Assembly (NCBI RefSeq): GCF_037975245.1
Contig: NC_092583.1
Location: 2,721,264-2,785,263, forward strand
DNA length: 64,000 nt
Source of the DNA: Apostichopus japonicus
Taxonomy: Eukaryota > Echinodermata > Holothuroidea > Aspidochirotida > Stichopodidae
Direction of reading: 5' to 3'
Positions 1 through 64,000 of this stretch are shown here, piece by piece (position 1 is the first letter of the stretch; the number at the start of each line of letters is the position of its first letter). The notes under the pieces are model-generated. The model saw nothing but the letters and a program-made list of their open reading frames with translations. It made no database searches and was not told where the DNA came from. A program made the position numbers and the translations under genes.

Positions 1-1
1 A

Positions 2-1200
2 CCCGTATATGATGGCACTGAAATAGCCGTCTGGCATGACATTCGAAATGATTTGTGGTCCTGTGGATAATGGTATCGTCAGGTCGGCGCCAAAACTGGA
101 CATACCACCATTAACACTGACGTCAGGTTCTTCAGCTAAGACGGTGACGTCATTGAGAGAGGGAGTAAATAAAGAAGGTGATGTCACAGAGATAGCGGCG
201 TAACTCGTAATGTTGTTTGACCCCGCCCCGTCAAAGGTCGCGAACGTGACGAGACCATTGAAATATTGTTCAATTGGCGGTATAATCACCATGAATGGGT
301 CTCCCACACCGTCTGCTTGCATTCCCTTAGCATACTGAACCACCAACACCGGTTTATTTGAGTTAATACCGAGAGGGAACTTTGCAAGTTGGTTAAACTC
401 CATGAACTGACCAGATCGCGATATCTGAACGGTTTCCCCGGAGACTTTCACTACGGTGTTGGCTCTGGCAGCGATTATTCTGATGATATAGCCAGAATCT
501 CGATCCAGTAAAGGTTGCAGGCTGAAACGTTTGCCCCATGTATCAACAGGTGGGATCATTTCAACCAAGTGGTCACATCGCGGTGTTTTCTGCGGTACTT
601 CGGTGCATGTTGAGCCGGATAGTACAGCAATCGCTTTGTCCGATGTAATCTGTGTACCAGTCAAATCATTGGCTGATTGGAATTGTATCGTCTGTCCTCT
701 TTGTAAACCGAATATTATTTCCTCCCCTGCCGCGAAAATGGTTCCTCCGTAGTTTAATTTTTGAATCGATACAATTTTTATTCTTGTTAAATCGCTTTTA
801 GCTGAAATCACAAACTGTGATTTTTCGTTCCCGACCGTCGTGTAGGACGATATGAAGTACTCCATACCGAGAGCATCGGTAGGGATGACGAGGAATCCAT
901 CGGTAGATTTAGACAGAGAATTTATCGCCTGTACGTTTACGTCTCTGCTTGTGCGAATAAGAATGGTTGTGTTCTGGAATCCATTTCCGGCACAAACCGC
1001 TCCTACCGGTATATTGACTTTACTGACTGAGGTATTTACAACGGTTAGAACCTGTTCAAAGTTTATGGATGGAACAGTCACTTCGACGTTTGTTTCCCCT
1101 ACCGACAAACCGCCGATGTAAACCTGTACGGTTTCCGGTGTATCATAGTTGCTAGGAAAGGCAAAGATAAACTCACGTCCTCTGGTATCTGGGATAGGTG
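2..1200 (-). CDS. IgGFc-binding-protein-like module, copy 1 (partial exon, runs off left edge)
   Basis: Open frame of about 400 codons on the minus strand, continuing past base 1. It is nearly identical to the exon at 6107-7387, with constant offset 6187 and no frame-breaking indel or stop. The protein resembles the N-terminal IgGFc-binding domain found in FCGBP-like secreted, mucus-associated proteins: hydrophobic beta-strand repeats with GREFIFAFPSNYDT and FLVIPTDALG-type motifs. The exon start is taken at the acceptor CCGCAG (exon from 1200), not at an ATG. In this copy the ATG upstream of the acceptor reads into a stop after seven codons, so that region must be intron. Several amino-acid changes separate it from copy 2, for example PDGYFSAI here against PDGFFSAI there, with the reading frame kept, so both copies may be functional. 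The downstream exon lies outside the window. Confidence 0.75.
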
Positions 1201-1685
1201 CTGCGGTAAGAAATCAAACATTTAGTTTTAGAGCCATTACCGCGATATATTGGTCGTCGTGACTTTATCCTTTCATCACAACTATGACGTCATATAAAGA
1301 AATTATCGAAAACACTTGATTTTGTTAATAGTTTAGATGGACCTGAGCTATTTGGTGCATCCAAATAGTTAATTGGGTAAATAGAATCGAAATTATAAAA
1401 AAATTGTTATATTGAAGCAACCGGGTATATTTGTGTGTAAAGCCTCTTGACCGTATGTGAATGTACTTGAGCGCCGAATATATTTTTAACTCTTAAGCGA
1501 CGGATACATTTTTAATCGGACAACCGTTGCATGCATGTCAAAATAGATGCTTTAAACGCATATGACAGGTTGTTATAAAAGAAATATCAAATATCTACAT
1601 ATGTACGCCTCCCACAATTCTATATATAGCAAAAGTGCGAAGGCATCTGTGACTGTAAAACAAAAAGTACAAAGATATAGGTCCT

Positions 1686-1727
<42 letters not shown>

Positions 1728-2560
1728 GTAGGTCTAAATTAATTTACATATATGAATCGGGCGTAAAGATGTTATTGCCATTCGCTGGTAAGGCTAGCTT
1801 TGTCGCTAATTTGAAACTTACTTTGGGCAAAAAATGAAAATACTTGATGGTAGCATATTATGCTGAACCAGCAAAGCTACAATTGCTTAAAGTAACTAGA
1901 AACATACATTTGTACGTTTACTTATAAAACACATGCATTCACTCTAAATTTATGTTTTTGAACAACATTTTCATTTATTATAAACTCTGATTAAAGTAAA
2001 TAACAAAGTTGACTAGAAACTAAAACAAGAAAGAAAACAAAATCAAGGCAAACTTAAAATATGTTGAAATATTCTACGACGAAGGTTTCAGTCTGTATCA
2101 CGAACATAACATGAAAATGTTTCTTATACTCTTCCATAAGAAGATTTATATTTAAGATTAAAGAAGGATATAACCTATACAATATACTTGCCGTGTTTAA
2201 CTTGTGTGCTGACCAAACAGATCTTGAGCAATATTAAACAAAGACTTAACCAAGTGGCCATTTTGTTTCACGTTAGCTCCAACACATAATGCTAAACCCT
2301 ATTAACGCAGAGATATTGTGTGAATATATCCAGTAGGTAACCAACGATGAAGTAAAATTAAATTTTTCGCCTACTCAGTAAGTACGGAAGATGCAAATTA
2401 AGAAGGAAGCAAATGGCCGATTAAAACTTCACTTGTACGGAAGCCTGAGTCATTTCTGAACTGTCAAAATACTTAGTCTGTAAATCAGGAACCGTATAAG
2501 GTTTACTTCTGTAGTATAGATAGTTTTGACGTCAGTTAACGATTTGGAGGGGTTACATAT
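1201..2560. other. Duplicated non-coding block upstream of copy 1
   Basis: Matches 7388 to about 9050 downstream of the second IgGFc-like exon, with small indels, and contains no convincing exon. Differences: copy 1 has about 39 bases of (TA)n near 1688-1726 where copy 2 has about 80, copy 1 has roughly 80 extra bases near 1585-1675, and copy 2 has an insertion of about 320 bases near 8619-8935. The similarity stops near 2558/9050. Confidence 0.8.
1688..1726. repeat. (TA)n microsatellite
   Basis: Uninterrupted alternating TA run. The orthologous position in the duplicate is 7804-7884, about twice as long. Confidence 0.95.
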
Positions 2561-2775
2561 TTCCCCACCCCCACCCCTCCACCTCCCTTGGTACACCCCA
2601 TCATTGTTATAAAATTATGGTACAAACAACTGCAAAATAATATTGGCCAAAATTTCCACAAGATTTTAACTTGTTGTGTCTGTCCCTGAGCCATTTGTTA
2701 CTTTTCGTTCTAGCAATTTTGGCGGCAATCCTGGGTGACCTCTTTTTAGTCTGTTTCTCATTAGTTGGCCCATCT

Positions 2776-4320
2776 TCAACGTTTGCGCAGCCGTGGAGGT
2801 AACCATGGAAACCGCCTGAAAGATAAGCACAAAGGAAATGAGACAACTTAGGACTAATTCTAAGTTGGTGCGGAATGACTTTATTTTCCAGAACACCTAG
2901 CCTTCATGCTACTCAATCCCCTTCCTTCTTATTTCCTTCAACCAGGGAGTTGTTATGTAACAACCCCCTGCTAATACAATGCGTTGCACCAGGGAGTTGT
3001 TATGGACACTCCCTGGTTTGCACAGCCACATATTCAAGAGTGTGGGTGCATGTGTACACATCTCACTTACCACTATTTTCCAGTCCCACAAAGAATGAAA
3101 TTGAAGTAGTTATTTGAAGGCGCGTAGCGAGGAATTTGCCAAGGGAGAGGCGAAACTGTAGGCAAACTATCAGAGCCGTAGATACGGCATTGCAAACTAT
3201 CTAAGCGTAGCGCCACTATGTTTGGCGCGAAGCGTACAGGAAAATTTTGCCTTATATTGCCTCCCAAAACTGCTGGAAATGGCACTCCACAGGCCTTGTA
3301 AGTAACATCTTGGCATTTTCTCTTTTGAAATTGCTAGCGATAACATAAAAACATACAAAAAAAAATATGCTCAAGAGGGGAGGGCGGCTACCCCTTCGCC
3401 CCCTTTGGCTACGCGCCAGGTTATTTGAGCCCTCTTATGTGCGCACATGTATAGCTAAGTAGCATAAGTGGGCACTAGAGTGCACCATTTTTTTATCTTT
3501 ATTGTTTCTGCTGCTGGAGGAACCCCAGACAGCCTACGTGGGAGTCGGCTTCAACAGCTCCAGTGGCAACACCACCTCCTTTTGAAAAACAATCCATCCC
3601 CGATGCACTTATGCACCCTTGGCCTCAAGTGTTTTTTTTTTTTCATTTTCCTTACAGACCATCCTAAAATTGGCAGGTTGGTTGGTTTGTAGGTTTTTTT
3701 CACCCTCTGCCACTCCCCTGTTAAAGAGTGTGAAGACTCGCGCAAAAAGAAACGTCTAATGCCGCTGATCTGACCAAGTTTCGAATGAGGTGTAACAGAA
3801 GTGTTAGACACCACCATCGATCCCAGAAAATACACGCAAAGCTTGCTACCGTCGGTAATTAGACACTTGTGTATACAGTCAATATATACAGCTACGGTCA
3901 ATACCCACGATACAGGTCAAGAAAAAAGATAACAAGGTATCAAGTTTCATTACTGTCTGCGACAAGAACAAAACGTCAATTGCAAGCAACGGAAAGTTAA
4001 CTTTTTCAGAGCGCGGCACGCGGTTCGGGGCGAGTCTTCAATGCCTTTAAGTGGATGTCTTTTACTTACCCTAACAAAATGGCGAACACAATAACTAGCA
4101 TAACCAGGAACATGGCTATACCTGACGCTGCAACGGCTGCAATCACAGCGGTAACTGGGAAACAAGCTGTAACGAGAAAAGTAAAGAATGGACTAATTAA
4201 TTGCTTAATGTCTCGTAGTATCAGAAATATATCAATTGTCGTTGTAACAGTCATATTTGCATTGCGTTGCGCAATCACTAGTGAGGCCTGGTTTGACCAA
4301 AAGCTATCTCTTGTTACCAT
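2776..4320 (-). CDS. Candidate two-exon small membrane protein (speculative)
   Basis: On the minus strand a frame starts at ATG 4320, encodes 83 codons and ends at an excellent donor (TTAGG|GTAAGT, exon end 4070, phase 2). The protein is strongly hydrophobic in its second half, with segments such as ISPFFTFLVTACFPVTAVIA and MFLVMLVIVFAILLG, enough for two membrane passes. A strong acceptor (TTATCTTTCAG, exon start 2815) is phase-compatible and adds a short basic tail ending FPWLPPRLRKR at a stop at 2776-2778. The total is about 96 residues. The family is not recognised. The intron contains two inverted-repeat elements (3118-3419 and 3721-4050). A chance frame with chance splice sites cannot be excluded. 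Confidence 0.25.
3118..3419. mobile_element. Non-autonomous DNA element with 9 bp target duplication
   Basis: A 302-base element whose ends read GGCGCGTAGC (3119-3128) and, inverted, GGCTACGCGCC (3407-3417). It is flanked by the direct repeat GTTATTTGA at 3109-3117 and 3420-3428. It has no open frame of note. The C-rich end (CCCCTTCGCCCCCTTTGGCTAC) resembles hAT-like or Mutator-like miniature elements common in marine invertebrates. The 9 bp duplication favours a Mutator-type or hAT-type transposase, but the superfamily is inference. Confidence 0.65.
3721..4050 (+). mobile_element. MITE family 1, copy A
   Basis: A 330-base element with terminal inverted repeats: left end TTAAAGAGTGTGAAGACTCG, right end (inverted) beginning TTAAAGGCATTGAAGACTCG. 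The same family occurs at 26264-26627, as an end fragment at 5647-5715, and as a 47-base remnant at 15992-16038. There is no coding capacity, so it is non-autonomous. TTAA at both outer ends may be the target site, as for piggyBac-type insertion, but that is inference. Confidence 0.75.
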
Positions 4321-4898
4321 TCTTATTTCATCCTTTCCTTCTGAACATACGTTAATTACCTCCTTTGTGATTTATTTCTTTGTTTGCCTCTCTGGTTTAA
4401 ACTGGTTCTTATAACTCCAGAAGATGAAAGAATAAATCAACTGAAAAGATAAGTTGGTCTTTTGACGACCGCTGAAACAGATCAGCTATCCAATGAGTGT
4501 TAAAACTTATATGAAACTCTAAAACTAACAGATGTTAGTGATCACATTATATTTGGACGATTTCCTGTGGTAAGCCAATGGGGGATATTATTAAGGTTAG
4601 CCTATCCTATGGTTCTGTACTGGTATTGTTGCATGGTTAGGGTTATCGTCATCTTTTATATTCCAAACGGTTGGAAGTAATCATGGTAAATGGGCTACGG
4701 TTATTCGTATCTGTGTGGCTTGCGTTCGGTTCATCATAAAACAGTCTTAAAACCAACAGATTTTTGTCTCTACCTGTGGATGGACACATTGTGTGCTAAT
4801 AATATACACTTTACATTTATACACATCTTATAAGAGCTACTCCCATACCAGTTTTGGTAATTTTATTCTAATCTTTTCATTTTGACATTAGTTGACAT

Positions 4899-5251
4899 TC
4901 AGGTATACATACTCGCTCGCTCCGGTGGTAAAAGTGGTCTTGGTAATGCTGGTTGCCCTGGAAACAGAGGTCTTGGTGGAGGAGGTGCTAGGTTAAGAGG
5001 AATGTTACCACCAGCGACACCATCAGGTAAAGGCTCCGGTGGGGGTTCTTTCGGTAGCGGTACCCAAGTTTGTTGAGTTTTTGATCCTCCAGGCAACCAG
5101 GAAGTCTGGCCTGGCCAGCATGATAGACCAGGGTGACAACGGGTAGCACCCGTGTAACAGGGCATGCCTGGCATACACCCTATCTGGGCCTGGGCCTGCG
5201 GTCCTTCCAAAGGTGCTTCAAAGATAGGGCACTCAAACTCTCGCACATTTC
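4899..5251 (-). CDS. Pro/Cys-rich terminal exon of IgGFc-binding-like gene copy 2
   Basis: The acceptor TTGTACAG ends at 5252 and the frame runs 117 codons to TGA at 4899. It enters in phase 1, matching the phase 1 donor after 6107, so splicing keeps one frame. The N-terminal half has spaced cysteines (ECPIF, GCMPGMPCY, RCHPGLSCW), suggesting a small disulfide-rich motif. The C-terminal half is proline-rich (KEPPPEPLP, APPPPRPLFPG). An AATAAA about 30 bases past the stop (near 4864-4870) could serve polyadenylation. This may be the true C-terminus, or an internal donor may be used instead. Confidence 0.5.
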
Positions 5252-5269
5252 CTGTACAATAAATAAAGT

Positions 5270-5600
5270 TATTTGTTATATTTTTTACATAGTATGCCAC
5301 AGTTATGCTATAGCGCATTACAGTTATACATAGTACGTCATAGTTTTACATAGTACGTCATAGTTATGCATAGTTTTCTTTATAGATATACATAGTAAGT
5401 TATAGTTATACTTGGTACGTTATAGTAACACCTAGTAAGTTATAATGTAAATATATAGAGTACGTTTAAATTATACATAGTACGTTTTATAGTTAAACAT
5501 ATTACAACATAGTTATACATAGTACGTGATAGTTATACATAGTACGTTATAGTTATACATAGGACGTTATAGTTTTACCTAGCCTGTCATAGTTAGGTGG
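5270..5600. repeat. Short-unit minisatellite (about 20-24 bp)
   Basis: Degenerate tandem copies of a unit like AGTTATACATAGTACGTTAT fill this stretch, immediately upstream (minus-strand sense) of the 4899-5251 exon, in the intron between the IgGFc-like and Pro/Cys-rich exons. Confidence 0.9.
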
Positions 5601-5646
5601 TAACGTACGTAAGTGTCAAAGAACCAATCATGTTATTAACATAGAC

Positions 5647-5715
5647 TTAAAGGTATTGAAGACTCGCCCCAAACCGCGTGCCGCGCTCTGAAAAAGTTAA
5701 CTTCCGTTGCTTGTT
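5647..5715 (-). mobile_element. MITE family 1, end fragment (copy C)
   Basis: Closely matches the reverse complement of the last roughly 70 bases of copy A (from TTAAAGGYATTGAAGACTCG through the GTTAACTTCCGTTGCTTG-type segment), then similarity ends abruptly. Confidence 0.7.
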
Positions 5716-5851
5716 TGTTTGTCTCTTCAATTGTGGATGTATCCTTCACATCCCTAATTAGAACTCATCCGTTGGACTTAATGTGTTTCTCATTTTGTTA
5801 GTGATAGGATGTTGGTAGTATACACGTATCCACTAATGAACGTAGTCAGAT

Positions 5852-5905
5852 ATCGCTTCTCGGCCATTTGGCTAAGATCATGTATGGTAGTATATCTGTT
5901 CTTTT
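5852..5905 (+). pseudogene. U2 snRNA 5' fragment (pseudogene)
   Basis: Begins ATCGCTTCTCGGCC and continues with TTTGGCTAAGATCA and GTAGTATATCTGTTCTT, the conserved 5' end of spliceosomal U2 including the GUAGUA branch-site-pairing segment. It carries substitutions and a small insertion, and similarity stops after TTCTT. The SL II, Sm and SL III/IV regions are absent, so this is a truncated retro-copy and not a functional gene. It lies antisense within the IgGFc-like gene's intron. Confidence 0.75.
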
Positions 5906-6106
5906 TTCGAGTGGAATCTTTATACACACCTGACGATGATCATACAGTCACAGTCTTGATGAAAATGAGAATGGTGTTGAGAGCGGATCAGTCGTTTGAT
6001 TGTTTATGATTCCATGTGCAGATTTGTACCGTAATTTGAGTTGTACTCGTTTCAGATCCCAACAAAATAAAATCCCTGTCACTAATATTTTTATGTTTGA
6101 TCTTAC

Positions 6107-7387
6107 CTGTCTGAGGGTCCTTTGATGAACAAGTTAACTTTCTAAGATTGTAACCAGCGGGAAATGCGTACGCCGTACCCGGACCGAACCCGTATATGAT
6201 GGCACTGAAAAAGCCGTCTGGCATGACATTCGAAATGATTTGTGGTCCTGTGGATAATGGTATCGTGAGGTCGGCGCCAAAACTGGACAAACCACCATTA
6301 ACACTGGCATCGGGTTCTTCAGCTAAGACGGTAACGTCATTGAGAGAGGGAGTAAATAAAGAAGGTGACGTCACAGAGATAGCGGCGTAACTCGTAATGT
6401 TGTTTGACCCCGCTCCGTCAAAGGTCGCGAACGTGACGAGACCATTGAAATACTGTTCAATTGGCGGTATGATCACCATAAATGGGTCTCCCACACCGTC
6501 TGCTTGCATTCCCTTAGCAAACTGAACCACCAACACCGGTTTATTCGAGTTAATACCGAGAGGGAACTTTGCAAGTTGGTTAAACTCCATAAACTGACCA
6601 GATCGCGATATCTGAACGGTTTCGCCGGAGACTTTCACTACGGTGTTGGCTCTGGCAGCGATTATTCTGAAGATATAGCCAGAACCTCGATCCAGTAAAG
6701 GTTGCAGGCTGAAACGTTTGCCCCATGTATCAACAGGTGGGATCATTTCAACTAAGTGGTCACATCGCGATGTTTTCTGCGGTACTTCGGTGCATGTTGA
6801 GCCGGAAAGTACAGCAATCGCTTTGTCCGATGTAATCTGTGTACCAGTCAAATCATTGGCTGATTGGAACTGTATCGTCTGTCCTCTTTGTAAACCGAAT
6901 ATTATTTCCTCCCCTGCCGCGAAAATGGTTCCTCCGTAGTTTAATTTTTGAATCGATACAATTTTTATTCTTGTTAAATCGCTTTTAGCTGTAATCACAA
7001 ACTGTGATTTTTCGTTCCCGACCGTCGTGTAGGACGGTATGAAGTACTCCTTACCGAGAGCATCGGTAGGAATGACAAGGAATCCATCGGTAGATTTAGA
7101 CAGAGAATTTATCGCTTGTACGTTTACGTCTCTGCTTGTGCGAATAAGAATGGTTGTGTTCTGGAATCCATTTCCGGCACAAACCGCCCCTACCGGTATA
7201 TTGACTTTACTGACTGAGGTATTTACAACGGTTAGAACCTGTTCAAAGTTTATGGATGGAACAGTCACTACGACGTTTGTTTCCCCTACCGACAAACCGC
7301 CGATGTGAACCTGTACGGTTTCCGGTGTATCATAGTTGCTAGGAAAGGCAAAGATAAACTCACGTCCTCTGGTATCTGGGATAGGTG
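6107..7387 (-). CDS. IgGFc-binding-protein-like module, copy 2 (internal exon)
   Basis: A single 1281-base exon encodes about 427 residues of an IgGFc-binding N-terminal-type domain, a module seen in FCGBP and related secreted invertebrate proteins. A long frame with an ATG at 7427 exists, but a good acceptor (polypyrimidine then ACCGCAG) ends at 7388 and a consensus donor CAG|GTAAGA follows 6107. Both introns are phase 1, so the exon is a symmetrical 1-1 module of the kind used in exon shuffling of extracellular proteins. It joins in frame (ACA G|GA) to the exon at 4899-5251. The true first exon with a signal peptide was not identified. The domain is assigned by resemblance; ligand binding cannot be inferred. 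Confidence 0.75.
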
Positions 7388-7802
7388 CTGCGGTAAAAAA
7401 AATCAAATATTGAGCTATTAGAGCCATTACCGCGATATATTGGTCGTCGTGACTTTATCCTTTCATCACAACTATGACGTCATATAAAGAAATGGTCAAA
7501 ACACTTGATTTTGTGAATAGTTTAGGTGGACCTGAGCATCCAGATATTTAACATAGTAAATAGAATCGAAATTATAAAAAAAATGTTATACTGAGAGCAA
7601 CCGGGAAACTTGTGTGTAAAGTCTCTTGACCGTATGTATGTACTTGAGCGCCGAATATATTTTTAAAGCTTTAGCGCGGCATACATTTTCAATCGTACAA
7701 CCGTTGCATTTATGTCGAAATAGATGCTTTAAACCCATATGACAGGTTGTTACAAAAGAAACCCCTGTGTATGTAAAGCAAAAAAGTACAAAGATAGGTC
7801 CT

Positions 7803-7886
<84 letters not shown>

Positions 7887-9887
7887 CGTACATGGGCCTA
7901 AATTAATTTACATATATGAATTGGGGCGAAAGATGTTATTGCCATTCGCTGGTAAGGCTAGCTTTGTCGCTAATTTGAAACTTAGTAGCTGCAGTGGGAC
8001 AAAAAAATTAAAATACTTGATGGAAGTTTATTATGCTGAACCAGCAAAGCTACAATTGCTTAAAGTAACTAGAAACATACATTTGTACGCTTAGCTATAA
8101 AACACATGCATTCACTTTAAACTTATGTTTCTGAACATCATTTTTACTTAAAATAAACTCTGATTAAATTAAATAACAAAGTTGACTAGAAGCTAAAACA
8201 AGAAAGAAAACAAAATTAAGGCAAACAGAAAATATGTTGAAATATTGTATGACGAAGGTTTCAGTCAGTATCACGAACATAACATGAAAATGTTTCTTAT
8301 ACTCTTCCATAAGAAGATTTATATTTAAGATTAAAGAAGGACATAACCTATACATTATACTTGCCGTGTTTAACTTGTGTGCTGACCAAACAGATCTTGA
8401 GCAATATTAAACAAAGACTTAACCAAGTAGCCATTTTGTTTCACGTTAGCTTCAACACATAATGCGAAACCCTATTAATACAACGATATTGTGTGAATAT
8501 ATCCAGTTGGTAAACAACAATGAATTTAAATTAAACTTTTCGTTTCCTCAGTAAGTACGGAAGATGTAAATTAAGGCGAAAGACAATAACCGATGAAAAC
8601 TTCATTTGTACGGAAGCCTTAAGTAACCATTATTTGATACTGATAATATAATGTCTGACAAATAGGAGTGCAACTGAGGAGAAGTTGTTTGTTTTTATTC
8701 AAATGTCCACAAATGACGCATTTTAAGATCCTCCGTATTGGATAATTGACCACGGATGAGAGTTTTAAGTGCAGTAAGATTAGGGTGAATCAGAAATTTG
8801 TTATCAACCTGGTCTACACTATGAATTTTCGCGTTGGTCTTTCTTATTTTTTTATAAGGGGCTCAATAATAACCTTGGAATATTCTGTGAATCCGGAACA
8901 CGTGATGAAATATCCAATTGCTCGATACATTTGAATGCTTCAGTCATTTCCTGAACTTAAATACTTAGTCTGTATATCAGGAACCGTATAAGGTTTACTT
9001 CTGTAATATAGATAGTATTGACTTCAGTTAAAGATTTGGAGGAGTTACATTTCATTTCACTTTTCACCACTAAGAGCGGCATCCGCCTTAAAAGTTAAAA
9101 AAAAAATGCCACTAAATTACCCTAAAAAATCTAACCTCTTCACGCGTCTTGGGGTGTACAGAGTTTACTTTTCAATCCACAGAATGTAAAAGGTCCATGA
9201 TGTGTTACATAATCATACACGTGTTACAAACGGGATCGGCCATCTATATAGAAGGGAAAGATAAGGCGACCCACATGAGTGGTGCGAATTCGCAGACACT
9301 TTGCATGTTTAGTATACCATGGCAGGAAGTAGTCTAAAGAAATGTTGTTCTTTCCTGTTAAGTGATCGAGAAACCAGAAATTCAGTTATAGGTGTTTTTC
9401 AGTTATTTCAGTTATTGGTTGGTTTTCGTGCCCAGGTTTTACCTGGGTGACTTTCCCTAAAAGAGTATTCAGATGTTTCTCAATTGCATTCAGACAAAAA
9501 AAAACTTTATAAAAGGGCGAATTTCCTCCTTTTCCCGTCTCTCTTCTTCGTCATCACCATATATTTGACGGACAGATAACATCACTACGTCCTTCTTGGT
9601 AACCATGTAAACTTTTTTTCCCGCTTCGATACAAACTTTTTTAGAAATTCTCCAATCAAGATTGATGTGGGCGGGATTTAATTGTTTGGTTGACACATTG
9701 TGGAGCCTGGCCTTTGCAAAGTGCGCAGATACAGAGCCCTTCTTGGCTTCGTATACGTTACGGGAAGTGCATCCCACGTCAGCAACATACCGATCTGAAG
9801 AAGCAGTACGCTTCGTGTCAAAGTCAAACCTTAGAATATCGTAAAACCATCGAAAGTAATTTCATTTGAAGAGCTGCGTATTGCAAA
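7388..9887. other. Intergenic/upstream region between IgGFc-like copy 2 and GMPPA
   Basis: The first ~1660 bases are the duplicated block. From about 9050 to 9887 the sequence is unique and includes the GMPPA 5' region. A minus-strand frame at 9490-9777 (starts MGCTSRNVYEAKK, Lys/Glu-rich end) is the only sizeable open frame. It could be a first exon of a divergent transcript, but no splice partner was found. Confidence 0.5.
7804..7884. repeat. (AT)n microsatellite
   Basis: About 40 AT units, at the position matching 1688-1726 in the tandem duplicate. Confidence 0.95.
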
Positions 9888-9927
9888 ATGTTGAAAGCAG
9901 TGATTTTGATAGGCGGCCCACAGAAGG
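9888..9927 (+). CDS. GMPPA: GMPPA exon 1 (residues 1-14)
   Basis: ATG at 9888 begins [14 protein letters not shown], the first beta strand and the GG of the nucleotide-binding loop, exactly as in known GMPPA N-termini. The donor AAGG|GTGAGT leaves phase 1. Confidence 0.95.
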
Positions 9928-12900
9928 GTGAGTATTTTGTACAGCTGTTTTTATTTGAGATGTTTATTCTGCCCAAGACCTTGTCAGAAGTCATAGTTTT
10001 ATCGTACCCACAACGTTGCTAGTAGTTCCACGATGTTTTGTAAATCGATAACACAATCACCTTATTTAGCCTAGGCCGTTAGTGTTAGGACTTGTATCTA
10101 TCGTCGTGGAAGTTACTTGACATCCTTGAAAATCAACCTGATTATGAGATGAATGTGCAGAATCTCTCTGGCTATACCTAAGCTAGCACAATACCCCAGC
10201 GAGGAGGCCTAGACCTAGCACATACATTGTTACACTTCCAAGTTCCATTAGCATCATTAGGCTAGCTCCTACTCAACCATACCCCTACCATCTTGTTGCT
10301 TACAACTGGTTTTATCCTATATACGCTATCTAAACCCTCATTCAGTATCCCATTGTTAAGATGCACAAACTGTTTGAAGCAAATGCCCAGCCTAGATATA
10401 TTCTGATAGCCTCTGGCAAACCATAATGTTACAATACTGCTTTCAGTTTTGATATGTTGCATACAACTCACATCATTATAATGAGGTACATTTTTCTCTA
10501 GAACTGTTTCACAAAGGATGAACAATTTAAAGGTGTTTTTTTTGTAAATTATCAACATAAGTCATGGAAGCTAGCATTTTTGTAAAATAATGCTAACAGC
10601 TTGCACACTTGCATTGGTATACCACTGTTCATATTCAAGACATATCTAGCAACTTCTCATAGCTCTCATCTACATGCAGTAGAGCATTGAGAGTGTTGTG
10701 GTCAAGTTTTTAAGGCAGTGTACATGTTTTGTAAGGTTTACAGGTTATCGTTGACAGGGGTAATATTGTGATGTACCTTGAGCACTGCTATCGGTGGGTA
10801 TGCCTGCGCCTTATAAATCCTCAATATTATTATATTATATTGATAGGACTTTGCTATACCATAGACAGTGTGCTGGTGTAAAGGAATTTCGCTTTCTCAA
10901 TCTTTGTGAAGGGACCAGAATATGTGGAAAAAGTGTCTCATTGTGTATATCTGACTGTTTTGAAAGGGAAAAGATTATTTAAAAAAAAGCAGCATTGGTA
11001 TTGGTTAGTATATGTTTGTAGTGAAATGCAAACTGATGCCTAAGTCAATTTCATATACATGTATAAGTTAGCTCAAACCAAAGACAAAGAATTTTTTTCT
11101 TTTGAATTTAATTTTCACAGGAACAAGATTCCGTCCCCTCTCGTTGGAACTACCGAAGCCCTTATTTCCTGTTGCAGGTTTTCCCATTATATATCATCAT
11201 ATAGAAGCATGTGTGAAGGTAAAGTAAATGTCAAACTAATCAGTCATTGACCAGACTAAGTTTTTTTTAAGTTTTAAGGACTGCAAAAAGTACACGTTCT
11301 AAAACAAGTGTACAAAATGAGATTGAATATTCTTTCCATTGTATGTGACAATGACTAGAACTAATGTTGTTTATTCATACATTCATCCCAAATACTTCCC
11401 CTCAAGTCTCAACACTAGAAATGATCAACACTGCTGGGGTATGACTGTAACCTTTAGTTTGTTATCATGTCCAGTGGTAACATTAATTAATATTAGAAGT
11501 ACATTTGTTACATGAACTGATTCCCTTTGAAACAACCATTCAACAGGTAAGGATTAACCGAAAAGTCGACTACAAATTCGACATCTTTAAAATTTCTGCT
11601 GTCTTTTCCAATAAATGATTACCTGGAAATATTTTTTAACCTGTGCAGGAATATCCATATAATCCATTCACTCCTGTTTTCATACTTCCAGTCATTTTTC
11701 GGACAAGCTCCCATCCATACATGACAGGGTGTCTGCGGTGGGGGGGGGGTGTGTTTTGCTTTATTTTTGCCTGTATGATTGGAGCGTGTTCAGTTGGCAC
11801 AGTTTGTGAAGTGGGCATACATTATACTGCTTTACTTTAAGCTGTGTGAAGCACATCACACCTAATGAGGCCAAGGAAATAAATGTTATTTAATTTTATT
11901 CGTTGCCAATGAGATTTATCTTTAAGGACATCACTTCCTGAATAACAGGATGCAGTCATCTTTAAAGAGGTGAATGGCTGTCACTCTTGGGTACGGCCGA
12001 AAGGCATGATTAGGCAACATAACCTATATGGTCATATAGAAAACCTCTTTGCATCTGGATTAAAGATTATTTAGGGTTCAAATTGACCCTCTGAGTAGCC
12101 GTTCCCCCTCTCCCTTCCTCAAAGAAAACATTTTCCATAAAATATCAATCGTTGCTCCTCTCCCCCCCCCCCCCCCCTTACTGTTTTACTGTTTTAAATA
12201 CTGGCAATTTTTCCCCTGAAGTTCCCCTTCCTAGGGATTGAACTGGGTTTCACCTATTTTATTCGTAACTTGACAATTTTGTATCAGCGAACTCAATTTG
12301 TGAATTTTTCATTAAATTGTAAAAAATGCAGATGAAATGATAAATTAAACAGGGCATGAAAGAGCATCTTGTTTTTCCAAACTTTAAAATCATCGATAAG
12401 TTCAGATTCAAGGATTGGATACATATTTTTCAACCTCAAGTGTTTTCAAGTAGTTTGTAATATAATGTAATTTAATTTGTTATTTCAAGCCTGTTGTCTT
12501 GTGTACAATAGCTGTCTGTGTTCCCACTGTTGTATTTCAAGTTTTCAAGCCATTTTGTTTTGGTTTTTCCAGTAGATTGTTTAGATATCATCATTTGTGT
12601 TTTATTTATCTCTGTTAACATTTATCCTCTTCCCTTAGCAACTTGATATTCTCATTAAAACCACAGCTTTTCAGTATTCTGTCTCTAATTTCTCTTATCT
12701 CAGCTACCAGAAGTCAAAGAGATCCTTCTGATCGGTGCCTATCAACCCAGCGAAGCTTTGAATAGATTTATCGCAACCACGCAGAGGGAACTGAATATAA
12801 ATCTCAGGTGAGGATATTTTGGTGAAAGCCCAGTGACAAGCAAAGGGGGAGGGCATGGTTAATGATCTATTCCCCTTGGCTGATAAAAATGATTTGAACT

Positions 12901-15865
12901 GATATGTATTCTGTGTCCACTTATTTCAAAGGGATATTTCGGTGGTAGATAATGTAACAAAGAGAAAAAAAAAATCCGCACTGTTAGTCGAAAATCCCTT
13001 CTAAATACCTTGTCCCTTTCTTTGAGATACGGTTTATTGAACGTAACCTGGTTAGACTAATTAAATTAATTACTCCTGGAAGTGGGTTACAGAAGGTAGT
13101 CTGTGATATCATAATGGTGGACGTCTCCTTGTTGTAATTTCGTTTTGCTTTGTCCATGAAGACTGATACCCTTCGGGTGCTTTACTTACCTGTCAACTCG
13201 TCTGTATTTATAAGAATTTCATTAAAATGCCATTTTTTTCTCTAAAAATATCATAATCCTGTGTGAATAAATATTTTAAAGAAAACTCTTTTTATCTTTA
13301 ATAATTGCCCCGATGACATCATTTAATCTCCTGTTACCTGATGGCTTCACCAAATTATCTCCAAATTTGAATTATTCGTATCCTCTCCTTATAATAAATG
13401 CTATGAGGATGTGGTGTTGTCTTACAGACCTGTGCAGGATAATTTCCAGCAGTTTTGTTATACATTGTACTATTGTGCCTTTGTGTTTAGTATCACATCA
13501 TAAGTATATATAAATATTGCATTTTTGCATTTTTCCAGGTATCTTCAAGAATACACAACTCTCGGGACTGCGGGAGGCTTGTATCATTTTAGAGATCAGA
13601 TTCTCGCTGGTAAGCCGAGTGGATTCTTTGTCTTCAACGGTGACATCTGCTGTGACTTCCCCATGGTCGATATGTGGAACTTTCACCAGCAAGTCCAAAC
13701 TGGAGATCACTTCACCATGCTAGCGGCAGAGGTACGTGAATATTGGTAGTATAAAACTATGCTTTTTGTTATGCTCTGTTAGGTTATTATTTCATTCTTT
13801 ACAAAAAAAATTAGTCAACGATATGCTTTTTAATTCACAGTTTGTTTGCAAGACCTATGTTTTAGTTGCATGTTTCTTTAAGGCTATTTGTGTGCCAAGT
13901 TAAAAACATTTTTTTGTATGATTTTCCACAATTCAGTATATAAGCTGAAGGGGTCAGGTTGGACCATTTTGTAATGAATAAAAAGTTTTAACTTTTTAAT
14001 ATCTTCTAATTTGCCCTTTTGGCATGTGAGTATTGATACTAATAAATATAAAATCTGGTCAAACATGTTTTCATATTAATACATTAATTAACTATGACTT
14101 TTATGAATTACGACATGTTTGAGATGATTTTTTTTTTTATCATGAGTCTCTTTGGCACTCTTTTGTTACCCAGGCAACAAGGAAGCAGTCATTACAGTAT
14201 GGGTGTCTGGCTGAGAACGAGGAAACACATGAGGTAAAACTTCAGCTGTATTACTAACTTCTCATTACTAAAGAAACAGCATTTAGTTATCTCCTCATTG
14301 GGTCATTAAATGTAAAAAGTAGCATTATCGACAGTTACTGTTTACTGTGTGAGATCAATCTCTGTATTGCCTCTGCAGTGGGGGGAGGGGAGGGGGAGGG
14401 GAGGGGGAGGTGCAGGGTGAGAGGAATGAAGACTTTTTTTAATATGTTTTGGTCAGTAATCAGTTTGATTGGGTAAAGGACTCCCAGGAGAAAGCACTCA
14501 GAACAATTATCAGATCTGATATAGACTCTACTCTACCTGGTAACTATGGTAACATTAACATTTTCTCTAATTTCATCTGTGCACACTGGCTTTCCTATAT
14601 AAAAGCAAACTTTCTGTATTGCAGATTTTCACAAACAGGTTTCACCTTGTACTTGTTGTTTTCGTTTTAGGTCCTTCACTACGTCGAGAAACCACAGACA
14701 TTTGTGAGTTCCAGTATTAACTGCGGAGTGTACATCTTCACCCCTGAAATATTCTCCCATATTGGGGCTGTCTTTCTCAAAAACCAGGCGGACGTCTTCA
14801 AGTAAGATTCTCTGAGTTAAAATGTCATGGTACATTCTCTTCATCAATGTATTTCACTTTGACAAAAATTCTTAATAGTAAATTATGACTTATTCTTCTC
14901 CTAAAATTGTATTGGTTTTACAAAACTCATCGGGATAATTGGCATGATGTATAAAGCGGATTTGTGATGCTAGTGAGGTATATGTGTGTTAATTGAGGGC
15001 TCCTCTGGAAAGCAGATAAATAAGCAAATAAAAAAATTAACACAAGGATAGACAAATTGATTGAAACATCATCACATGTGTTATGTCCATACTGTGCAGC
15101 AAAGCTAGAAAATGAATATTTATGAATTTTCAAGTTTATACTTTCTGTGGTTGGCATGGCGAATTTAATACTCGACTTCATACACCATTTCATGTCAACA
15201 AGGCTACAATACATGATTTTTACTTAATTTACTGCCATGTATTATACGTTTGGAGACAGTTAGTCAGTCTAGTTATGCTGAGGGTAAAGGCTTACATTGC
15301 CTTTGATCTTTGATTTCAATTGGAGTAATACAAAGGGGTTTTTCATTATCATAGAGCTATCTGCACCGCTTCTAGAAAAAGTTATAGTTTCAGCAAGAAG
15401 AGATCAACTTAAGTGTTAGGGGAGTGTAAATGTAATTGATTCAAAGGTTAGTAATTATGACTACTTACTTCAATATATATATATATATTTTTTTTAAAAG
15501 TACAAAAAAAAACCTTTTTAATTTAAAAAAAAAAGTTGTTAATGGAACAGATTACAAATCAGTTACCACAGAAATACATGAGTACCCAGGTCTCTGATTT
15601 GAATCTTGTTCCTAGTAGAAAAATGAAATCCACTTTTTCAAAAGTTGTCTGTGATTCCCAGTTAGTTTTCTCTCGTTCCATTTTCTTGAGTTTAGTTTCA
15701 AACCAATCTTTTTGTCTCTCCATAGCGGAGGCGACAATATCAATCCTGTCCGAGACTGTATCCGCTTGGAGCAGGATATTCTCTCGCCTCTGGCCGGTGC
15801 GAAGAAACTTTATGTCTTTAAGACCACCAGATTCTGGAGTCAGATCAAGTCAGCTGGGTAAGACC

Positions 15866-15898
<33 letters not shown>

Positions 15899-18800
15899 GT
15901 GCATTATAATGTATCACTTTTAGATGAAAATTCATCCCCTATGTGTCCAAATTTTCAGCTGTGAATGCACATTTCAAAATAATTCCATTAATTAAAGGCA
16001 TTAGACGTTTCTTTGGCGCGAGTTTTCACACCCTTTAAGGAAATAATTCATGTAAGTTACAAATTTTAAAAAACGTGTTTTGGAGCTTTTAGTTAAATCA
16101 CTCAGTATTGTTCATCCTCGTGTTTGACTCAGTAGTTTAATTGTTATTAGATTTTGTCCGACTGAAATGTAATTGTACCTCTTGTCTTTGCATCTCAGTA
16201 CTGTCAATCTCGTTAGCCTAATTGCTTCTGACTGTATCGATTAGTGTTTGAACAGTAAAAATGTTCTTTTGTTTTAATTACTGCTGGTCTGTTTAAGTTA
16301 GTAAATCCTCCCATTTTCCACAATTTGTGTTCTGTTTTTCTCATCATTCCCCCCCCCCCCCCCCATTTTACAGCTCAGCGATCTATGCCAACAGGCTGTA
16401 CCTGAGCCTCTACAACTCGACTCATCCCGAACGTTTGGCTCATAATAATGACAACGGGCCGAAGATTATTGGAGATGTCTTCATCCACCCATCGGCCAGA
16501 GTCGATCCTTCAGCCACGGTAAATTAAAGTCTTAATAATCTAGCTTATTTGTGATAGTCTATGCTAAAGATTTAATTTGTGGCAGTCTATGCTAAAGAAT
16601 TTAATTTGTGATAGTCTATGCTAAAGAATTTATACCATAACCAGAAGATAGTGTGTTGTATTTGCTGTTCAGTGGTCTATCAAGCTGCCTGTATTTTATG
16701 CTGTTGTGTCACGTTGTGCCACAGTTTTGTTACGTTGTCCCATTATGCCACATAACCATCATAAACTGACTTGCAAACATTGCCTTAAGATGAAACAAGA
16801 GGGAAAGTAGATGGAGGGAGGGGAGGGGGGTAGCAGACAGTCAGAAATAGCAGTACTCTTAATACGCAAGTAAACGCTGAACACGTTCATACAAAATAAC
16901 GTCAACCATTAAGTGGAATGTTTAGAGAATAAATCCTCCAACCAGTATTGTCCTGTCTTGCACAAATTAAAAACAAAATTAGAATTTGAAAGTGATTATT
17001 TTATAGTCATGGTTCCTAACTTTGTATTTAATAATCATCTCTTAAAAAAAGTGTTTTTTTTTCTTTCTCCTTTCTGTAGCTTGGTCCAAATGTTACCATC
17101 GGTGCTGGAGTCACAGTTGGTCCAGGGGTGAGGGTGAGGGAGTCTTTGGTTCTAGAGGGTGCTACTTTACAGGTAGGTTTGATCAAAGTTGAACATACTA
17201 TCCATTCAGGGGTGTAGGGTAGGGATGCTATGACAAATATGTATTTTGCAAGGTGGTAGAAGGCATACAAAACTTACAACCTTTTGAAGTGATGCATTGT
17301 GGGGGATATAGACTTGAAAATTAAGAAACAAATTGAGTATAATTGAATGGGTACACCATTTTTACAGTGGTACCAGAACCATACACCACCTTTTTGCTTA
17401 TTTTTTTTAAACTTTTAGTTTTATCTATTAATTTAAGAGCAGCCCCTCATAGCTCATTGTTGTACCTTTACTATGCTCTATTTATTTCTGAGCAACACCA
17501 CATCTTTACTTCTCTCTATATATTATTAATAAGCACTTCATTGATTTACTACTCTCTATTTATTCTCGAGCAGCTACTCCTGAGCAACACCATATCTTTA
17601 CTGCTCTCTCTATATATTATTAATTAGCACTTCTTTGATCTTATCTTTACTACTCTCTATTTATTCCTGAGCAGCTACTCCTGATCAACACCACATCTTA
17701 TCTGCTCTCTATATATGATTAATAAGCACTTCATTGATCCCATCTTTAGTACTCTCTATTTATTCTTGAGTAGCTACTCCTGAGCAAGACCATATCTTTA
17801 CTGCTCTCTATATATTATTAATCAGCACTTCATTGATCCCATCTTTAGTACTCTCTATTTATTCCTGAGCAGCTACTCCTGATCAAGACCATATCTTTAC
17901 TGCTCTCTCTATATTATTAATCAGCACTTCATTGATCCCATCTTTAGTACTCTCTATTTATTCCTGAGCAGCTACTCCTGATCAAGACCATATCTTTACT
18001 GCTCTCTATATATTATTAATCAGCACTTCATTGATCCCATCTTTAGTACTCTCTATTTATTCCTGAGCAGCTACTCCTGATCAAGACCATCTCTATATAT
18101 TATTAATCAGCACTTCATTGATCCCATCTTTAATACTCTCTATTTATTCTCGAGCAGCTACTCCTGATCAAGACCATATCTTAACTGCTCTCTATATATT
18201 TTAATCAACACTTCTTTGATCATATCTTGAATACTCTCTATTTATTCCTGAGCAGCTAGTCCTGAGCAAGACCATATCTTAACTGCTCTCTATCTATTTT
18301 AATCAACACTTCGTTAATCCCATCTTTACTACTCTCTTTTTCCATTTGATTTATTCCTAGTATATTTTTGAGCAACCTCTCAATTAATTAATTAATTAAT
18401 TACTTATATTTTATTCCTTCCCTTTCAGGATCACTGTTGCATTCTGCATAGTATTATTGGCTGGAATAGCTCTGTAGGAGCCTGGACGAGGGTGGAGGGA
18501 ACAGCTAACGACCCGAACCCTAACGACAAACACGCCAAGATCGACAGCAGCACTCTGTTTAACGAAGAGGGAAAACTGAATCCTTCCATCACCATTTTAG
18601 GTAATTTTATAATTAATTGAATTAAAAATTGAACTTCCATTTGACCTCGTTCACATCTAATAGAGTTACTGAGAGGGATAAAACATTGTATAATATCAGC
18701 CATTTTGTGCTAGCTTTTTATGCCCGCTAAATTCCTTGAAATTTCTGGCTGAAATTAGGTATGAAATGCTTCCATTTGACCTCGTTCATATCTAATCTAA

Positions 18801-21800
18801 TAGAGTTATTGAGAGGGATGAAACATTGTATGATATCAGCCATTTGGTGCTAGCTTTTTATGCCCGCTAAATTCCTTGAAATTTCTGGCTGAAATTAGGT
18901 ATGAAATGCTTTCGCTGGATGAGGTGTGCAATGGTCTTATTAACCTAGGAGAAGAGCAGTGGTTCAGCGTGCCTGTATGAAAACTACGAATGCTAAATGA
19001 GGAGTGGAATGGGGGTCAATTTGGGTTGGGGGGGGGGGCATTGTACCTGAAGTCTAATTTATTGCCATCCTTGGTGATGGGTCTAAGCACAGGTGTGCAA
19101 AGTACTGGCTGTGGTCCAAGTTTTGTGCACCCTATATGGAATTAATTGCCTAGAATGGTGTGTGGGCACTTTAATATTTCTTGTGTGGGGGTCACAGGGG
19201 GGGGGGGAGGGGTGTCCTAGATCCTACCAAATTAAAACCCATAGCTGAATGAGTAGTTCAATGTGCTTGCTGAATGAGAGTATGGTGCTGTTGCTCTATG
19301 GGAAGTCCATTGAGAATTTACAATAGCTCATACTACTGCTTTTCCAAAAAAAAAATGAAAAAATGTTCATTTTGTAATACATTCCAGGAAATGTAAAATC
19401 ATGGTCACATATTCATAATAGTCATAATCATAGCTGCAACAATTTTTTTTTGTTTAGATTGCTCCACCTTTATTGGTGTTATATGTTAAGGTACCGGTGT
19501 CAAAATTTGGATGCTGAGGGGGCTGCAGCCAGACTGCATTGGACGTAACCTTTTGTGCTGTACAGTTTCACACACAATAGGTATTGCCAGCTTGCTAACA
19601 TTAACTGGGTTGTTTGTTATTATTGATTCAGCTTTGCTGCAGGGGATTTTGGAGCTGCTGCAGCCTTTATGGGTTAAATACACTTTTTAATGAGATATTG
19701 TTGTTCAGACCTGTTTATTAATAATGCATACATGCACATTTTTTTTGTGGTATATTGGTATTTATGATGCAGAGGTGTATGCTAATGGCTGCTAATTCTG
19801 TAACATTTTTGTTGTTGTTCTCCATGCGTGTCAATACAATGATAGGAATTTTTGTTCATACCAGAATCATTTAATTATGGTCAACGTGTTAGTAGTAGGT
19901 AATGGATATCTCTATGCTCGTACACTTAAAAGGGATGATGAAGGGTTTTGACCTGAGAGTCCCAGATTGTCTTAGCTTTATATTTGACTGATTGAAAAAA
20001 GGATTTTGCAGTTGTGCAAATGTATATAGATGAGAATTAGTTGAGACTAGTGGAACTATAATCTCACTAGTTTCACTAGTCTCAACTAAGTCTCATCTAT
20101 TCTTTGCTCTGTCCACCGAACATTGCGTAGCATATATATATTATAAGAGGAAACCATTGAAATAAGATATGACTCATAATTGACAAATATGAAGTTAAGG
20201 TTTAGAAAATATATTGGAATTTTCGGTCCCCCTTCGCCAGCAATACTTGGCAGTCGCAAGGGCCCCAAGTCTTTGTTGAGGCCAGTGATGTGAGACTTAA
20301 TAAGAAAGATCCAATCGATTTCTTTACGTTTACGTTCAGTGGTGGATTTGAAGTTCGAGGCAATTAAAATGCATTTTAGGTGTTTGAGAGAATGACTATG
20401 AAGATTGAAATGTTCCGAAACGGGGAATCCTGCAAAAATATCACGAATAGATTTTTGGTGGTTATTAAACATAATTGCCTTGATACGATTTCGGTTGTGG
20501 AAGGTTCTGAAGGGGGTAGGCGTGTTAAGCAATGTAATTTATTTACAAGAAAAACAAAGTTCCAGGCTATAACCTGTCAGGTGACATCAGTGTTCCATAA
20601 TTTACTGCCAGTTAAAGAAGATTGTCAAAGAAAAAGGGAAAATATTAAAATTGAACCTTACGTTTAAGCTTATTTTGGTATTAGAATTGGTGGCAGTTTT
20701 GCATTCTCTAACCCCCCCCCCCCCCAAATTTAATCGCTTGCCCATTTGGTATTTCCTTCACAGAAGAGTTAATGCATGAAAATATCACGCATGTTGAAAC
20801 ATAGCTCTGCTACAGTTTGTCTCTTAACATCTGTGGAATGAGACCTCTATTGTCAGACACGAGAAAAAAACAAAACAACTCTGCACAACGTAGGCAAATG
20901 AACTATGAAAGGATAACTTTTGATTACAAAAAAAAAAATTCTTGATGAGTTTTATATCATTAAAAATCACTGCTTTCCATCCAGGTTTTAGTTTTCTCTA
21001 CCAAAGAAATGACCCTTTAATCAGCTGAGGTTCATCAATTAAAGTGACTGGACTATGTAGTCTAATACACAGACCATAACATCAGATAAGAACACAATAC
21101 CTCAATGTGGAAACAAAAGGCTTTTTGGCCTCAAAAAGAGACTAAGTTTTTGAATATAGTATAAAATTTGTCAATAAAAAATGGTGTTGAATGTCATCCA
21201 AGGGTGCTCTATTGTTTATATGAAATTAATATGAAGCTGTTTTGCTTGAGTTATTAGAATTTATGAAACGATAGAGATATAAGATTAACATTAAGGCCTG
21301 CACTGAGGAGCTGATCTCATCATTCACTTAATAGCTTTAAAGGAGTCTTCCAGAAATTTAGCATATTTTGAAAATATCAGTAGCAGTAGGAACATTTACG
21401 AGCACTCAAGTTTTTTTGCTTCCTTGGACTACTTTATGTCTCAAGACTTACAATTCTGCTTAAAGTCATCCATAAAACATGAATGTTAACATAAAAACAT
21501 AAAGATTGCCTCCTGAATATCTAGTAAACATGTGAGATTGTTATTTGTTAAGTGAATAAATTAACATGACAGGTTGAACCGTGACAGCGTTCACAGCAAC
21601 CTAGGCTGTTTTGGAAAACTCTATCAGAACCTTCCGCAAGTTGAGTCACAGGTCCATAAAAGGCAGATAATCAGAATTAATTGAAACGGCTGAATTAAAA
21701 GTATTCACAACCTCCCAAACTTGTTGACCAATATCATTCCCATGCATGCATTACTTCACAAAAACCCAAGTTTTTCAACCACCTATTAGGAGCCAAGACA

Positions 21801-23771
21801 TCCTTTCTCATTCCTACGTGCCAAAGTGACCGATAATAGAGTTATCCATACTACATGGCAATACATCTTATTTCATCTAACCCATTTTTCACATATTTCT
21901 TCGTTTTATTCCTCATTCCTTCAAATGCTGCTAATCCCATCCATTTTGACCTCTCAGGTCGTAATGTCGTCGTTCCATCGGAGGTCATCGTCCTCAACTC
22001 CATAGTCCTGCCTCATAAGGATCTGAGATACAGCATAAAGAACCAAATATTACTCTAGCTACACATGCCTATTATCTCAAGGTATGCTCTTTCTACTGCA
22101 TGTCGTAGCTTGTTCATGAATATGCATGTTGTCTTTTAACTCTCTATCAATGATCACAGCATGTTTGTCCCTTTCTCCTAATCAATGTCCGTTCGTGTCT
22201 TTGTCATTCAGCATGGTGTTTGCCATATTTTGTTCATTTTTTTCTCTCTATTTACATGTTATGCAAATCCATGATCATGTGTTCATGGCAATACATTAAT
22301 GTGCTTTACATTGTGTTGTTTTCTTGAGGCCATCAGTCTAGCCCCCAATTATGTTATAAATGGCGAGTAATGGTCACCCATGCTAAAAACCATCAAGAAG
22401 TGTTTCTTGCTACTATCACCTTCAAATCACTTTCCCTGCATCGATGTTAAGCTATTAAATATTCTATTTCTCGGAATACTTCAGGAGGGGGGGGGGGGGG
22501 CTTCACAGCCCAGGACCTACAGGAAAGGACTTTCTTTGAAAAAGTAAGATAATCATAGCATGCTAAATTCTTTAGGCAATACTGATGCCCAATATGAAAC
22601 TGTTTTGTCATGTTTACCCAAGGTGTGAATATGATAAAGTAGTTGCCGTGGTAACATCTATGTGCTTTGTTTGTTTGTTTTGGTTTTGCTGTTGATGGGG
22701 TGTCATACTTCTAGTGCTTCTCATTATGGCTGGCTATGCGGTTCATGGTCTGATTTTAATTGCTGTGTGGTGCTATTAAACTTCTTCAATATTTACAATT
22801 TCTTAATTACTTCTTCAGTATTCTGTAATCTTACAACAGAGAGAGAGAGAGCTAGAGAGAGGATCCAAGCAGTATCAGGATGAATGGTTGACATCACAAA
22901 GAATTTTTCTTTGTAAAATTTTAACAAAATATTGACAGGAATGGAAATGCCAGTCAAAAAACAGAAAGACTCTAAATATAATGAAGACAAAATCTAGAGC
23001 AAGGACTTCCATGCTAACAATCAAGGTTACAAAGTGTGAACAGTAGTCATATCTTACAGTATTTTTACAACCGCCATTGCGACAATTTCTAGATTCTTTA
23101 GTTAAAGAATCTTGGGTTCAGGAATAGATGTAGGCAGATATCATCTTAAAAGATTAAATATCAGTACTGCAGGAGGTGGTGATATTCCTTGCTATTTTTT
23201 TTAAATTTGGCCATTCCAAACATAAACGGATGGCTTTCTACTCCCAAATTCTCTCTAACAAGCAGAACATCTCAACATTTTGACGGCACCATTTTTTTTT
23301 TTGATACCCTATCCATCATTTGTGCTCAAGCTCCCATCTTGGGTGATTCTTTTGGTACAGTTATGTAAGAATATCCAAGTAGATAGTTAGGTAAACTGCA
23401 GAACCCTGTGTCAGACTAAGGCTGTGGGCATTCCATCCGTAACTTCTAAGCCGTGGAACTCTTTGCCTCACTGTATCCAATCTGTAGCCTCTAAACCTTC
23501 TCAGAGAAAGATTTCAAGCCCATCTTGCTTGTTTTCTTTTTAATTTAGGTCCATGTTCCACCTACTATTGATATACGTAAGCAGATGGCTGTGACTTGGA
23601 TAATGGTTCTTTATATATATGATTATTAATATTTGATATTAATTTGTTGTAATATCTGTGATTTTTGCAGGTAGGAATGTTGTGATCCCACCAGAAGTGA
23701 TGGTTCTTAACGCCATCCTCCTCCCAGATAAGGAGCTCTCGTCTAGCTTCAAGAATCAGATTCTTCTGTAG
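9888..23771 (+). CDS. GMPPA: Mannose-1-phosphate guanylyltransferase regulatory subunit alpha (whole gene)
   Basis: Eleven coding exons join without a frame break into 422 residues (vertebrate GMPPA is about 420): 9888-9927, 11121-11218, 12704-12807, 13539-13731, 14174-14233, 14671-14801, 15726-15857, 16374-16518, 17080-17172, 18429-18600, then 21958-22058 or 23671-23771. GMPPA is the catalytically weak partner of GMPPB in the cytosol. It binds GDP-mannose and feedback-inhibits GDP-mannose synthesis from mannose-1-phosphate and GTP, which supplies N-glycosylation, O-mannosylation and GPI anchors. Visible features: nucleotidyltransferase motif [13 protein letters not shown] (residues 9-21), [22 protein letters not shown], an NGD aspartate at about 116, VEKP at 170-173, and left-handed beta-helix repeats from about 285. 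The insertion DPNPND (360-365), typical of the alpha subunit, separates it from GMPPB. The last exon exists in two versions. Confidence 0.95.
11121..11218 (+). CDS. GMPPA: GMPPA exon 2 (residues 14-46)
   Basis: The acceptor TTTTCACAG precedes the exon. It encodes [20 protein letters not shown] followed by a helix ending in HHIEACVK, completing the phosphate-binding loop and the PK motif. The donor AAG|GTAAAG is phase 0. Confidence 0.95.
12704..12807 (+). CDS. GMPPA: GMPPA exon 3 (residues 47-81)
   Basis: Begins [18 protein letters not shown] and ends in ELNINLR, matching the second beta-alpha unit of the guanylyltransferase fold. The acceptor is ATCTCAG and the donor CTCAG|GTGAGG, phase 2. 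Confidence 0.95.
13539..13731 (+). CDS. GMPPA: GMPPA exon 4 (residues 81-145)
   Basis: Carries [20 protein letters not shown] and [13 protein letters not shown]. The aspartate of NGD (about 116) corresponds to the metal-binding residue of active family members. The acceptor is TTTTTCCAG and the donor GAG|GTACGT, phase 0. Confidence 0.95.
14174..14233 (+). CDS. GMPPA: GMPPA exon 5 (residues 146-165)
   Basis: A 60-base exon encoding [20 protein letters not shown], the strand around the conserved YGC motif. It is bounded by ACCCAG and GAG|GTAAAA, both phase 0, so it could be skipped without a frameshift. Confidence 0.93.
14378..14411 (+). repeat. G-rich run, quadruplex-capable
   Basis: Repeated GGGGAGG blocks in GMPPA intron 5 give more than four G-tracts of three or more, suitable for a G-quadruplex on the sense strand. 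Confidence 0.7.
14671..14801 (+). CDS. GMPPA: GMPPA exon 6 (residues 166-209)
   Basis: Begins [24 protein letters not shown] is the sugar-binding EKP motif, and the following strand ends in [10 protein letters not shown]. The acceptor is TTCGTTTTAG and the donor TTCAA|GTAAGA, phase 2. Confidence 0.95.
15726..15857 (+). CDS. GMPPA: GMPPA exon 7 (residues 209-253)
   Basis: Encodes [13 protein letters not shown] and FWSQIKSAG, the end of the catalytic-like domain. The acceptor is CTCTCCATAG and the donor GCTGG|GTAAGA, phase 2. A (TGTC)n run begins 9 bases inside the following intron. Confidence 0.94.
15867..15897 (+). repeat. (TGTC)n microsatellite beside splice donor
   Basis: About eight tetranucleotide units just after the exon 7 donor at 15858. 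Confidence 0.9.
15992..16038 (-). mobile_element. MITE family 1, 47-base internally deleted copy (copy D)
   Basis: Reads on the minus strand as the first ~42 bases of the family 1 left end (TTAAAGGGTGTGAAAACTCG through AAACGTCTAATGCC) closed directly by TTTAA. Almost the whole interior is missing. It is located in GMPPA intron 7. Confidence 0.55.
16374..16518 (+). CDS. GMPPA: GMPPA exon 8 (residues 253-301)
   Basis: Encodes [13 protein letters not shown] and [18 protein letters not shown], the linker into the first left-handed beta-helix hexapeptides. The acceptor follows a C17 polypyrimidine run (CATTTTACAG); the donor ACG|GTAAAT is phase 0. Confidence 0.95.
17080..17172 (+). CDS. GMPPA: GMPPA exon 9 (residues 302-332)
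   Basis: [20 protein letters not shown] is a clear hexapeptide-repeat (left-handed beta-helix) segment, ending LEGATLQ. The acceptor is TTTCTGTAG and the donor CAG|GTAGGT, phase 0. Confidence 0.95.
17477..18345 (+). repeat. Minisatellite of about 100 bp units in GMPPA intron 9
   Basis: About nine tandem copies of a ~100 bp unit containing TACTCTCTATTTATTCCTGA, GCAGCTACTCCTGATCAAGA and TATTATTAATCAGCACTTC. The central units are most alike and the outer ones most diverged, as expected for unequal-exchange homogenisation. Confidence 0.95.
18429..18600 (+). CDS. GMPPA: GMPPA exon 10 (residues 333-390)
   Basis: Encodes [19 protein letters not shown], then the alpha-specific insertion with DPNPND (360-365), then LNPSITILG. 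In GMPPA a C-terminal loop has been implicated in inhibiting GMPPB, and this insertion is the likely counterpart. The acceptor is CCCTTTCAG and the donor TTTTAG|GTAATT, phase 1. Confidence 0.95.
18632..18908 (+). repeat. Tandem duplication of about 140 bp, GMPPA intron 10
   Basis: Two adjacent, nearly identical copies, each containing CTTCCATTTGACCTCGTTCA and TTTTTATGCCCGCTAAATTC. Confidence 0.9.
19500..19680 (+). repeat. Dispersed repeat family 2, copy 1
   Basis: Contains GAGGGGGCTGCAGCCAGACT, GTGCTGTACAGTTTCACAC and GAGCTGCTGCAGCC. The same elements in the same order occur at 63294-63530, so this is a dispersed family of unknown class, in GMPPA intron 10. Confidence 0.55.
20026..20100. repeat. 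Near-perfect 30 bp inverted repeat
   Basis: The arm at 20026-20055 (ATAGATGAGAATTAGTTGAG...) pairs with 20071-20100 across a 15-base loop, with only two or three mismatches. It directly abuts the Penelope-like coding remnant. Confidence 0.85.
20086..20532 (-). mobile_element. Penelope-like / GIY-YIG endonuclease coding remnant
   Basis: The minus-strand frame contains [47 protein letters not shown] and GLNKDLGPL. This order matches the C-terminal GIY-YIG endonuclease region of Penelope-like retroelements and related invertebrate ORFs (family knowledge). The amino-terminal GIY-YIG catalytic motif is not visible and the start is arbitrary, so this is a truncated, dead copy in antisense orientation within GMPPA intron 10. 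Confidence 0.55.
21958..22058 (+). CDS. GMPPA: GMPPA alternative last exon 11a (residues 390-422)
   Basis: The acceptor GACCTCTCAG is followed by 101 bases read in phase 1 to TAG at 22056. The protein begins [19 protein letters not shown] and ends in KNQILL. It is the copy closer to the vertebrate C-terminus (LNSIVLPHK). A possible ATTAAA signal lies near 22453. Confidence 0.9.
22059..23670 (+). other. Spacer between GMPPA last exons 11a and 11b
   Basis: Would be 3' UTR or intron depending on exon choice. It contains a G run at 22488-22500 and short GA repeats near 22841. No second coding unit was found. Confidence 0.7.
23671..23771 (+). CDS. GMPPA: GMPPA alternative last exon 11b (residues 390-422)
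   Basis: The acceptor ATTTTTGCAG is followed by 101 bases to TAG at 23769, the same length and phase as 11a. The protein begins [19 protein letters not shown] and ends in KNQILL; 23 of 33 residues match 11a. If 11a is spliced in, its stop excludes 11b, so the two are mutually exclusive terminal exons. A long 3' UTR may extend to ATTAAA near 25095 followed by a GT-rich stretch. Confidence 0.9.
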
Positions 23772-25110
23772 TAGGAGCGGCAAACCTAAGGTCGAAGGTC
23801 AACAATGATGACATGAACATCATCAATCCTGTTAATGGTGAAAACTAATTCTCGGCTGTCTATACAACAGGATTAGAATGGTTTTATGCCAAAGTCAAAA
23901 TATCTATAAATTTATCTCTCCCAATTTTGTGAAACTGACGGAAGCAGTCAGAGGCGGGTTTCGGATGAGGATAAAATGTATACGCCAATGGCAGGAATAC
24001 AACACAGAAATTTTATGTTGACATTTCATTTGCCTAAAGAGCAAAATAACCTAAAGAAGTATGTAGTAGAATTTCATAGTTGTAAGCAAGTTGAATGTGG
24101 AAGAATTTTGATGTTGGAAGAGTTTCTCCAAATATTTATGTGAAATGCTCAATTGGCCTTTTTTTTTGGGTGATTAATTTTTTAAGAATATTTGAAATGA
24201 TTAGTCAGGTTACCTGGGTAAAGTCAGGAATCAAAAATAAATTTGACAAGAAAGTTATATAAGTTAAAGAAGTGTTAGCTCAGTGGTCATAGGAGTGTTA
24301 TCTCAGTGGTTAACGCCAGTGCAGGCTTCCAATCATAAGGTCCCCGGTTCGAGTCACTACAAGATTAATGTATGTCGTCCAGTTACAGAGTTGTTGACAA
24401 TTGACAATTCATAATCATGGACGTTAAATATGAATCTAAGAGACTGACTTTAGTTAGCTTGCGGCTTTGATAAGCCAATGATGGCTTCTCTGCGAGATCC
24501 TGCTTGCAGGAGGATCTAAAATACATCCCTTAAGGGTAACAGTTTGAAAGTACCAGTTTGTAGCGACTTCATCATACCATAGAGATGTAAGATGATACGC
24601 TAATAATTAATTTTTTAGCCTTTGAAGAAGATCCTGCTAGGATCGAAACATCAGGCCAACTTACTTTTACACATTCTCCTACACAGGCTCTCTAGTTTGC
24701 TAACAGTTTTATTTTATTTTGAAGCTAATAATTACTATATAACTTAAGTTTCAAACAATCATAGAAATTTAATGTTGTTTGTTTGAATGTTTGTTCGGCA
24801 TCTACATATCTGTTATGTGAGGCAAAACATTGTACGAGTGAAAATTTGGCAAGATTGAATGGAATTGGCCAAAACTTACTGGGTTCCGAGTGCATACTTT
24901 TGCTTAATGTCTCTGAGCTGTAAGTGACTTGTAAGTGACTTGTTGTATGTTTAAAGGGGCCTGGATTGAGAATACTTGTAAAAATTGAAGGAAAGAATTA
25001 GTAGCAGTATTTATGAGATTTTTAGAAGAGCTAATGGACTTTTGCATTTACAAATTAAAGTTTATAGTATTTTGTAATTCTACTAGTTGTTTTATTAAAG
25101 TAAAAATCAA
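23772..25110 (+). other. Probable GMPPA 3' UTR and flank
   Basis: No coding frame. It contains the tRNA-derived SINE (24270-24540) and ends near an ATTAAA with downstream GT-rich sequence (around 25095-25125), a plausible polyadenylation site. Confidence 0.5.
24270..24540 (+). mobile_element. tRNA-derived SINE
   Basis: A tRNA-like head with A-box TCTCAGTGGTTAACGCC (24301-24317) and B-box GGTTCGAGTCAC (24346-24357), preceded by a duplicated A-box-like GTTAGCTCAGTGGTCAT. The body ends with ATCCTGCTTGCAGGAGGATC, which recurs at 44381-44400, marking a repeated 3' tail. The tRNA stem pairing is degraded, so this is a SINE and not a tRNA gene. Confidence 0.65.
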
Positions 25111-25263
25111 AAGTTAACCAGATGTGTTGTTTCTTTTCTTCTCTGATTCGCATATTATAAGGAATACACAGTTTTTAGCTAAATTATAAGGATATAAGGA
25201 ACAAAAGACCACATTTTCTACATCCTCCACATTGAAGAACATGTCCCAGCGAGAATGTGCTGT

Positions 25264-25490
25264 ACAGAAGATATAAATATTCAGCCTCATGAATATTCAA
25301 CAGCTGTTTAAATATTCATACATTTGTAGGTTTGGAACTTGAAATATTAGTTTCAAACCATTTCCGAGAGTGGTGTACAGAACTGGATAGAAGATATGAA
25401 TATTCAACATTCATGAATATTCAACAGCTATTTAAATATTCATACATTTGTAGGTTTGGAACTTGAAATATTAGTTCCGAATCATTCCTG
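25264..25490 (+). repeat. Tandem duplication of about 115 bp
   Basis: Two copies share TTCATGAATATTCAACAGCT and CATACATTTGTAGGTTTGGA followed by ACTTGAAATATTAGTT, located downstream of GMPPA. Confidence 0.85.
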
Positions 25491-25732
25491 TTAGGAGCTG
25501 GTGTGGCCTGGTGAGATGTTCTGCTGCACGGGGTGAGCTTCACTGCTTGCAGTGTGAGTTCCAAACCCACCTACTGGTGTGGCAAAAGGAGAGAGATCTG
25601 GAAGAAGAGACCAGACCAGAAGAGAGGACATCAACTGAGGGGATGCCCAGAAGATGGAGGATGGACAGCGGAGAGGAGAGGAGGGGGAGGGGCCAGAGAG
25701 GAGGAGGGGATGTAAACAACATTTTCTTTTTT

Positions 25733-25790
25733 CAAGTCCATGGTCAAGTTCAAGTCCATGGTCAAGTTCAAGTCCATGGTCAAGTTCAAT
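25733..25790 (+). repeat. 18 bp tandem repeat, three units
   Basis: Unit AAGTCCATGGTCAAGTTC repeated three times. Because 18 is a multiple of three, both strands read as repeated peptides (for example LTMDLN and HGQVQV), which produces spurious open frames. Confidence 0.9.
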
Positions 25791-25799
25791 GCCAAGTGC

Positions 25800-28305
25800 A
25801 GAATCCAAGATACACCGATAACTTTATCAGGTTCAAGTTCAAGGTCACCTTCAAGTTCAATGTCAAGGCCAACTACAGTGCCACCAATTGTAGTCCAACA
25901 ATATAAATCCAATCAACAAAGGGTAGTGAATATTTTAATTGATACTATCATTATTTTTCTCAATAGTATAAATTCAATTCTCTACAATATGTTCTATTTA
26001 CCTTACAAATACTTTGATAACACTTATTGCATATTCCAAAATAAATTTTTGTCACTTTAGGTAATTAAACCCATAATAACAATCTTCTTTACAAAATCCC
26101 CCAAAATCAAACCAAATAACCTATAACACATATTCAGGTAACTAACAACCCTTTGGCCAGTCTAATAGTGTGTAGAACAGGATTGTCGAATACAAATGTT
26201 ACACAACATATAGACTGCAAAAATCCTACCAGTTCTTAGATCGAACCTGAAGCATGTAGACCTTTAAAGGGTGTGAAGACTCGCCCAAAAAGAAACGTCT
26301 TATGCCGGTAATCTGACCTAGTTTCGAATGAGGGGTAACAAAAGTGTTAAACACCACCATCGATCCCAGAAAATACACACAGCTTGCTACCGTCGGTCGG
26401 TAATTAGACACTAGTGTACAGTCAGTACATACAGCTGCGGTCAATACCCACAGCGCAGTGTAGAAACGATACAGCGATGGACATCTCAGGTCCAGCTAAA
26501 GATAACAAGGTATCACGTTTCATTTCTGTCTGCATTTTGTAGTGACACAAACAAAACATCAAGCAACAGAAAGTTATCTTTTTCAGATAGCCGCATGCGG
26601 TTTGGGGCGAGTCTTCAATGCCAATTAACAAGTTGTGCATTGGCACGTCGGACAGCCAGGAGGTAATCGGTGCCCTCTGTGACTCAATCTGGCAGCCCCC
26701 TACCACCCAGCAGTGGACCGGTTTGCGAACCGCTGAGAGAATCCACCTCACTGCAATAGTGTATCACACTAAACAACCACTTGCAGCTTTCACAGCAAAT
26801 TTCCTTCATCGAAATTAAATAGTCATACTATTACAATTTCAAAATGATTCATTTAACCCGACCTAAGTTACTGTCACATTAATTATCAGATATTTGTAAA
26901 CTTCAAAGGTAAGTTAGGTAACTTGAAATACACACATCCCATCGGGTGAAAACTATCACAAGATTGTGGTTTCTATAAATCAAATAGGTTTCCCTAAAAA
27001 ATGGTGATTTGATAGAACATGCTAATGATAAAACTGCCAGACAGTTTCATACCCTTAGAAAAGTTCAAGTAACTCTATCGAATTAAGAATCATTAAAAAC
27101 AAAATTCCTTACGAGCAGGAAATTGTAAAATTTGGTTTGTAGAAATTTTCAGTAACTAACAATTACAATGACCAACCAAAATAAACACTGGGAGGGATTG
27201 CAGCTGGGCACATCCCTCACTTTGGCATGTTGGGCGCCACTTCGGGTCACAGCTCGATTTCAAATACCGTTTGGGATTTAAGTGAACCTTGGATGTCATC
27301 TTTATGGAAAACCCCAAACTTGGTTTAGCTTGACTGCCTGATTCGTAAAGATATCATCAAGACACCACCAACAAAAATGACTATCAAATCTACAGTGACT
27401 GTCCTAATAGGCACAGGAACTGCTTTACTTAACTTCATTCAATTAATCGTGAGTACCACTACCACTTGTCACAATGCCTTTTAGAATTCTTCTGTTACTG
27501 ACGGCAATGACTGCCATACCACTTTGAACGATTTAAAACTTCATTTATCAGACTTAACTCGGGGCGCAAAAATAGTCCGAAGTTCCCGCAATAATTTAGC
27601 CGCAGAACAAATGTTAAGTTAAATAATCAGAAATACACTATTACATATACTGGCAGTCTTATGAATGGTTCCAGTTTTATGTCATCTCTGTACACTTTTC
27701 CTCTCACTTAGTGCTGTTTCAAGTTTTTAATATTTCATTGGTATCCTGTCATTTTTAAGGAAATCCCAAAGCCAATTTCTCTAACTTGCAATACAGAGGT
27801 TCCCTTGCCCCTCTTTATCGTGATTTTTAACCCTGGTGAAGTAGGTTTCCAATTATTGCCAGATACATTTTTAATAGTAACCCTACATAGTAACAAGCTA
27901 TCACACTTCAAATATCACAAATATGAACTACTGAAAGGTATGCTTCCTCTTCCCAGCCAGTGTCTTCACAGTCGAATCAATAGAGGACGGATGTCAATCT
28001 CTTATGTCCGTCTTAAAAAGTTACATCGATGTACAAAACTTACAAACTTGGAAGGTCTGGGGACAGCTAGCTCAGACTGGGTCACCGGGCAATGCATGGC
28101 CTGCTTCGACTCAACATTAACATTTTTGAGACAAATATTTAATGCTTAAATGAAAAATTCGTCATGGAACTGTTGGAGTGACTTTTTCTTCTAGATGGGA
28201 TGAGCCAACTTCATTTGATCACCTTTCTCTGGTTTCAGCATCTTCAGCATCTGATTTTCGTCTCGGCCAGATTTCACAAATTTCTTCATCTTTGCCTCAT
28301 CCGCC
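25800..28305. other. Convergent intergenic region GMPPA / ARMC8
   Basis: Holds MITE copy B and otherwise unremarkable AT-rich sequence. The part just below 28306 should be ARMC8 3' UTR (minus strand); possible ATTAAA signals on that strand lie at 28138 and 27725. The longest plus-strand frame (27805-28149) has no recognisable domain and is treated as chance. Confidence 0.6.
26264..26627 (+). mobile_element. MITE family 1, copy B
   Basis: Full-length relative of the 3721-4050 element. It shares the GTGTGAAGACTCGC left end, the internal block around CACCACCATCGATCCCAG and the right end GGGGCGAGTCTTCAATGCC. It is slightly longer (364 bases) because of internal insertions. It lies in the intergenic space downstream of GMPPA and ARMC8. 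Confidence 0.75.
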
Positions 28306-28339
28306 TTATTGTGCAAACTGTTGCAATGCAGTCTTGACT
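28306..28339 (-). CDS. ARMC8: ARMC8 exon 18, C-terminal micro-exon (residues 649-659)
   Basis: After acceptor CTTCGACAG, 34 coding bases give (K)[10 protein letters not shown] and TAA. This matches the vertebrate ending AKMALQQYLA, and phase 2 agrees with exon 17. It is identified by homology across a 1.5 kb intron. Confidence 0.88.
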
Positions 28340-31300
28340 CTGTCGAAGATAGAAAAAAACGAAAAAGAGTAAACCCAACATGGTTTATGACGAGCTTTAC
28401 TTCACCACTGCCAGCTCGCTGTTGAGAAGTGATATATATTTTATCCTCCAAGCTTCAACATCCTCAGAAGCAATAATTTACCTGAGTGTCAAAGGAATTG
28501 TCAATGTTTGTCCTTTATGCTAATGACATTTATAAAGAAGCAGTACTTTGGGTGTGATTATAACTCCAGTGATAAATTAGTTCACTGACTATGGTGCCAG
28601 AGATAAATGTTTAAATGATACCTTAGCCAGATATATGGGCCCAAACTTTCTTCTGTCTGATGCTGGTATTACTAGAACTGTACTACAAAAGTTGCTCTAA
28701 ACTATTTCCAGTCATAGGATGAGTACAGATGAAATTTTGATGATGATATGTCTAAAAGGAGTGATGATTAAACTCAACTCGACCACTAATGATCCTAGTG
28801 AACGATGTTTAAACTGGCCCTTACCCCACCCATTAACTGATCAATACTGGTGCGTGAGGTTTAAACTGATCCTTACCCCACCCATCGCTGATCAATACTT
28901 TTGCATGTTAAAACTCAACATTACCCCACCCATCGATAATCAATACTGGTGTGTGATGTTACACTCACTGTTACCCCACCCATTACTGATTAATACTGGT
29001 GTGTGAGGTTTAAACTCACCCTCACCGCACCTATCACTATCAATACTGGTGAGTGATGTTTAAACTCACCATCACCCCACCCATTACTGATCAAAATCGG
29101 TGTGTGATGTTTAAACTCGCTCTCACCCCACTCATTACTGATCAATACTGGTGAGTGATGTTTCAACTCACCATCACCCCATCCATTACTGATCAACATT
29201 GGTGCGTGATGTTTAAACTCGCTCTCACCCCACACATTACTGATCAATCCTGGTGTGCAGAGATGCCAACCTCTTGACACAAAAAACAGACTGAATATCC
29301 TTAAAAAATCAGATCTTGGAGAGAAAAATCAGATTTTCACGAAAACTCGACACTACCACTCGCCCGTAAAAAGTAAAATGTCAGAAAAATGTTTTACTGG
29401 TAAGAAGGGGCAAGTAAAATGTTTGCTTTTTCATTAACATTTAATGAGAAAATTGTAAAGCTGCCGATTCCGCATATTTCGCGCCCATGTAGGCTCGTTG
29501 TTCAACGTGTTTGTTGGGGTTTGGGGGGTTACTTGTACATGTTTCTATGCGATTCTGCTTCCTTTAATTTTTTTTTTGAAAGATGAAAAACAGTATTTTC
29601 AAGAGGCAATATCGTATTATCGTATTTCACTTGTTTTATAGTACTAAATACGATAAAATCTTACTGGTTGGCATCTCTGGGTGTGTGATGTTTAAACTCG
29701 CCATTACCCCCCTTTTACCCCACCCATTACTGATCAATACCTGGTGAGTGATGTTTAAACTCGCTATTACCCCCCTCCCCCCATTTTATCCCACCCATTA
29801 CTGATACTGGAGAGTAACCTTACTTTTCAAAGAGAACCTGGTGTGTTGATGTAAGCAGTGACTGGAGTTGTTTATAGACGTTGAATTCTTTCAGCTTCCT
29901 CTGTCTCATATCTGCTCCTTCTTCCTCCTTCCAGACCAAGTTATTGATGCAGTAAACAGCAGCCACTTGTAACTTGACATTCTCATGTCTCTGTAGGAGG
30001 AGGTGGGGGTAGAGAATAAGAAGCAGTGGCTTATTATATTATGATAGTAAAATGACTTACTCCTGTACAGCTTTACATGGTTACAGTGTTTCCATAGTTA
30101 CACTATCGAAGGATGCTGTTTGACCAGAGATGTCACTTCTGTTTGATGAAGACATCTTTCTTTCCATCTCGATACTAAAAATCACATTATAATTTTCTAA
30201 TGGAACTTTCATAAATATCTAATACAATGGTACTCAGAAATAATAAGATAAAAATTACTATCACCCAACAGTTATCTTAATTGTTCCTGGTTACCGGGCG
30301 ACTTCATGCAGAATATTACTGCAACTGCAAAAGCCTGTTAATTTTCGTGATCATGAATTGGGATGCCGTGTTTTAAAAAACAGAACATTAAAACATATTA
30401 TCTTCTCATTTAATATCTTTTTTCCTTTTTTTCTGATAGGAATTATAGAAAGTTATTATAAGTGAAAATTAATATAAATAATTTTAAATAAGTATACCAA
30501 TGTACCTTGGTCACAGACTACAAATAAAAATTAAAAAGAAAAAAAAATTGCTGAATGGTCTTGCCCCTAGTATTCATGTTTAACTGCTCTATGAATATTC
30601 ATATTGAAAGTTAATAAAAAACATAAACCCAGTTGGGACAATTCTCTATAAACTGTACTTTCATGTCCTGTTTCAAAGCACTTCTTCTGTCAGTTTGTGC
30701 AGTATGAATATCCTGTTTCTATCAGATAAAGGACACAAACTGTTCATACTGTCAGTATCAGTGCTTTGAAGCATGATACGAGAGGACAGTATACAGTGGT
30801 ATTAGCATTACAGAATTGTCCCAACTGTCTGTGAAACACGAGTGAATTTTCTTACCATATAATATGTTAATTTCTTCAAGATGTCCTCGTTAGACATGAT
30901 AAAGTCTTTAGCGTTATTTCCGTCCGCTATGTTCGCCAGGATGCAGAGAGTTTGCTCTTTGACCTCTGGTGGGTGGTTCCCCTCCAATATCATCACCACC
31001 GCCGTCATTATCTGTTTGTTGTGCGAGTTCATAATTATATCGATGTCCTGTGAGAAGAAAAGGTTCAAGAAAAACAGAAGTTACAAAGATGTCTTTCATT
31101 CAAATGAATTTATGGAATAATTGTAATTACAGATGATTACCTACTGTTTTTTGTTTGTTTAGATGACATTTACTGATGGTTAAAATATGAATTTATTTAA
31201 ATGCACTTGGGAAACACATGTTTCATGAGGAAAGTCTCTGTGAAACAGTATTATTATTGTTAGTATTACTTTTTTTCCCCCTCCATTTATTGATAACTCT

Positions 31301-34300
31301 AGAATCATATGAACAATTAACTTCATACTAGATGCTTCAAATTATATAAACGTCATTACACAATAACAGTTATAATTACTATTATTACAAATAGTATTGT
31401 TATTGTTACTATTATTATTGTTTTTATTATTACTATTATTATTGTTAATACTATTATTACAATTAGTATTGTTATCATTATTGTTGCTATTATTATTGTT
31501 ACTATTATTATTATTGTTGTTATTATTACTATTATTATTGTAAACACTATTATTACAATTAGTATTGTTATTATTATTATTATTGTTGTTACTTTTATTA
31601 TTGTTACTATAACTATTATTGTTGTTGTTATTATTACTATTATTATTGTTAATACTATTATTACAATTAGTATTGTTATTGTTATTATTGTTGTTACTTT
31701 TATTATTGTTACTATAACTATTATTGTTGTTGTTATTATTACTATTATTATTGTTAATACTATTATTACAATGAGTATTGTTATTATTATTATTATTATT
31801 GTTACTGATATTATCGTTGTTGTTTTTATTACTATTATTATTGTTAATACTATTATTACAATTACTATTGTTATTATAATTTTACTATTATTATTATTAT
31901 TGTTACTTTTATTATTATTGTTGTTATTATTATTATTATTGTTAATACTATTATTACAATTATTATTATTATTGTTGTTATTATTACTATTATTATTGTT
32001 AATAGTATCATTACAATTAGTATTATTATTATTATCCTTAATTGTTACTATTATTATTATCATTTTGCTGTTGTTGTTATTATAAGTGTTATTATTATTG
32101 TTTTTACTATTATTATTATTATTGTTGTTATTGTTACTTTTATTATACCACATATTTTAAGTGCTCAATACAAACCATGCAGTCTGCTCACAAGCACTTT
32201 ACAAACAAATGAAGGAGAATATACATACAAGAAACTAGATCAACTACTAATAAGTATTGCAGGATAAGATGTGTCTTTATAGTTCTTTTAAAAGCTTCAA
32301 GTTAATTGATAGTACGGATTGTGGTTGGAAGCTTGTTCCATATATGGCTTGTGATTGAAAATGCATTATAGAGTCTGCATAGGGATGCCTTAGGTTGGAA
32401 ATAAAACTATATTTGATGAAAGTAAGTGAGTAGGCTAGTTTGGCAACAACACTAGATTAACTTTTGGTGACAGCCAGAGAGAAGAGTATTTTCGTTGACA
32501 GTGAGCAACAGACCAATGTGAGTGACAACAATAGTCTATTCCGATAGCAGACAATGTAACACTTCTTTTAAAGAAAGAAAGAATGTACTTTAAAACTTCA
32601 TCAAAATGCACCTTTGTTAAAAAAAGTTATTTTTCCTCTGAGGATAAATGATGTCAATATTATAAAGGAAATGAGAAACATTTTCATCAGAAGCACACAC
32701 AAGATACCACCACCATTTTGAAACAATTCTCTGATGAAGATATTGAAAATCTTACTGATTTTGATGACAATAAATTTCTGAGCAGTCCAAGTGTCTTCAT
32801 TAGAATGTCAACGTTATCGTCCGTGAGCAGCTTAAACAGTTGTTCCGTGCCTAGCTGGGCCAATATCGTGTTCTTGATATTCTGTTCCGATTGGAAGGCC
32901 ATGTTCATCAGACCCCAGATGCCGTTGAGCCTCAAGTACATGTTGTCACTCCTTGTTAGCTGGCAGAACATGATCACTGCTCCAGATTCAACTATGTGCT
33001 GCAATTAAAGGGAATAAAAACATGAGATATGTCAGACAAAATTCAAGAAAAAAAACGGCAAAATTTGAAGTGAGAGAAATGTCATGTTGCGAACGACTGG
33101 GTATAGCATCAAGCTGTCTAGACCAGGCGATTTGGCAAGTTAAGATTTGTCAGCCACTGGTTGGAGGGTGATGGAATATTTACGACATTGCTTATTAACA
33201 TATACAAAGGTGGTACTATATTTACCACTGTCTTTCATAAATAAGTTGGTGCGATGTTACCACATTAAATAACAAAACAAGGCGGCCAATATGTTACCTC
33301 CCTGTATAACACAAATTACCACATTATATACGACAAACGAGGTGGTACAATCTTACAGTGTATAACACAAACAAGATTCTTCAATGTTACCATATTGTAT
33401 AACACACACATAGTTCCATAATATGGCTACACTATGTAACACACTCGAGGCAGTGCAATGTTACTTCATTTTGTAATACAAACAAACTCGGTGGAGCAGT
33501 TTTACCACATTCAATTACAAGAAAGAGTTATGCGATGTTAGCACATTGCATTACAACAACAAGGTGCCACACGTTGCACCCACTGCATAACACAAACAAG
33601 GTTGCACCATGTTAACACGTATAACACAACAAGGTCGCACTATGTTAACACGTATAACACAAAGAAGGTGGTGCAATGTTACCATATTGTATAACACAAA
33701 CAATGGGGTGCAGTATTACCACTCTGTATAACACAAACATGGTGGCACATATTACCTCACTATATAACAAACAAGCCGCCACAATCTTATCACATTGAAT
33801 AATACAAACAAGGTGGTGGCACAATCTTACCTCATTGAATAACAAAAACAAAATGATGCAATGGTACCTTACTGTATAACACACATACAAGGTGGCACAG
33901 TGTCACAACACTGAATGACACAAACAGGGTGATACAAAATATTCCCACACTGTATAACACAACTGTGGTGGGGCTATGTAACCATTCTGTATGATGGTGC
34001 ATAGCAACTGCATTGTATTTAAAAAACAAGGTGCCAAAATGTTACCATATTTTACAACACAAAACATGGTGGCGCAACCATACCACATTGTAATACACAA
34101 ATAAGGTGCCACAATTTATTTCACAACGAAGGTGGTGCAATGTTTCCATGTAGGATAATACAGACAATGTGCCACAATGTTACCTTACTGTATAACACAA
34201 ACATGATGCCACAATAATAATACACTATATAACACAATCAAGGCAGTGCAATGTTTCTTCATCATAACACAAACAAGGTGGAACAGTTTTACCACATTCA

Positions 34301-37300
34301 TTTACAAAAGCAAATTGTGCAATGTTATCACTTCAATAATGAAAACAAGGGGCCACAAATTTATCGCACTGTATAACACAAACAAGGTGGCACCAATTTA
34401 ACACGTATAACACAAACAAGGCGTTGCAAAACTACCACACTTTATAACACAAACAAGGTGGCACAAATTTACATTGAATAACAAACAAGGTGTTACCTCA
34501 CTGTTAACACAAACAAGATGAGGCAATGTTACCACATTGCAAAAAAAACAAGGTACCACAATGTTCAAAATTTGAATAACACCTACGATGTGCCACCATG
34601 TGACCACAATGTATTACACAACGAGGTGGTGCAAAATTACCATATTGTATTTAATACAAACAGGGTGCTAACATGTTACCACAAAGGTGCCACAATGTAT
34701 TACAGAAACATGGTGCCACAAGGTTACCATATTGTATAACACAAACAATTTGCCACACCGTTACCACACAGAAGACCTGAGCCACAATGTATTACAGAAA
34801 CAAAGTAGTGCAATATTACCAATATTGTATAATACAAACAAGGTGCCACCATATTATCTCACTCTTTAAGACAATGTGCCACAATTACAGAAGAAATGTG
34901 CCACAATGTATCACAGAAAAAAAGGTGCCACAAATGTTAGCAGATAGTATACCACAAAAGAAGGTGCCACCATGTAACCACAGACAAGGTGCCACAATGT
35001 TTGACAGAGAAAAGGTGGTCCAATGTAACCAAGTTGTATAACACAAACAAGGTGCCACAATATCTAACACAAACAAGGTAGCACAATATCACTGTACACA
35101 AAAACAGGGTCACGTGATATCATTATGGTATTTTATAACAGAAACAATGCACAATATTGCAATATCATACAAAAGAAACAATTTAAGTTGCTGTCAGTTT
35201 TAAAGCTATATAGTACAGCAAGAGGGATTTCCACCTGAGCTGAAAATGTAATAAATTATATAAAATTTTCAGAAAAGCAGGGATTAAATTTGTGATTTCC
35301 TTTATATTAAAAGCAGTCAAGCACACTGGCATACACAAATCACTACCTGGTGGTATACCTTCTACACACACACACGGCTGTGTTTTACATTCAAATGAGG
35401 ACCCAATTGTTTTTTCCCATTGTTCAAATCCACGTATCCTAACCTTAATAATACCCCCATAACAATAAAATTCTTGGGAGGACGGGGTGTTTCTTTAGAA
35501 ATCACATCCGAGGACCTGGAATTCTTTTGTTCAAGTCCACAGTCAGAATACAAACAAACGCACACACACATTACACAGAAGGTCCTTACCGATTTACTGG
35601 GTGAAAACTCCAAGAGAAGATTACAGATAGTTGAAGAGGCAGCGACCATAAGATCTTCAGATTGTTCCGTTTGTAGAATCTGTGTAAGAAACCATAAGAT
35701 AACTCCAAACAAACTGCTCAAGCTTCAAACAAATCTCTGATATTACCCGGTTGGAATTTTGAAATAGATTCCCATATTGCTTAAGATGGGTTCATTACTC
35801 AAGTAAGGGATTAAAAACAAAGTAATTTATATCCTTGACAATGTGAAACCAGACTACTCAACAAGAAAAACCATCTCCGTTATTCTCTTGAGCTGGAAAT
35901 TCCTGGATTCATTAAAAGGCTTTATTTAAAAATCTTTGGGACTGATTTCTACTGCCAATTCTATAATTCAGGGATGGGCATGAAATAGATCTTGCAGACC
36001 ACAGAGAAATTGTGTACCCCATCTGCAGACCACAACCCTAAGACAACAAAGTACCTGCTGCTTTGAGATGGAAATATTACATTATATGGTCAAATAAAAG
36101 AAAATTCCACATGTGCATTGTCCACCTGTTAACTTGAAATATCCTATCACAAAATTAGGCCCTGAGCCTATGTACCAACTCTGCCCCCCCCCCTTTACGT
36201 AAACATATTTTCATGCATTCCGTTGCCATAAGGTTCTGTGGACTGAACTGATAAGCCTTTTGGAAAACCTTCGGGGGCCCACCTGTACTCACATTCATTA
36301 ATGGTCTCCATACACCATGGTCTTGAAAACTGGTCCTGAGCTGCTGAACGGATCTTGAGAGACTGTGTAAACATCTAAAAATCACAAAAATAATTTACAA
36401 TTTAAGTAAATATTGTATGGACAGCATCCTTTTACAAACTTCTATTTAAACTAAGAAAATATTAAGTTAAACCTTCAAGTTTAAAGTTACAGGGATATTC
36501 GGGAGGCCAAAGGTCATTGTTAAAAAAAATTCTAGTACATGTTCCGTATCGTTCGATCTTAATTGGAAGGTTTCTCAAGACACATTAATGAAATATTTTT
36601 ATTTTTTGGACTGGTGAAAAAAGATATACATTCTAAGAACTCTAGGGAAACTTGCTTCAAATTCTTGAGATTTTGGTAACTGAAATTGTCACAGTTTTTA
36701 TCGTAAATGAACCTGAAGCAAACAGGAGTGATGTAATAGTTGCACACTGAGAGAAAAATGTTTTTGTTTTACGTTTTCACTTTACTTATATCACCTTGCA
36801 TTGGGTTTCGGTTCCAACTTTACTTAAAGGGGGTGTGAAGCTTGTAATGTACCAATGATGATGATAGTGTAGTGTTCATACTGAGATACATCCAGATTTT
36901 GACATAGAAAATTGTACTTAAATGTTGAGTAAACAAAAACATTAAAAACCAAATTTAGTACAGCACTTCTGTGACATCAAACATGTTCGCTCTAAGTTAA
37001 CTTTTGGTTCAAAACTTGCAAACTTCAAATGTTGCTATCTCGAAAACGATATGAAGGAATTGAACGCAACATTTCACTATGCAGGATGCTTAGAGTTCAT
37101 TCCTCCTCTTTTCCTCTGGACAATTCCTTTCAAAATGCTGCAGAAAATTTGTGGAGGGATTTACCTGACAGCGGCTAATCTGACTTTATAATTCTCGTCT
37201 GACATCGACTGTTCCATGTCGTCCATTAACGGTTCTGTTTCTATTATCTGTTAAAAAACAAAAGGAAAGAATACAATTGATAATTGACACCAGCTAAAAA

Positions 37301-40300
37301 CAGAACAATGGACCCTATATGTGTCCATAGGCATGTAATGTCTGTAATAATATACTAAGTACTACAAGGTATGGCCTTATGATGGCTCCCAACCTACTCC
37401 AATATATTATTACAAGCTAAATTGTTGTGGTACTAATATTATGCTACTTTGGATATTATTCACGCACGGTGCCCTTGTTTTAATGTTGTGAAGATCCTTT
37501 TGCACCTGACAATTGGTCTATGCAACAATCATGGATAAAATTTGAGTGCAGGTAAGACATGTTTAACATATAAAATGTCCCTACAGGGGATCGAATCTTT
37601 AGGTAGTGGTCCTGACGAATCAGCTGAGAGTGATTGTGGATGCAACGCCTTCACACCATTCCACCTCACAGGCTCAACATTCAGGAAAGAACACACCGTG
37701 GACTCCCACTATAATACTGGCATAATTTGAAAGCTGTTTTTTTTTCTTTTCTTATTGACTATATTCTCTTACAGTACTCTGTTATTAAGCAACTTTACCA
37801 CATCGTTAGGAGTGCCAGTTTAGTACATGTGAATGGGTCAAGTACAATGAATCAAGTACAATGAATCAAGTACAATCAAGTACAATGAATCAAGTACACT
37901 CAAGTACAATCAAAATCAAGTACAATGAATGATGAGATGAGCCAGAAAACAAGTCAATGCCTTCTTGTGAGTTGTTCTATTTTCCTTACTTTTTTCCTGA
38001 TTTCTTCGTCATTGGCCGAGATAGCTGCAAATGCCATAAAAGCGGCTTGTTTCAAATTCTGTACTGATTCAGATGGATGTAACTGTAAAATAAGAAACAA
38101 AACATACAAAATAAAATAATCAATCAATCGATCTCTCGAGCAATAAAATAATAAATAAATGTAAGTTATCAATTTGAATTAAGTAAACTCTTGCAAAATC
38201 AAAGAATCAAGAGACGAATTGACCACACTTTTCAAAGTCATGGAAACCCTACGACAGGAGTGGAACAATTCATGATATCAAACTCTACCAATCTTGGCAT
38301 TATCCCTTATGCCCAATTCCAAAAAGGACGACATAAACAACCTAGATAACTAGCCTAGTTTGTATTCTGTCTGCCGGTGTCGGGCATGAAACAGAGGTTG
38401 CTCTAGCCAACATGAATCTTTTCGCACAAACTGTCTGCCCACACCTCCATGTTGGATACTATTCAAACAAGTTTAGGTGATTTATGAAATTTGGGACTAG
38501 GTTAAAGATGATCTCTGTTGACATATGGTCTCAGATTTGAAAATGGGCCTCTCAAAATGGGCCACTCTAAATGGGTCCATTTCTAGATCTCAGAAACAAT
38601 GTACTCATCTGTAACCATGGCTACTGAAGTTTAAAAACAAACAAAATGGGAGTAAAATGGAGAAGAAAGACCTAAATTTGGTCTTCACTGCAATATCCAT
38701 CTTAATAAGTAACAGCCTTCGACAAGGCAATATTCTCAACCGATCACCCGCTCATATATGCCGGCAGTCACAAGATTCTATTTGATATAGAATCGTAGCC
38801 ATAAGACAACATTCTCTATTATATAGAATTAAAAATATATATATACAAACAAACAAATAAACAAACAAACAAATAAACACATGTGACTCACTTTCCTGTC
38901 TTTGACATTTAAATATGAAGCTATCGTTGGTATGAGATGGTCTGTTATGCTAGCCGTCTTTTGAAGTTCAACATCCTCTTCCACTAAGAAGGCTAACGCT
39001 TCAGCTCCGGCCACTCGGTCATGAACGGAACAGTCTCGTTTACACATCCGCACCAGACAAGGTAAGACCTATACCAAACCAGACACATAACAAAATTAAA
39101 AATGACGAAAAACAGTAAGAATAGACACCCCCCTTCCCCTCCCCTTACCCCCTCTGAAAACTGATCATGAAATGTTAGAGAAAGCAAACCCAAACATCAT
39201 CTTTATCTCATTTTATTGATATGCTAGTGATGGCCAAATCCCGAAGCTAAGAATAATTTAACTCTGCTTTGGGAGTGCTTATTTCATATTCCTTTTTTTT
39301 TTTTTCATATGTTAGGACAGAAGACTTGAACAACTGTAAAACTGAAATCACAGAGCCAGCATTTGCAAGAGAATATTACCCAAGAAGATTTTTTTTTGCT
39401 GTTTGCTGTCTTCATCGTAAGCAACCCTATCATGAAATATAAAAATGATGGATGGGTTGTTTTCTCCTCTATGACTCCCTCCCCCCCCCCCATCCCTGAC
39501 ATGACATTTGAACAAGGATATCTTCCAAACGAAGGTTTTTACTTTGCTGTTTGAGGAAGTTTTTGCCGTAAGCATCTCTATCGTAAACCATAAAGATGAA
39601 GGTATGGTTTGTTTCTCCTTTAATACTCAGTGTACCAAGACCTCTACCCCCCCCCCAACCCTCCTGCCACCCTCCCGACATGACATTTGAACCAATTGAA
39701 GAAGATTTTACTTTTCTGTTTGATGCAGTCTTTCATTGTAAACATCTCTATCATAAAACATAAAGATGATACTTGGATTTGCTTCTCCAGTAATGCTGCT
39801 GTGAATCAAGTTTGGACGCAGTATCTAAAAATATTTTTAACAAATATGAAGTTTTATACTATGGTGTCTCTGAGGAACTATCAGTACGATAGGAGCAACA
39901 ACGAAAAAGATTGATTTAAAAATGGCAAACCTTTGTGACTACAATGGGATCCTTACAACTGATAGCTTTAGCTCTGCTTAAACTGCATAAACTGTAGAAA
40001 GTGAATGAAAAGTTACATCAAAGGTAAATTGTAAGTTATTCAAAACATCACATTTTATCGAAAACAAATGACACTTAGTTGGTAAATGTTATGCTGTATG
40101 TTATAATACTGCTGATGGATGGCACACTTGAAAATAACATTAGCATGTTCATCTATCCAGATCAATATAGAAAATAAACTTAAGATCAATTATTTCACGT
40201 TACAGGGACCATCTGGTGGCTAAAGCAGTTTGCTTAGAAATATTGCTGGAAATTTCCTGCATCTTTGAATCAAAACCATAGATCCTAGTAAAATTTTGCA

Positions 40301-43300
40301 TAGCTTTAATTTTTTTTTTAAATTTAGTTCATTAATGCATCTGGCAAATAACTTAAATAGCATAGTTCATCTGCCCAGATCAATATAGAAAATAAACTTA
40401 AGATCAAGTATTTCATGTTACAGGGAATCTGCTTAGAGATTTTGCTGGAAATTTCCTGCATCTTTAGATCAAAACCATAGATCCTCATAAAATTTTGCAT
40501 AGCTTTAATTATTATTTTTTTTTAATTTAGTACATTAATGCAACTGGCAACAGCAGAGTGAATGATATCATCAAAGTTAAAAATGTCTTTGGTTTTCTTT
40601 ACAATAATATTTCAATTATTTATCCACATTAAAATAATATATTGTATCCTCTGTGGTCCATTTTCTGGGGTAATGAAAGGTTTTGCCAATCAAAATAGGT
40701 TCACTTTTCAAACAACTATGTCATTTGTTAGCCACAGGATACCGAGACAAGGTTTTAAACTCTTGGGAAATATGGTTTTTCTTCAATATAAGTTTTACGA
40801 TGTATGCCACTGGAATATTGCTTATATCGGGCAGCAGAAACATGATTGTAATAAGAATTAAAATCTCCGGTATAGCTCACCATTTTGCTGCTGTGAGTTG
40901 AATTTCTGAGGGTAAACTCCGACAGAGCAGGTTTGATATTATGACATGAATTGGCTCATCACGATATCGAGCTGAAGAAACAAAAACCAGACTCACGTCT
41001 CATTAAGTACATACTACGATCTTTGTACTGTTAACACGCTGATATGGTAACAGGACAGGAATTTATTCTTGAACGAGTTATCTTTGTGCATGTTCATGAG
41101 ATGAGAAACAAAACATGAACAGTTGCCACCAGGGATAATTACTAAATTACTCATTGACATTGCCAGCTCTAATTAAACCAGAAAACATGATCACGTTGAT
41201 GACAATCTTACCAAAAGGCTGTGAAACTTGGCTAAATATTAGTGATATTACAAATATTCATCAGTAACTGTCAACGTTTTTTGTCGATGAAAATTCACTT
41301 CAACTATTTAATAACTCTGGTTCTGGGTATGATGTGCATATCAGCTATGGACTAGTTTGAAATGAAAACAAGATAATCTTTCTAGAATCTGTCTGAGAGA
41401 TCATCTTGTCTCTACATACATACCTGATGCCACTGCAGAACAGACTAGTTTATTCTGATGACACATTGCTGCTAAACACTGTAGGGCAGGTAAACGAATC
41501 TGGTCAAAAGACACAAAACAAATAAAAATTAACATAATTTAAATGACAATGGGTATTTGTTAACAAAATATTAATATCTGTGTTAAATATACAAAAGGAA
41601 TGGTTCCCTATAAAACAGGTACAAAATCCTCTACCATATCTCTTAGAGATTAGACCTAAACATAGTTTCCGGCATAAGATCCCTAAAAAAAATCCTTCCA
41701 AACTTCCTTCAAAGCATCCTGCAGGATTTATTTGAGTCTGCGACCAAAATCTTGCATTAATCATGCAGAATTTTTTTAAAGGAATTTTTAAGGAGTTTAT
41801 TGCAGGAATTTTTGTATGGGGACACCATATTACAGGACCTACTTCCAAGACATCAAGGTTAGCCCCTAAATGTCAGATGTTACACCAACAGCTCAGGCCC
41901 TACCAAGTCATGTATACCATTCAGCACATGGGATGGGCAAGGATTTGGGATAACAGGAACACACTAAAACTTGGTACCTAATTCCACATGCTGCAACATT
42001 TAAAGATACATCTAAATTTTGACAAAAATTGACATATATTGACATTATTTCAGAAATAGTAGATGAGAGAGCTATGCATTAGCATTTGGCAATCAGTTAT
42101 AATGTTGAAAATCCCCAGAATATACAAACCTCACATTTACCCTGGTTATATGGCAAATGATAGATAATAGGCATATGCAAATCATCTTAATTATAATAAC
42201 AATAATACGTAAACAGGCTATTATGTAGCAGAAAATAACAAAAGATGTCACAATGAGCTTAAAGCTAGGCCGCTGACAATTTGCAGGCCAAACTTTGCTC
42301 ACCTATGATCTAGTATTTGAGAACCCAGATACCCATATGACCTAGATGGTGACCTACTGATGATATCTCCTACATGTTAGGCACATGGAAAATTCTGTGC
42401 CATGGTAACTTTCAAGACAGGAACCGACATATTCTACCCTTACCTTGTTGACCTTGGACGTGAGGAGTCCAGAGAGAGCTGGGATGGCAAGGTTACGGAG
42501 AAGCAGCTCCTGCTGATCTGGCGTCTTGCAGCAACTGGCTAAGATTTTGGCGACACATTCTTGAGTACAGGGCGATCTACCTAGCAGCTGGATCATGTGT
42601 GGTACAACGTATCCATCCTAAAATATAGAAAAAACATTTAAAATCAGCTGGATGCACTAAAAATTTCTCTTCGCATCGAACACACCTCATCAGGAAAAGG
42701 TACTCGGTAAATTTCATGCATTACTGTCCGAACGGATGTTTTAAATCTTCCATAGAATTGCTTCACGAAACAGACGTCAAAATGCTTTCCTTGACCTGCC
42801 ATATTTTCGTGGCAGAGGTAATCGGCATTGTCTACTTTAAATATTACAATCGGGGCTGAAGTAGTTTCCTTTTAGGTCTTTGCGAGAGAATTGTAAAAAA
42901 ATGATGTCTGAAAAAAATTAAATTGTCGGAATATGGTGAAGAAGGCTGAGAGAATAATCTTAGTTTGATCAACTTCAATCTTATCTTTTAGAAGCTTTTT
43001 TTATGATTTTGGAAATTTTGGAAAGTGCTTAGAGTAAATATGAAGCAACCAAACATTCACTTTTTACATTCCTCACCTGAAATATTATCTCGGTAGGAGC
43101 ATTTGGACTGATACACATCGTCCGAAGGAATCTTAGACAGGCTTCCATGAACTTCTGGTCCGTGTGTGCTAAACCTGGGATTGTAAAAAGAAAATAATAT
43201 CAACGAATAGGATGCAGGTGGTACAGAACACTTCTGCAAGATTCTCCTGAAGTCACTTGTATGATTCTCCTAATTCACCAAAACAAAGAGTTTAACTAGT

Positions 43301-46300
43301 AATGATTCATACCATCCTGCAACATTATTATTTGTGATACACTGATAATTGGATTTCATAAATAAGTTTGTTAAAAATAGCTAATGGACGACATATTCCT
43401 ACTAAATATTCATGTCCATAACCTGTTAACTTTCACTAATCTGCTATTCAGCAATTAATGACTGCATCAGAGACTAAACAGTATCTAAAATATTAGCTCA
43501 ATCAAGGTATATCACATTCATATCTTTGACACAAAGGATTCTTGATAAGCAGTCCCACAGGCCAAATCTGGGCTGCCAATATTAATCAGTCGACAAGCTT
43601 TCATTTACCTGGTATGCAGTCACTTTAGACCTTAGGCTTCACAATATCATGTGTTTATCCTAGTTAAAACATTAAACATAAAATATTGAAATGATAGAAA
43701 ACACTGAAAAATCAACAATACTCAGAGGGTGCTTTGAAACCGTTTAGAACTGAAGTCAAAGAAGTCCAGGATGAAAATGACTGTGGAAGAACTTCGTATC
43801 TGAATGGTAGATTCAGAAGGGAGAGATAGTTGGCAGAGCCAGGGACGTAGCAAGGGGGGTGGTGGGGGGGCAGTGCTAAAATATTACCAAACCAATGGGT
43901 TATGTAGAAGAGGAACGTGCACTTGTAGGCAGGAGACAGGTAAGAGAGGAGTAAAGTAAATTGGTTTTACCTTGCATCATGATAGCCATGACTCCTTCCT
44001 CCATCAGTTCTGTTCTGTTTGTGTTGGTTCCCTGCGCCAGGCTTCCCATCACTACTGCAGATTCCACCAGAACAGCGGGAGGAGAATCAACCGATGTTAA
44101 GATATGAAGAAGTCTGTTTCAAAACATGAGAAAATAGAAAAATGTAAATAAACTGCTCATCTACTTGAAAAAACCCCAGGGTAGGTTAACGTTTTACAGT
44201 TAAGAAGGCTTGAGAGTTTTATCCTGACAGGCATCTTCTTTGACAGAGGCAGACCAATAAAAAAAAATTTAAAAAATGTACACGAATAGCAAGTGTCCCT
44301 TAGTACACTTGCAATATATTCCCCGGTGTTTTAAATTTATAATTAGAGACTACCAAATATGAAGAACAAAATATGAAGAAATCCTGCTTGCAGGAGGATC
44401 TAATATACATACATGATACATACATACATAAAAATATAGGCTAAATAAAATAGACAAACACATTTCACAGAAATGCAAATGAGATACAATAAGATATTGG
44501 GCATGACTGTTGAAACACATTCCACAGAACATGTTATTATAACCGTTATGTTCACAAAAGGCAACATGTAATGTCTTATGATTCTTAATGAAGAATGCTT
44601 TCATTTATCCGATCATTTGATATTTATGGTACCTGTTTCTTATACAGCCTCCATGTAAAAGGGGCCCGATGGAGAGGGGGAGGCAAAAAATAAGAGCCTG
44701 TGATACTTGAATTGCTTATTCAGTCATTCTCACTGAAACTGTCAAGAACAAACATCCCTTTGAGATCAATTTACAATGAAAGAGCCAACTCAAGATCCTT
44801 AATCCTCTTCACAAAAACGGTCATTCTTAATAGAACTCCTCAATTTACAGATCTGAAATATACACAAAACACTTACTTTGGTACAACACCACAGGCCATC
44901 ATACTCGTTTTGTTTCTGTTACTCCCGATGACTAAGTTCCGTACTTGTCTACAGGAAGAAAAATAGATATGTACAGTATTCATATACATACATATGAATC
45001 AAAACTATTAAGTTAACTTTAAGAGGCACATATTATTTATTTTTTCCTTTCCATATGTAAGTGTCTGATTGTGTGCCATTGGAATATCCTTATAATATAC
45101 AAACTAGCAAACAAACTACCAAAGTCTGAAACAACTTACTTGAGATTAAACAAGAGCTGCTCATGGTCCTGAGTGCTAAGGTTATCCACATAAACCTGGT
45201 GATGGGAGTGATCCTATTAGAGAAAAAGGACAAAGTCGTAGTGAACAGAGGTGGAAGAAATTGAAGCTACATTATACACTGACGATGACATTTGCAAATC
45301 AGGAGGTTTGAAAGGATCTAGTTGAAGCATCATCCGGAATAGGTGTTGATCTCAAAAGATCATTTCAAGTCACAAATAAGGTATCCCAGGCGGTTACCAG
45401 TACTTTCTGCACTAGTTTGTTTCACACCATAAAAATAATGGTGAGCTCTGTCGCCACGGCGGAAAGTCCCTTTTTTTATGGCGGATACTACCATTTTTGT
45501 TTAGGTATATAATTATATATTGTTTGTTTGTTTGTTGGAATAACCATAGAAACTGTAAAGGAATATTAAGGCAGGTAAAGACCAAATTGTTTTCTAATTT
45601 TCACATTTACAAAAAATACATATAGAATTATAAAAAAGGGTTATTAAAATCTATAGGCTGCCTACCAGAAAACTTTCAATGGCATTGTTTTGCCTTGATA
45701 TATTTTATTCATAACATGTTATTCAAAACATGGCTGTAATACTTAAAACTATTTCACTGAATATTAGTTTTGTTTTTATAATCCATGATATGACCATGGA
45801 TGTTTTCCCAAGGTATGTACATGTACCTTTCTTTATTAATGAAGCTATCACTTTTGTCATTTGGGATCCGAAGTCAGTAATGATGTATTATTGCTACTAG
45901 ATAATAAACGAATCACTTCTTTGCATTCCGGACAAGAGAAGTTTTATTTATGAGTTAGGCATATGGTACAAATTCAAATACCTCACAAGAACATTTCAGT
46001 TCCAAGGATAGGATCTCTTTCTTTATAAAAGAAATTTCTATGTAAATGCAAACTTTTCACACAAAGAAATTGTAAACTACTCATATATCATACGTATTTT
46101 AATTTTGTTAATGGGATGCAATAATTGTTTACTACATGCATTCAAAGTGTTTAAACCACATTAATCAGCAACAGGTACTTGTAAGTTGTAGTTCACAGAG
46201 TTTAAGCATGGTTTGAACAAGGAAAAGCCAGCGTCCTTTTAAGCATCACTGTTAGTGTTAGGCCTGAAGCTGGTCACTTCGCCCAACAACCATTTCGCCC

Positions 46301-47334
46301 TACTGCCATTTCGCCCAACCTTACCAATTCACCCAACCTTGTTGTTCATTTCGCCCAACCAGCGTGGTCATTTCGCCCAACCTTGCTGGTCATTTCGACC
46401 AACATTGATTATACTTCAATATTGGTCAATTTAATAAGGAAACGTTCGGGAATTGTTAACGTTACGGGATACGAACCTAATATTAAGGAAACTTGAAGTT
46501 GTGGTTACAGTCGGTAGGATGGATCAGTGTTTTAGGGGTTAGGTTTGATAGGTTTTTATGGAGACCGATTCCTCTTTGTATGTATAATAATATAACTTCC
46601 ATTGTATGCGTAACCGCCTAAAGTAGTGTAATAGTAATAGAACCCAAAATAAATCAAATTGAACTAGTGAAATAGAAAAGGTGATATTATTCCACACCGA
46701 TTCCCCTTTGTTTGTATAATAAAATAACTACCATTGTATGCGTAACCGCCTAAAGTAGTGTAATCCTCCCATTATACCCGAAATAACTCAGACTCCGATT
46801 GATATCGAACGGACATCACTTTATTTACCTACCAGTACCACTAAGTAATATAACCCAAAATAAATCAAATTGAACTAGTGAAATAGAAAAATGATATTAT
46901 TCTGACTGAATATGAGTAAACAAATGGTTGGGCTAAATGACCATGCTGGTTGGGCGAAATGACCATGCTGGTTGGGCGAAATGACCATGCTAGTTGGGCG
47001 AAATGGCAGTTCGGGTGAAATGGTTGTTGGGCGAAGTGACCAGAATTTAGGGTTAGGCCTACCCCACTTATTAATATTCATATTTCAGGTAACTTTGAAA
47101 CCGTTTCACTTCTAGATGGATGTAGCAATATTTGTAGTTAGATTGTAATTCAACTTTGCCATGGACAATTACACAGTATCTACTATTTGCACATGAAATC
47201 CCTTCAGGGTCACGACGTTACAGTGGAATTGTCGTGCACTGAGTCTAACGTTAAGCCTAATGTTAAGTAAGGCTAGGAATGATGAGAATTCTTACAACAT
47301 CCATGTCTTCGTCCAGTTTACTTTCTGTTAACAT
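28306..47334 (-). CDS. ARMC8: Armadillo repeat-containing protein 8 (whole gene)
   Basis: Eighteen coding exons on the minus strand join without a frame break into 659 residues (human ARMC8 is about 673). In transcript order: 47296-47334, 45140-45213, 44877-44948, 43971-44113, 43077-43174, 42444-42617, 41424-41499, 40881-40971, 39931-39982, 38892-39068, 37990-38082, 37165-37247, 36293-36374, 35590-35679, 32756-32998, 30856-31047, 29824-29990, 28306-28339. ARMC8 is the alpha-solenoid scaffold (yeast Gid5 counterpart) of the CTLH/GID E3 ubiquitin ligase, bridging substrate-receptor and catalytic modules in cytosol and nucleus. Diagnostic stretches include [43 protein letters not shown] and [15 protein letters not shown]. 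It is head-to-head with LETMD1. Confidence 0.95.
28780..29257 (+). repeat. Minisatellite of about 62 bp units, ARMC8 intron 17 (left part)
   Basis: Tandem units around ACCCCACCCATTACTGATCA then ATACTGGTGTGTGATGTTTA, about seven or eight copies. It resumes at 29680-29815 on the other side of an inserted transposon. Confidence 0.95.
29258..29679 (+). mobile_element. 422 bp inverted-repeat DNA transposon nested in the minisatellite
   Basis: Starts CAGAGATGCCAACC and ends with its exact inverse GGTTGGCATCTCTG, giving a perfect 14 bp terminal inverted repeat. It is flanked by the direct repeat GGTGTG (29252-29257 and 29680-29685). Excising the element and one GGTGTG restores the minisatellite unit CTGGTGTGTGATG. 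The CAGAGATGCC ends recall hAT-type elements, though hAT normally duplicates 8 bp. No transposase is encoded. Confidence 0.85.
29680..29815 (+). repeat. Minisatellite, ARMC8 intron 17 (right part)
   Basis: Two further units of the ~62 bp repeat, interrupted by C-rich runs, ending a few bases from the exon 17 donor. Confidence 0.9.
29824..29990 (-). CDS. ARMC8: ARMC8 exon 17 (residues 594-649)
   Basis: [20 protein letters not shown] then [15 protein letters not shown] and THQVLFEK. The acceptor is CTCCTACAG. The donor is GAAAA|GTAAGG in phase 2. Its own GTAAGG supplies TAA immediately after Lys649, so unspliced RNA would stop there. Confidence 0.93.
30630..30827. mobile_element. 198 bp hairpin-forming element beside ARMC8 exon 16
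   Basis: Ends are perfect 16 bp inverted repeats, CAGTTGGGACAATTCT and AGAATTGTCCCAACTG. Inverted similarity continues inward (CTTTCATGTCCTGTTTCAAAGCAC against its inverse with mismatches). It is probably a MITE. It lies 28 bases from the exon 16 donor. Confidence 0.75.
30856..31047 (-). CDS. ARMC8: ARMC8 exon 16 (residues 530-593)
   Basis: [36 protein letters not shown] and [16 protein letters not shown]. The acceptor is TTCTCACAG and the donor TATATG|GTAAGA, phase 0. A hairpin element begins 28 bases into the next intron. Confidence 0.97.
31365..32150. repeat. Long (ATT/GTT/ACT)n trinucleotide microsatellite, ARMC8 intron 15
   Basis: Nearly 800 bases of trinucleotide units. Because the period is three, all frames stay open and give poly-Asn or Ile/Val/Thr pseudo-proteins, including a 265-codon frame on the minus strand. 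This is not coding. Confidence 0.95.
32756..32998 (-). CDS. ARMC8: ARMC8 exon 15 (residues 449-529)
   Basis: The largest exon: [38 protein letters not shown] and [16 protein letters not shown], two armadillo repeats. The acceptor is TTAATTGCAG and the donor AATCA|GTAAGA, phase 0. Confidence 0.97.
33225..35140. repeat. 1.9 kb minisatellite of about 38 bp units, ARMC8 intron 14
   Basis: Roughly 45-50 degenerate tandem copies of TTACCACATTGTATAACACA followed by AACAAGGTGGCACAATG. Unit length varies and some units are partial. Confidence 0.95.
35590..35679 (-). CDS. ARMC8: ARMC8 exon 14 (residues 419-448)
   Basis: [20 protein letters not shown] then [10 protein letters not shown]. The acceptor is CTTACACAG and the donor AAATCG|GTAAGG, phase 0. 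Confidence 0.96.
36293..36374 (-). CDS. ARMC8: ARMC8 exon 13 (residues 391-418)
   Basis: [20 protein letters not shown] is essentially identical to vertebrate ARMC8 and is the strongest single identifier of the gene. The acceptor is GATTTTTAG and the donor ATGAAT|GTGAGT, phase 0. Confidence 0.97.
36825..37130. repeat. Dispersed repeat related to 52674-52933, ARMC8 intron 12
   Basis: Shares blocks with the LETMD1-intron element: TCTAAGTTAACTTTTGGTTC and ATCTCGAAAACGATATGAAG resemble TCCAAGTTCACTTTTGGTAG and ATCTCAAAACTGTAAATAGG in the same order and spacing. It begins with a TTAAAGGGGGTGTGAAG end reminiscent of MITE family 1. Confidence 0.45.
37165..37247 (-). CDS. ARMC8: ARMC8 exon 12 (residues 364-391)
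   Basis: [20 protein letters not shown] then KVRLAAVR matches the IIETENMMDRI ... VKVRLAAVR segment. The acceptor is TTTAACAG and the donor GTCAG|GTAAAT, phase 2. Confidence 0.94.
37838..37928 (+). repeat. Short tandem repeat AATCAAGTACAATG
   Basis: About seven full or partial copies of a 14-base unit, just outside ARMC8 exon 11. Confidence 0.9.
37990..38082 (-). CDS. ARMC8: ARMC8 exon 11 (residues 333-363)
   Basis: [20 protein letters not shown] plus KK matches [22 protein letters not shown]. The acceptor is ATTTTACAG and the donor AAAAA|GTAAGG, phase 0. Confidence 0.95.
38892..39068 (-). CDS. ARMC8: ARMC8 exon 10 (residues 274-332)
   Basis: [20 protein letters not shown] then [20 protein letters not shown] is very close to vertebrate ARMC8 ([15 protein letters not shown]). 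The acceptor is GGTATAG and the donor GGAAA|GTGAGT, phase 0. Confidence 0.95.
39345..39800 (+). repeat. Three diverged tandem copies of about 160-190 bp, ARMC8 intron 9
   Basis: Each copy has a GAAGATTTT...GCTGTTTG block, a CATCTCTATC-ATAAA-CATAAAGATGA block, a TTTCTCC block, then a C-run and GACATGACATTTGAAC. Confidence 0.85.
39931..39982 (-). CDS. ARMC8: ARMC8 exon 9 (residues 256-273)
   Basis: A 52-base exon encoding [18 protein letters not shown], short enough to be missed by ORF scans but required to join exons 8 and 10 in frame. The acceptor is TATGCAG and the donor CAAAG|GTTTGC (weak at +3 to +5). Confidence 0.88.
40150..40545 (+). repeat. Tandem duplication of about 220 bp, ARMC8 intron 8
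   Basis: Two copies share CAGATCAATATAGAAAATAA, TTGCTGGAAATTTCCTGCAT and ATAAAATTTTGCATAGCTTT-like blocks at an offset near 219 bases. Confidence 0.9.
40881..40971 (-). CDS. ARMC8: ARMC8 exon 8 (residues 226-256)
   Basis: [20 protein letters not shown] and EIQLTAAK(C) match the human region IEMQLTSAKC. The acceptor is TTTCTTCAG and the donor AAATG|GTGAGC, phase 2. Confidence 0.9.
41424..41499 (-). CDS. ARMC8: ARMC8 exon 7 (residues 201-226)
   Basis: [19 protein letters not shown] aligns with KVRMQALKCFSVLAFEN across the exon 6 junction. The acceptor is TTGACCAG and the donor ATCAG|GTATGT, phase 1. Confidence 0.93.
42444..42617 (-). CDS. ARMC8: ARMC8 exon 6 (residues 143-200)
   Basis: [20 protein letters not shown], then [12 protein letters not shown] and [10 protein letters not shown], match the third and fourth armadillo units. 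The acceptor is ATTTTAG and the donor AACAAG|GTAAGG, phase 0. Confidence 0.95.
43077..43174 (-). CDS. ARMC8: ARMC8 exon 5 (residues 110-142)
   Basis: [20 protein letters not shown] matches the conserved KFIEACLRCLRTI helix. The acceptor is ATCCCAG and the donor TTCAG|GTGAGG, phase 0. Confidence 0.95.
43971..44113 (-). CDS. ARMC8: ARMC8 exon 4 (residues 62-110)
   Basis: [20 protein letters not shown] then [17 protein letters not shown] is an armadillo helix set matching VVLGSLAMGTENN in vertebrates. The donor is CAAG|GTAAAA, phase 1. Confidence 0.93.
44381..44410 (+). repeat. SINE 3' tail fragment
   Basis: ATCCTGCTTGCAGGAGGATC followed by TAATATACATACAT repeats the tail of the tRNA-derived SINE at 24270-24540. 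Confidence 0.55.
44877..44948 (-). CDS. ARMC8: ARMC8 exon 3 (residues 38-62)
   Basis: [20 protein letters not shown] matches the NAVIGNNKQKANL region of vertebrate ARMC8. The acceptor is CCTGTAG and the donor CCAAA|GTAAGT, phase 2. Confidence 0.9.
45140..45213 (-). CDS. ARMC8: ARMC8 exon 2 (residues 14-38)
   Basis: [20 protein letters not shown] corresponds to the human segment with HYVDRL before the first armadillo helix. The acceptor is CTCTAATAG and the donor CTCAA|GTAAGT, phase 2. Confidence 0.88.
45214..47295 (-). other. ARMC8 intron 1
   Basis: A 2.1 kb intron occupied mainly by the foldback element at 46266-47051; the remainder shows no coding or RNA feature. Confidence 0.75.
46266..47051. 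mobile_element. Foldback-type element with 9 bp target duplication
   Basis: A 786-base element flanked by the exact direct repeat GTTAGGCCT (46257-46265 and 47052-47060). The two ends are long inverted arrays of a short unit, TTTCGCCCAACC on the left and GGTTGGGCGAAA on the right, with the outer core GGTCACTTCGCCCAACAACC shared. The centre holds two direct copies of a ~130 bp block (ATTGTATGCGTAACCGCCTA and AAATCAAATTGAACTAGTGA). Tandem repeats inside the terminal inverted repeats are the hallmark of foldback transposons. There is no transposase. Confidence 0.8.
47296..47334 (-). CDS. ARMC8: ARMC8 exon 1 (residues 1-13)
   Basis: A short acidic N-terminus, [13 protein letters not shown], ends at donor GTT|GTAAGA in phase 0. 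The start is chosen because it is the first ATG in frame with exon 2 and is close to the divergent LETMD1 promoter. Confidence 0.75.
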
Positions 47335-47630
47335 TCTGTAGAAATATTGATGAAGTTCTGGGCCTCTTCTCCCTTAAAAATATTCAAATCTATGCCTTTA
47401 CTTCAGTCACTTTGCAAAGACTAAATTTGGGATGTGGAAACTCCCATCACACGAGTGGCATGGCATGTTGATAAACTGTAACTGTCTGCTAACACTGCCT
47501 GTCATTAGACTTTTACTCACATCTTTTCAATTCATTTTGTAGATGGGCGGTAAATTTGTTTGAATCATCGAATTTAATATGATCTGGAACTCTCATTCCA
47601 CGGTAACGAAACGTACCAACAGCGGCTGAC

Positions 47631-47642
47631 CATGTGACGTGC
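47631..47642 (-). promoter_or_regulatory. GCACGTCACATG motif, ARMC8 side
   Basis: Same 12-mer read toward ARMC8, followed by GTCAG on the minus strand. Confidence 0.5.
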
Positions 47643-48242
47643 TCCCAGGAGCTATTAACATATTATTTAACCCTTTGTCAGTTCGAAGAGAAAAGTGTTC
47701 CGTAGACAACAGAACGCCACTCCAACGGGCATTTACAGTAAAATTGAGAATAATTTGCTTAGGTTTAGATGATAATGGTGTTGAAATTAACTTTCCGACT
47801 CATAAAAAGCTATATCTGCATAGACTCTGGCTACGATTCGAACATCTTCTGTCAGAGTCTTGTAGATTGCTTACTACTACCGCGGACACTCCCAGCCTAT
47901 CATGTCGGGCTTGTTTACGTGCAAAAAAACGGCAGGGTGCCTTGTGTTGCTAAGGCACAACGAATCCTGTCGTCTGCTTCTCGCGTATGGCAAGCCGCGT
48001 CATTTGTGTACAGTCCTGATAAGCTGCTTTCGTTCTAGCTGCAGTTCGATTGTTTTAGAAAAAATACCCAAAAAGGAAATTTTGAAATTGAAAATTGCGG
48101 TAAACAGTGTAAAAGGGTACCACTTAGCTTTATTCCATGGTTTGCGTAGCTTCCACAGGAATATGGTGGCTATGTGATCAAAATATTAGTTGTTGCAGAA
48201 TACGCATTCAAGGAGCACTACAAGAGTTGAGTGCTACAAAGC

Positions 48243-48254
48243 GCACGTCACATG
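48243..48254 (+). promoter_or_regulatory. GCACGTCACATG motif, LETMD1 side
   Basis: Exact inverted partner of 47631-47642; followed by ACC to give GTCACATGACC, an E-box with USF/MiT-like flanks. Confidence 0.5.
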
Positions 48255-48345
48255 ACCCTCTGTGGGTGGTAGGTTTCTTGAGCATGTCGTAGTCGGTCCA
48301 GATTTATATATACGCCGATGATTTGAACCGTAGTCGCGTCGCTTT

Positions 48346-48357
48346 CAAGATGGCGGC
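48346..48357 (+). promoter_or_regulatory. LETMD1: TISU translation initiator at LETMD1 start
   Basis: CAAGATGGCGGC fits the TISU consensus SAASATGGCGGC at all 12 positions and contains the start codon. In animals TISU acts both as a YY1-type promoter element and as an initiator for mRNAs with very short 5' UTRs, and is enriched in genes for mitochondrial proteins. Confidence 0.75.
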
Positions 48358-48516
48358 CTCCATTAGCCCACTCAGAGCTTCTCTCTTTATCATAAAAGCC
48401 AACGTTTTAAAATCACCTTACAAGACAACAAATCGTTTTATATTACCTTTGTTGTGCTGTAGGAATGCTTGCAATAGTAAGAACATTTGTTCATCGCCTG
48501 ATTACCAACAATCCAG
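48350..48516 (+). CDS. LETMD1: LETMD1 exon 1 (residues 1-56)
   Basis: Starts MAASISPLRASLFIIKANVL inside the TISU element. The exon is presequence-like (Arg, Lys, Ser, no Asp/Glu until about residue 51). An upstream in-frame TTG at 48323 is not needed. The donor is TCCAG|GTAAAA, phase 2. Confidence 0.85.
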
Positions 48517-51500
48517 GTAAAACATCGAATGGTAGCAAAAAGGCATAATTTACTAACGTAAATAACAGTTACACTATCGTTAGGCCTATTACTACTAGTG
48601 TAACAGAACATAATATGGTTAGTGCAATTGCAGGCCCATACTGTAGCCTACTGTAAAAATGGAACAACACTGATATTGATAAACACTGTACGGTAGTTGA
48701 CGCTGTAAATATGAAATTGTGATGACATTTTTGAAAACAAGTTTAGGACTAGTTGACAGGAGCTTTTCACCAGCCCTTCGATTCAATAAAGTCAAGGATT
48801 GCTCTCTTGTTTATTTACCCTATCATCGTTTCAATTTGCGTTGCTTTTGTGCAGTTTATTTACCTGATCATCAGTTCAATAATAATGGCGCTCTTACATA
48901 TTTCCCAGATCGTCGGATGAATAAGCACTTCATTGGTGCTTATTTACCCAATCATGCCAAACATTTATAATTCATTCTTATTTTTGCTGTATTAATTTTC
49001 TCAAACACAACATTATTTCAAACAAATATTTCAACAGCTACAGGAAGCTACAAAACTGGAAATATCCAGGCTATAAGTATAACTTAGCCCAGCTCACACA
49101 ATGTTACTCATCCTCGCCATCATCTGCGACTTCCAAATGGGCTATTGTTCGGCTGGTACAAAAGGGTGGAGAACTCTCAGAGAAAATTCTTTACAGAATA
49201 TCACCAAAGCTACATGGCTTATATAGACAGTTTATTGATGGTAAGTATAGGTGTCACAACATAAACGAAAGCAATATCCCAGCATCATCATTTCAGTAAA
49301 GTAATTCCAGGAATTGTTCTAGTACATTTTTGTGACCAAATAGCCTACATAGAGTAAACTGTCAATTTGGAACTAACAGGTCACACACATACAACATAAA
49401 CAATTCTGCAAACTTATATTGTGAATTTGTTTTACTGGTCTATGATAAATGATTCTGCTAATTAAGTATTGTTTGAGATTAGTCATTAATATATCATCAG
49501 GATAGGACATGCCCAATATATGAAAAAATATATCATTGTATTGTAGTATTGACCACCACAGTAAAGTAATATTCTGTAACAGCAAATCATGTTTAGGATT
49601 TTTATTCCTAATGTCACATTTACAAGCGAGTTTATTTTGGTTTCTGCAGGTGGTAAAGCCTTCATCACAGATGTAAGGTTTGTGTACAGGCTAAGAGGTA
49701 GAATGAGGGAAGAGAATCTAACATTACAGGATTTACCCTGGAGAGATATTTACATAAAGGACAAGGTACGTAGATGTCTCATTATATCACTCTGTGTCCT
49801 ATACCCTCCCCACTCTCTCCCGATTCTTTCTCTGGAGTGGAAAAGTCAAGCGGTCAATTATGAATGAACATCAGGTACTTAAATTAATTAAATTCATAAT
49901 TGAAAGTAAGTGGATGCATGTAATATCAGCGAATAATTTATCCAGTATCGCATCACAAAATGGCAAAGCTACGCAAAATAGGCAGATTGCAATGTACAAT
50001 TGCAAAGATGTACATTGTAACAGTTTTGTACACAGGGCCCATAGTATTTTATAAGAGACATACAGTAGTTAGTTAAAGAGCTTTCCAAACTGCTACACAA
50101 AATTCTAACTCTTAATTATTCCCTAAATGTGTTACAGTGTTTCCTGCAAATGAACATGATGTATACATTGTTTGTTAAACTGGCTGTCTTATCCAAATAT
50201 GCTAAATAGTGAACAAATGGTTTAGCTATAAATAATATTTTTTTAACTCTCAGTTGTTTTACTGGTCCAGAGAATCACATTGCTTCTTTTTGAAACAAAT
50301 ATCTATTCCAGGCCTACAATATATTCATACTAGAGGCACTTAATAGGCCTAGTCTGCTATTGTATCCATAAGAAATGGTATTGTTATTCAATAGGAGACA
50401 AGAAATAGCTGTAATTATATGTTTTGTTTTGTATAGAACAATGGATTAATTACCCAGTGAGGGAATGCAGCAGGAAATAGAATGTGGTAGAAATATTTAC
50501 AATGGTAAAATACAATCCAAACATTTTCAAATATAAATCAATAAAAATGATTGTGTGTGATATGGCATCATTCCCTGACCACATCCAGCAGATTAGAGAA
50601 ATTATTACATTGTTTGTCTTATCCAAAAATTAACAATAAACAGTAATTGTAAAATTGTTTTATTATTATGATTTGTTTGATCTTGTATTAACAGGTTACA
50701 AGAGACATGGGAAAGGTTATTCCGACTATGATTGTCACATGGTTGCCATTTGCCTTCTATGTGATGTTACCTCTCATGTGAGTTCAACATTTCATGCAAT
50801 CAATAATCAGGCTCTAATGAATGTTCATTTGAAGATGGTGATTTTGTTTTATTCATTCTGACCAAGCAATATTTTATTCACACAAACTTGAAGAACCATC
50901 AATCTAACAAAGGGCAGACTCAGATCGAGGAGTTTCAAAAAGGAAGGGGTGTGGCTCTGGGGTCAATGAAGATGTCTCCCATGCAGGGAGATCTGGTGGT
51001 CCTCACCCAAAAAAAGTTAAAAGAAACATTAGAAATGAAAAGGTTCATTCTGAGGCATAGTTAGGCTTTAAAGTAGATCGATAATTAAGTCTACATGCAA
51101 GGTTGTGCTAATTACTAGTTTTAATTGTTTTTCTGTGGGGTTGGAACATCCTTCCTGGATCCATGCTAGAAGAGTAAAAGATCTCTGTGCCTATGCTACA
51201 ACCCATTCACTTTGTTGTTGATTTGCAAGTTATGAACTGTTTAAGCCAATGAAGACAAGTTTCATGCCCCACAAACTGAAAGTATAAATTCTATATGTTT
51301 TCATCAACAAACCGCTTTAAAGATCCCTCTTGAGATTTTAATGGCAGAAATAACAGATTACAACTTGTGGTATGTTATCTAACCTCTAGCCATTCTATGG
51401 TGTACCTGGACACTGTGGTAAACCCACTCAACGTGCAGCATCAAATACATCAAGAAAATAAAACTGTTACTTCTCTACCAGCTGTTAGTCCTAGGAGTTG

Positions 51501-54183
51501 GGAAAAAAATTGTAGTCTATTACTTAATAAAAGGAAATAATTTATACATATTTTTTTTCAGACATTTTCCACTCTAAATTTTATTTTAATGTAATTAATC
51601 AGATGCTGTGGGAAGAATGGCCGACTATTACTTACAGCTACGATCTCTGATCCAACTCCGAAACAGTTTCCCATGTGAGAGTTGACCTAATTTACCTTAA
51701 TCATCTTAATTTTGCAGATTTACTTTCCCGAGACAATTTTTGTCCGACCACTTTTTAAATAAAGAACAGTTATCACAATTTCAAAGCAAGTCTTTGAAGA
51801 GGAAACGTCTTCAGGAAGAAACCATTTGGAGTCTCATAAAAGAGGAGACAGTGCACCCTCCAGCTGGTTCCCTCGTATCAGACAACTCGTCATTGATGGA
51901 GAAGTGTCCTGGCATGGAAGTCCAGGAAGTGTTGAGGCTGCGCCATCTTTTTGAGAAACAGTTACGACTCGAAGAGTTACCCAGGAAACACTTGGTGAGT
52001 GACCTTGTGACCTGAAAATGTCGTAAAATATTGGCCAAACATTGATTATTGTCAATATAATATAATATTAAATAATATAAAAATTATGCAAAATTAAGAG
52101 TTTTGTTCATACAATATATACTTTGCTTCTTGCTCACCTGTCTCCCCAAAGCCTCATCACTCTTCGCTCTACCGTGCCTAGAGTGAAACGGTAACCCTTT
52201 TAGCACTGTAAACCCTCTTCCTGTCAAAGCCCCTCCTTATCATTCTACCACAACAAAGTGCCAAGAATATTCTTGCAGACTTTGGATTTTACCTTCGGAT
52301 CTGCATGTTTTTGGTTCCTTGGGAACCTGGTTTGAGCATCTTCTGCTAACCTAATTCTTTTCTGAATTTTTTTTTCTTATCATATATGTAAGAGTCTTAT
52401 GCCAATTCTTGCATTCCCAGGTAGCTTTGTGTAAGCTGCATTCTCTACTTACCCTTATGCTGCCTTCATCCATGCTTCGTACAAGACTCGCTGGAAAGTG
52501 CTCTGTGCTGCAAGCAATTGATTTTGCCCTGAGGAGAGATGGCTTGATTATGATCGAAGAACAAGACCTGAAAAAGGTGAGAACCTTAAACCATGTGTTT
52601 TGTAAACTGTTTAATCTATTTGGTTGTTTTCTTCGTTTTTGTTTTTTCTGTGTTTGCTTTCAATATTATTTACATGTTAAAGAGGAACATAATCTAAGCA
52701 TTCTGGTGAAATTTGCAGTCAATTCCTATTTACACTGACAAATAATGTTTTGTTTTTTCAAAGGAAAAACAAAACATTATTTATCAGTGTGCAACAATGA
52801 CATCACACCTGTTTGCTCCAAGTTCACTTTTGGTAGGAAAGGTGGCAACATCAACTGTCAATATCTCAAAACTGTAAATAGGAATTGACTGCAAATTTCA
52901 CCAGAATGCGTAGATTATGTTCCTCTGTAACATATCAAAAAGAAAGTTTTACCTGGACTATTCTTTTAATCACTTACTTTGATTGCTTGGATTTTTTCAT
53001 AAAATCAAAGTAGATCGCCTATAAGTATAAAGTGGAAAATATCAATCTGATTTGATAAAAAATCCCAAAATATGAGATATTTAATTATTTATCCTTTGCC
53101 GTTCCACAGTTGTGTTATCAACGAGTGTTTGATACGAGCGATGCATCTCCTGCAACAATGCATGTCTACCTCAACTCTTGGCTGGAGACATCTGCAGTAC
53201 TGAAAGGTAAAGTTTCGTACAGTCAAAGTGCATTTTGGATTGAACAATTCACTTTTCACATTTTGAATTCACGATTTGTTTCCACGTTTACTAGTGTCCG
53301 CGTCGGGTGGGGTCGTGTCACGACACACGCAGGCAGGCAATGTGTGTTAAATACAGCTTGAAAAGAAGATATCAACTCTTTCCAAGTCATAAATACTCAT
53401 TTTAAGATTTATTTCATATTTCCTACATATATATAGTGACACTTTTTTTTTGACTGGCTCATCCAAGAATCTGTCTTTCAAAAAGTTAATGTATTTCTTG
53501 TTTGTTCTACTTGCTGGCTTGACCATTCACACATATATTTGATAGTGCCTTACACTTCTCACAACTCGATAGAGTAGTATATATAATATTGACATAGTAC
53601 CCTGTGTATAGAAGTAGTATACTCTTAAACACTAACCACTTAGTGAATGCACGATGAGAATATTTTCACCGCAAACTGCTGTCGAACTGAAAATAGCCAG
53701 AAGCACTCATCTCTGGATGTTCTTAACTTTGCATAAAACGAAAGCAAGAAGAAAGAATTGTTATATGAAGACTTACGTAAATATTAAGCTAGTAAGAAAA
53801 CATCATTTGACTTGCTTTCAGTTATATATGGGCCTAATTATGAATGTTAAATACAGATCAGGGATTTTTTTCTTGTCAATATTCCATCGCAAAAAGCTCT
53901 TCAAAATGTTCAAATTGCTATACAAGTCCCCAAAAGATGTATTGCATGTTTTGTTTGTACAGAGGAACCACAATATTTTGTGATGAAATTCTTTGAAAAT
54001 ATTTTGAGATGAATTTCAAAACCTTCAAAACTGTTACACCAAAATTTGAATAGCTAATTTTTCCCTGTAGATGAATTGACTATAAACAACCATCTCTATT
54101 TTCATTGTTTTTTTCTTCTTCTTTTGTTAGATTCTGAACAGTCGTTATATCTTCATCTTCCATTGTTTAAGAAGCAGTTATAG
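48350..54183 (+). CDS. LETMD1: LETM1 domain-containing protein 1-like (whole gene)
   Basis: Eight exons join in frame into 383 residues (human LETMD1 about 360): 48350-48516, 49038-49240, 49650-49765, 50695-50777, 51718-51994, 52421-52576, 53110-53206, 54131-54183. The first 50 residues have many Arg/Lys and no acidic residue, a mitochondrial presequence. One hydrophobic segment (MIVTWLPFAFYVMLPLI, about 173-190) is followed by FPRQFLSDHF, matching FPRQLLIRHF of LETMD1, then a LETM1-type ribosome-binding-like helical region. LETMD1 is a mitochondrial inner-membrane protein needed for matrix structure and respiration. Unlike LETM1 it has no EF-hand or long C-terminal coiled coil, which is why LETMD1 is preferred. 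Confidence 0.9.
49038..49240 (+). CDS. LETMD1: LETMD1 exon 2 (residues 56-124)
   Basis: WAIVRLVQKGGELSEKILYR then PKLHGLYRQFIDG corresponds to the human FPRFYVLYTIFMKG region before the membrane segment. The acceptor is TTTCAACAG and the donor GATG|GTAAGT, phase 1. Confidence 0.85.
49650..49765 (+). CDS. LETMD1: LETMD1 exon 3 (residues 124-162)
   Basis: GKAFITDVRFVYRLRGRMRE then LTLQDLPWRDIYIKDK matches the human LPYREMEHLRQFRQD block. The acceptor is GTTTCTGCAG and the donor CAAG|GTACGT, phase 0. Confidence 0.88.
50695..50777 (+). CDS. LETMD1: LETMD1 exon 4, membrane segment (residues 163-190)
   Basis: VTRDMGKVIPTMIVTWLPFA then FYVMLPL forms the single transmembrane helix with its preceding DVTK-like motif. 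The acceptor is GTATTAACAG and the donor CTCAT|GTGAGT, phase 2. Confidence 0.9.
51718..51994 (+). CDS. LETMD1: LETMD1 exon 5 (residues 190-282)
   Basis: IFTFPRQFLSDHFLNKEQLS begins right after the membrane and matches the most conserved LETMD1/LETM1 motif. The charged helices end in LEELPRKHL. The acceptor is AATTTTGCAG and the donor TTG|GTGAGT, phase 0. Confidence 0.9.
52421..52576 (+). CDS. LETMD1: LETMD1 exon 6 (residues 283-334)
   Basis: VALCKLHSLLTLMLPSSMLR then TRLAGKCSVLQAIDFALRRD resembles the human segment LPPPLLRHRL...IHQLDKAL. The acceptor is GCATTCCCAG and the donor AAAAAG|GTGAGA, phase 0. Confidence 0.9.
52674..52933. mobile_element. MITE with 62 bp inverted repeats, LETMD1 intron 6
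   Basis: The left arm 52674-52737 (AAGAGGAACATAATCTAAGC ... CAATTCCTATTTACA) pairs with 52872-52933 with about three mismatches. Inside, a second perfect-like hairpin (AAATAATGTTTTGTTTTTTC / GAAAAACAAAACATTATTT, about 52739-52786) is present. There is no coding capacity. A diverged relative is at 36825-37130. Confidence 0.85.
53110..53206 (+). CDS. LETMD1: LETMD1 exon 7 (residues 335-367)
   Basis: LCYQRVFDTSDASPATMHVY then LNSWLETSAVLK, aligned with human ACYLRGLNSTH...LGEWLQIS. The acceptor is GTTCCACAG and the donor GAAAG|GTAAAG, phase 1. Confidence 0.9.
54131..54183 (+). CDS. LETMD1: LETMD1 exon 8, C-terminus (residues 367-383)
   Basis: DSEQSLYLHLPLFKKQL and TAG follow acceptor CTTTTGTTAG in phase 1, comparable to EAELSLLLHNVVLLST near the human C-terminus. 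Confidence 0.82.
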
Positions 54184-55138
54184 ATGTGACAAAACTCTTG
54201 GGGTATAGGCTCTCCTTGGATCGGATGATTTACTGGGCCCAGTGTGCTGAAGGGTTCCACTAGTGGAACATTTCTAAATGTACAGTACCAGTTTAAATGA
54301 TCGCACAAAAGCAGACACCCCAACACACTATGGGAGTAACCATTTAACCCAATGCAGAAAATCTTTATGTCTAACAAAATTTGATGAAATGTTTGGTTTT
54401 GGAAATTCGTGACTTTTATTGGTAAATTTCATCATCGTACCTGTTGCGATATTTTTTGGTGGAAAAATGAATCTAATCAGAGGATACTACTAGGTACATA
54501 ACCTCCCTACCTTCTCTTGAACAGTGAGTTAGATAAATTCAAACTGTTCCAATTCAATAAAAAAAAGGGCAAGTTAACGGTGGTGGATGGTATCAGGGTT
54601 TAGACTTGACACATAGCATGCATATAAAATTTACCTCCTGTACAATGCTGGTAATATTCATGGGTTCAATTTTTTAGGATGTATGTGGTAATTTAAGTGC
54701 CACCTTGAAATAAGGTATATTAACTTAAATATTAGGTGTCCAAGAGCACTTTTCATCTACCTTCTACTTTCTTCAAGGGTCTAAATCTGCATGATATCAT
54801 GATATCTGCATGATATTTGCATGTTTATCGTAGCCTCAGTCCGTACCGCATTATATCTCGTTGCAATTTGCTTTATATTCATAGTACTTCCATTTTAACC
54901 TTAAAAAGGTTAAATATCTTTTTCTTACTTTTTGCTTTTTGAAAGCATGTTATCAATTTGAAAAAAAATGCAGTTTCATATGAAACAAGAAGTCTTATGA
55001 ATGTTTATATACAGTATCAATATAAATTACTGTTTGAAAACAAAATATAATTTCTTTTTTTTTTCTGGGTTTTTTTTTCTGGCTATTACATCTTGTAATC
55101 TATAAAAGATCTTTTCTTATCAACATTAATTCAATAAG
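54184..55138 (+). other. LETMD1 3' region
   Basis: AT-rich, without coding frames; would be 3' UTR of the exon 8 form and intron of the possible alternative form ending at 55251. Confidence 0.5.
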
Positions 55139-55251
55139 GTTTGCCAATGAGGAGTAACATCAGAAATATGCTGATGGATATTACCACAGTTGACGTGGAA
55201 CAATTCAACAAGTTCTTCAACGACAACATTCCATTATTATTAAAACACTAG
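55139..55251 (+). CDS. Possible alternative last exon of LETMD1
   Basis: After an acceptor-like CAATAAG at 55138, a phase 1 frame of 37 codons runs to TAG: LPMRSNIRNMLMDITTVDVE then FNKFFNDNIPLLLKH. The entry phase matches the exon 7 donor. The polypyrimidine tract (CTTTTCTTAT) is distant and the peptide is not recognised, so this could equally belong to another transcript or be chance. Confidence 0.35.
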
Positions 55252-58200
55252 CAATAATGTAACTCGATATCAATGAAAAAGAAAACACAAACATTGTATA
55301 TAAGATGATTTATTTTATTTTCTTGTAAATTTTTTCTCATATGCATCTCACACTTTGACACTATGAACTACTACACAGAAATACAACCAACGTATACTGA
55401 AATAAGAAATCGACTTCTTCCTTCAATATGAGAAAGAAAGTCTTCATATTTGGTCTATGACTAGGTATTACATAAAAGCCGCTAGTAGAAGAGGGAACTT
55501 CAATACACAGATAAAAATTGTGAATGTGTACAAGAGACAATCCCGTTTTTATCAGAAATGTTTTCTAATAAATATTATCAGTCCGCAGAAGTGGCGTTTA
55601 TATAAAATGTGAAAATAAATAACGGTCAGCGCATACGACTATGGACTCTAAATCGGAAAATTAATACACTCCCGGACCAAACTTCTCTGAAATGAGATGG
55701 TTTACTCGGTGCAGAAACCATTTGAAAACGAATCAAAACTTGGACAAGCTTCTTTCAAAAGTCCTTGCAAGTTTGTTTTCTGCGATTGTACAGAATGCAA
55801 AGTGTTAATATGTCTTGTACACCTTGTAATATTATGTGATGAAACAAATCATAAATAATCAAAAATGTTGCGGAACAAGGGTTATCCGTTTTCTAAAACA
55901 ACACATTGAGAGGTTTTAAAACAGAAAACGACTGGATTTACTAGAATTAGAGATTAAAAATGACAACATTTATGTAACGCAAGGACTAACATGAATATTA
56001 ACTTAAGAATCGATCTGGACGTCAGATTAAATATTTCAAACCGAGGTTAACTTTGGCAGGAGTGAGAAAAAAATTACTTCAGAGATACTGTGAAAAATGA
56101 AAAGCCTCTCTTGAAATGTTCCTTTAAATACTCTTCCTAGTCAGAGATAACATAAAGCTTCATTTAAAATAGAAAATAACGAGTTGGTCGGAGGGGTTTA
56201 TATATAAAAAAGAGACAGTTAGCAGATGTCACTTAAGAAGGTGGAAATCTAAACTAATTTTTGCAGTGTCATCAAATAACAGGAGAACTGCAATGTTGTG
56301 ATGCTAAGCTAGAACTACTCACTCATAACTCTGATGTTAGGTGCTGAAATTTAAAGTGACCAAACAACTTTTGTTTTGTAGTAAACAATTTTTGTTTACA
56401 AAACAAGTTTTGTAGTAAACAATGTTCATACACAACACATGTGTGTGTATGTGCATGTGTGTATATATATGTATATATATTTGAAATTGTTGGGAGTTGG
56501 AAAATGTTGATGCATCTATCCAGTCAAGTTTGTGTAAAACAATAACATTAGTAATAAAGCTTGCTTACATATCTAGCGAGCCAAGCCTGGGTAAAAGTCT
56601 AGCCATTAAACACAACAGTGGGTGAAGTATGCACCCGAGGAAACATGGCTAAACAGACAACAATATTAGCAACCTGGGTAAACAGCTAGCTAACAGTGAG
56701 TGATTTTATGTATCTTAAAAGTTCCTGGTAGCTTTCATGTTACCAGGAAAAGGCTGTAATATGCTGCTAGCATAAGCCACAGTGACTTTTAATCAAATTG
56801 TAGCTTCATAATTTAATGAGATGGATAAGCTAAAGAATTTTTTTTTTTAAAACAAACAAAAATCTACCCAATGGCAATGTCCTGGATGGGTTTTCTGACT
56901 GGATTACAGCCCATTCACAGTGATGAACCACTACAAATGCTGAAACTGCTGAACATGAAATCATGGCTTTCAGGATTTCACACAATATCTGACAAAAAAC
57001 ATACAAAAATACATAAAACATATTGAAATAAAGTACAGAACCTCTTGGTATTTTTGTTTTTTGCACACAAGGTTTTTAAGCCTACACACAATGCTGAACA
57101 ATTAAATTAATATAACAGTTAAAAATAAAATGATAAAGAAAAAATGGTATTTAGCATGATCGATAAACCTCTGAGAAAAAGAGTAACAAACATACAATGT
57201 AGCACACAGATTGTATCTCCTTCACAATACCAGCTTGTGTAAAAAAGTTGGCATCTATAACAAATTTTGGATAAAAAATTGTAATTTCAGACATTTTCTA
57301 GATTCTAGAGAAATATTGAAGTGAAACATACAACGACAGATATAAAAAAAAACGATAGATGTCTAGCGTTCTAAAAAAAACAACATTGATTTACTGTTCA
57401 CGATATTATTCGGATAGAAGAATCAGAATTTGTTGCTTCAACTATGATTTAGAGTAAAAAGTTTTTTTTCTTTTCTTTTTTCAATCAACTCTCTGACTGA
57501 AAATGGAAAAAAAAAACTCTATAATGGTGGGGACAGAAAATTGGTCCCAGATAGAAACAGAAGTTGATTAAATGGATCTCTTTTTATCTGACCACCTCCT
57601 TTTCTGTATTTATAAACTTGATTCAACTTGCACTGTGGCTTTGTACTCAAAGTAACTGAGATGTTTCGTTTTTAACAGTGGCAAGATAAAACATATTATT
57701 ACAACAGGCCTCTAACAAGGCTTTAACCCAGCAAGATGTAAAAAGTGAATTCATTATATCCGAAAGTCCTGAATCGTAAGAATAAACAAGAGTCTGTTTG
57801 GCAATGAATGCATTACTTATTCCTCAAATTTTTGTCACCTTTTTTGCTCAAGTGTTTAATAGTCTTTTAACTTTGAATTTCTTGAACATTAAAAAACTAG
57901 TGTCTTTTCAGAATACAACTTTTTTTAATTTTGTTTTCAAATTCTGTTTACTTTGTTCAAAAGACTATGTCAGCTTAAGACTAATGCAGATTATTGGACA
58001 ACTTGAACAACTGTAAACTTTGGTGAAAATCTAGCCTATATAATGATCCAAAACAACCATTACCTTCACCTTTAGAATGTAAACAATTGGGTAAGATGAA
58101 TAGCACATCTTCCTCAACATTTCAGACACAACCACTTTCAAAAGACGTCCGGGAAAGGAAGCGCCGCTTCATTCATTGTACGATGTCATAATGCCACTAG

Positions 58201-58879
58201 GAGTTGAAACTCTTCTACTTCCAACTGTGTATCATTTATGTTTCCATTGTTTATGAGTGACAGCTAAAGAGCTTCTCACTGAAAGCAATAACAGTATTTA
58301 GTTAAACAAAGAACATTATTCTTCTAGCACCAATATATAGAAACTACCAACTCTGTCAATAACTTAAAAAAAAAAAGAAAACTTTAAGCACAAGTTAATA
58401 TGTGATGATTTCAAACTTGTTTAAGTCTTCATCTATCTTTACTGCACACACATAAAGAGCAAAAATAAATATCTTTTGAAAACACAATTTCTATGTTTCA
58501 CAGCCAATTGCTGGAATAGGAAGGCGAAGGAGGGGGTGGCTTAGAATAACTCCTTTTTTTCCCTTCCAAATAAGACAATGGTAATGGTTAGAGTCACTTC
58601 TACAATAATGTTTTTTAATTTTGTTAATTATCTGAATGAAAGAAAACTGCATTAGTATCTAAAGCAATACCAAGGTACTATGCAATTGTCCCTACAAATG
58701 GCAAGTGTTGAAATAATAAATACAAGCAAGAAGACAATAAATAGCAAGAATAAACAGAAACATCGCAACAGAGTTTTGACGGTTGGCAAAAATATAAATC
58801 CCCCCCCCCAATAAAAATAAATATAACTTTTACAGGGGAGAGAGAAAACTAATATTTCCTACTCTTCCCATATGGATGA
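55252..58879. other. Non-coding AT-rich interval
   Basis: No coding frame with credible splice sites. It contains a TG/TA microsatellite (about 56436-56481) and a small repeat of TTTTGTAGTAAACAAT (56376 and 56409). The right part is probably the 3' UTR of the minus-strand gene ending at 58880. Confidence 0.55.
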
Positions 58880-58981
58880 TTATAAAACAACCTCTACTAA
58901 GTTGAAATTCTGCTTTCCAGAATATCGACTTGGGGGGAGGATATTATCGCAGAAATGCTCCCGTAACTCGTCTCTCATTCG
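58880..58981 (-). CDS. Last exon of an unidentified minus-strand gene
   Basis: A good acceptor (TGTTTCATTGCAG) is followed by 34 codons to TAA, phase 0: RMRDELREHFCDNILPPSRY then SGKQNFNLVEVVL. The helical charged start and conserved-looking NILPPS suggest a real C-terminus. The family was not recognised, and the upstream exons were not established. Confidence 0.5.
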   Translation of the reverse strand, partial: RMRDELREHFCDNILPPSRYSGKQNFNLVEVVL

Positions 58982-60059
58982 CTGCAATGAAACACACAAC
59001 ATATTAAGCGAAATCGATACGATTACTGATACTTTCAAAACGTTATGATGAACACTTATAATTATCAACATATTCACATAATACTGTAGAATGTTTAATG
59101 ATTTTAAAGCAAACAATAAATGTGGGAAAACATTAATGTAGTTGATGAAGGTTACAGAGGTCGCAACTACCCTTCTTCCGACATAACGTTGGTAAAAGAG
59201 CATTGTTGAGATGTTCTCACAAAAATCTCGCAAAAATCTGATCATGTTGATTACTGATTGACCACTTTACGATGATTTATCTTTCAAGACAATACTGAGT
59301 ATGTTGCAAGAGGTCTCTTCCTGACAAATAAATTTATACAAAACTATTCATTTCCAACAAAAAAAAGAGTAGGAAAAAACAAAAAATTTGTGCATGGGAA
59401 GGATGTCCCAAATTAGATTACTTTTTACTGACCACTGCTGTAATAAGAGACAAAAGATTTCAGCACCATATTCATGACTAAAACAATTAGACTTGTTACC
59501 AGTTCTTAAACACTGTACAACGACATATAGATGACGGAAAAAGAAGATTTCGGCACTTTACAGACGAAATCGACTTGATGTTGAAATGCGGATAAACCAA
59601 TGAAATATCATCATAAATGTAGGGTGCATTTTTCAAATATTTAACAAGCTACAGGTATGACTTCACAATTCCTTTTTTTCCCCTTTCAATTTGTGATAGA
59701 CTTTTTGGAATTTTCAGCCTCAGTGGGGTACTGTTTAAAATGGCAGAAAGATGCAAGTGCCTTTTTCTTCCAAGTGGTGGATGGCAAGATTTATCCAGTT
59801 TAATAGCCTGACCTTTTTGAGGCATCCATGGTTATTCTCTCGTTTAGTAGATACCATGTTATATCACATTCCTACATACTCTAGAATCAAGACTAAAAAC
59901 GGCATATTTTCCAATGAACGACAACGACAAGATTCTTTTCGTAACTGATTTTCAAGAAGTCGTGCATTAACGATACATAACGCAAGTAAGAGAAAAATGA
60001 AATTAAAAATTGAAAATCAATTTCAAACAGGTAACATTTTAGTTTGGTTTTGAGTTATG

Positions 60060-60310
60060 GGAAGAAGAACGACGAATATCACTGAGGATATTGTTCCAAA
60101 GACGGGGAGCGGCATTTGAAAAAGCTCTTAGACCGTAAGTACTGGTTCGAACAACCACAAGAGATCTTGGAAAGATTGGCAAGATCACACGAGAAAGGGA
60201 CACAAGGATTGACTAGTTCGGTTAGATAGTCAGACGTCATGAAGTTGAGAACCTTATAAGTGAGGATGGTATTCAACTGGTATTAACCAATGAAGATCTT
60301 GAAGAGCCGA
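60060..60310 (-). mobile_element. LINE reverse-transcriptase C-terminal remnant
   Basis: The minus strand reads, with frameshifts, LTYKVLNFMTSDYLTELVNP, then LRSKSFF in one frame and GLRAFSNAAPRLWNNI in the neighbouring one. This is the familiar tail of CR1/Jockey-type ORF2 proteins (HWLPV...YK.LN...YL.ELV...R.FS.AAP.LWN.LP). Frameshifts and stops show it is dead. Confidence 0.7.
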
Positions 60311-61835
60311 TGTGATTTGCTCTTGTTTTTTCGTGTGAGGGGAGACGAAACAAGCTGCAGAATCTTGTCTTCGCCGAAGTCTCGAGATATCTATTGGTGG
60401 TAAACCGATGAGATCTTATTTTAATTATCCAGCCTGGATGTTACAAATGATGGTTGGGTTTTGCCTCTCGTTTATGATAAATTGATGGCACTTCCTGTAC
60501 ATAGTTTGTCATCGTATTCGATAACACATCGACGATAGAAATATCTACCGGCTTCATGTAGTGAGTATTTCTTTTCCGAAACAGAGTAATCTGGAAATCC
60601 TTCAATATTTAATGTTCAAACACATGTTGTGTTGCTAGCATATGAAGATATGTTATTAGGAATAGTTAAGTGCTGACTTCAGGCTGTGCATTCAAATTTG
60701 GAGTATTTATAGATGCAAATATTCATGAGTTTTCATTATCGGAAATCAGAAAGCCAACAAAAAACTGGGCAGGTGGTTGTCTAGATGATTACTACGGCAA
60801 CCAATGACATCACCATGGTGAAAGGCCTACTTTATATGTTATATTATTTTATTTTAGCAATCCACCTGCCAATTTCAAACTAGGAGATAAGGGGTGGGGG
60901 AGGGGTAGAGAGTTTCATATAGAGCTAAAAAAAACAGTACTGCATCCTAAACAGACAAAAATCAAGACTGTTTTCAACTGAAAATGAAAAATTTCACAGT
61001 ATTTTTTTTTACACTCATGATTCGAGAGCATTTCTAGACAACTAAAGACGAAAGTAATTTTTCTCGCAAACAGACCAGAAATGAGCAATTTTTTTATTTC
61101 AAGGGGATCAATCAATTTGACAAGTCAAAAGTTGATATGATCTCCAATTTTGGGTGGTTGCACATTGCCAGCTGGTTATTACTATCAACGACAACATATA
61201 CACTGATTGTCTCCACTCATGATTACCTATCTGATCTTAATTAACTCCTTGATAACCTCTCTTCGTTAATTACCTATTTCAATGATTACCTCTTTCCTTC
61301 CACTTTTTAAGTTGTACTTATATGACTTGGCTTTGTAACTGTGTGTCATTTCGACAACAATAATGCCTGTAGTTTTCCTTCATTTTTTGGATGGCCCTTC
61401 AAATGTCAAAGGGATCAACATGGCTACAATAATTTGGATGATCCTCATTAATGATCTAATGACCATTCATGATATACAGAACTATTTTGTGTCGCACAGA
61501 TTTCCTGGTTTTGCTTCGAAATTTTTTGTAGTATTTACCAAAATTGCGGTGTCCCTTATGCTCGTTTCAAGTATTGTTGCTTTAGCAGGAGAGTCCAAAA
61601 TGAACTATTTAAGTGATGATGAGAATACAAAATAGTATTGGGTGAAATTAAGTAATTTAAACGAGCACAAACAAACCCAAATAGACTTTGCTAAGGAAAC
61701 TAACACAGGAAAGAACCTGTGCAGAATAACCAAACATAGAAAAAAAACCAGTGCTAGACTGACACCCCCAGTCCCCTAACAACGTGACTGTGGCCATGTA
61801 ACCATGACAACATTTTATATATAGAGCAGTACAGC

Positions 61836-61945
<110 letters not shown>

Positions 61946-62084
61946 AGCATATATATATATACATATAAATTTATTTATATTTATTATAATCAATATTATA
62001 ACTATAACCAATATTATAATTATATGAACAATTATAAAATAAATTATAATATAAGTTATTATAATAAAATATAATAAAAACAGT

Positions 62085-62224
62085 AGCTGCAGCACTTCCT
62101 CTCTGAAATTGTGAAAATGGTTTAAAATTTTTCTCTGGATTTACTTCAACATACTGGTATGGAATGTTATTGTCCAACAAGGTGCTAATGAGCCTCACCA
62201 GTGTCATGACGATACAACTTCTAC
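62085..62224 (-). CDS. Candidate exon, unidentified gene
   Basis: The minus-strand frame reads [20 protein letters not shown] then [20 protein letters not shown] and ends in RGSAAAT. The composition is protein-like, unlike the AT-rich surroundings. An acceptor-like CAAG lies at 62225, but no strong donor is seen, so the right-hand coordinate is approximate. PYQYVEVNP faintly recalls thioredoxin-fold proteins, but no CxxC is present. It may belong with the exon at 58880-58981. Confidence 0.3.
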
Positions 62225-62738
62225 CTTGAATCATAAATGCAAAACTTAGCTACCTAAAAATATTCATGTTTTATGAAATTTATGCTCTAAATTTATGCTT
62301 TAAAATTGTTGTAGAGTGAGTGAGGCTTTGAGAATTTTAGGTGAACACTTGATGGAAAAAAGAAAGAAGGAAATTTGGTGGAGGAAAAAAAAAAAAAATT
62401 CAAAACTTTGAGATTCTAGATAGACAGATTAATCTAGACAGAATAACACCAAGAATGAACTATGATGCACTTTGATGGGTTTCGAACGTGTCAGTGTAGT
62501 GAAGGAATTAAAAACAAGGTTGAGATATTTATTTTTCGAGGTTAATACTTAGAAGCTAAAGAAGAATCTTTGGGCAATCTGAGCTGGCAAAGTGAGACCT
62601 TGTAAAAAGACTTATCTTAAAACCACAGAAGGTGCCTCACATTCTAGGCATTCCAGACGTAGTATTGGCAATATGTAAATGAGATGTTAATGAGATGTAA
62701 ATGAGATGTGATCACGCTGCAGCAATCCAGCTGTAATT

Positions 62739-62802
62739 TCAGTTGTCCATGTTACAATCGACTGGCAAGTAAGGCATGATGAAAGTTGGCACATGATTAA
62801 AC
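62739..62802 (-). CDS. Candidate short terminal exon, unidentified
   Basis: A very good acceptor (ATTTTATTTTTGCAG) leads in phase 2 to FNHVPTFIMPYLPVDCNMDN and TGA. The peptide looks like a real C-terminus, but the length is too small to exclude chance. Confidence 0.25.
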
Positions 62803-63293
62803 CTGCAAAAATAAAATATGAATTAAAAAATTAAAAACATTAAAAACAAATGAAAATTATTATAACAGATGCCCCATACAAAAATACCACCAGCATAAAT
62901 GTGCATCACTTACAGTAATTTAGTATATGAATGTCTATTATCCTTATCTAATACAGACAAAACCTTGAAAAGCTTACAGACTCAGCCACGACCAATTTTG
63001 TCTCGCTTGAGTGTGTGGTACCATCACACTGTAGCAAAATTTATGTATGTTTCTACACATAATGGGATTTACCAGTTACAGAAAACAGTTGAAAAATGTT
63101 AAGAGAAAATATGATGCTACTAATGGATGAAAGGGACAAAAACCATTTGAATTTAGGGAGATAACTACTGATATGCCCTGTGGCACATTAACTGTTACAG
63201 TATATACAGCACACAAGTGAACAAATATTAGATCAAATACTGATTCCAACAGTATGAATTTTTGCCTGTGTAAGGCATCATGTCTATAGTAGG

Positions 63294-63417
63294 ATGCTAA
63301 GGGAGGGGGCTGGGGGGGGCTGCAGCATCATGCAGCCAGGCTGCACGGGACATCATAGAGTCCTGTGCAGCCTGGCTGCATGATGCTGCAGCCCCCCTCC
63401 CTCCTCCCTTAGCATTA
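63294..63417. repeat. Large GC-rich palindrome
   Basis: The arms 63294-63350 and 63361-63417 are near-perfect inverted copies (core GGCTGCAGCATCATGCAGCC continuing AGGCTGCAC) around a 10-base loop. The right-hand arm continues into sequence shared with 19500-19680 (repeat family 2). Confidence 0.85.
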
Positions 63418-63530
63418 GTTTGCGCTGTGCAGTTTCACACGACAGCCATTGCTGGTCATCAAGATAATCTCTATTCTTTGATACTGATTGAGGCTGGCTG
63501 CAGAGGATATTGCAGCTGCTGCAGCTTTTC
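63418..63530 (+). repeat. Dispersed repeat family 2, copy 2
   Basis: Contains GCTGTGCAGTTTCACAC, GGCTGCAGAGGATATTGCAG and CTGCTGCAGC in the same order as 19500-19680. Confidence 0.5.
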
Positions 63531-64000
63531 TTCTTGGCACAGTGCCAGACCAATATCAAAAGTCTATCAAAGGTTTAAACTTCAAAGGTGGTATCTCTCC
63601 AAAGAGTGCACATCATTGACAGACAAGATTTTTAAGACATGGCAACAATTTACTGTGAATGATAAACAACATGTTTGATTTTCACCTGTGGTCATGTGTA
63701 ACCTTTTACTACTTTTCCTATGACCCTTGATGCCTATCCTACTCCCCCCCCCCCTTCCATCTCCTCGTTTCACATTTCCTCACTACAGTACCGTAAGGAA
63801 TTGTTAAAAATATTTGAAAGACTCCTAATAGGTGATCAACAACAATACCAGAATAAAATCTTATTCCAGCCACTTTAAAATTTGCTCAGATTGCAAACAT
63901 CTACCTGGTATTGAAATTAAGATATTATTACTTAAGGTAAAGATTATAAATCGCTATTTGTGGAAGCTAAAAATAAGATCTTAATTATGTCCACACACTC
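63531..64000. other. Right-edge sequence, nothing recognised
   Basis: AT-rich with one C-run near 63745; no gene, RNA or transposon end was identified. Confidence 0.6.

What the first reader, a model, noticed from the sequence alone, without database searches (positions are those of the whole stretch)
21958..23771. GMPPA has two complete, mutually exclusive terminal exons
Exons at 21958-22058 and 23671-23771 are both exactly 101 bases, both enter in phase 1 after exon 10, and both end at a stop aligned to the same codon. They encode alternative 33-residue C-termini with 23 identities. Both acceptors are good and neither frame is damaged, despite strong nucleotide divergence, so both appear to be under selection. 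The segment caps the beta-helix domain next to the alpha-specific loop implicated in inhibiting GMPPB. Isoform choice could therefore tune GDP-mannose feedback. I know of no described duplicated GMPPA last exon.
Basis: partly seen in the sequence, partly recalled or inferred. Interest (0 to 1): 0.85.

Follow-up and report, generated by a model that had tools for sequence, protein, structure and literature searches.

The report
GMPPA with two alternative ending exons
In this animal, the gene for the subunit thought to put the brake on GDP-mannose production carries two different, intact and apparently selected versions of its last coding segment, so it can probably make two forms of the brake; duplicated exons of this type are known in other genes, and I found none described for this one.

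Summary
An 11-exon GMPPA gene lies on the + strand (9888-23771). Exons 11a (21958-22058) and 11b (23671-23771) are both 101 bases, enter in phase 1 and end in TAG at the same codon. Each completes a 422-residue protein that matches human GMPPA equally well (584.5 and 584.0 bits). They differ at 9, 2 and 23 first, second and third codon positions, and each keeps about as much human identity as the whole protein (20/33, 21/33), so both appear constrained. In the 672-Mb genome, GMPPA searches find one locus and two exon-11-like segments, both here; a misjoined paralogue or allelic copy is very unlikely.

"Mutually exclusive" is not shown. A donor-like site (AAG|GTATGC, 22082) lies 23 bases after the 11a stop, so 11a may be a stop-bearing cassette exon spliced on to 11b; it could instead be a last exon with its own poly(A) site. 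No expression data or sister genome was available. Half of the differences lie in the tail (H409D, R413S, Y414S and others; net charge +2 versus 0); an effect on GMPPB regulation is inference. Verdict: real; new member of a known kind; moderately interesting.

The parts
9888..18600 (+). GMPPA exons 1-10: 9888-9927, 11121-11218, 12704-12807, 13539-13731, 14174-14233, 14671-14801, 15726-15857, 16374-16518, 17080-17172, 18429-18600
   Evidence: Spliced model, GT donors and AG acceptors; full-length match to human GMPPA 7d72_A; entry phases
21958..22058 (+). Exon 11a, coding part with TAG stop; encodes (G)[32 protein letters not shown]
23671..23771 (+). Exon 11b, coding part with TAG stop; encodes (G)[32 protein letters not shown]
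22079..22087 (+). Candidate 5' splice site AAG|GTATGC (first intron base 22082), 23 bases after the 11a stop
   Evidence: Scores above 6 of the gene's 10 inferred donors; an equal or better site occurs in 2.1% of 24-b, 4.3% of 50-b and 8.4% of 100-b windows away from exons
22290..22295 (+). Candidate proximal poly(A) signal for 11a (AATACA followed by GT-rich sequence); alternatives ATTAAA 22454 and GATAAA 22633
   Evidence: Own rough score: top 5.5%, 6.7% and 4.9% of 507 hexamers in the window; no AATAAA between the exons
25094..25099 (+). Candidate distal poly(A) signal (ATTAAA followed by GT-rich sequence); another is AATAAA 24236
   Evidence: Top 0.4% (25094) and 8.9% (24236) of 507 hexamers by the same score

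Best explanation
This GMPPA gene, found once in the genome, makes two protein isoforms that differ only in the last 32 residues, by using one of two homologous stop-bearing exons, 11a or 11b, after exon 10. Shown: both exons are intact, in phase, bear the marks of constraint as protein code, and are the only two such segments found in the genome. Inferred: both are used. The RNA step I favour, at about even odds, is a stop-bearing cassette: including 11a (stronger acceptor, donor at 22082) ends translation in 11a and leaves 11b as 3' UTR; skipping 11a gives the 11b protein; both mRNAs then share the distal poly(A) site. The 11a stop would lie 23 bases before the junction, inside the usual limit of about 50 bases, so the mRNA should escape nonsense-mediated decay (established rule, recalled, not tested). 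Function, inferred: the part in the last turn of the beta-helix changes mildly while the tail changes chemistry (H409D, R413S, Y414S; net charge +2 to 0). This would most plausibly alter how GMPPA fits into the complex with GMPPB, and so feedback strength or complex stability, in particular tissues or stages. The confidence below is for two used isoforms; the cassette step alone is about 0.5.
For: Both full proteins match human GMPPA end to end with equal scores. Differences fall 9/2/23 on codon positions 1/2/3; 20.5 changes on 23.0 silent sites against 13.5 on 73.0 replacement sites, Fisher p 7e-10 on counts cut to whole numbers. If one exon had drifted freely for half, 15% or 10% of the divergence, two or fewer second-position changes in 32 would have p 3e-10, 0.002 or 0.03. 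Human identity is 20/33 (11a), 21/33 (11b) and 260-261/419 overall. One GMPPA locus and two exon-11-like segments in 672 Mb. Donor-like site at 22082 and strong acceptor of 11a. Two of nine listed human GMPPA missense disease variants, Arg390Pro and Asn401Thr, fall in this segment (PMC12449260 passage). Homologous-exon isoforms are over-represented in human proteomics (PMC4465641 abstract).
Against: No transcript evidence at all. 11b has the lowest-scoring acceptor of the gene. A very recent loss of function of one exon is not excluded: neutral drift of 0.1 or 0.2 substitutions per site still leaves frame and at least 22 identities in 64% or 21% of simulations. The donor at 22082 has a few per cent chance of being coincidence, and moderate poly(A)-like sites do follow 11a. 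The Arg at human 390 is Asn in both exons, and the interface residue named in the case report (318) is outside exon 11, so the link from this segment to regulation is indirect.
Confidence: 0.8

Rival explanations
1. Alternative last exons proper: exon 10 splices either to 11a, which ends at its own proximal poly(A) site, or to 11b with a distal site. The same two proteins result, with different 3' UTRs, and the choice is made partly by 3'-end processing.
For: AATACA 22290 with a GT-rich stretch, ATTAAA 22454 and GATAAA 22633 follow 11a. This layout is described for homologous 3'-terminal exons of human capping protein beta (PMC3228551 passages).
Against: No AATAAA between the exons; the 11a candidates rank only in the top 5-7% by my score while 25094 ranks in the top 0.4%; the donor-like site at 22082 would be coincidence.
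Confidence: 0.4
2. Only one of the two exons is used today; the other is a relic that lost its function recently and has not yet decayed.
For: No expression data. 11b's acceptor is the weakest of the gene and 11b alone lacks the His of the LPHK motif seen in human GMPPA, human GMPPB and this species' GMPPB.
Against: Both frames, acceptors and stops are intact and both keep the human identity of the whole protein. Free drift for 15% or more of the divergence is rejected at p 0.002.
Confidence: 0.15
3. Assembly artefact: one exon comes from a second GMPPA gene, a retrocopy or the other haplotype, joined in by mistake.
For: No sequencing reads were available to check the join.
Against: 13 matches to full-length GMPPA in the genome: 11 are this gene's exons, 2 are GMPPB on another contig. 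The two exons are 33% different in DNA, too much for haplotypes, and lie on one 18.2-Mb contig.
Confidence: 0.02

Closest known systems
Human GMPPA (PDB 7d72_A), regulatory alpha subunit of GDP-mannose pyrophosphorylase
   Same: End-to-end homology with either exon, 260-261 of 419 aligned residues identical; carries the alpha-specific insertion before the last segment
   Different: The human protein in the PDB corresponds to one C-terminus; no second homologous last exon was seen in the papers searched, though no human genome was searched
Homologous 3'-terminal exons with separate poly(A) sites, e.g. human capping protein beta (PMC3228551 passages)
   Same: Two homologous last coding exons of similar length and the same phase
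   Different: Here a separate poly(A) site for the upstream exon is not established and a donor-like site follows its stop
Differentially included stop-bearing exon, e.g. Drosophila muscle myosin heavy chain (PMC3228551 passages)
   Same: The upstream stop-bearing exon could be included or skipped before a shared end
   Different: Not shown by transcripts here; whether the myosin exons are as similar to each other was not checked
Duplicated final exons of preGNAS in cephalochordates (PMC5896119 passages)
   Same: Local duplication of 3'-terminal coding exons giving two C-termini in an invertebrate deuterostome
   Different: There the last two exons form the pair and the protein is a G-protein alpha subunit
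UAP1 isoforms AGX1/AGX2 (PMC10138107 passage)
   Same: A splice choice in one gene changes the behaviour of a sugar-nucleotide pyrophosphorylase
   Different: AGX2 carries an extra 17-residue peptide; it is not a swap of homologous exons, and the enzyme itself rather than a regulatory subunit is altered

Membership tests
GMPPA (GDP-mannose pyrophosphorylase alpha subunit) | Full-length homology to GMPPA, closer than to GMPPB | tested here: met
   584.5 / 584.0 bits to human GMPPA against 186.8 / 182.3 bits to human GMPPB
GMPPA (GDP-mannose pyrophosphorylase alpha subunit) | Alpha-specific insertion in the beta-helix domain, absent from GMPPB | tested here: met
   Residues 357-384 (exon 10) align to human GMPPA and fall between the two matched stretches of GMPPB
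GMPPA (GDP-mannose pyrophosphorylase alpha subunit) | No catalysis of its own; binds GDP-mannose and inhibits GMPPB | not testable with these tools
   Known for the mammalian protein (PMC11228364 and PMC9856158 passages)
Homologous alternative (tandemly duplicated) exons | Similar length, same phase, splice or stop pattern and sequence homology (criteria of PMC3228551) | tested here: met
   101 b each, phase 1, AG acceptor, TAG at the same codon, 23 of 33 residues identical
Homologous alternative (tandemly duplicated) exons | Both copies constrained as code | tested here: met
   Codon-position contrast and human-identity comparison; very recent relaxation not excluded
True mutually exclusive exons | Cluster of internal exons flanked by further exons | tested here: not met
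   Both exons carry the stop codon; no coding exon follows in this gene model
True mutually exclusive exons | Exactly one of the pair in each transcript | not testable with these tools
   No transcript data; the donor-like site at 22082 would allow both in one mRNA
Alternative last exons with separate poly(A) sites | A poly(A) site of its own after the upstream exon | tested here: inconclusive
   Only moderate candidates: 22290, 22454, 22633

The most novel reading that the evidence does not exclude
11a is a regulated stop-bearing cassette exon. Its inclusion or skipping swaps the tail of the GMPPA brake between a basic, human-like form (LPHK, net +2) and a neutral form that has lost a histidine kept in human GMPPA and in GMPPB. 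This gives one animal lineage a splice-controlled set-point for GDP-mannose feedback.
Probability: 0.2. Interest if true: 0.65.

Novelty: new member of a known kind. Interest (0 to 1): 0.45.

Why it matters
[quoted passage not shown] A lineage that keeps two versions of a segment in which two human disease variants fall would be a natural experiment on what that segment does, and would suggest that the supply of a basic sugar donor can be set by splicing. Even without that, it adds a well-constrained case to homologous alternative C-terminal exons; homologous-exon isoforms in general are reported to be over-represented at protein level and ancient (PMC4465641 abstract).

Tried and rejected
Misjoined or second GMPPA gene, retrocopy, allelic copy: rejected, since the searches find one locus and two exon-11-like segments. 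Partial tandem gene duplication: no second copy of exons 1-10 in the window at E <= 0.1, apart from a 17-residue opposite-strand match at E 0.098 inside exon 9 itself, and no convincing similarity between the flanks of the two exons beyond a 104-base alignment over the exon; other matches had E 0.017 or more. RNA pairing that could enforce exclusivity: only weak long-range inverted repeats (72-85% over 20-32 bases) in 18601-25200; not pursued. Control: the partner GMPPB shows one last-exon match in the 9.9 kb fetched (E 1e-16; next 2.3), so no duplicated last exon was seen there. Relatives elsewhere: viral contigs gave 20 pattern matches, 0 confirmed; genome contigs 77 and 0. These are viral and prokaryotic collections, so they say nothing about other animals. 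Rfam at gathering thresholds and ARAGORN found nothing in the window. The species is not identified; an echinoderm-like animal is only a guess from memory. The splice-site matrices use metazoan base frequencies from memory and the poly(A) score is my own; both are rough.

Corrections: the third-position count was entered as 22; the right value, 23 of 32, was used. The residue numbers printed for the differing positions are one too low; this report uses 395-416. The typed human GMPPB stretch has wrong letters before DPSA; the alignments began at DPSA. Whether 22059-23670 is repetitive did not complete (all busy).
Full report
What is there. On the + strand the window holds a GMPPA gene: ten exons from 9888 to 18600, followed by two candidate last coding exons, 11a (21958-22058) and 11b (23671-23771). 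All ten inferred donors begin with GT and all eleven acceptors (exons 2-10, 11a, 11b) end with AG. Each last exon completes an open frame of 422 residues. Both proteins match human GMPPA (7d72_A) from first to last residue, with 584.5 bits for 11a and 584.0 for 11b. Pfam finds nucleotidyltransferase, GMPPB_C and hexapeptide domains above their cut-offs.

The pair. Each exon is 101 bases, enters in phase 1 and ends with TAG at the same codon. They share 67 of 101 bases, and 23 of 33 residues counting the junction Gly. Comparing about 1.5 kb around 11a with the surroundings of 11b gives one clear alignment, 104 bases over the exon; weaker matches have E 0.017 or more. Exons 1-10 have no second copy in the window.

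In the genome. The window lies on an 18.2-Mb contig of a 672-Mb assembly in 35 contigs. A full-length GMPPA query gives 13 matches at E <= 0.001: 11 are this gene's exons 2-10, 11a and 11b, and 2 are GMPPB on contig C20 (GMPPB confirmed). A 43-residue query containing 11b gives two matches at E <= 1, the two exons. Within the limits of that search there is no second GMPPA gene or retrocopy from which one exon could have been misjoined.

Selection. Differences fall 9, 2 and 23 on first, second and third codon positions. Nei-Gojobori counting gives 20.5 changes over 23.0 silent sites and 13.5 over 73.0 replacement sites (Fisher p 7e-10 on counts cut to whole numbers). Silent sites are saturated, so dN/dS cannot be given a number, but replacement change is far rarer than silent change. 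Such a pattern could arise if only one exon were constrained, so that was tested. If one exon had drifted freely for half of the divergence, seeing at most 2 second-position changes in 32 has p about 3e-10; for 25%, 1e-5; for 15%, 0.002; for 10%, 0.03. A very recent loss of constraint is not excluded: drift of 0.1 or 0.2 substitutions per site leaves the frame and at least 22 identities in 64% or 21% of 20,000 simulations, 0.45 in 0.02%. Against human GMPPA, 11a keeps 20 of 33 and 11b 21 of 33 residues, in line with 260 and 261 of 419 for the whole proteins. Of 32 positions, three are human-like only in 11a, four only in 11b, and six are shared by the pair but not human. Third-position G+C is equal (0.59 each; gene body 0.53). 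So both exons have been held to the protein for most of their history. The saturated silent sites and the lack of flank similarity indicate an old duplication; its age cannot be given.

How the choice may be made. 'Mutually exclusive' goes beyond the evidence. 23 bases after the 11a stop is a donor-like site, AAG|GTATGC at 22082. It scores above six of the gene's ten inferred donors and is in the top 1.7% of GTs in the window. Windows away from exons hold one at least as good in 2.1% (24 b), 4.3% (50 b) or 8.4% (100 b) of cases. No AATAAA lies between the exons. The best poly(A)-like site, ATTAAA at 25094 with a GT-rich stretch, is downstream of 11b (top 0.4% of 507 hexamers), against top 5-7% for the best three after 11a. 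11a has a better-scoring acceptor than 11b (5.4 against 1.7, the lowest of the gene). I therefore lean, at about even odds, to a stop-bearing cassette: including 11a yields the 11a protein with 11b as untranslated sequence, and skipping it yields the 11b protein. The rival is a pair of alternative last exons with separate poly(A) sites. Both arrangements are described for exons bearing the stop codon (PMC3228551 passages). The matrices and poly(A) score are rough and rest on frequencies from memory. No convincing RNA pairing was found.

What the swap would do. Exon 11 encodes the end of the beta-helix domain and the tail, right after the alpha-specific insertion in exon 10. [quoted passage not shown] This is stated in the VTC1 paper, which cites the cryo-EM work (PMC9168903 passages); the cryo-EM paper itself was not read. 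Of nine human GMPPA missense disease variants listed in one case report, two, Arg390Pro and Asn401Thr, fall in this segment (PMC12449260 passage; numbering). The Asn is kept in both exons, but the Arg position is Asn in both; and the residue reported to matter for GMPPA-GMPPB interaction, 318, is outside exon 11 (PMC9283290 passages). The first five of the ten differences are mostly mild (V395I, S397P, I400M, S404A, V406L). The other five lie within eight residues of the tail (H409D, D411E, R413S, Y414S, I416F), and the net charge of the segment goes from +2 (also human) to 0. The His is present in human GMPPA, human GMPPB, two further PDB chains named Mannose-1-phosphate guanylyltransferase 1 (7x8j_A, 8yre_D) and this species' own GMPPB, but not in 8yre_A. 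At that place 11b is the more changed tail. An effect on fitting with GMPPB is the most plausible consequence, but it is inference.

Known or new. Eight paper searches were made in the open-access library; six named GMPPA or its full name. None of their listings named a duplicated GMPPA exon. The one GMPPA splicing event I looked up in human tumours is coded 'RI', which I read as intron retention (PMC7510085 passages); PMC8117221 and PMC7554623, which also mention GMPPA, were seen only as listings. Homologous alternative exons as a class are well known and reported to be ancient and over-represented at protein level (PMC4465641 abstract). The finding is a new member of that class, not a new kind of system.

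Limits. No transcript or other animal genome could be reached. The viral and prokaryotic collections gave no relatives, which is uninformative for animals.

Noticed in passing
window 24292-24526: A dispersed repeat of about 235 bases in the 3' flank of exon 11b: 39 other copies at 90-94% identity were listed, with 2351 first-look candidates of which 40 were scored. By eye it has a tRNA-like box (GGTTCGAGTC), as in tRNA-derived SINEs.
   Followed up: partly
window 5852-6065 (+): A U2 spliceosomal RNA-like stretch covering the whole Rfam model but below its gathering score (38.9 against 46 bits), probably a diverged or pseudogene copy.
   Followed up: partly
window 5988-7454 (-): A 488-residue open frame with an IgGFc-binding domain (PF17517, E 1.2e-65), upstream of GMPPA on the other strand.
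   Followed up: partly
window 17488-18341: A minisatellite of about 99-base units, 8.8 copies at 88% match, fills much of GMPPA intron 9.
   Followed up: no
window 18634-18911: A two-copy tandem duplication of 140 bases just inside intron 10, 34 bases after the exon 10 donor.
   Followed up: no
window 20086-20538 (-): A 150-residue open stretch in intron 10 that by eye resembles the end of a retroelement protein; no Pfam match.
   Followed up: no
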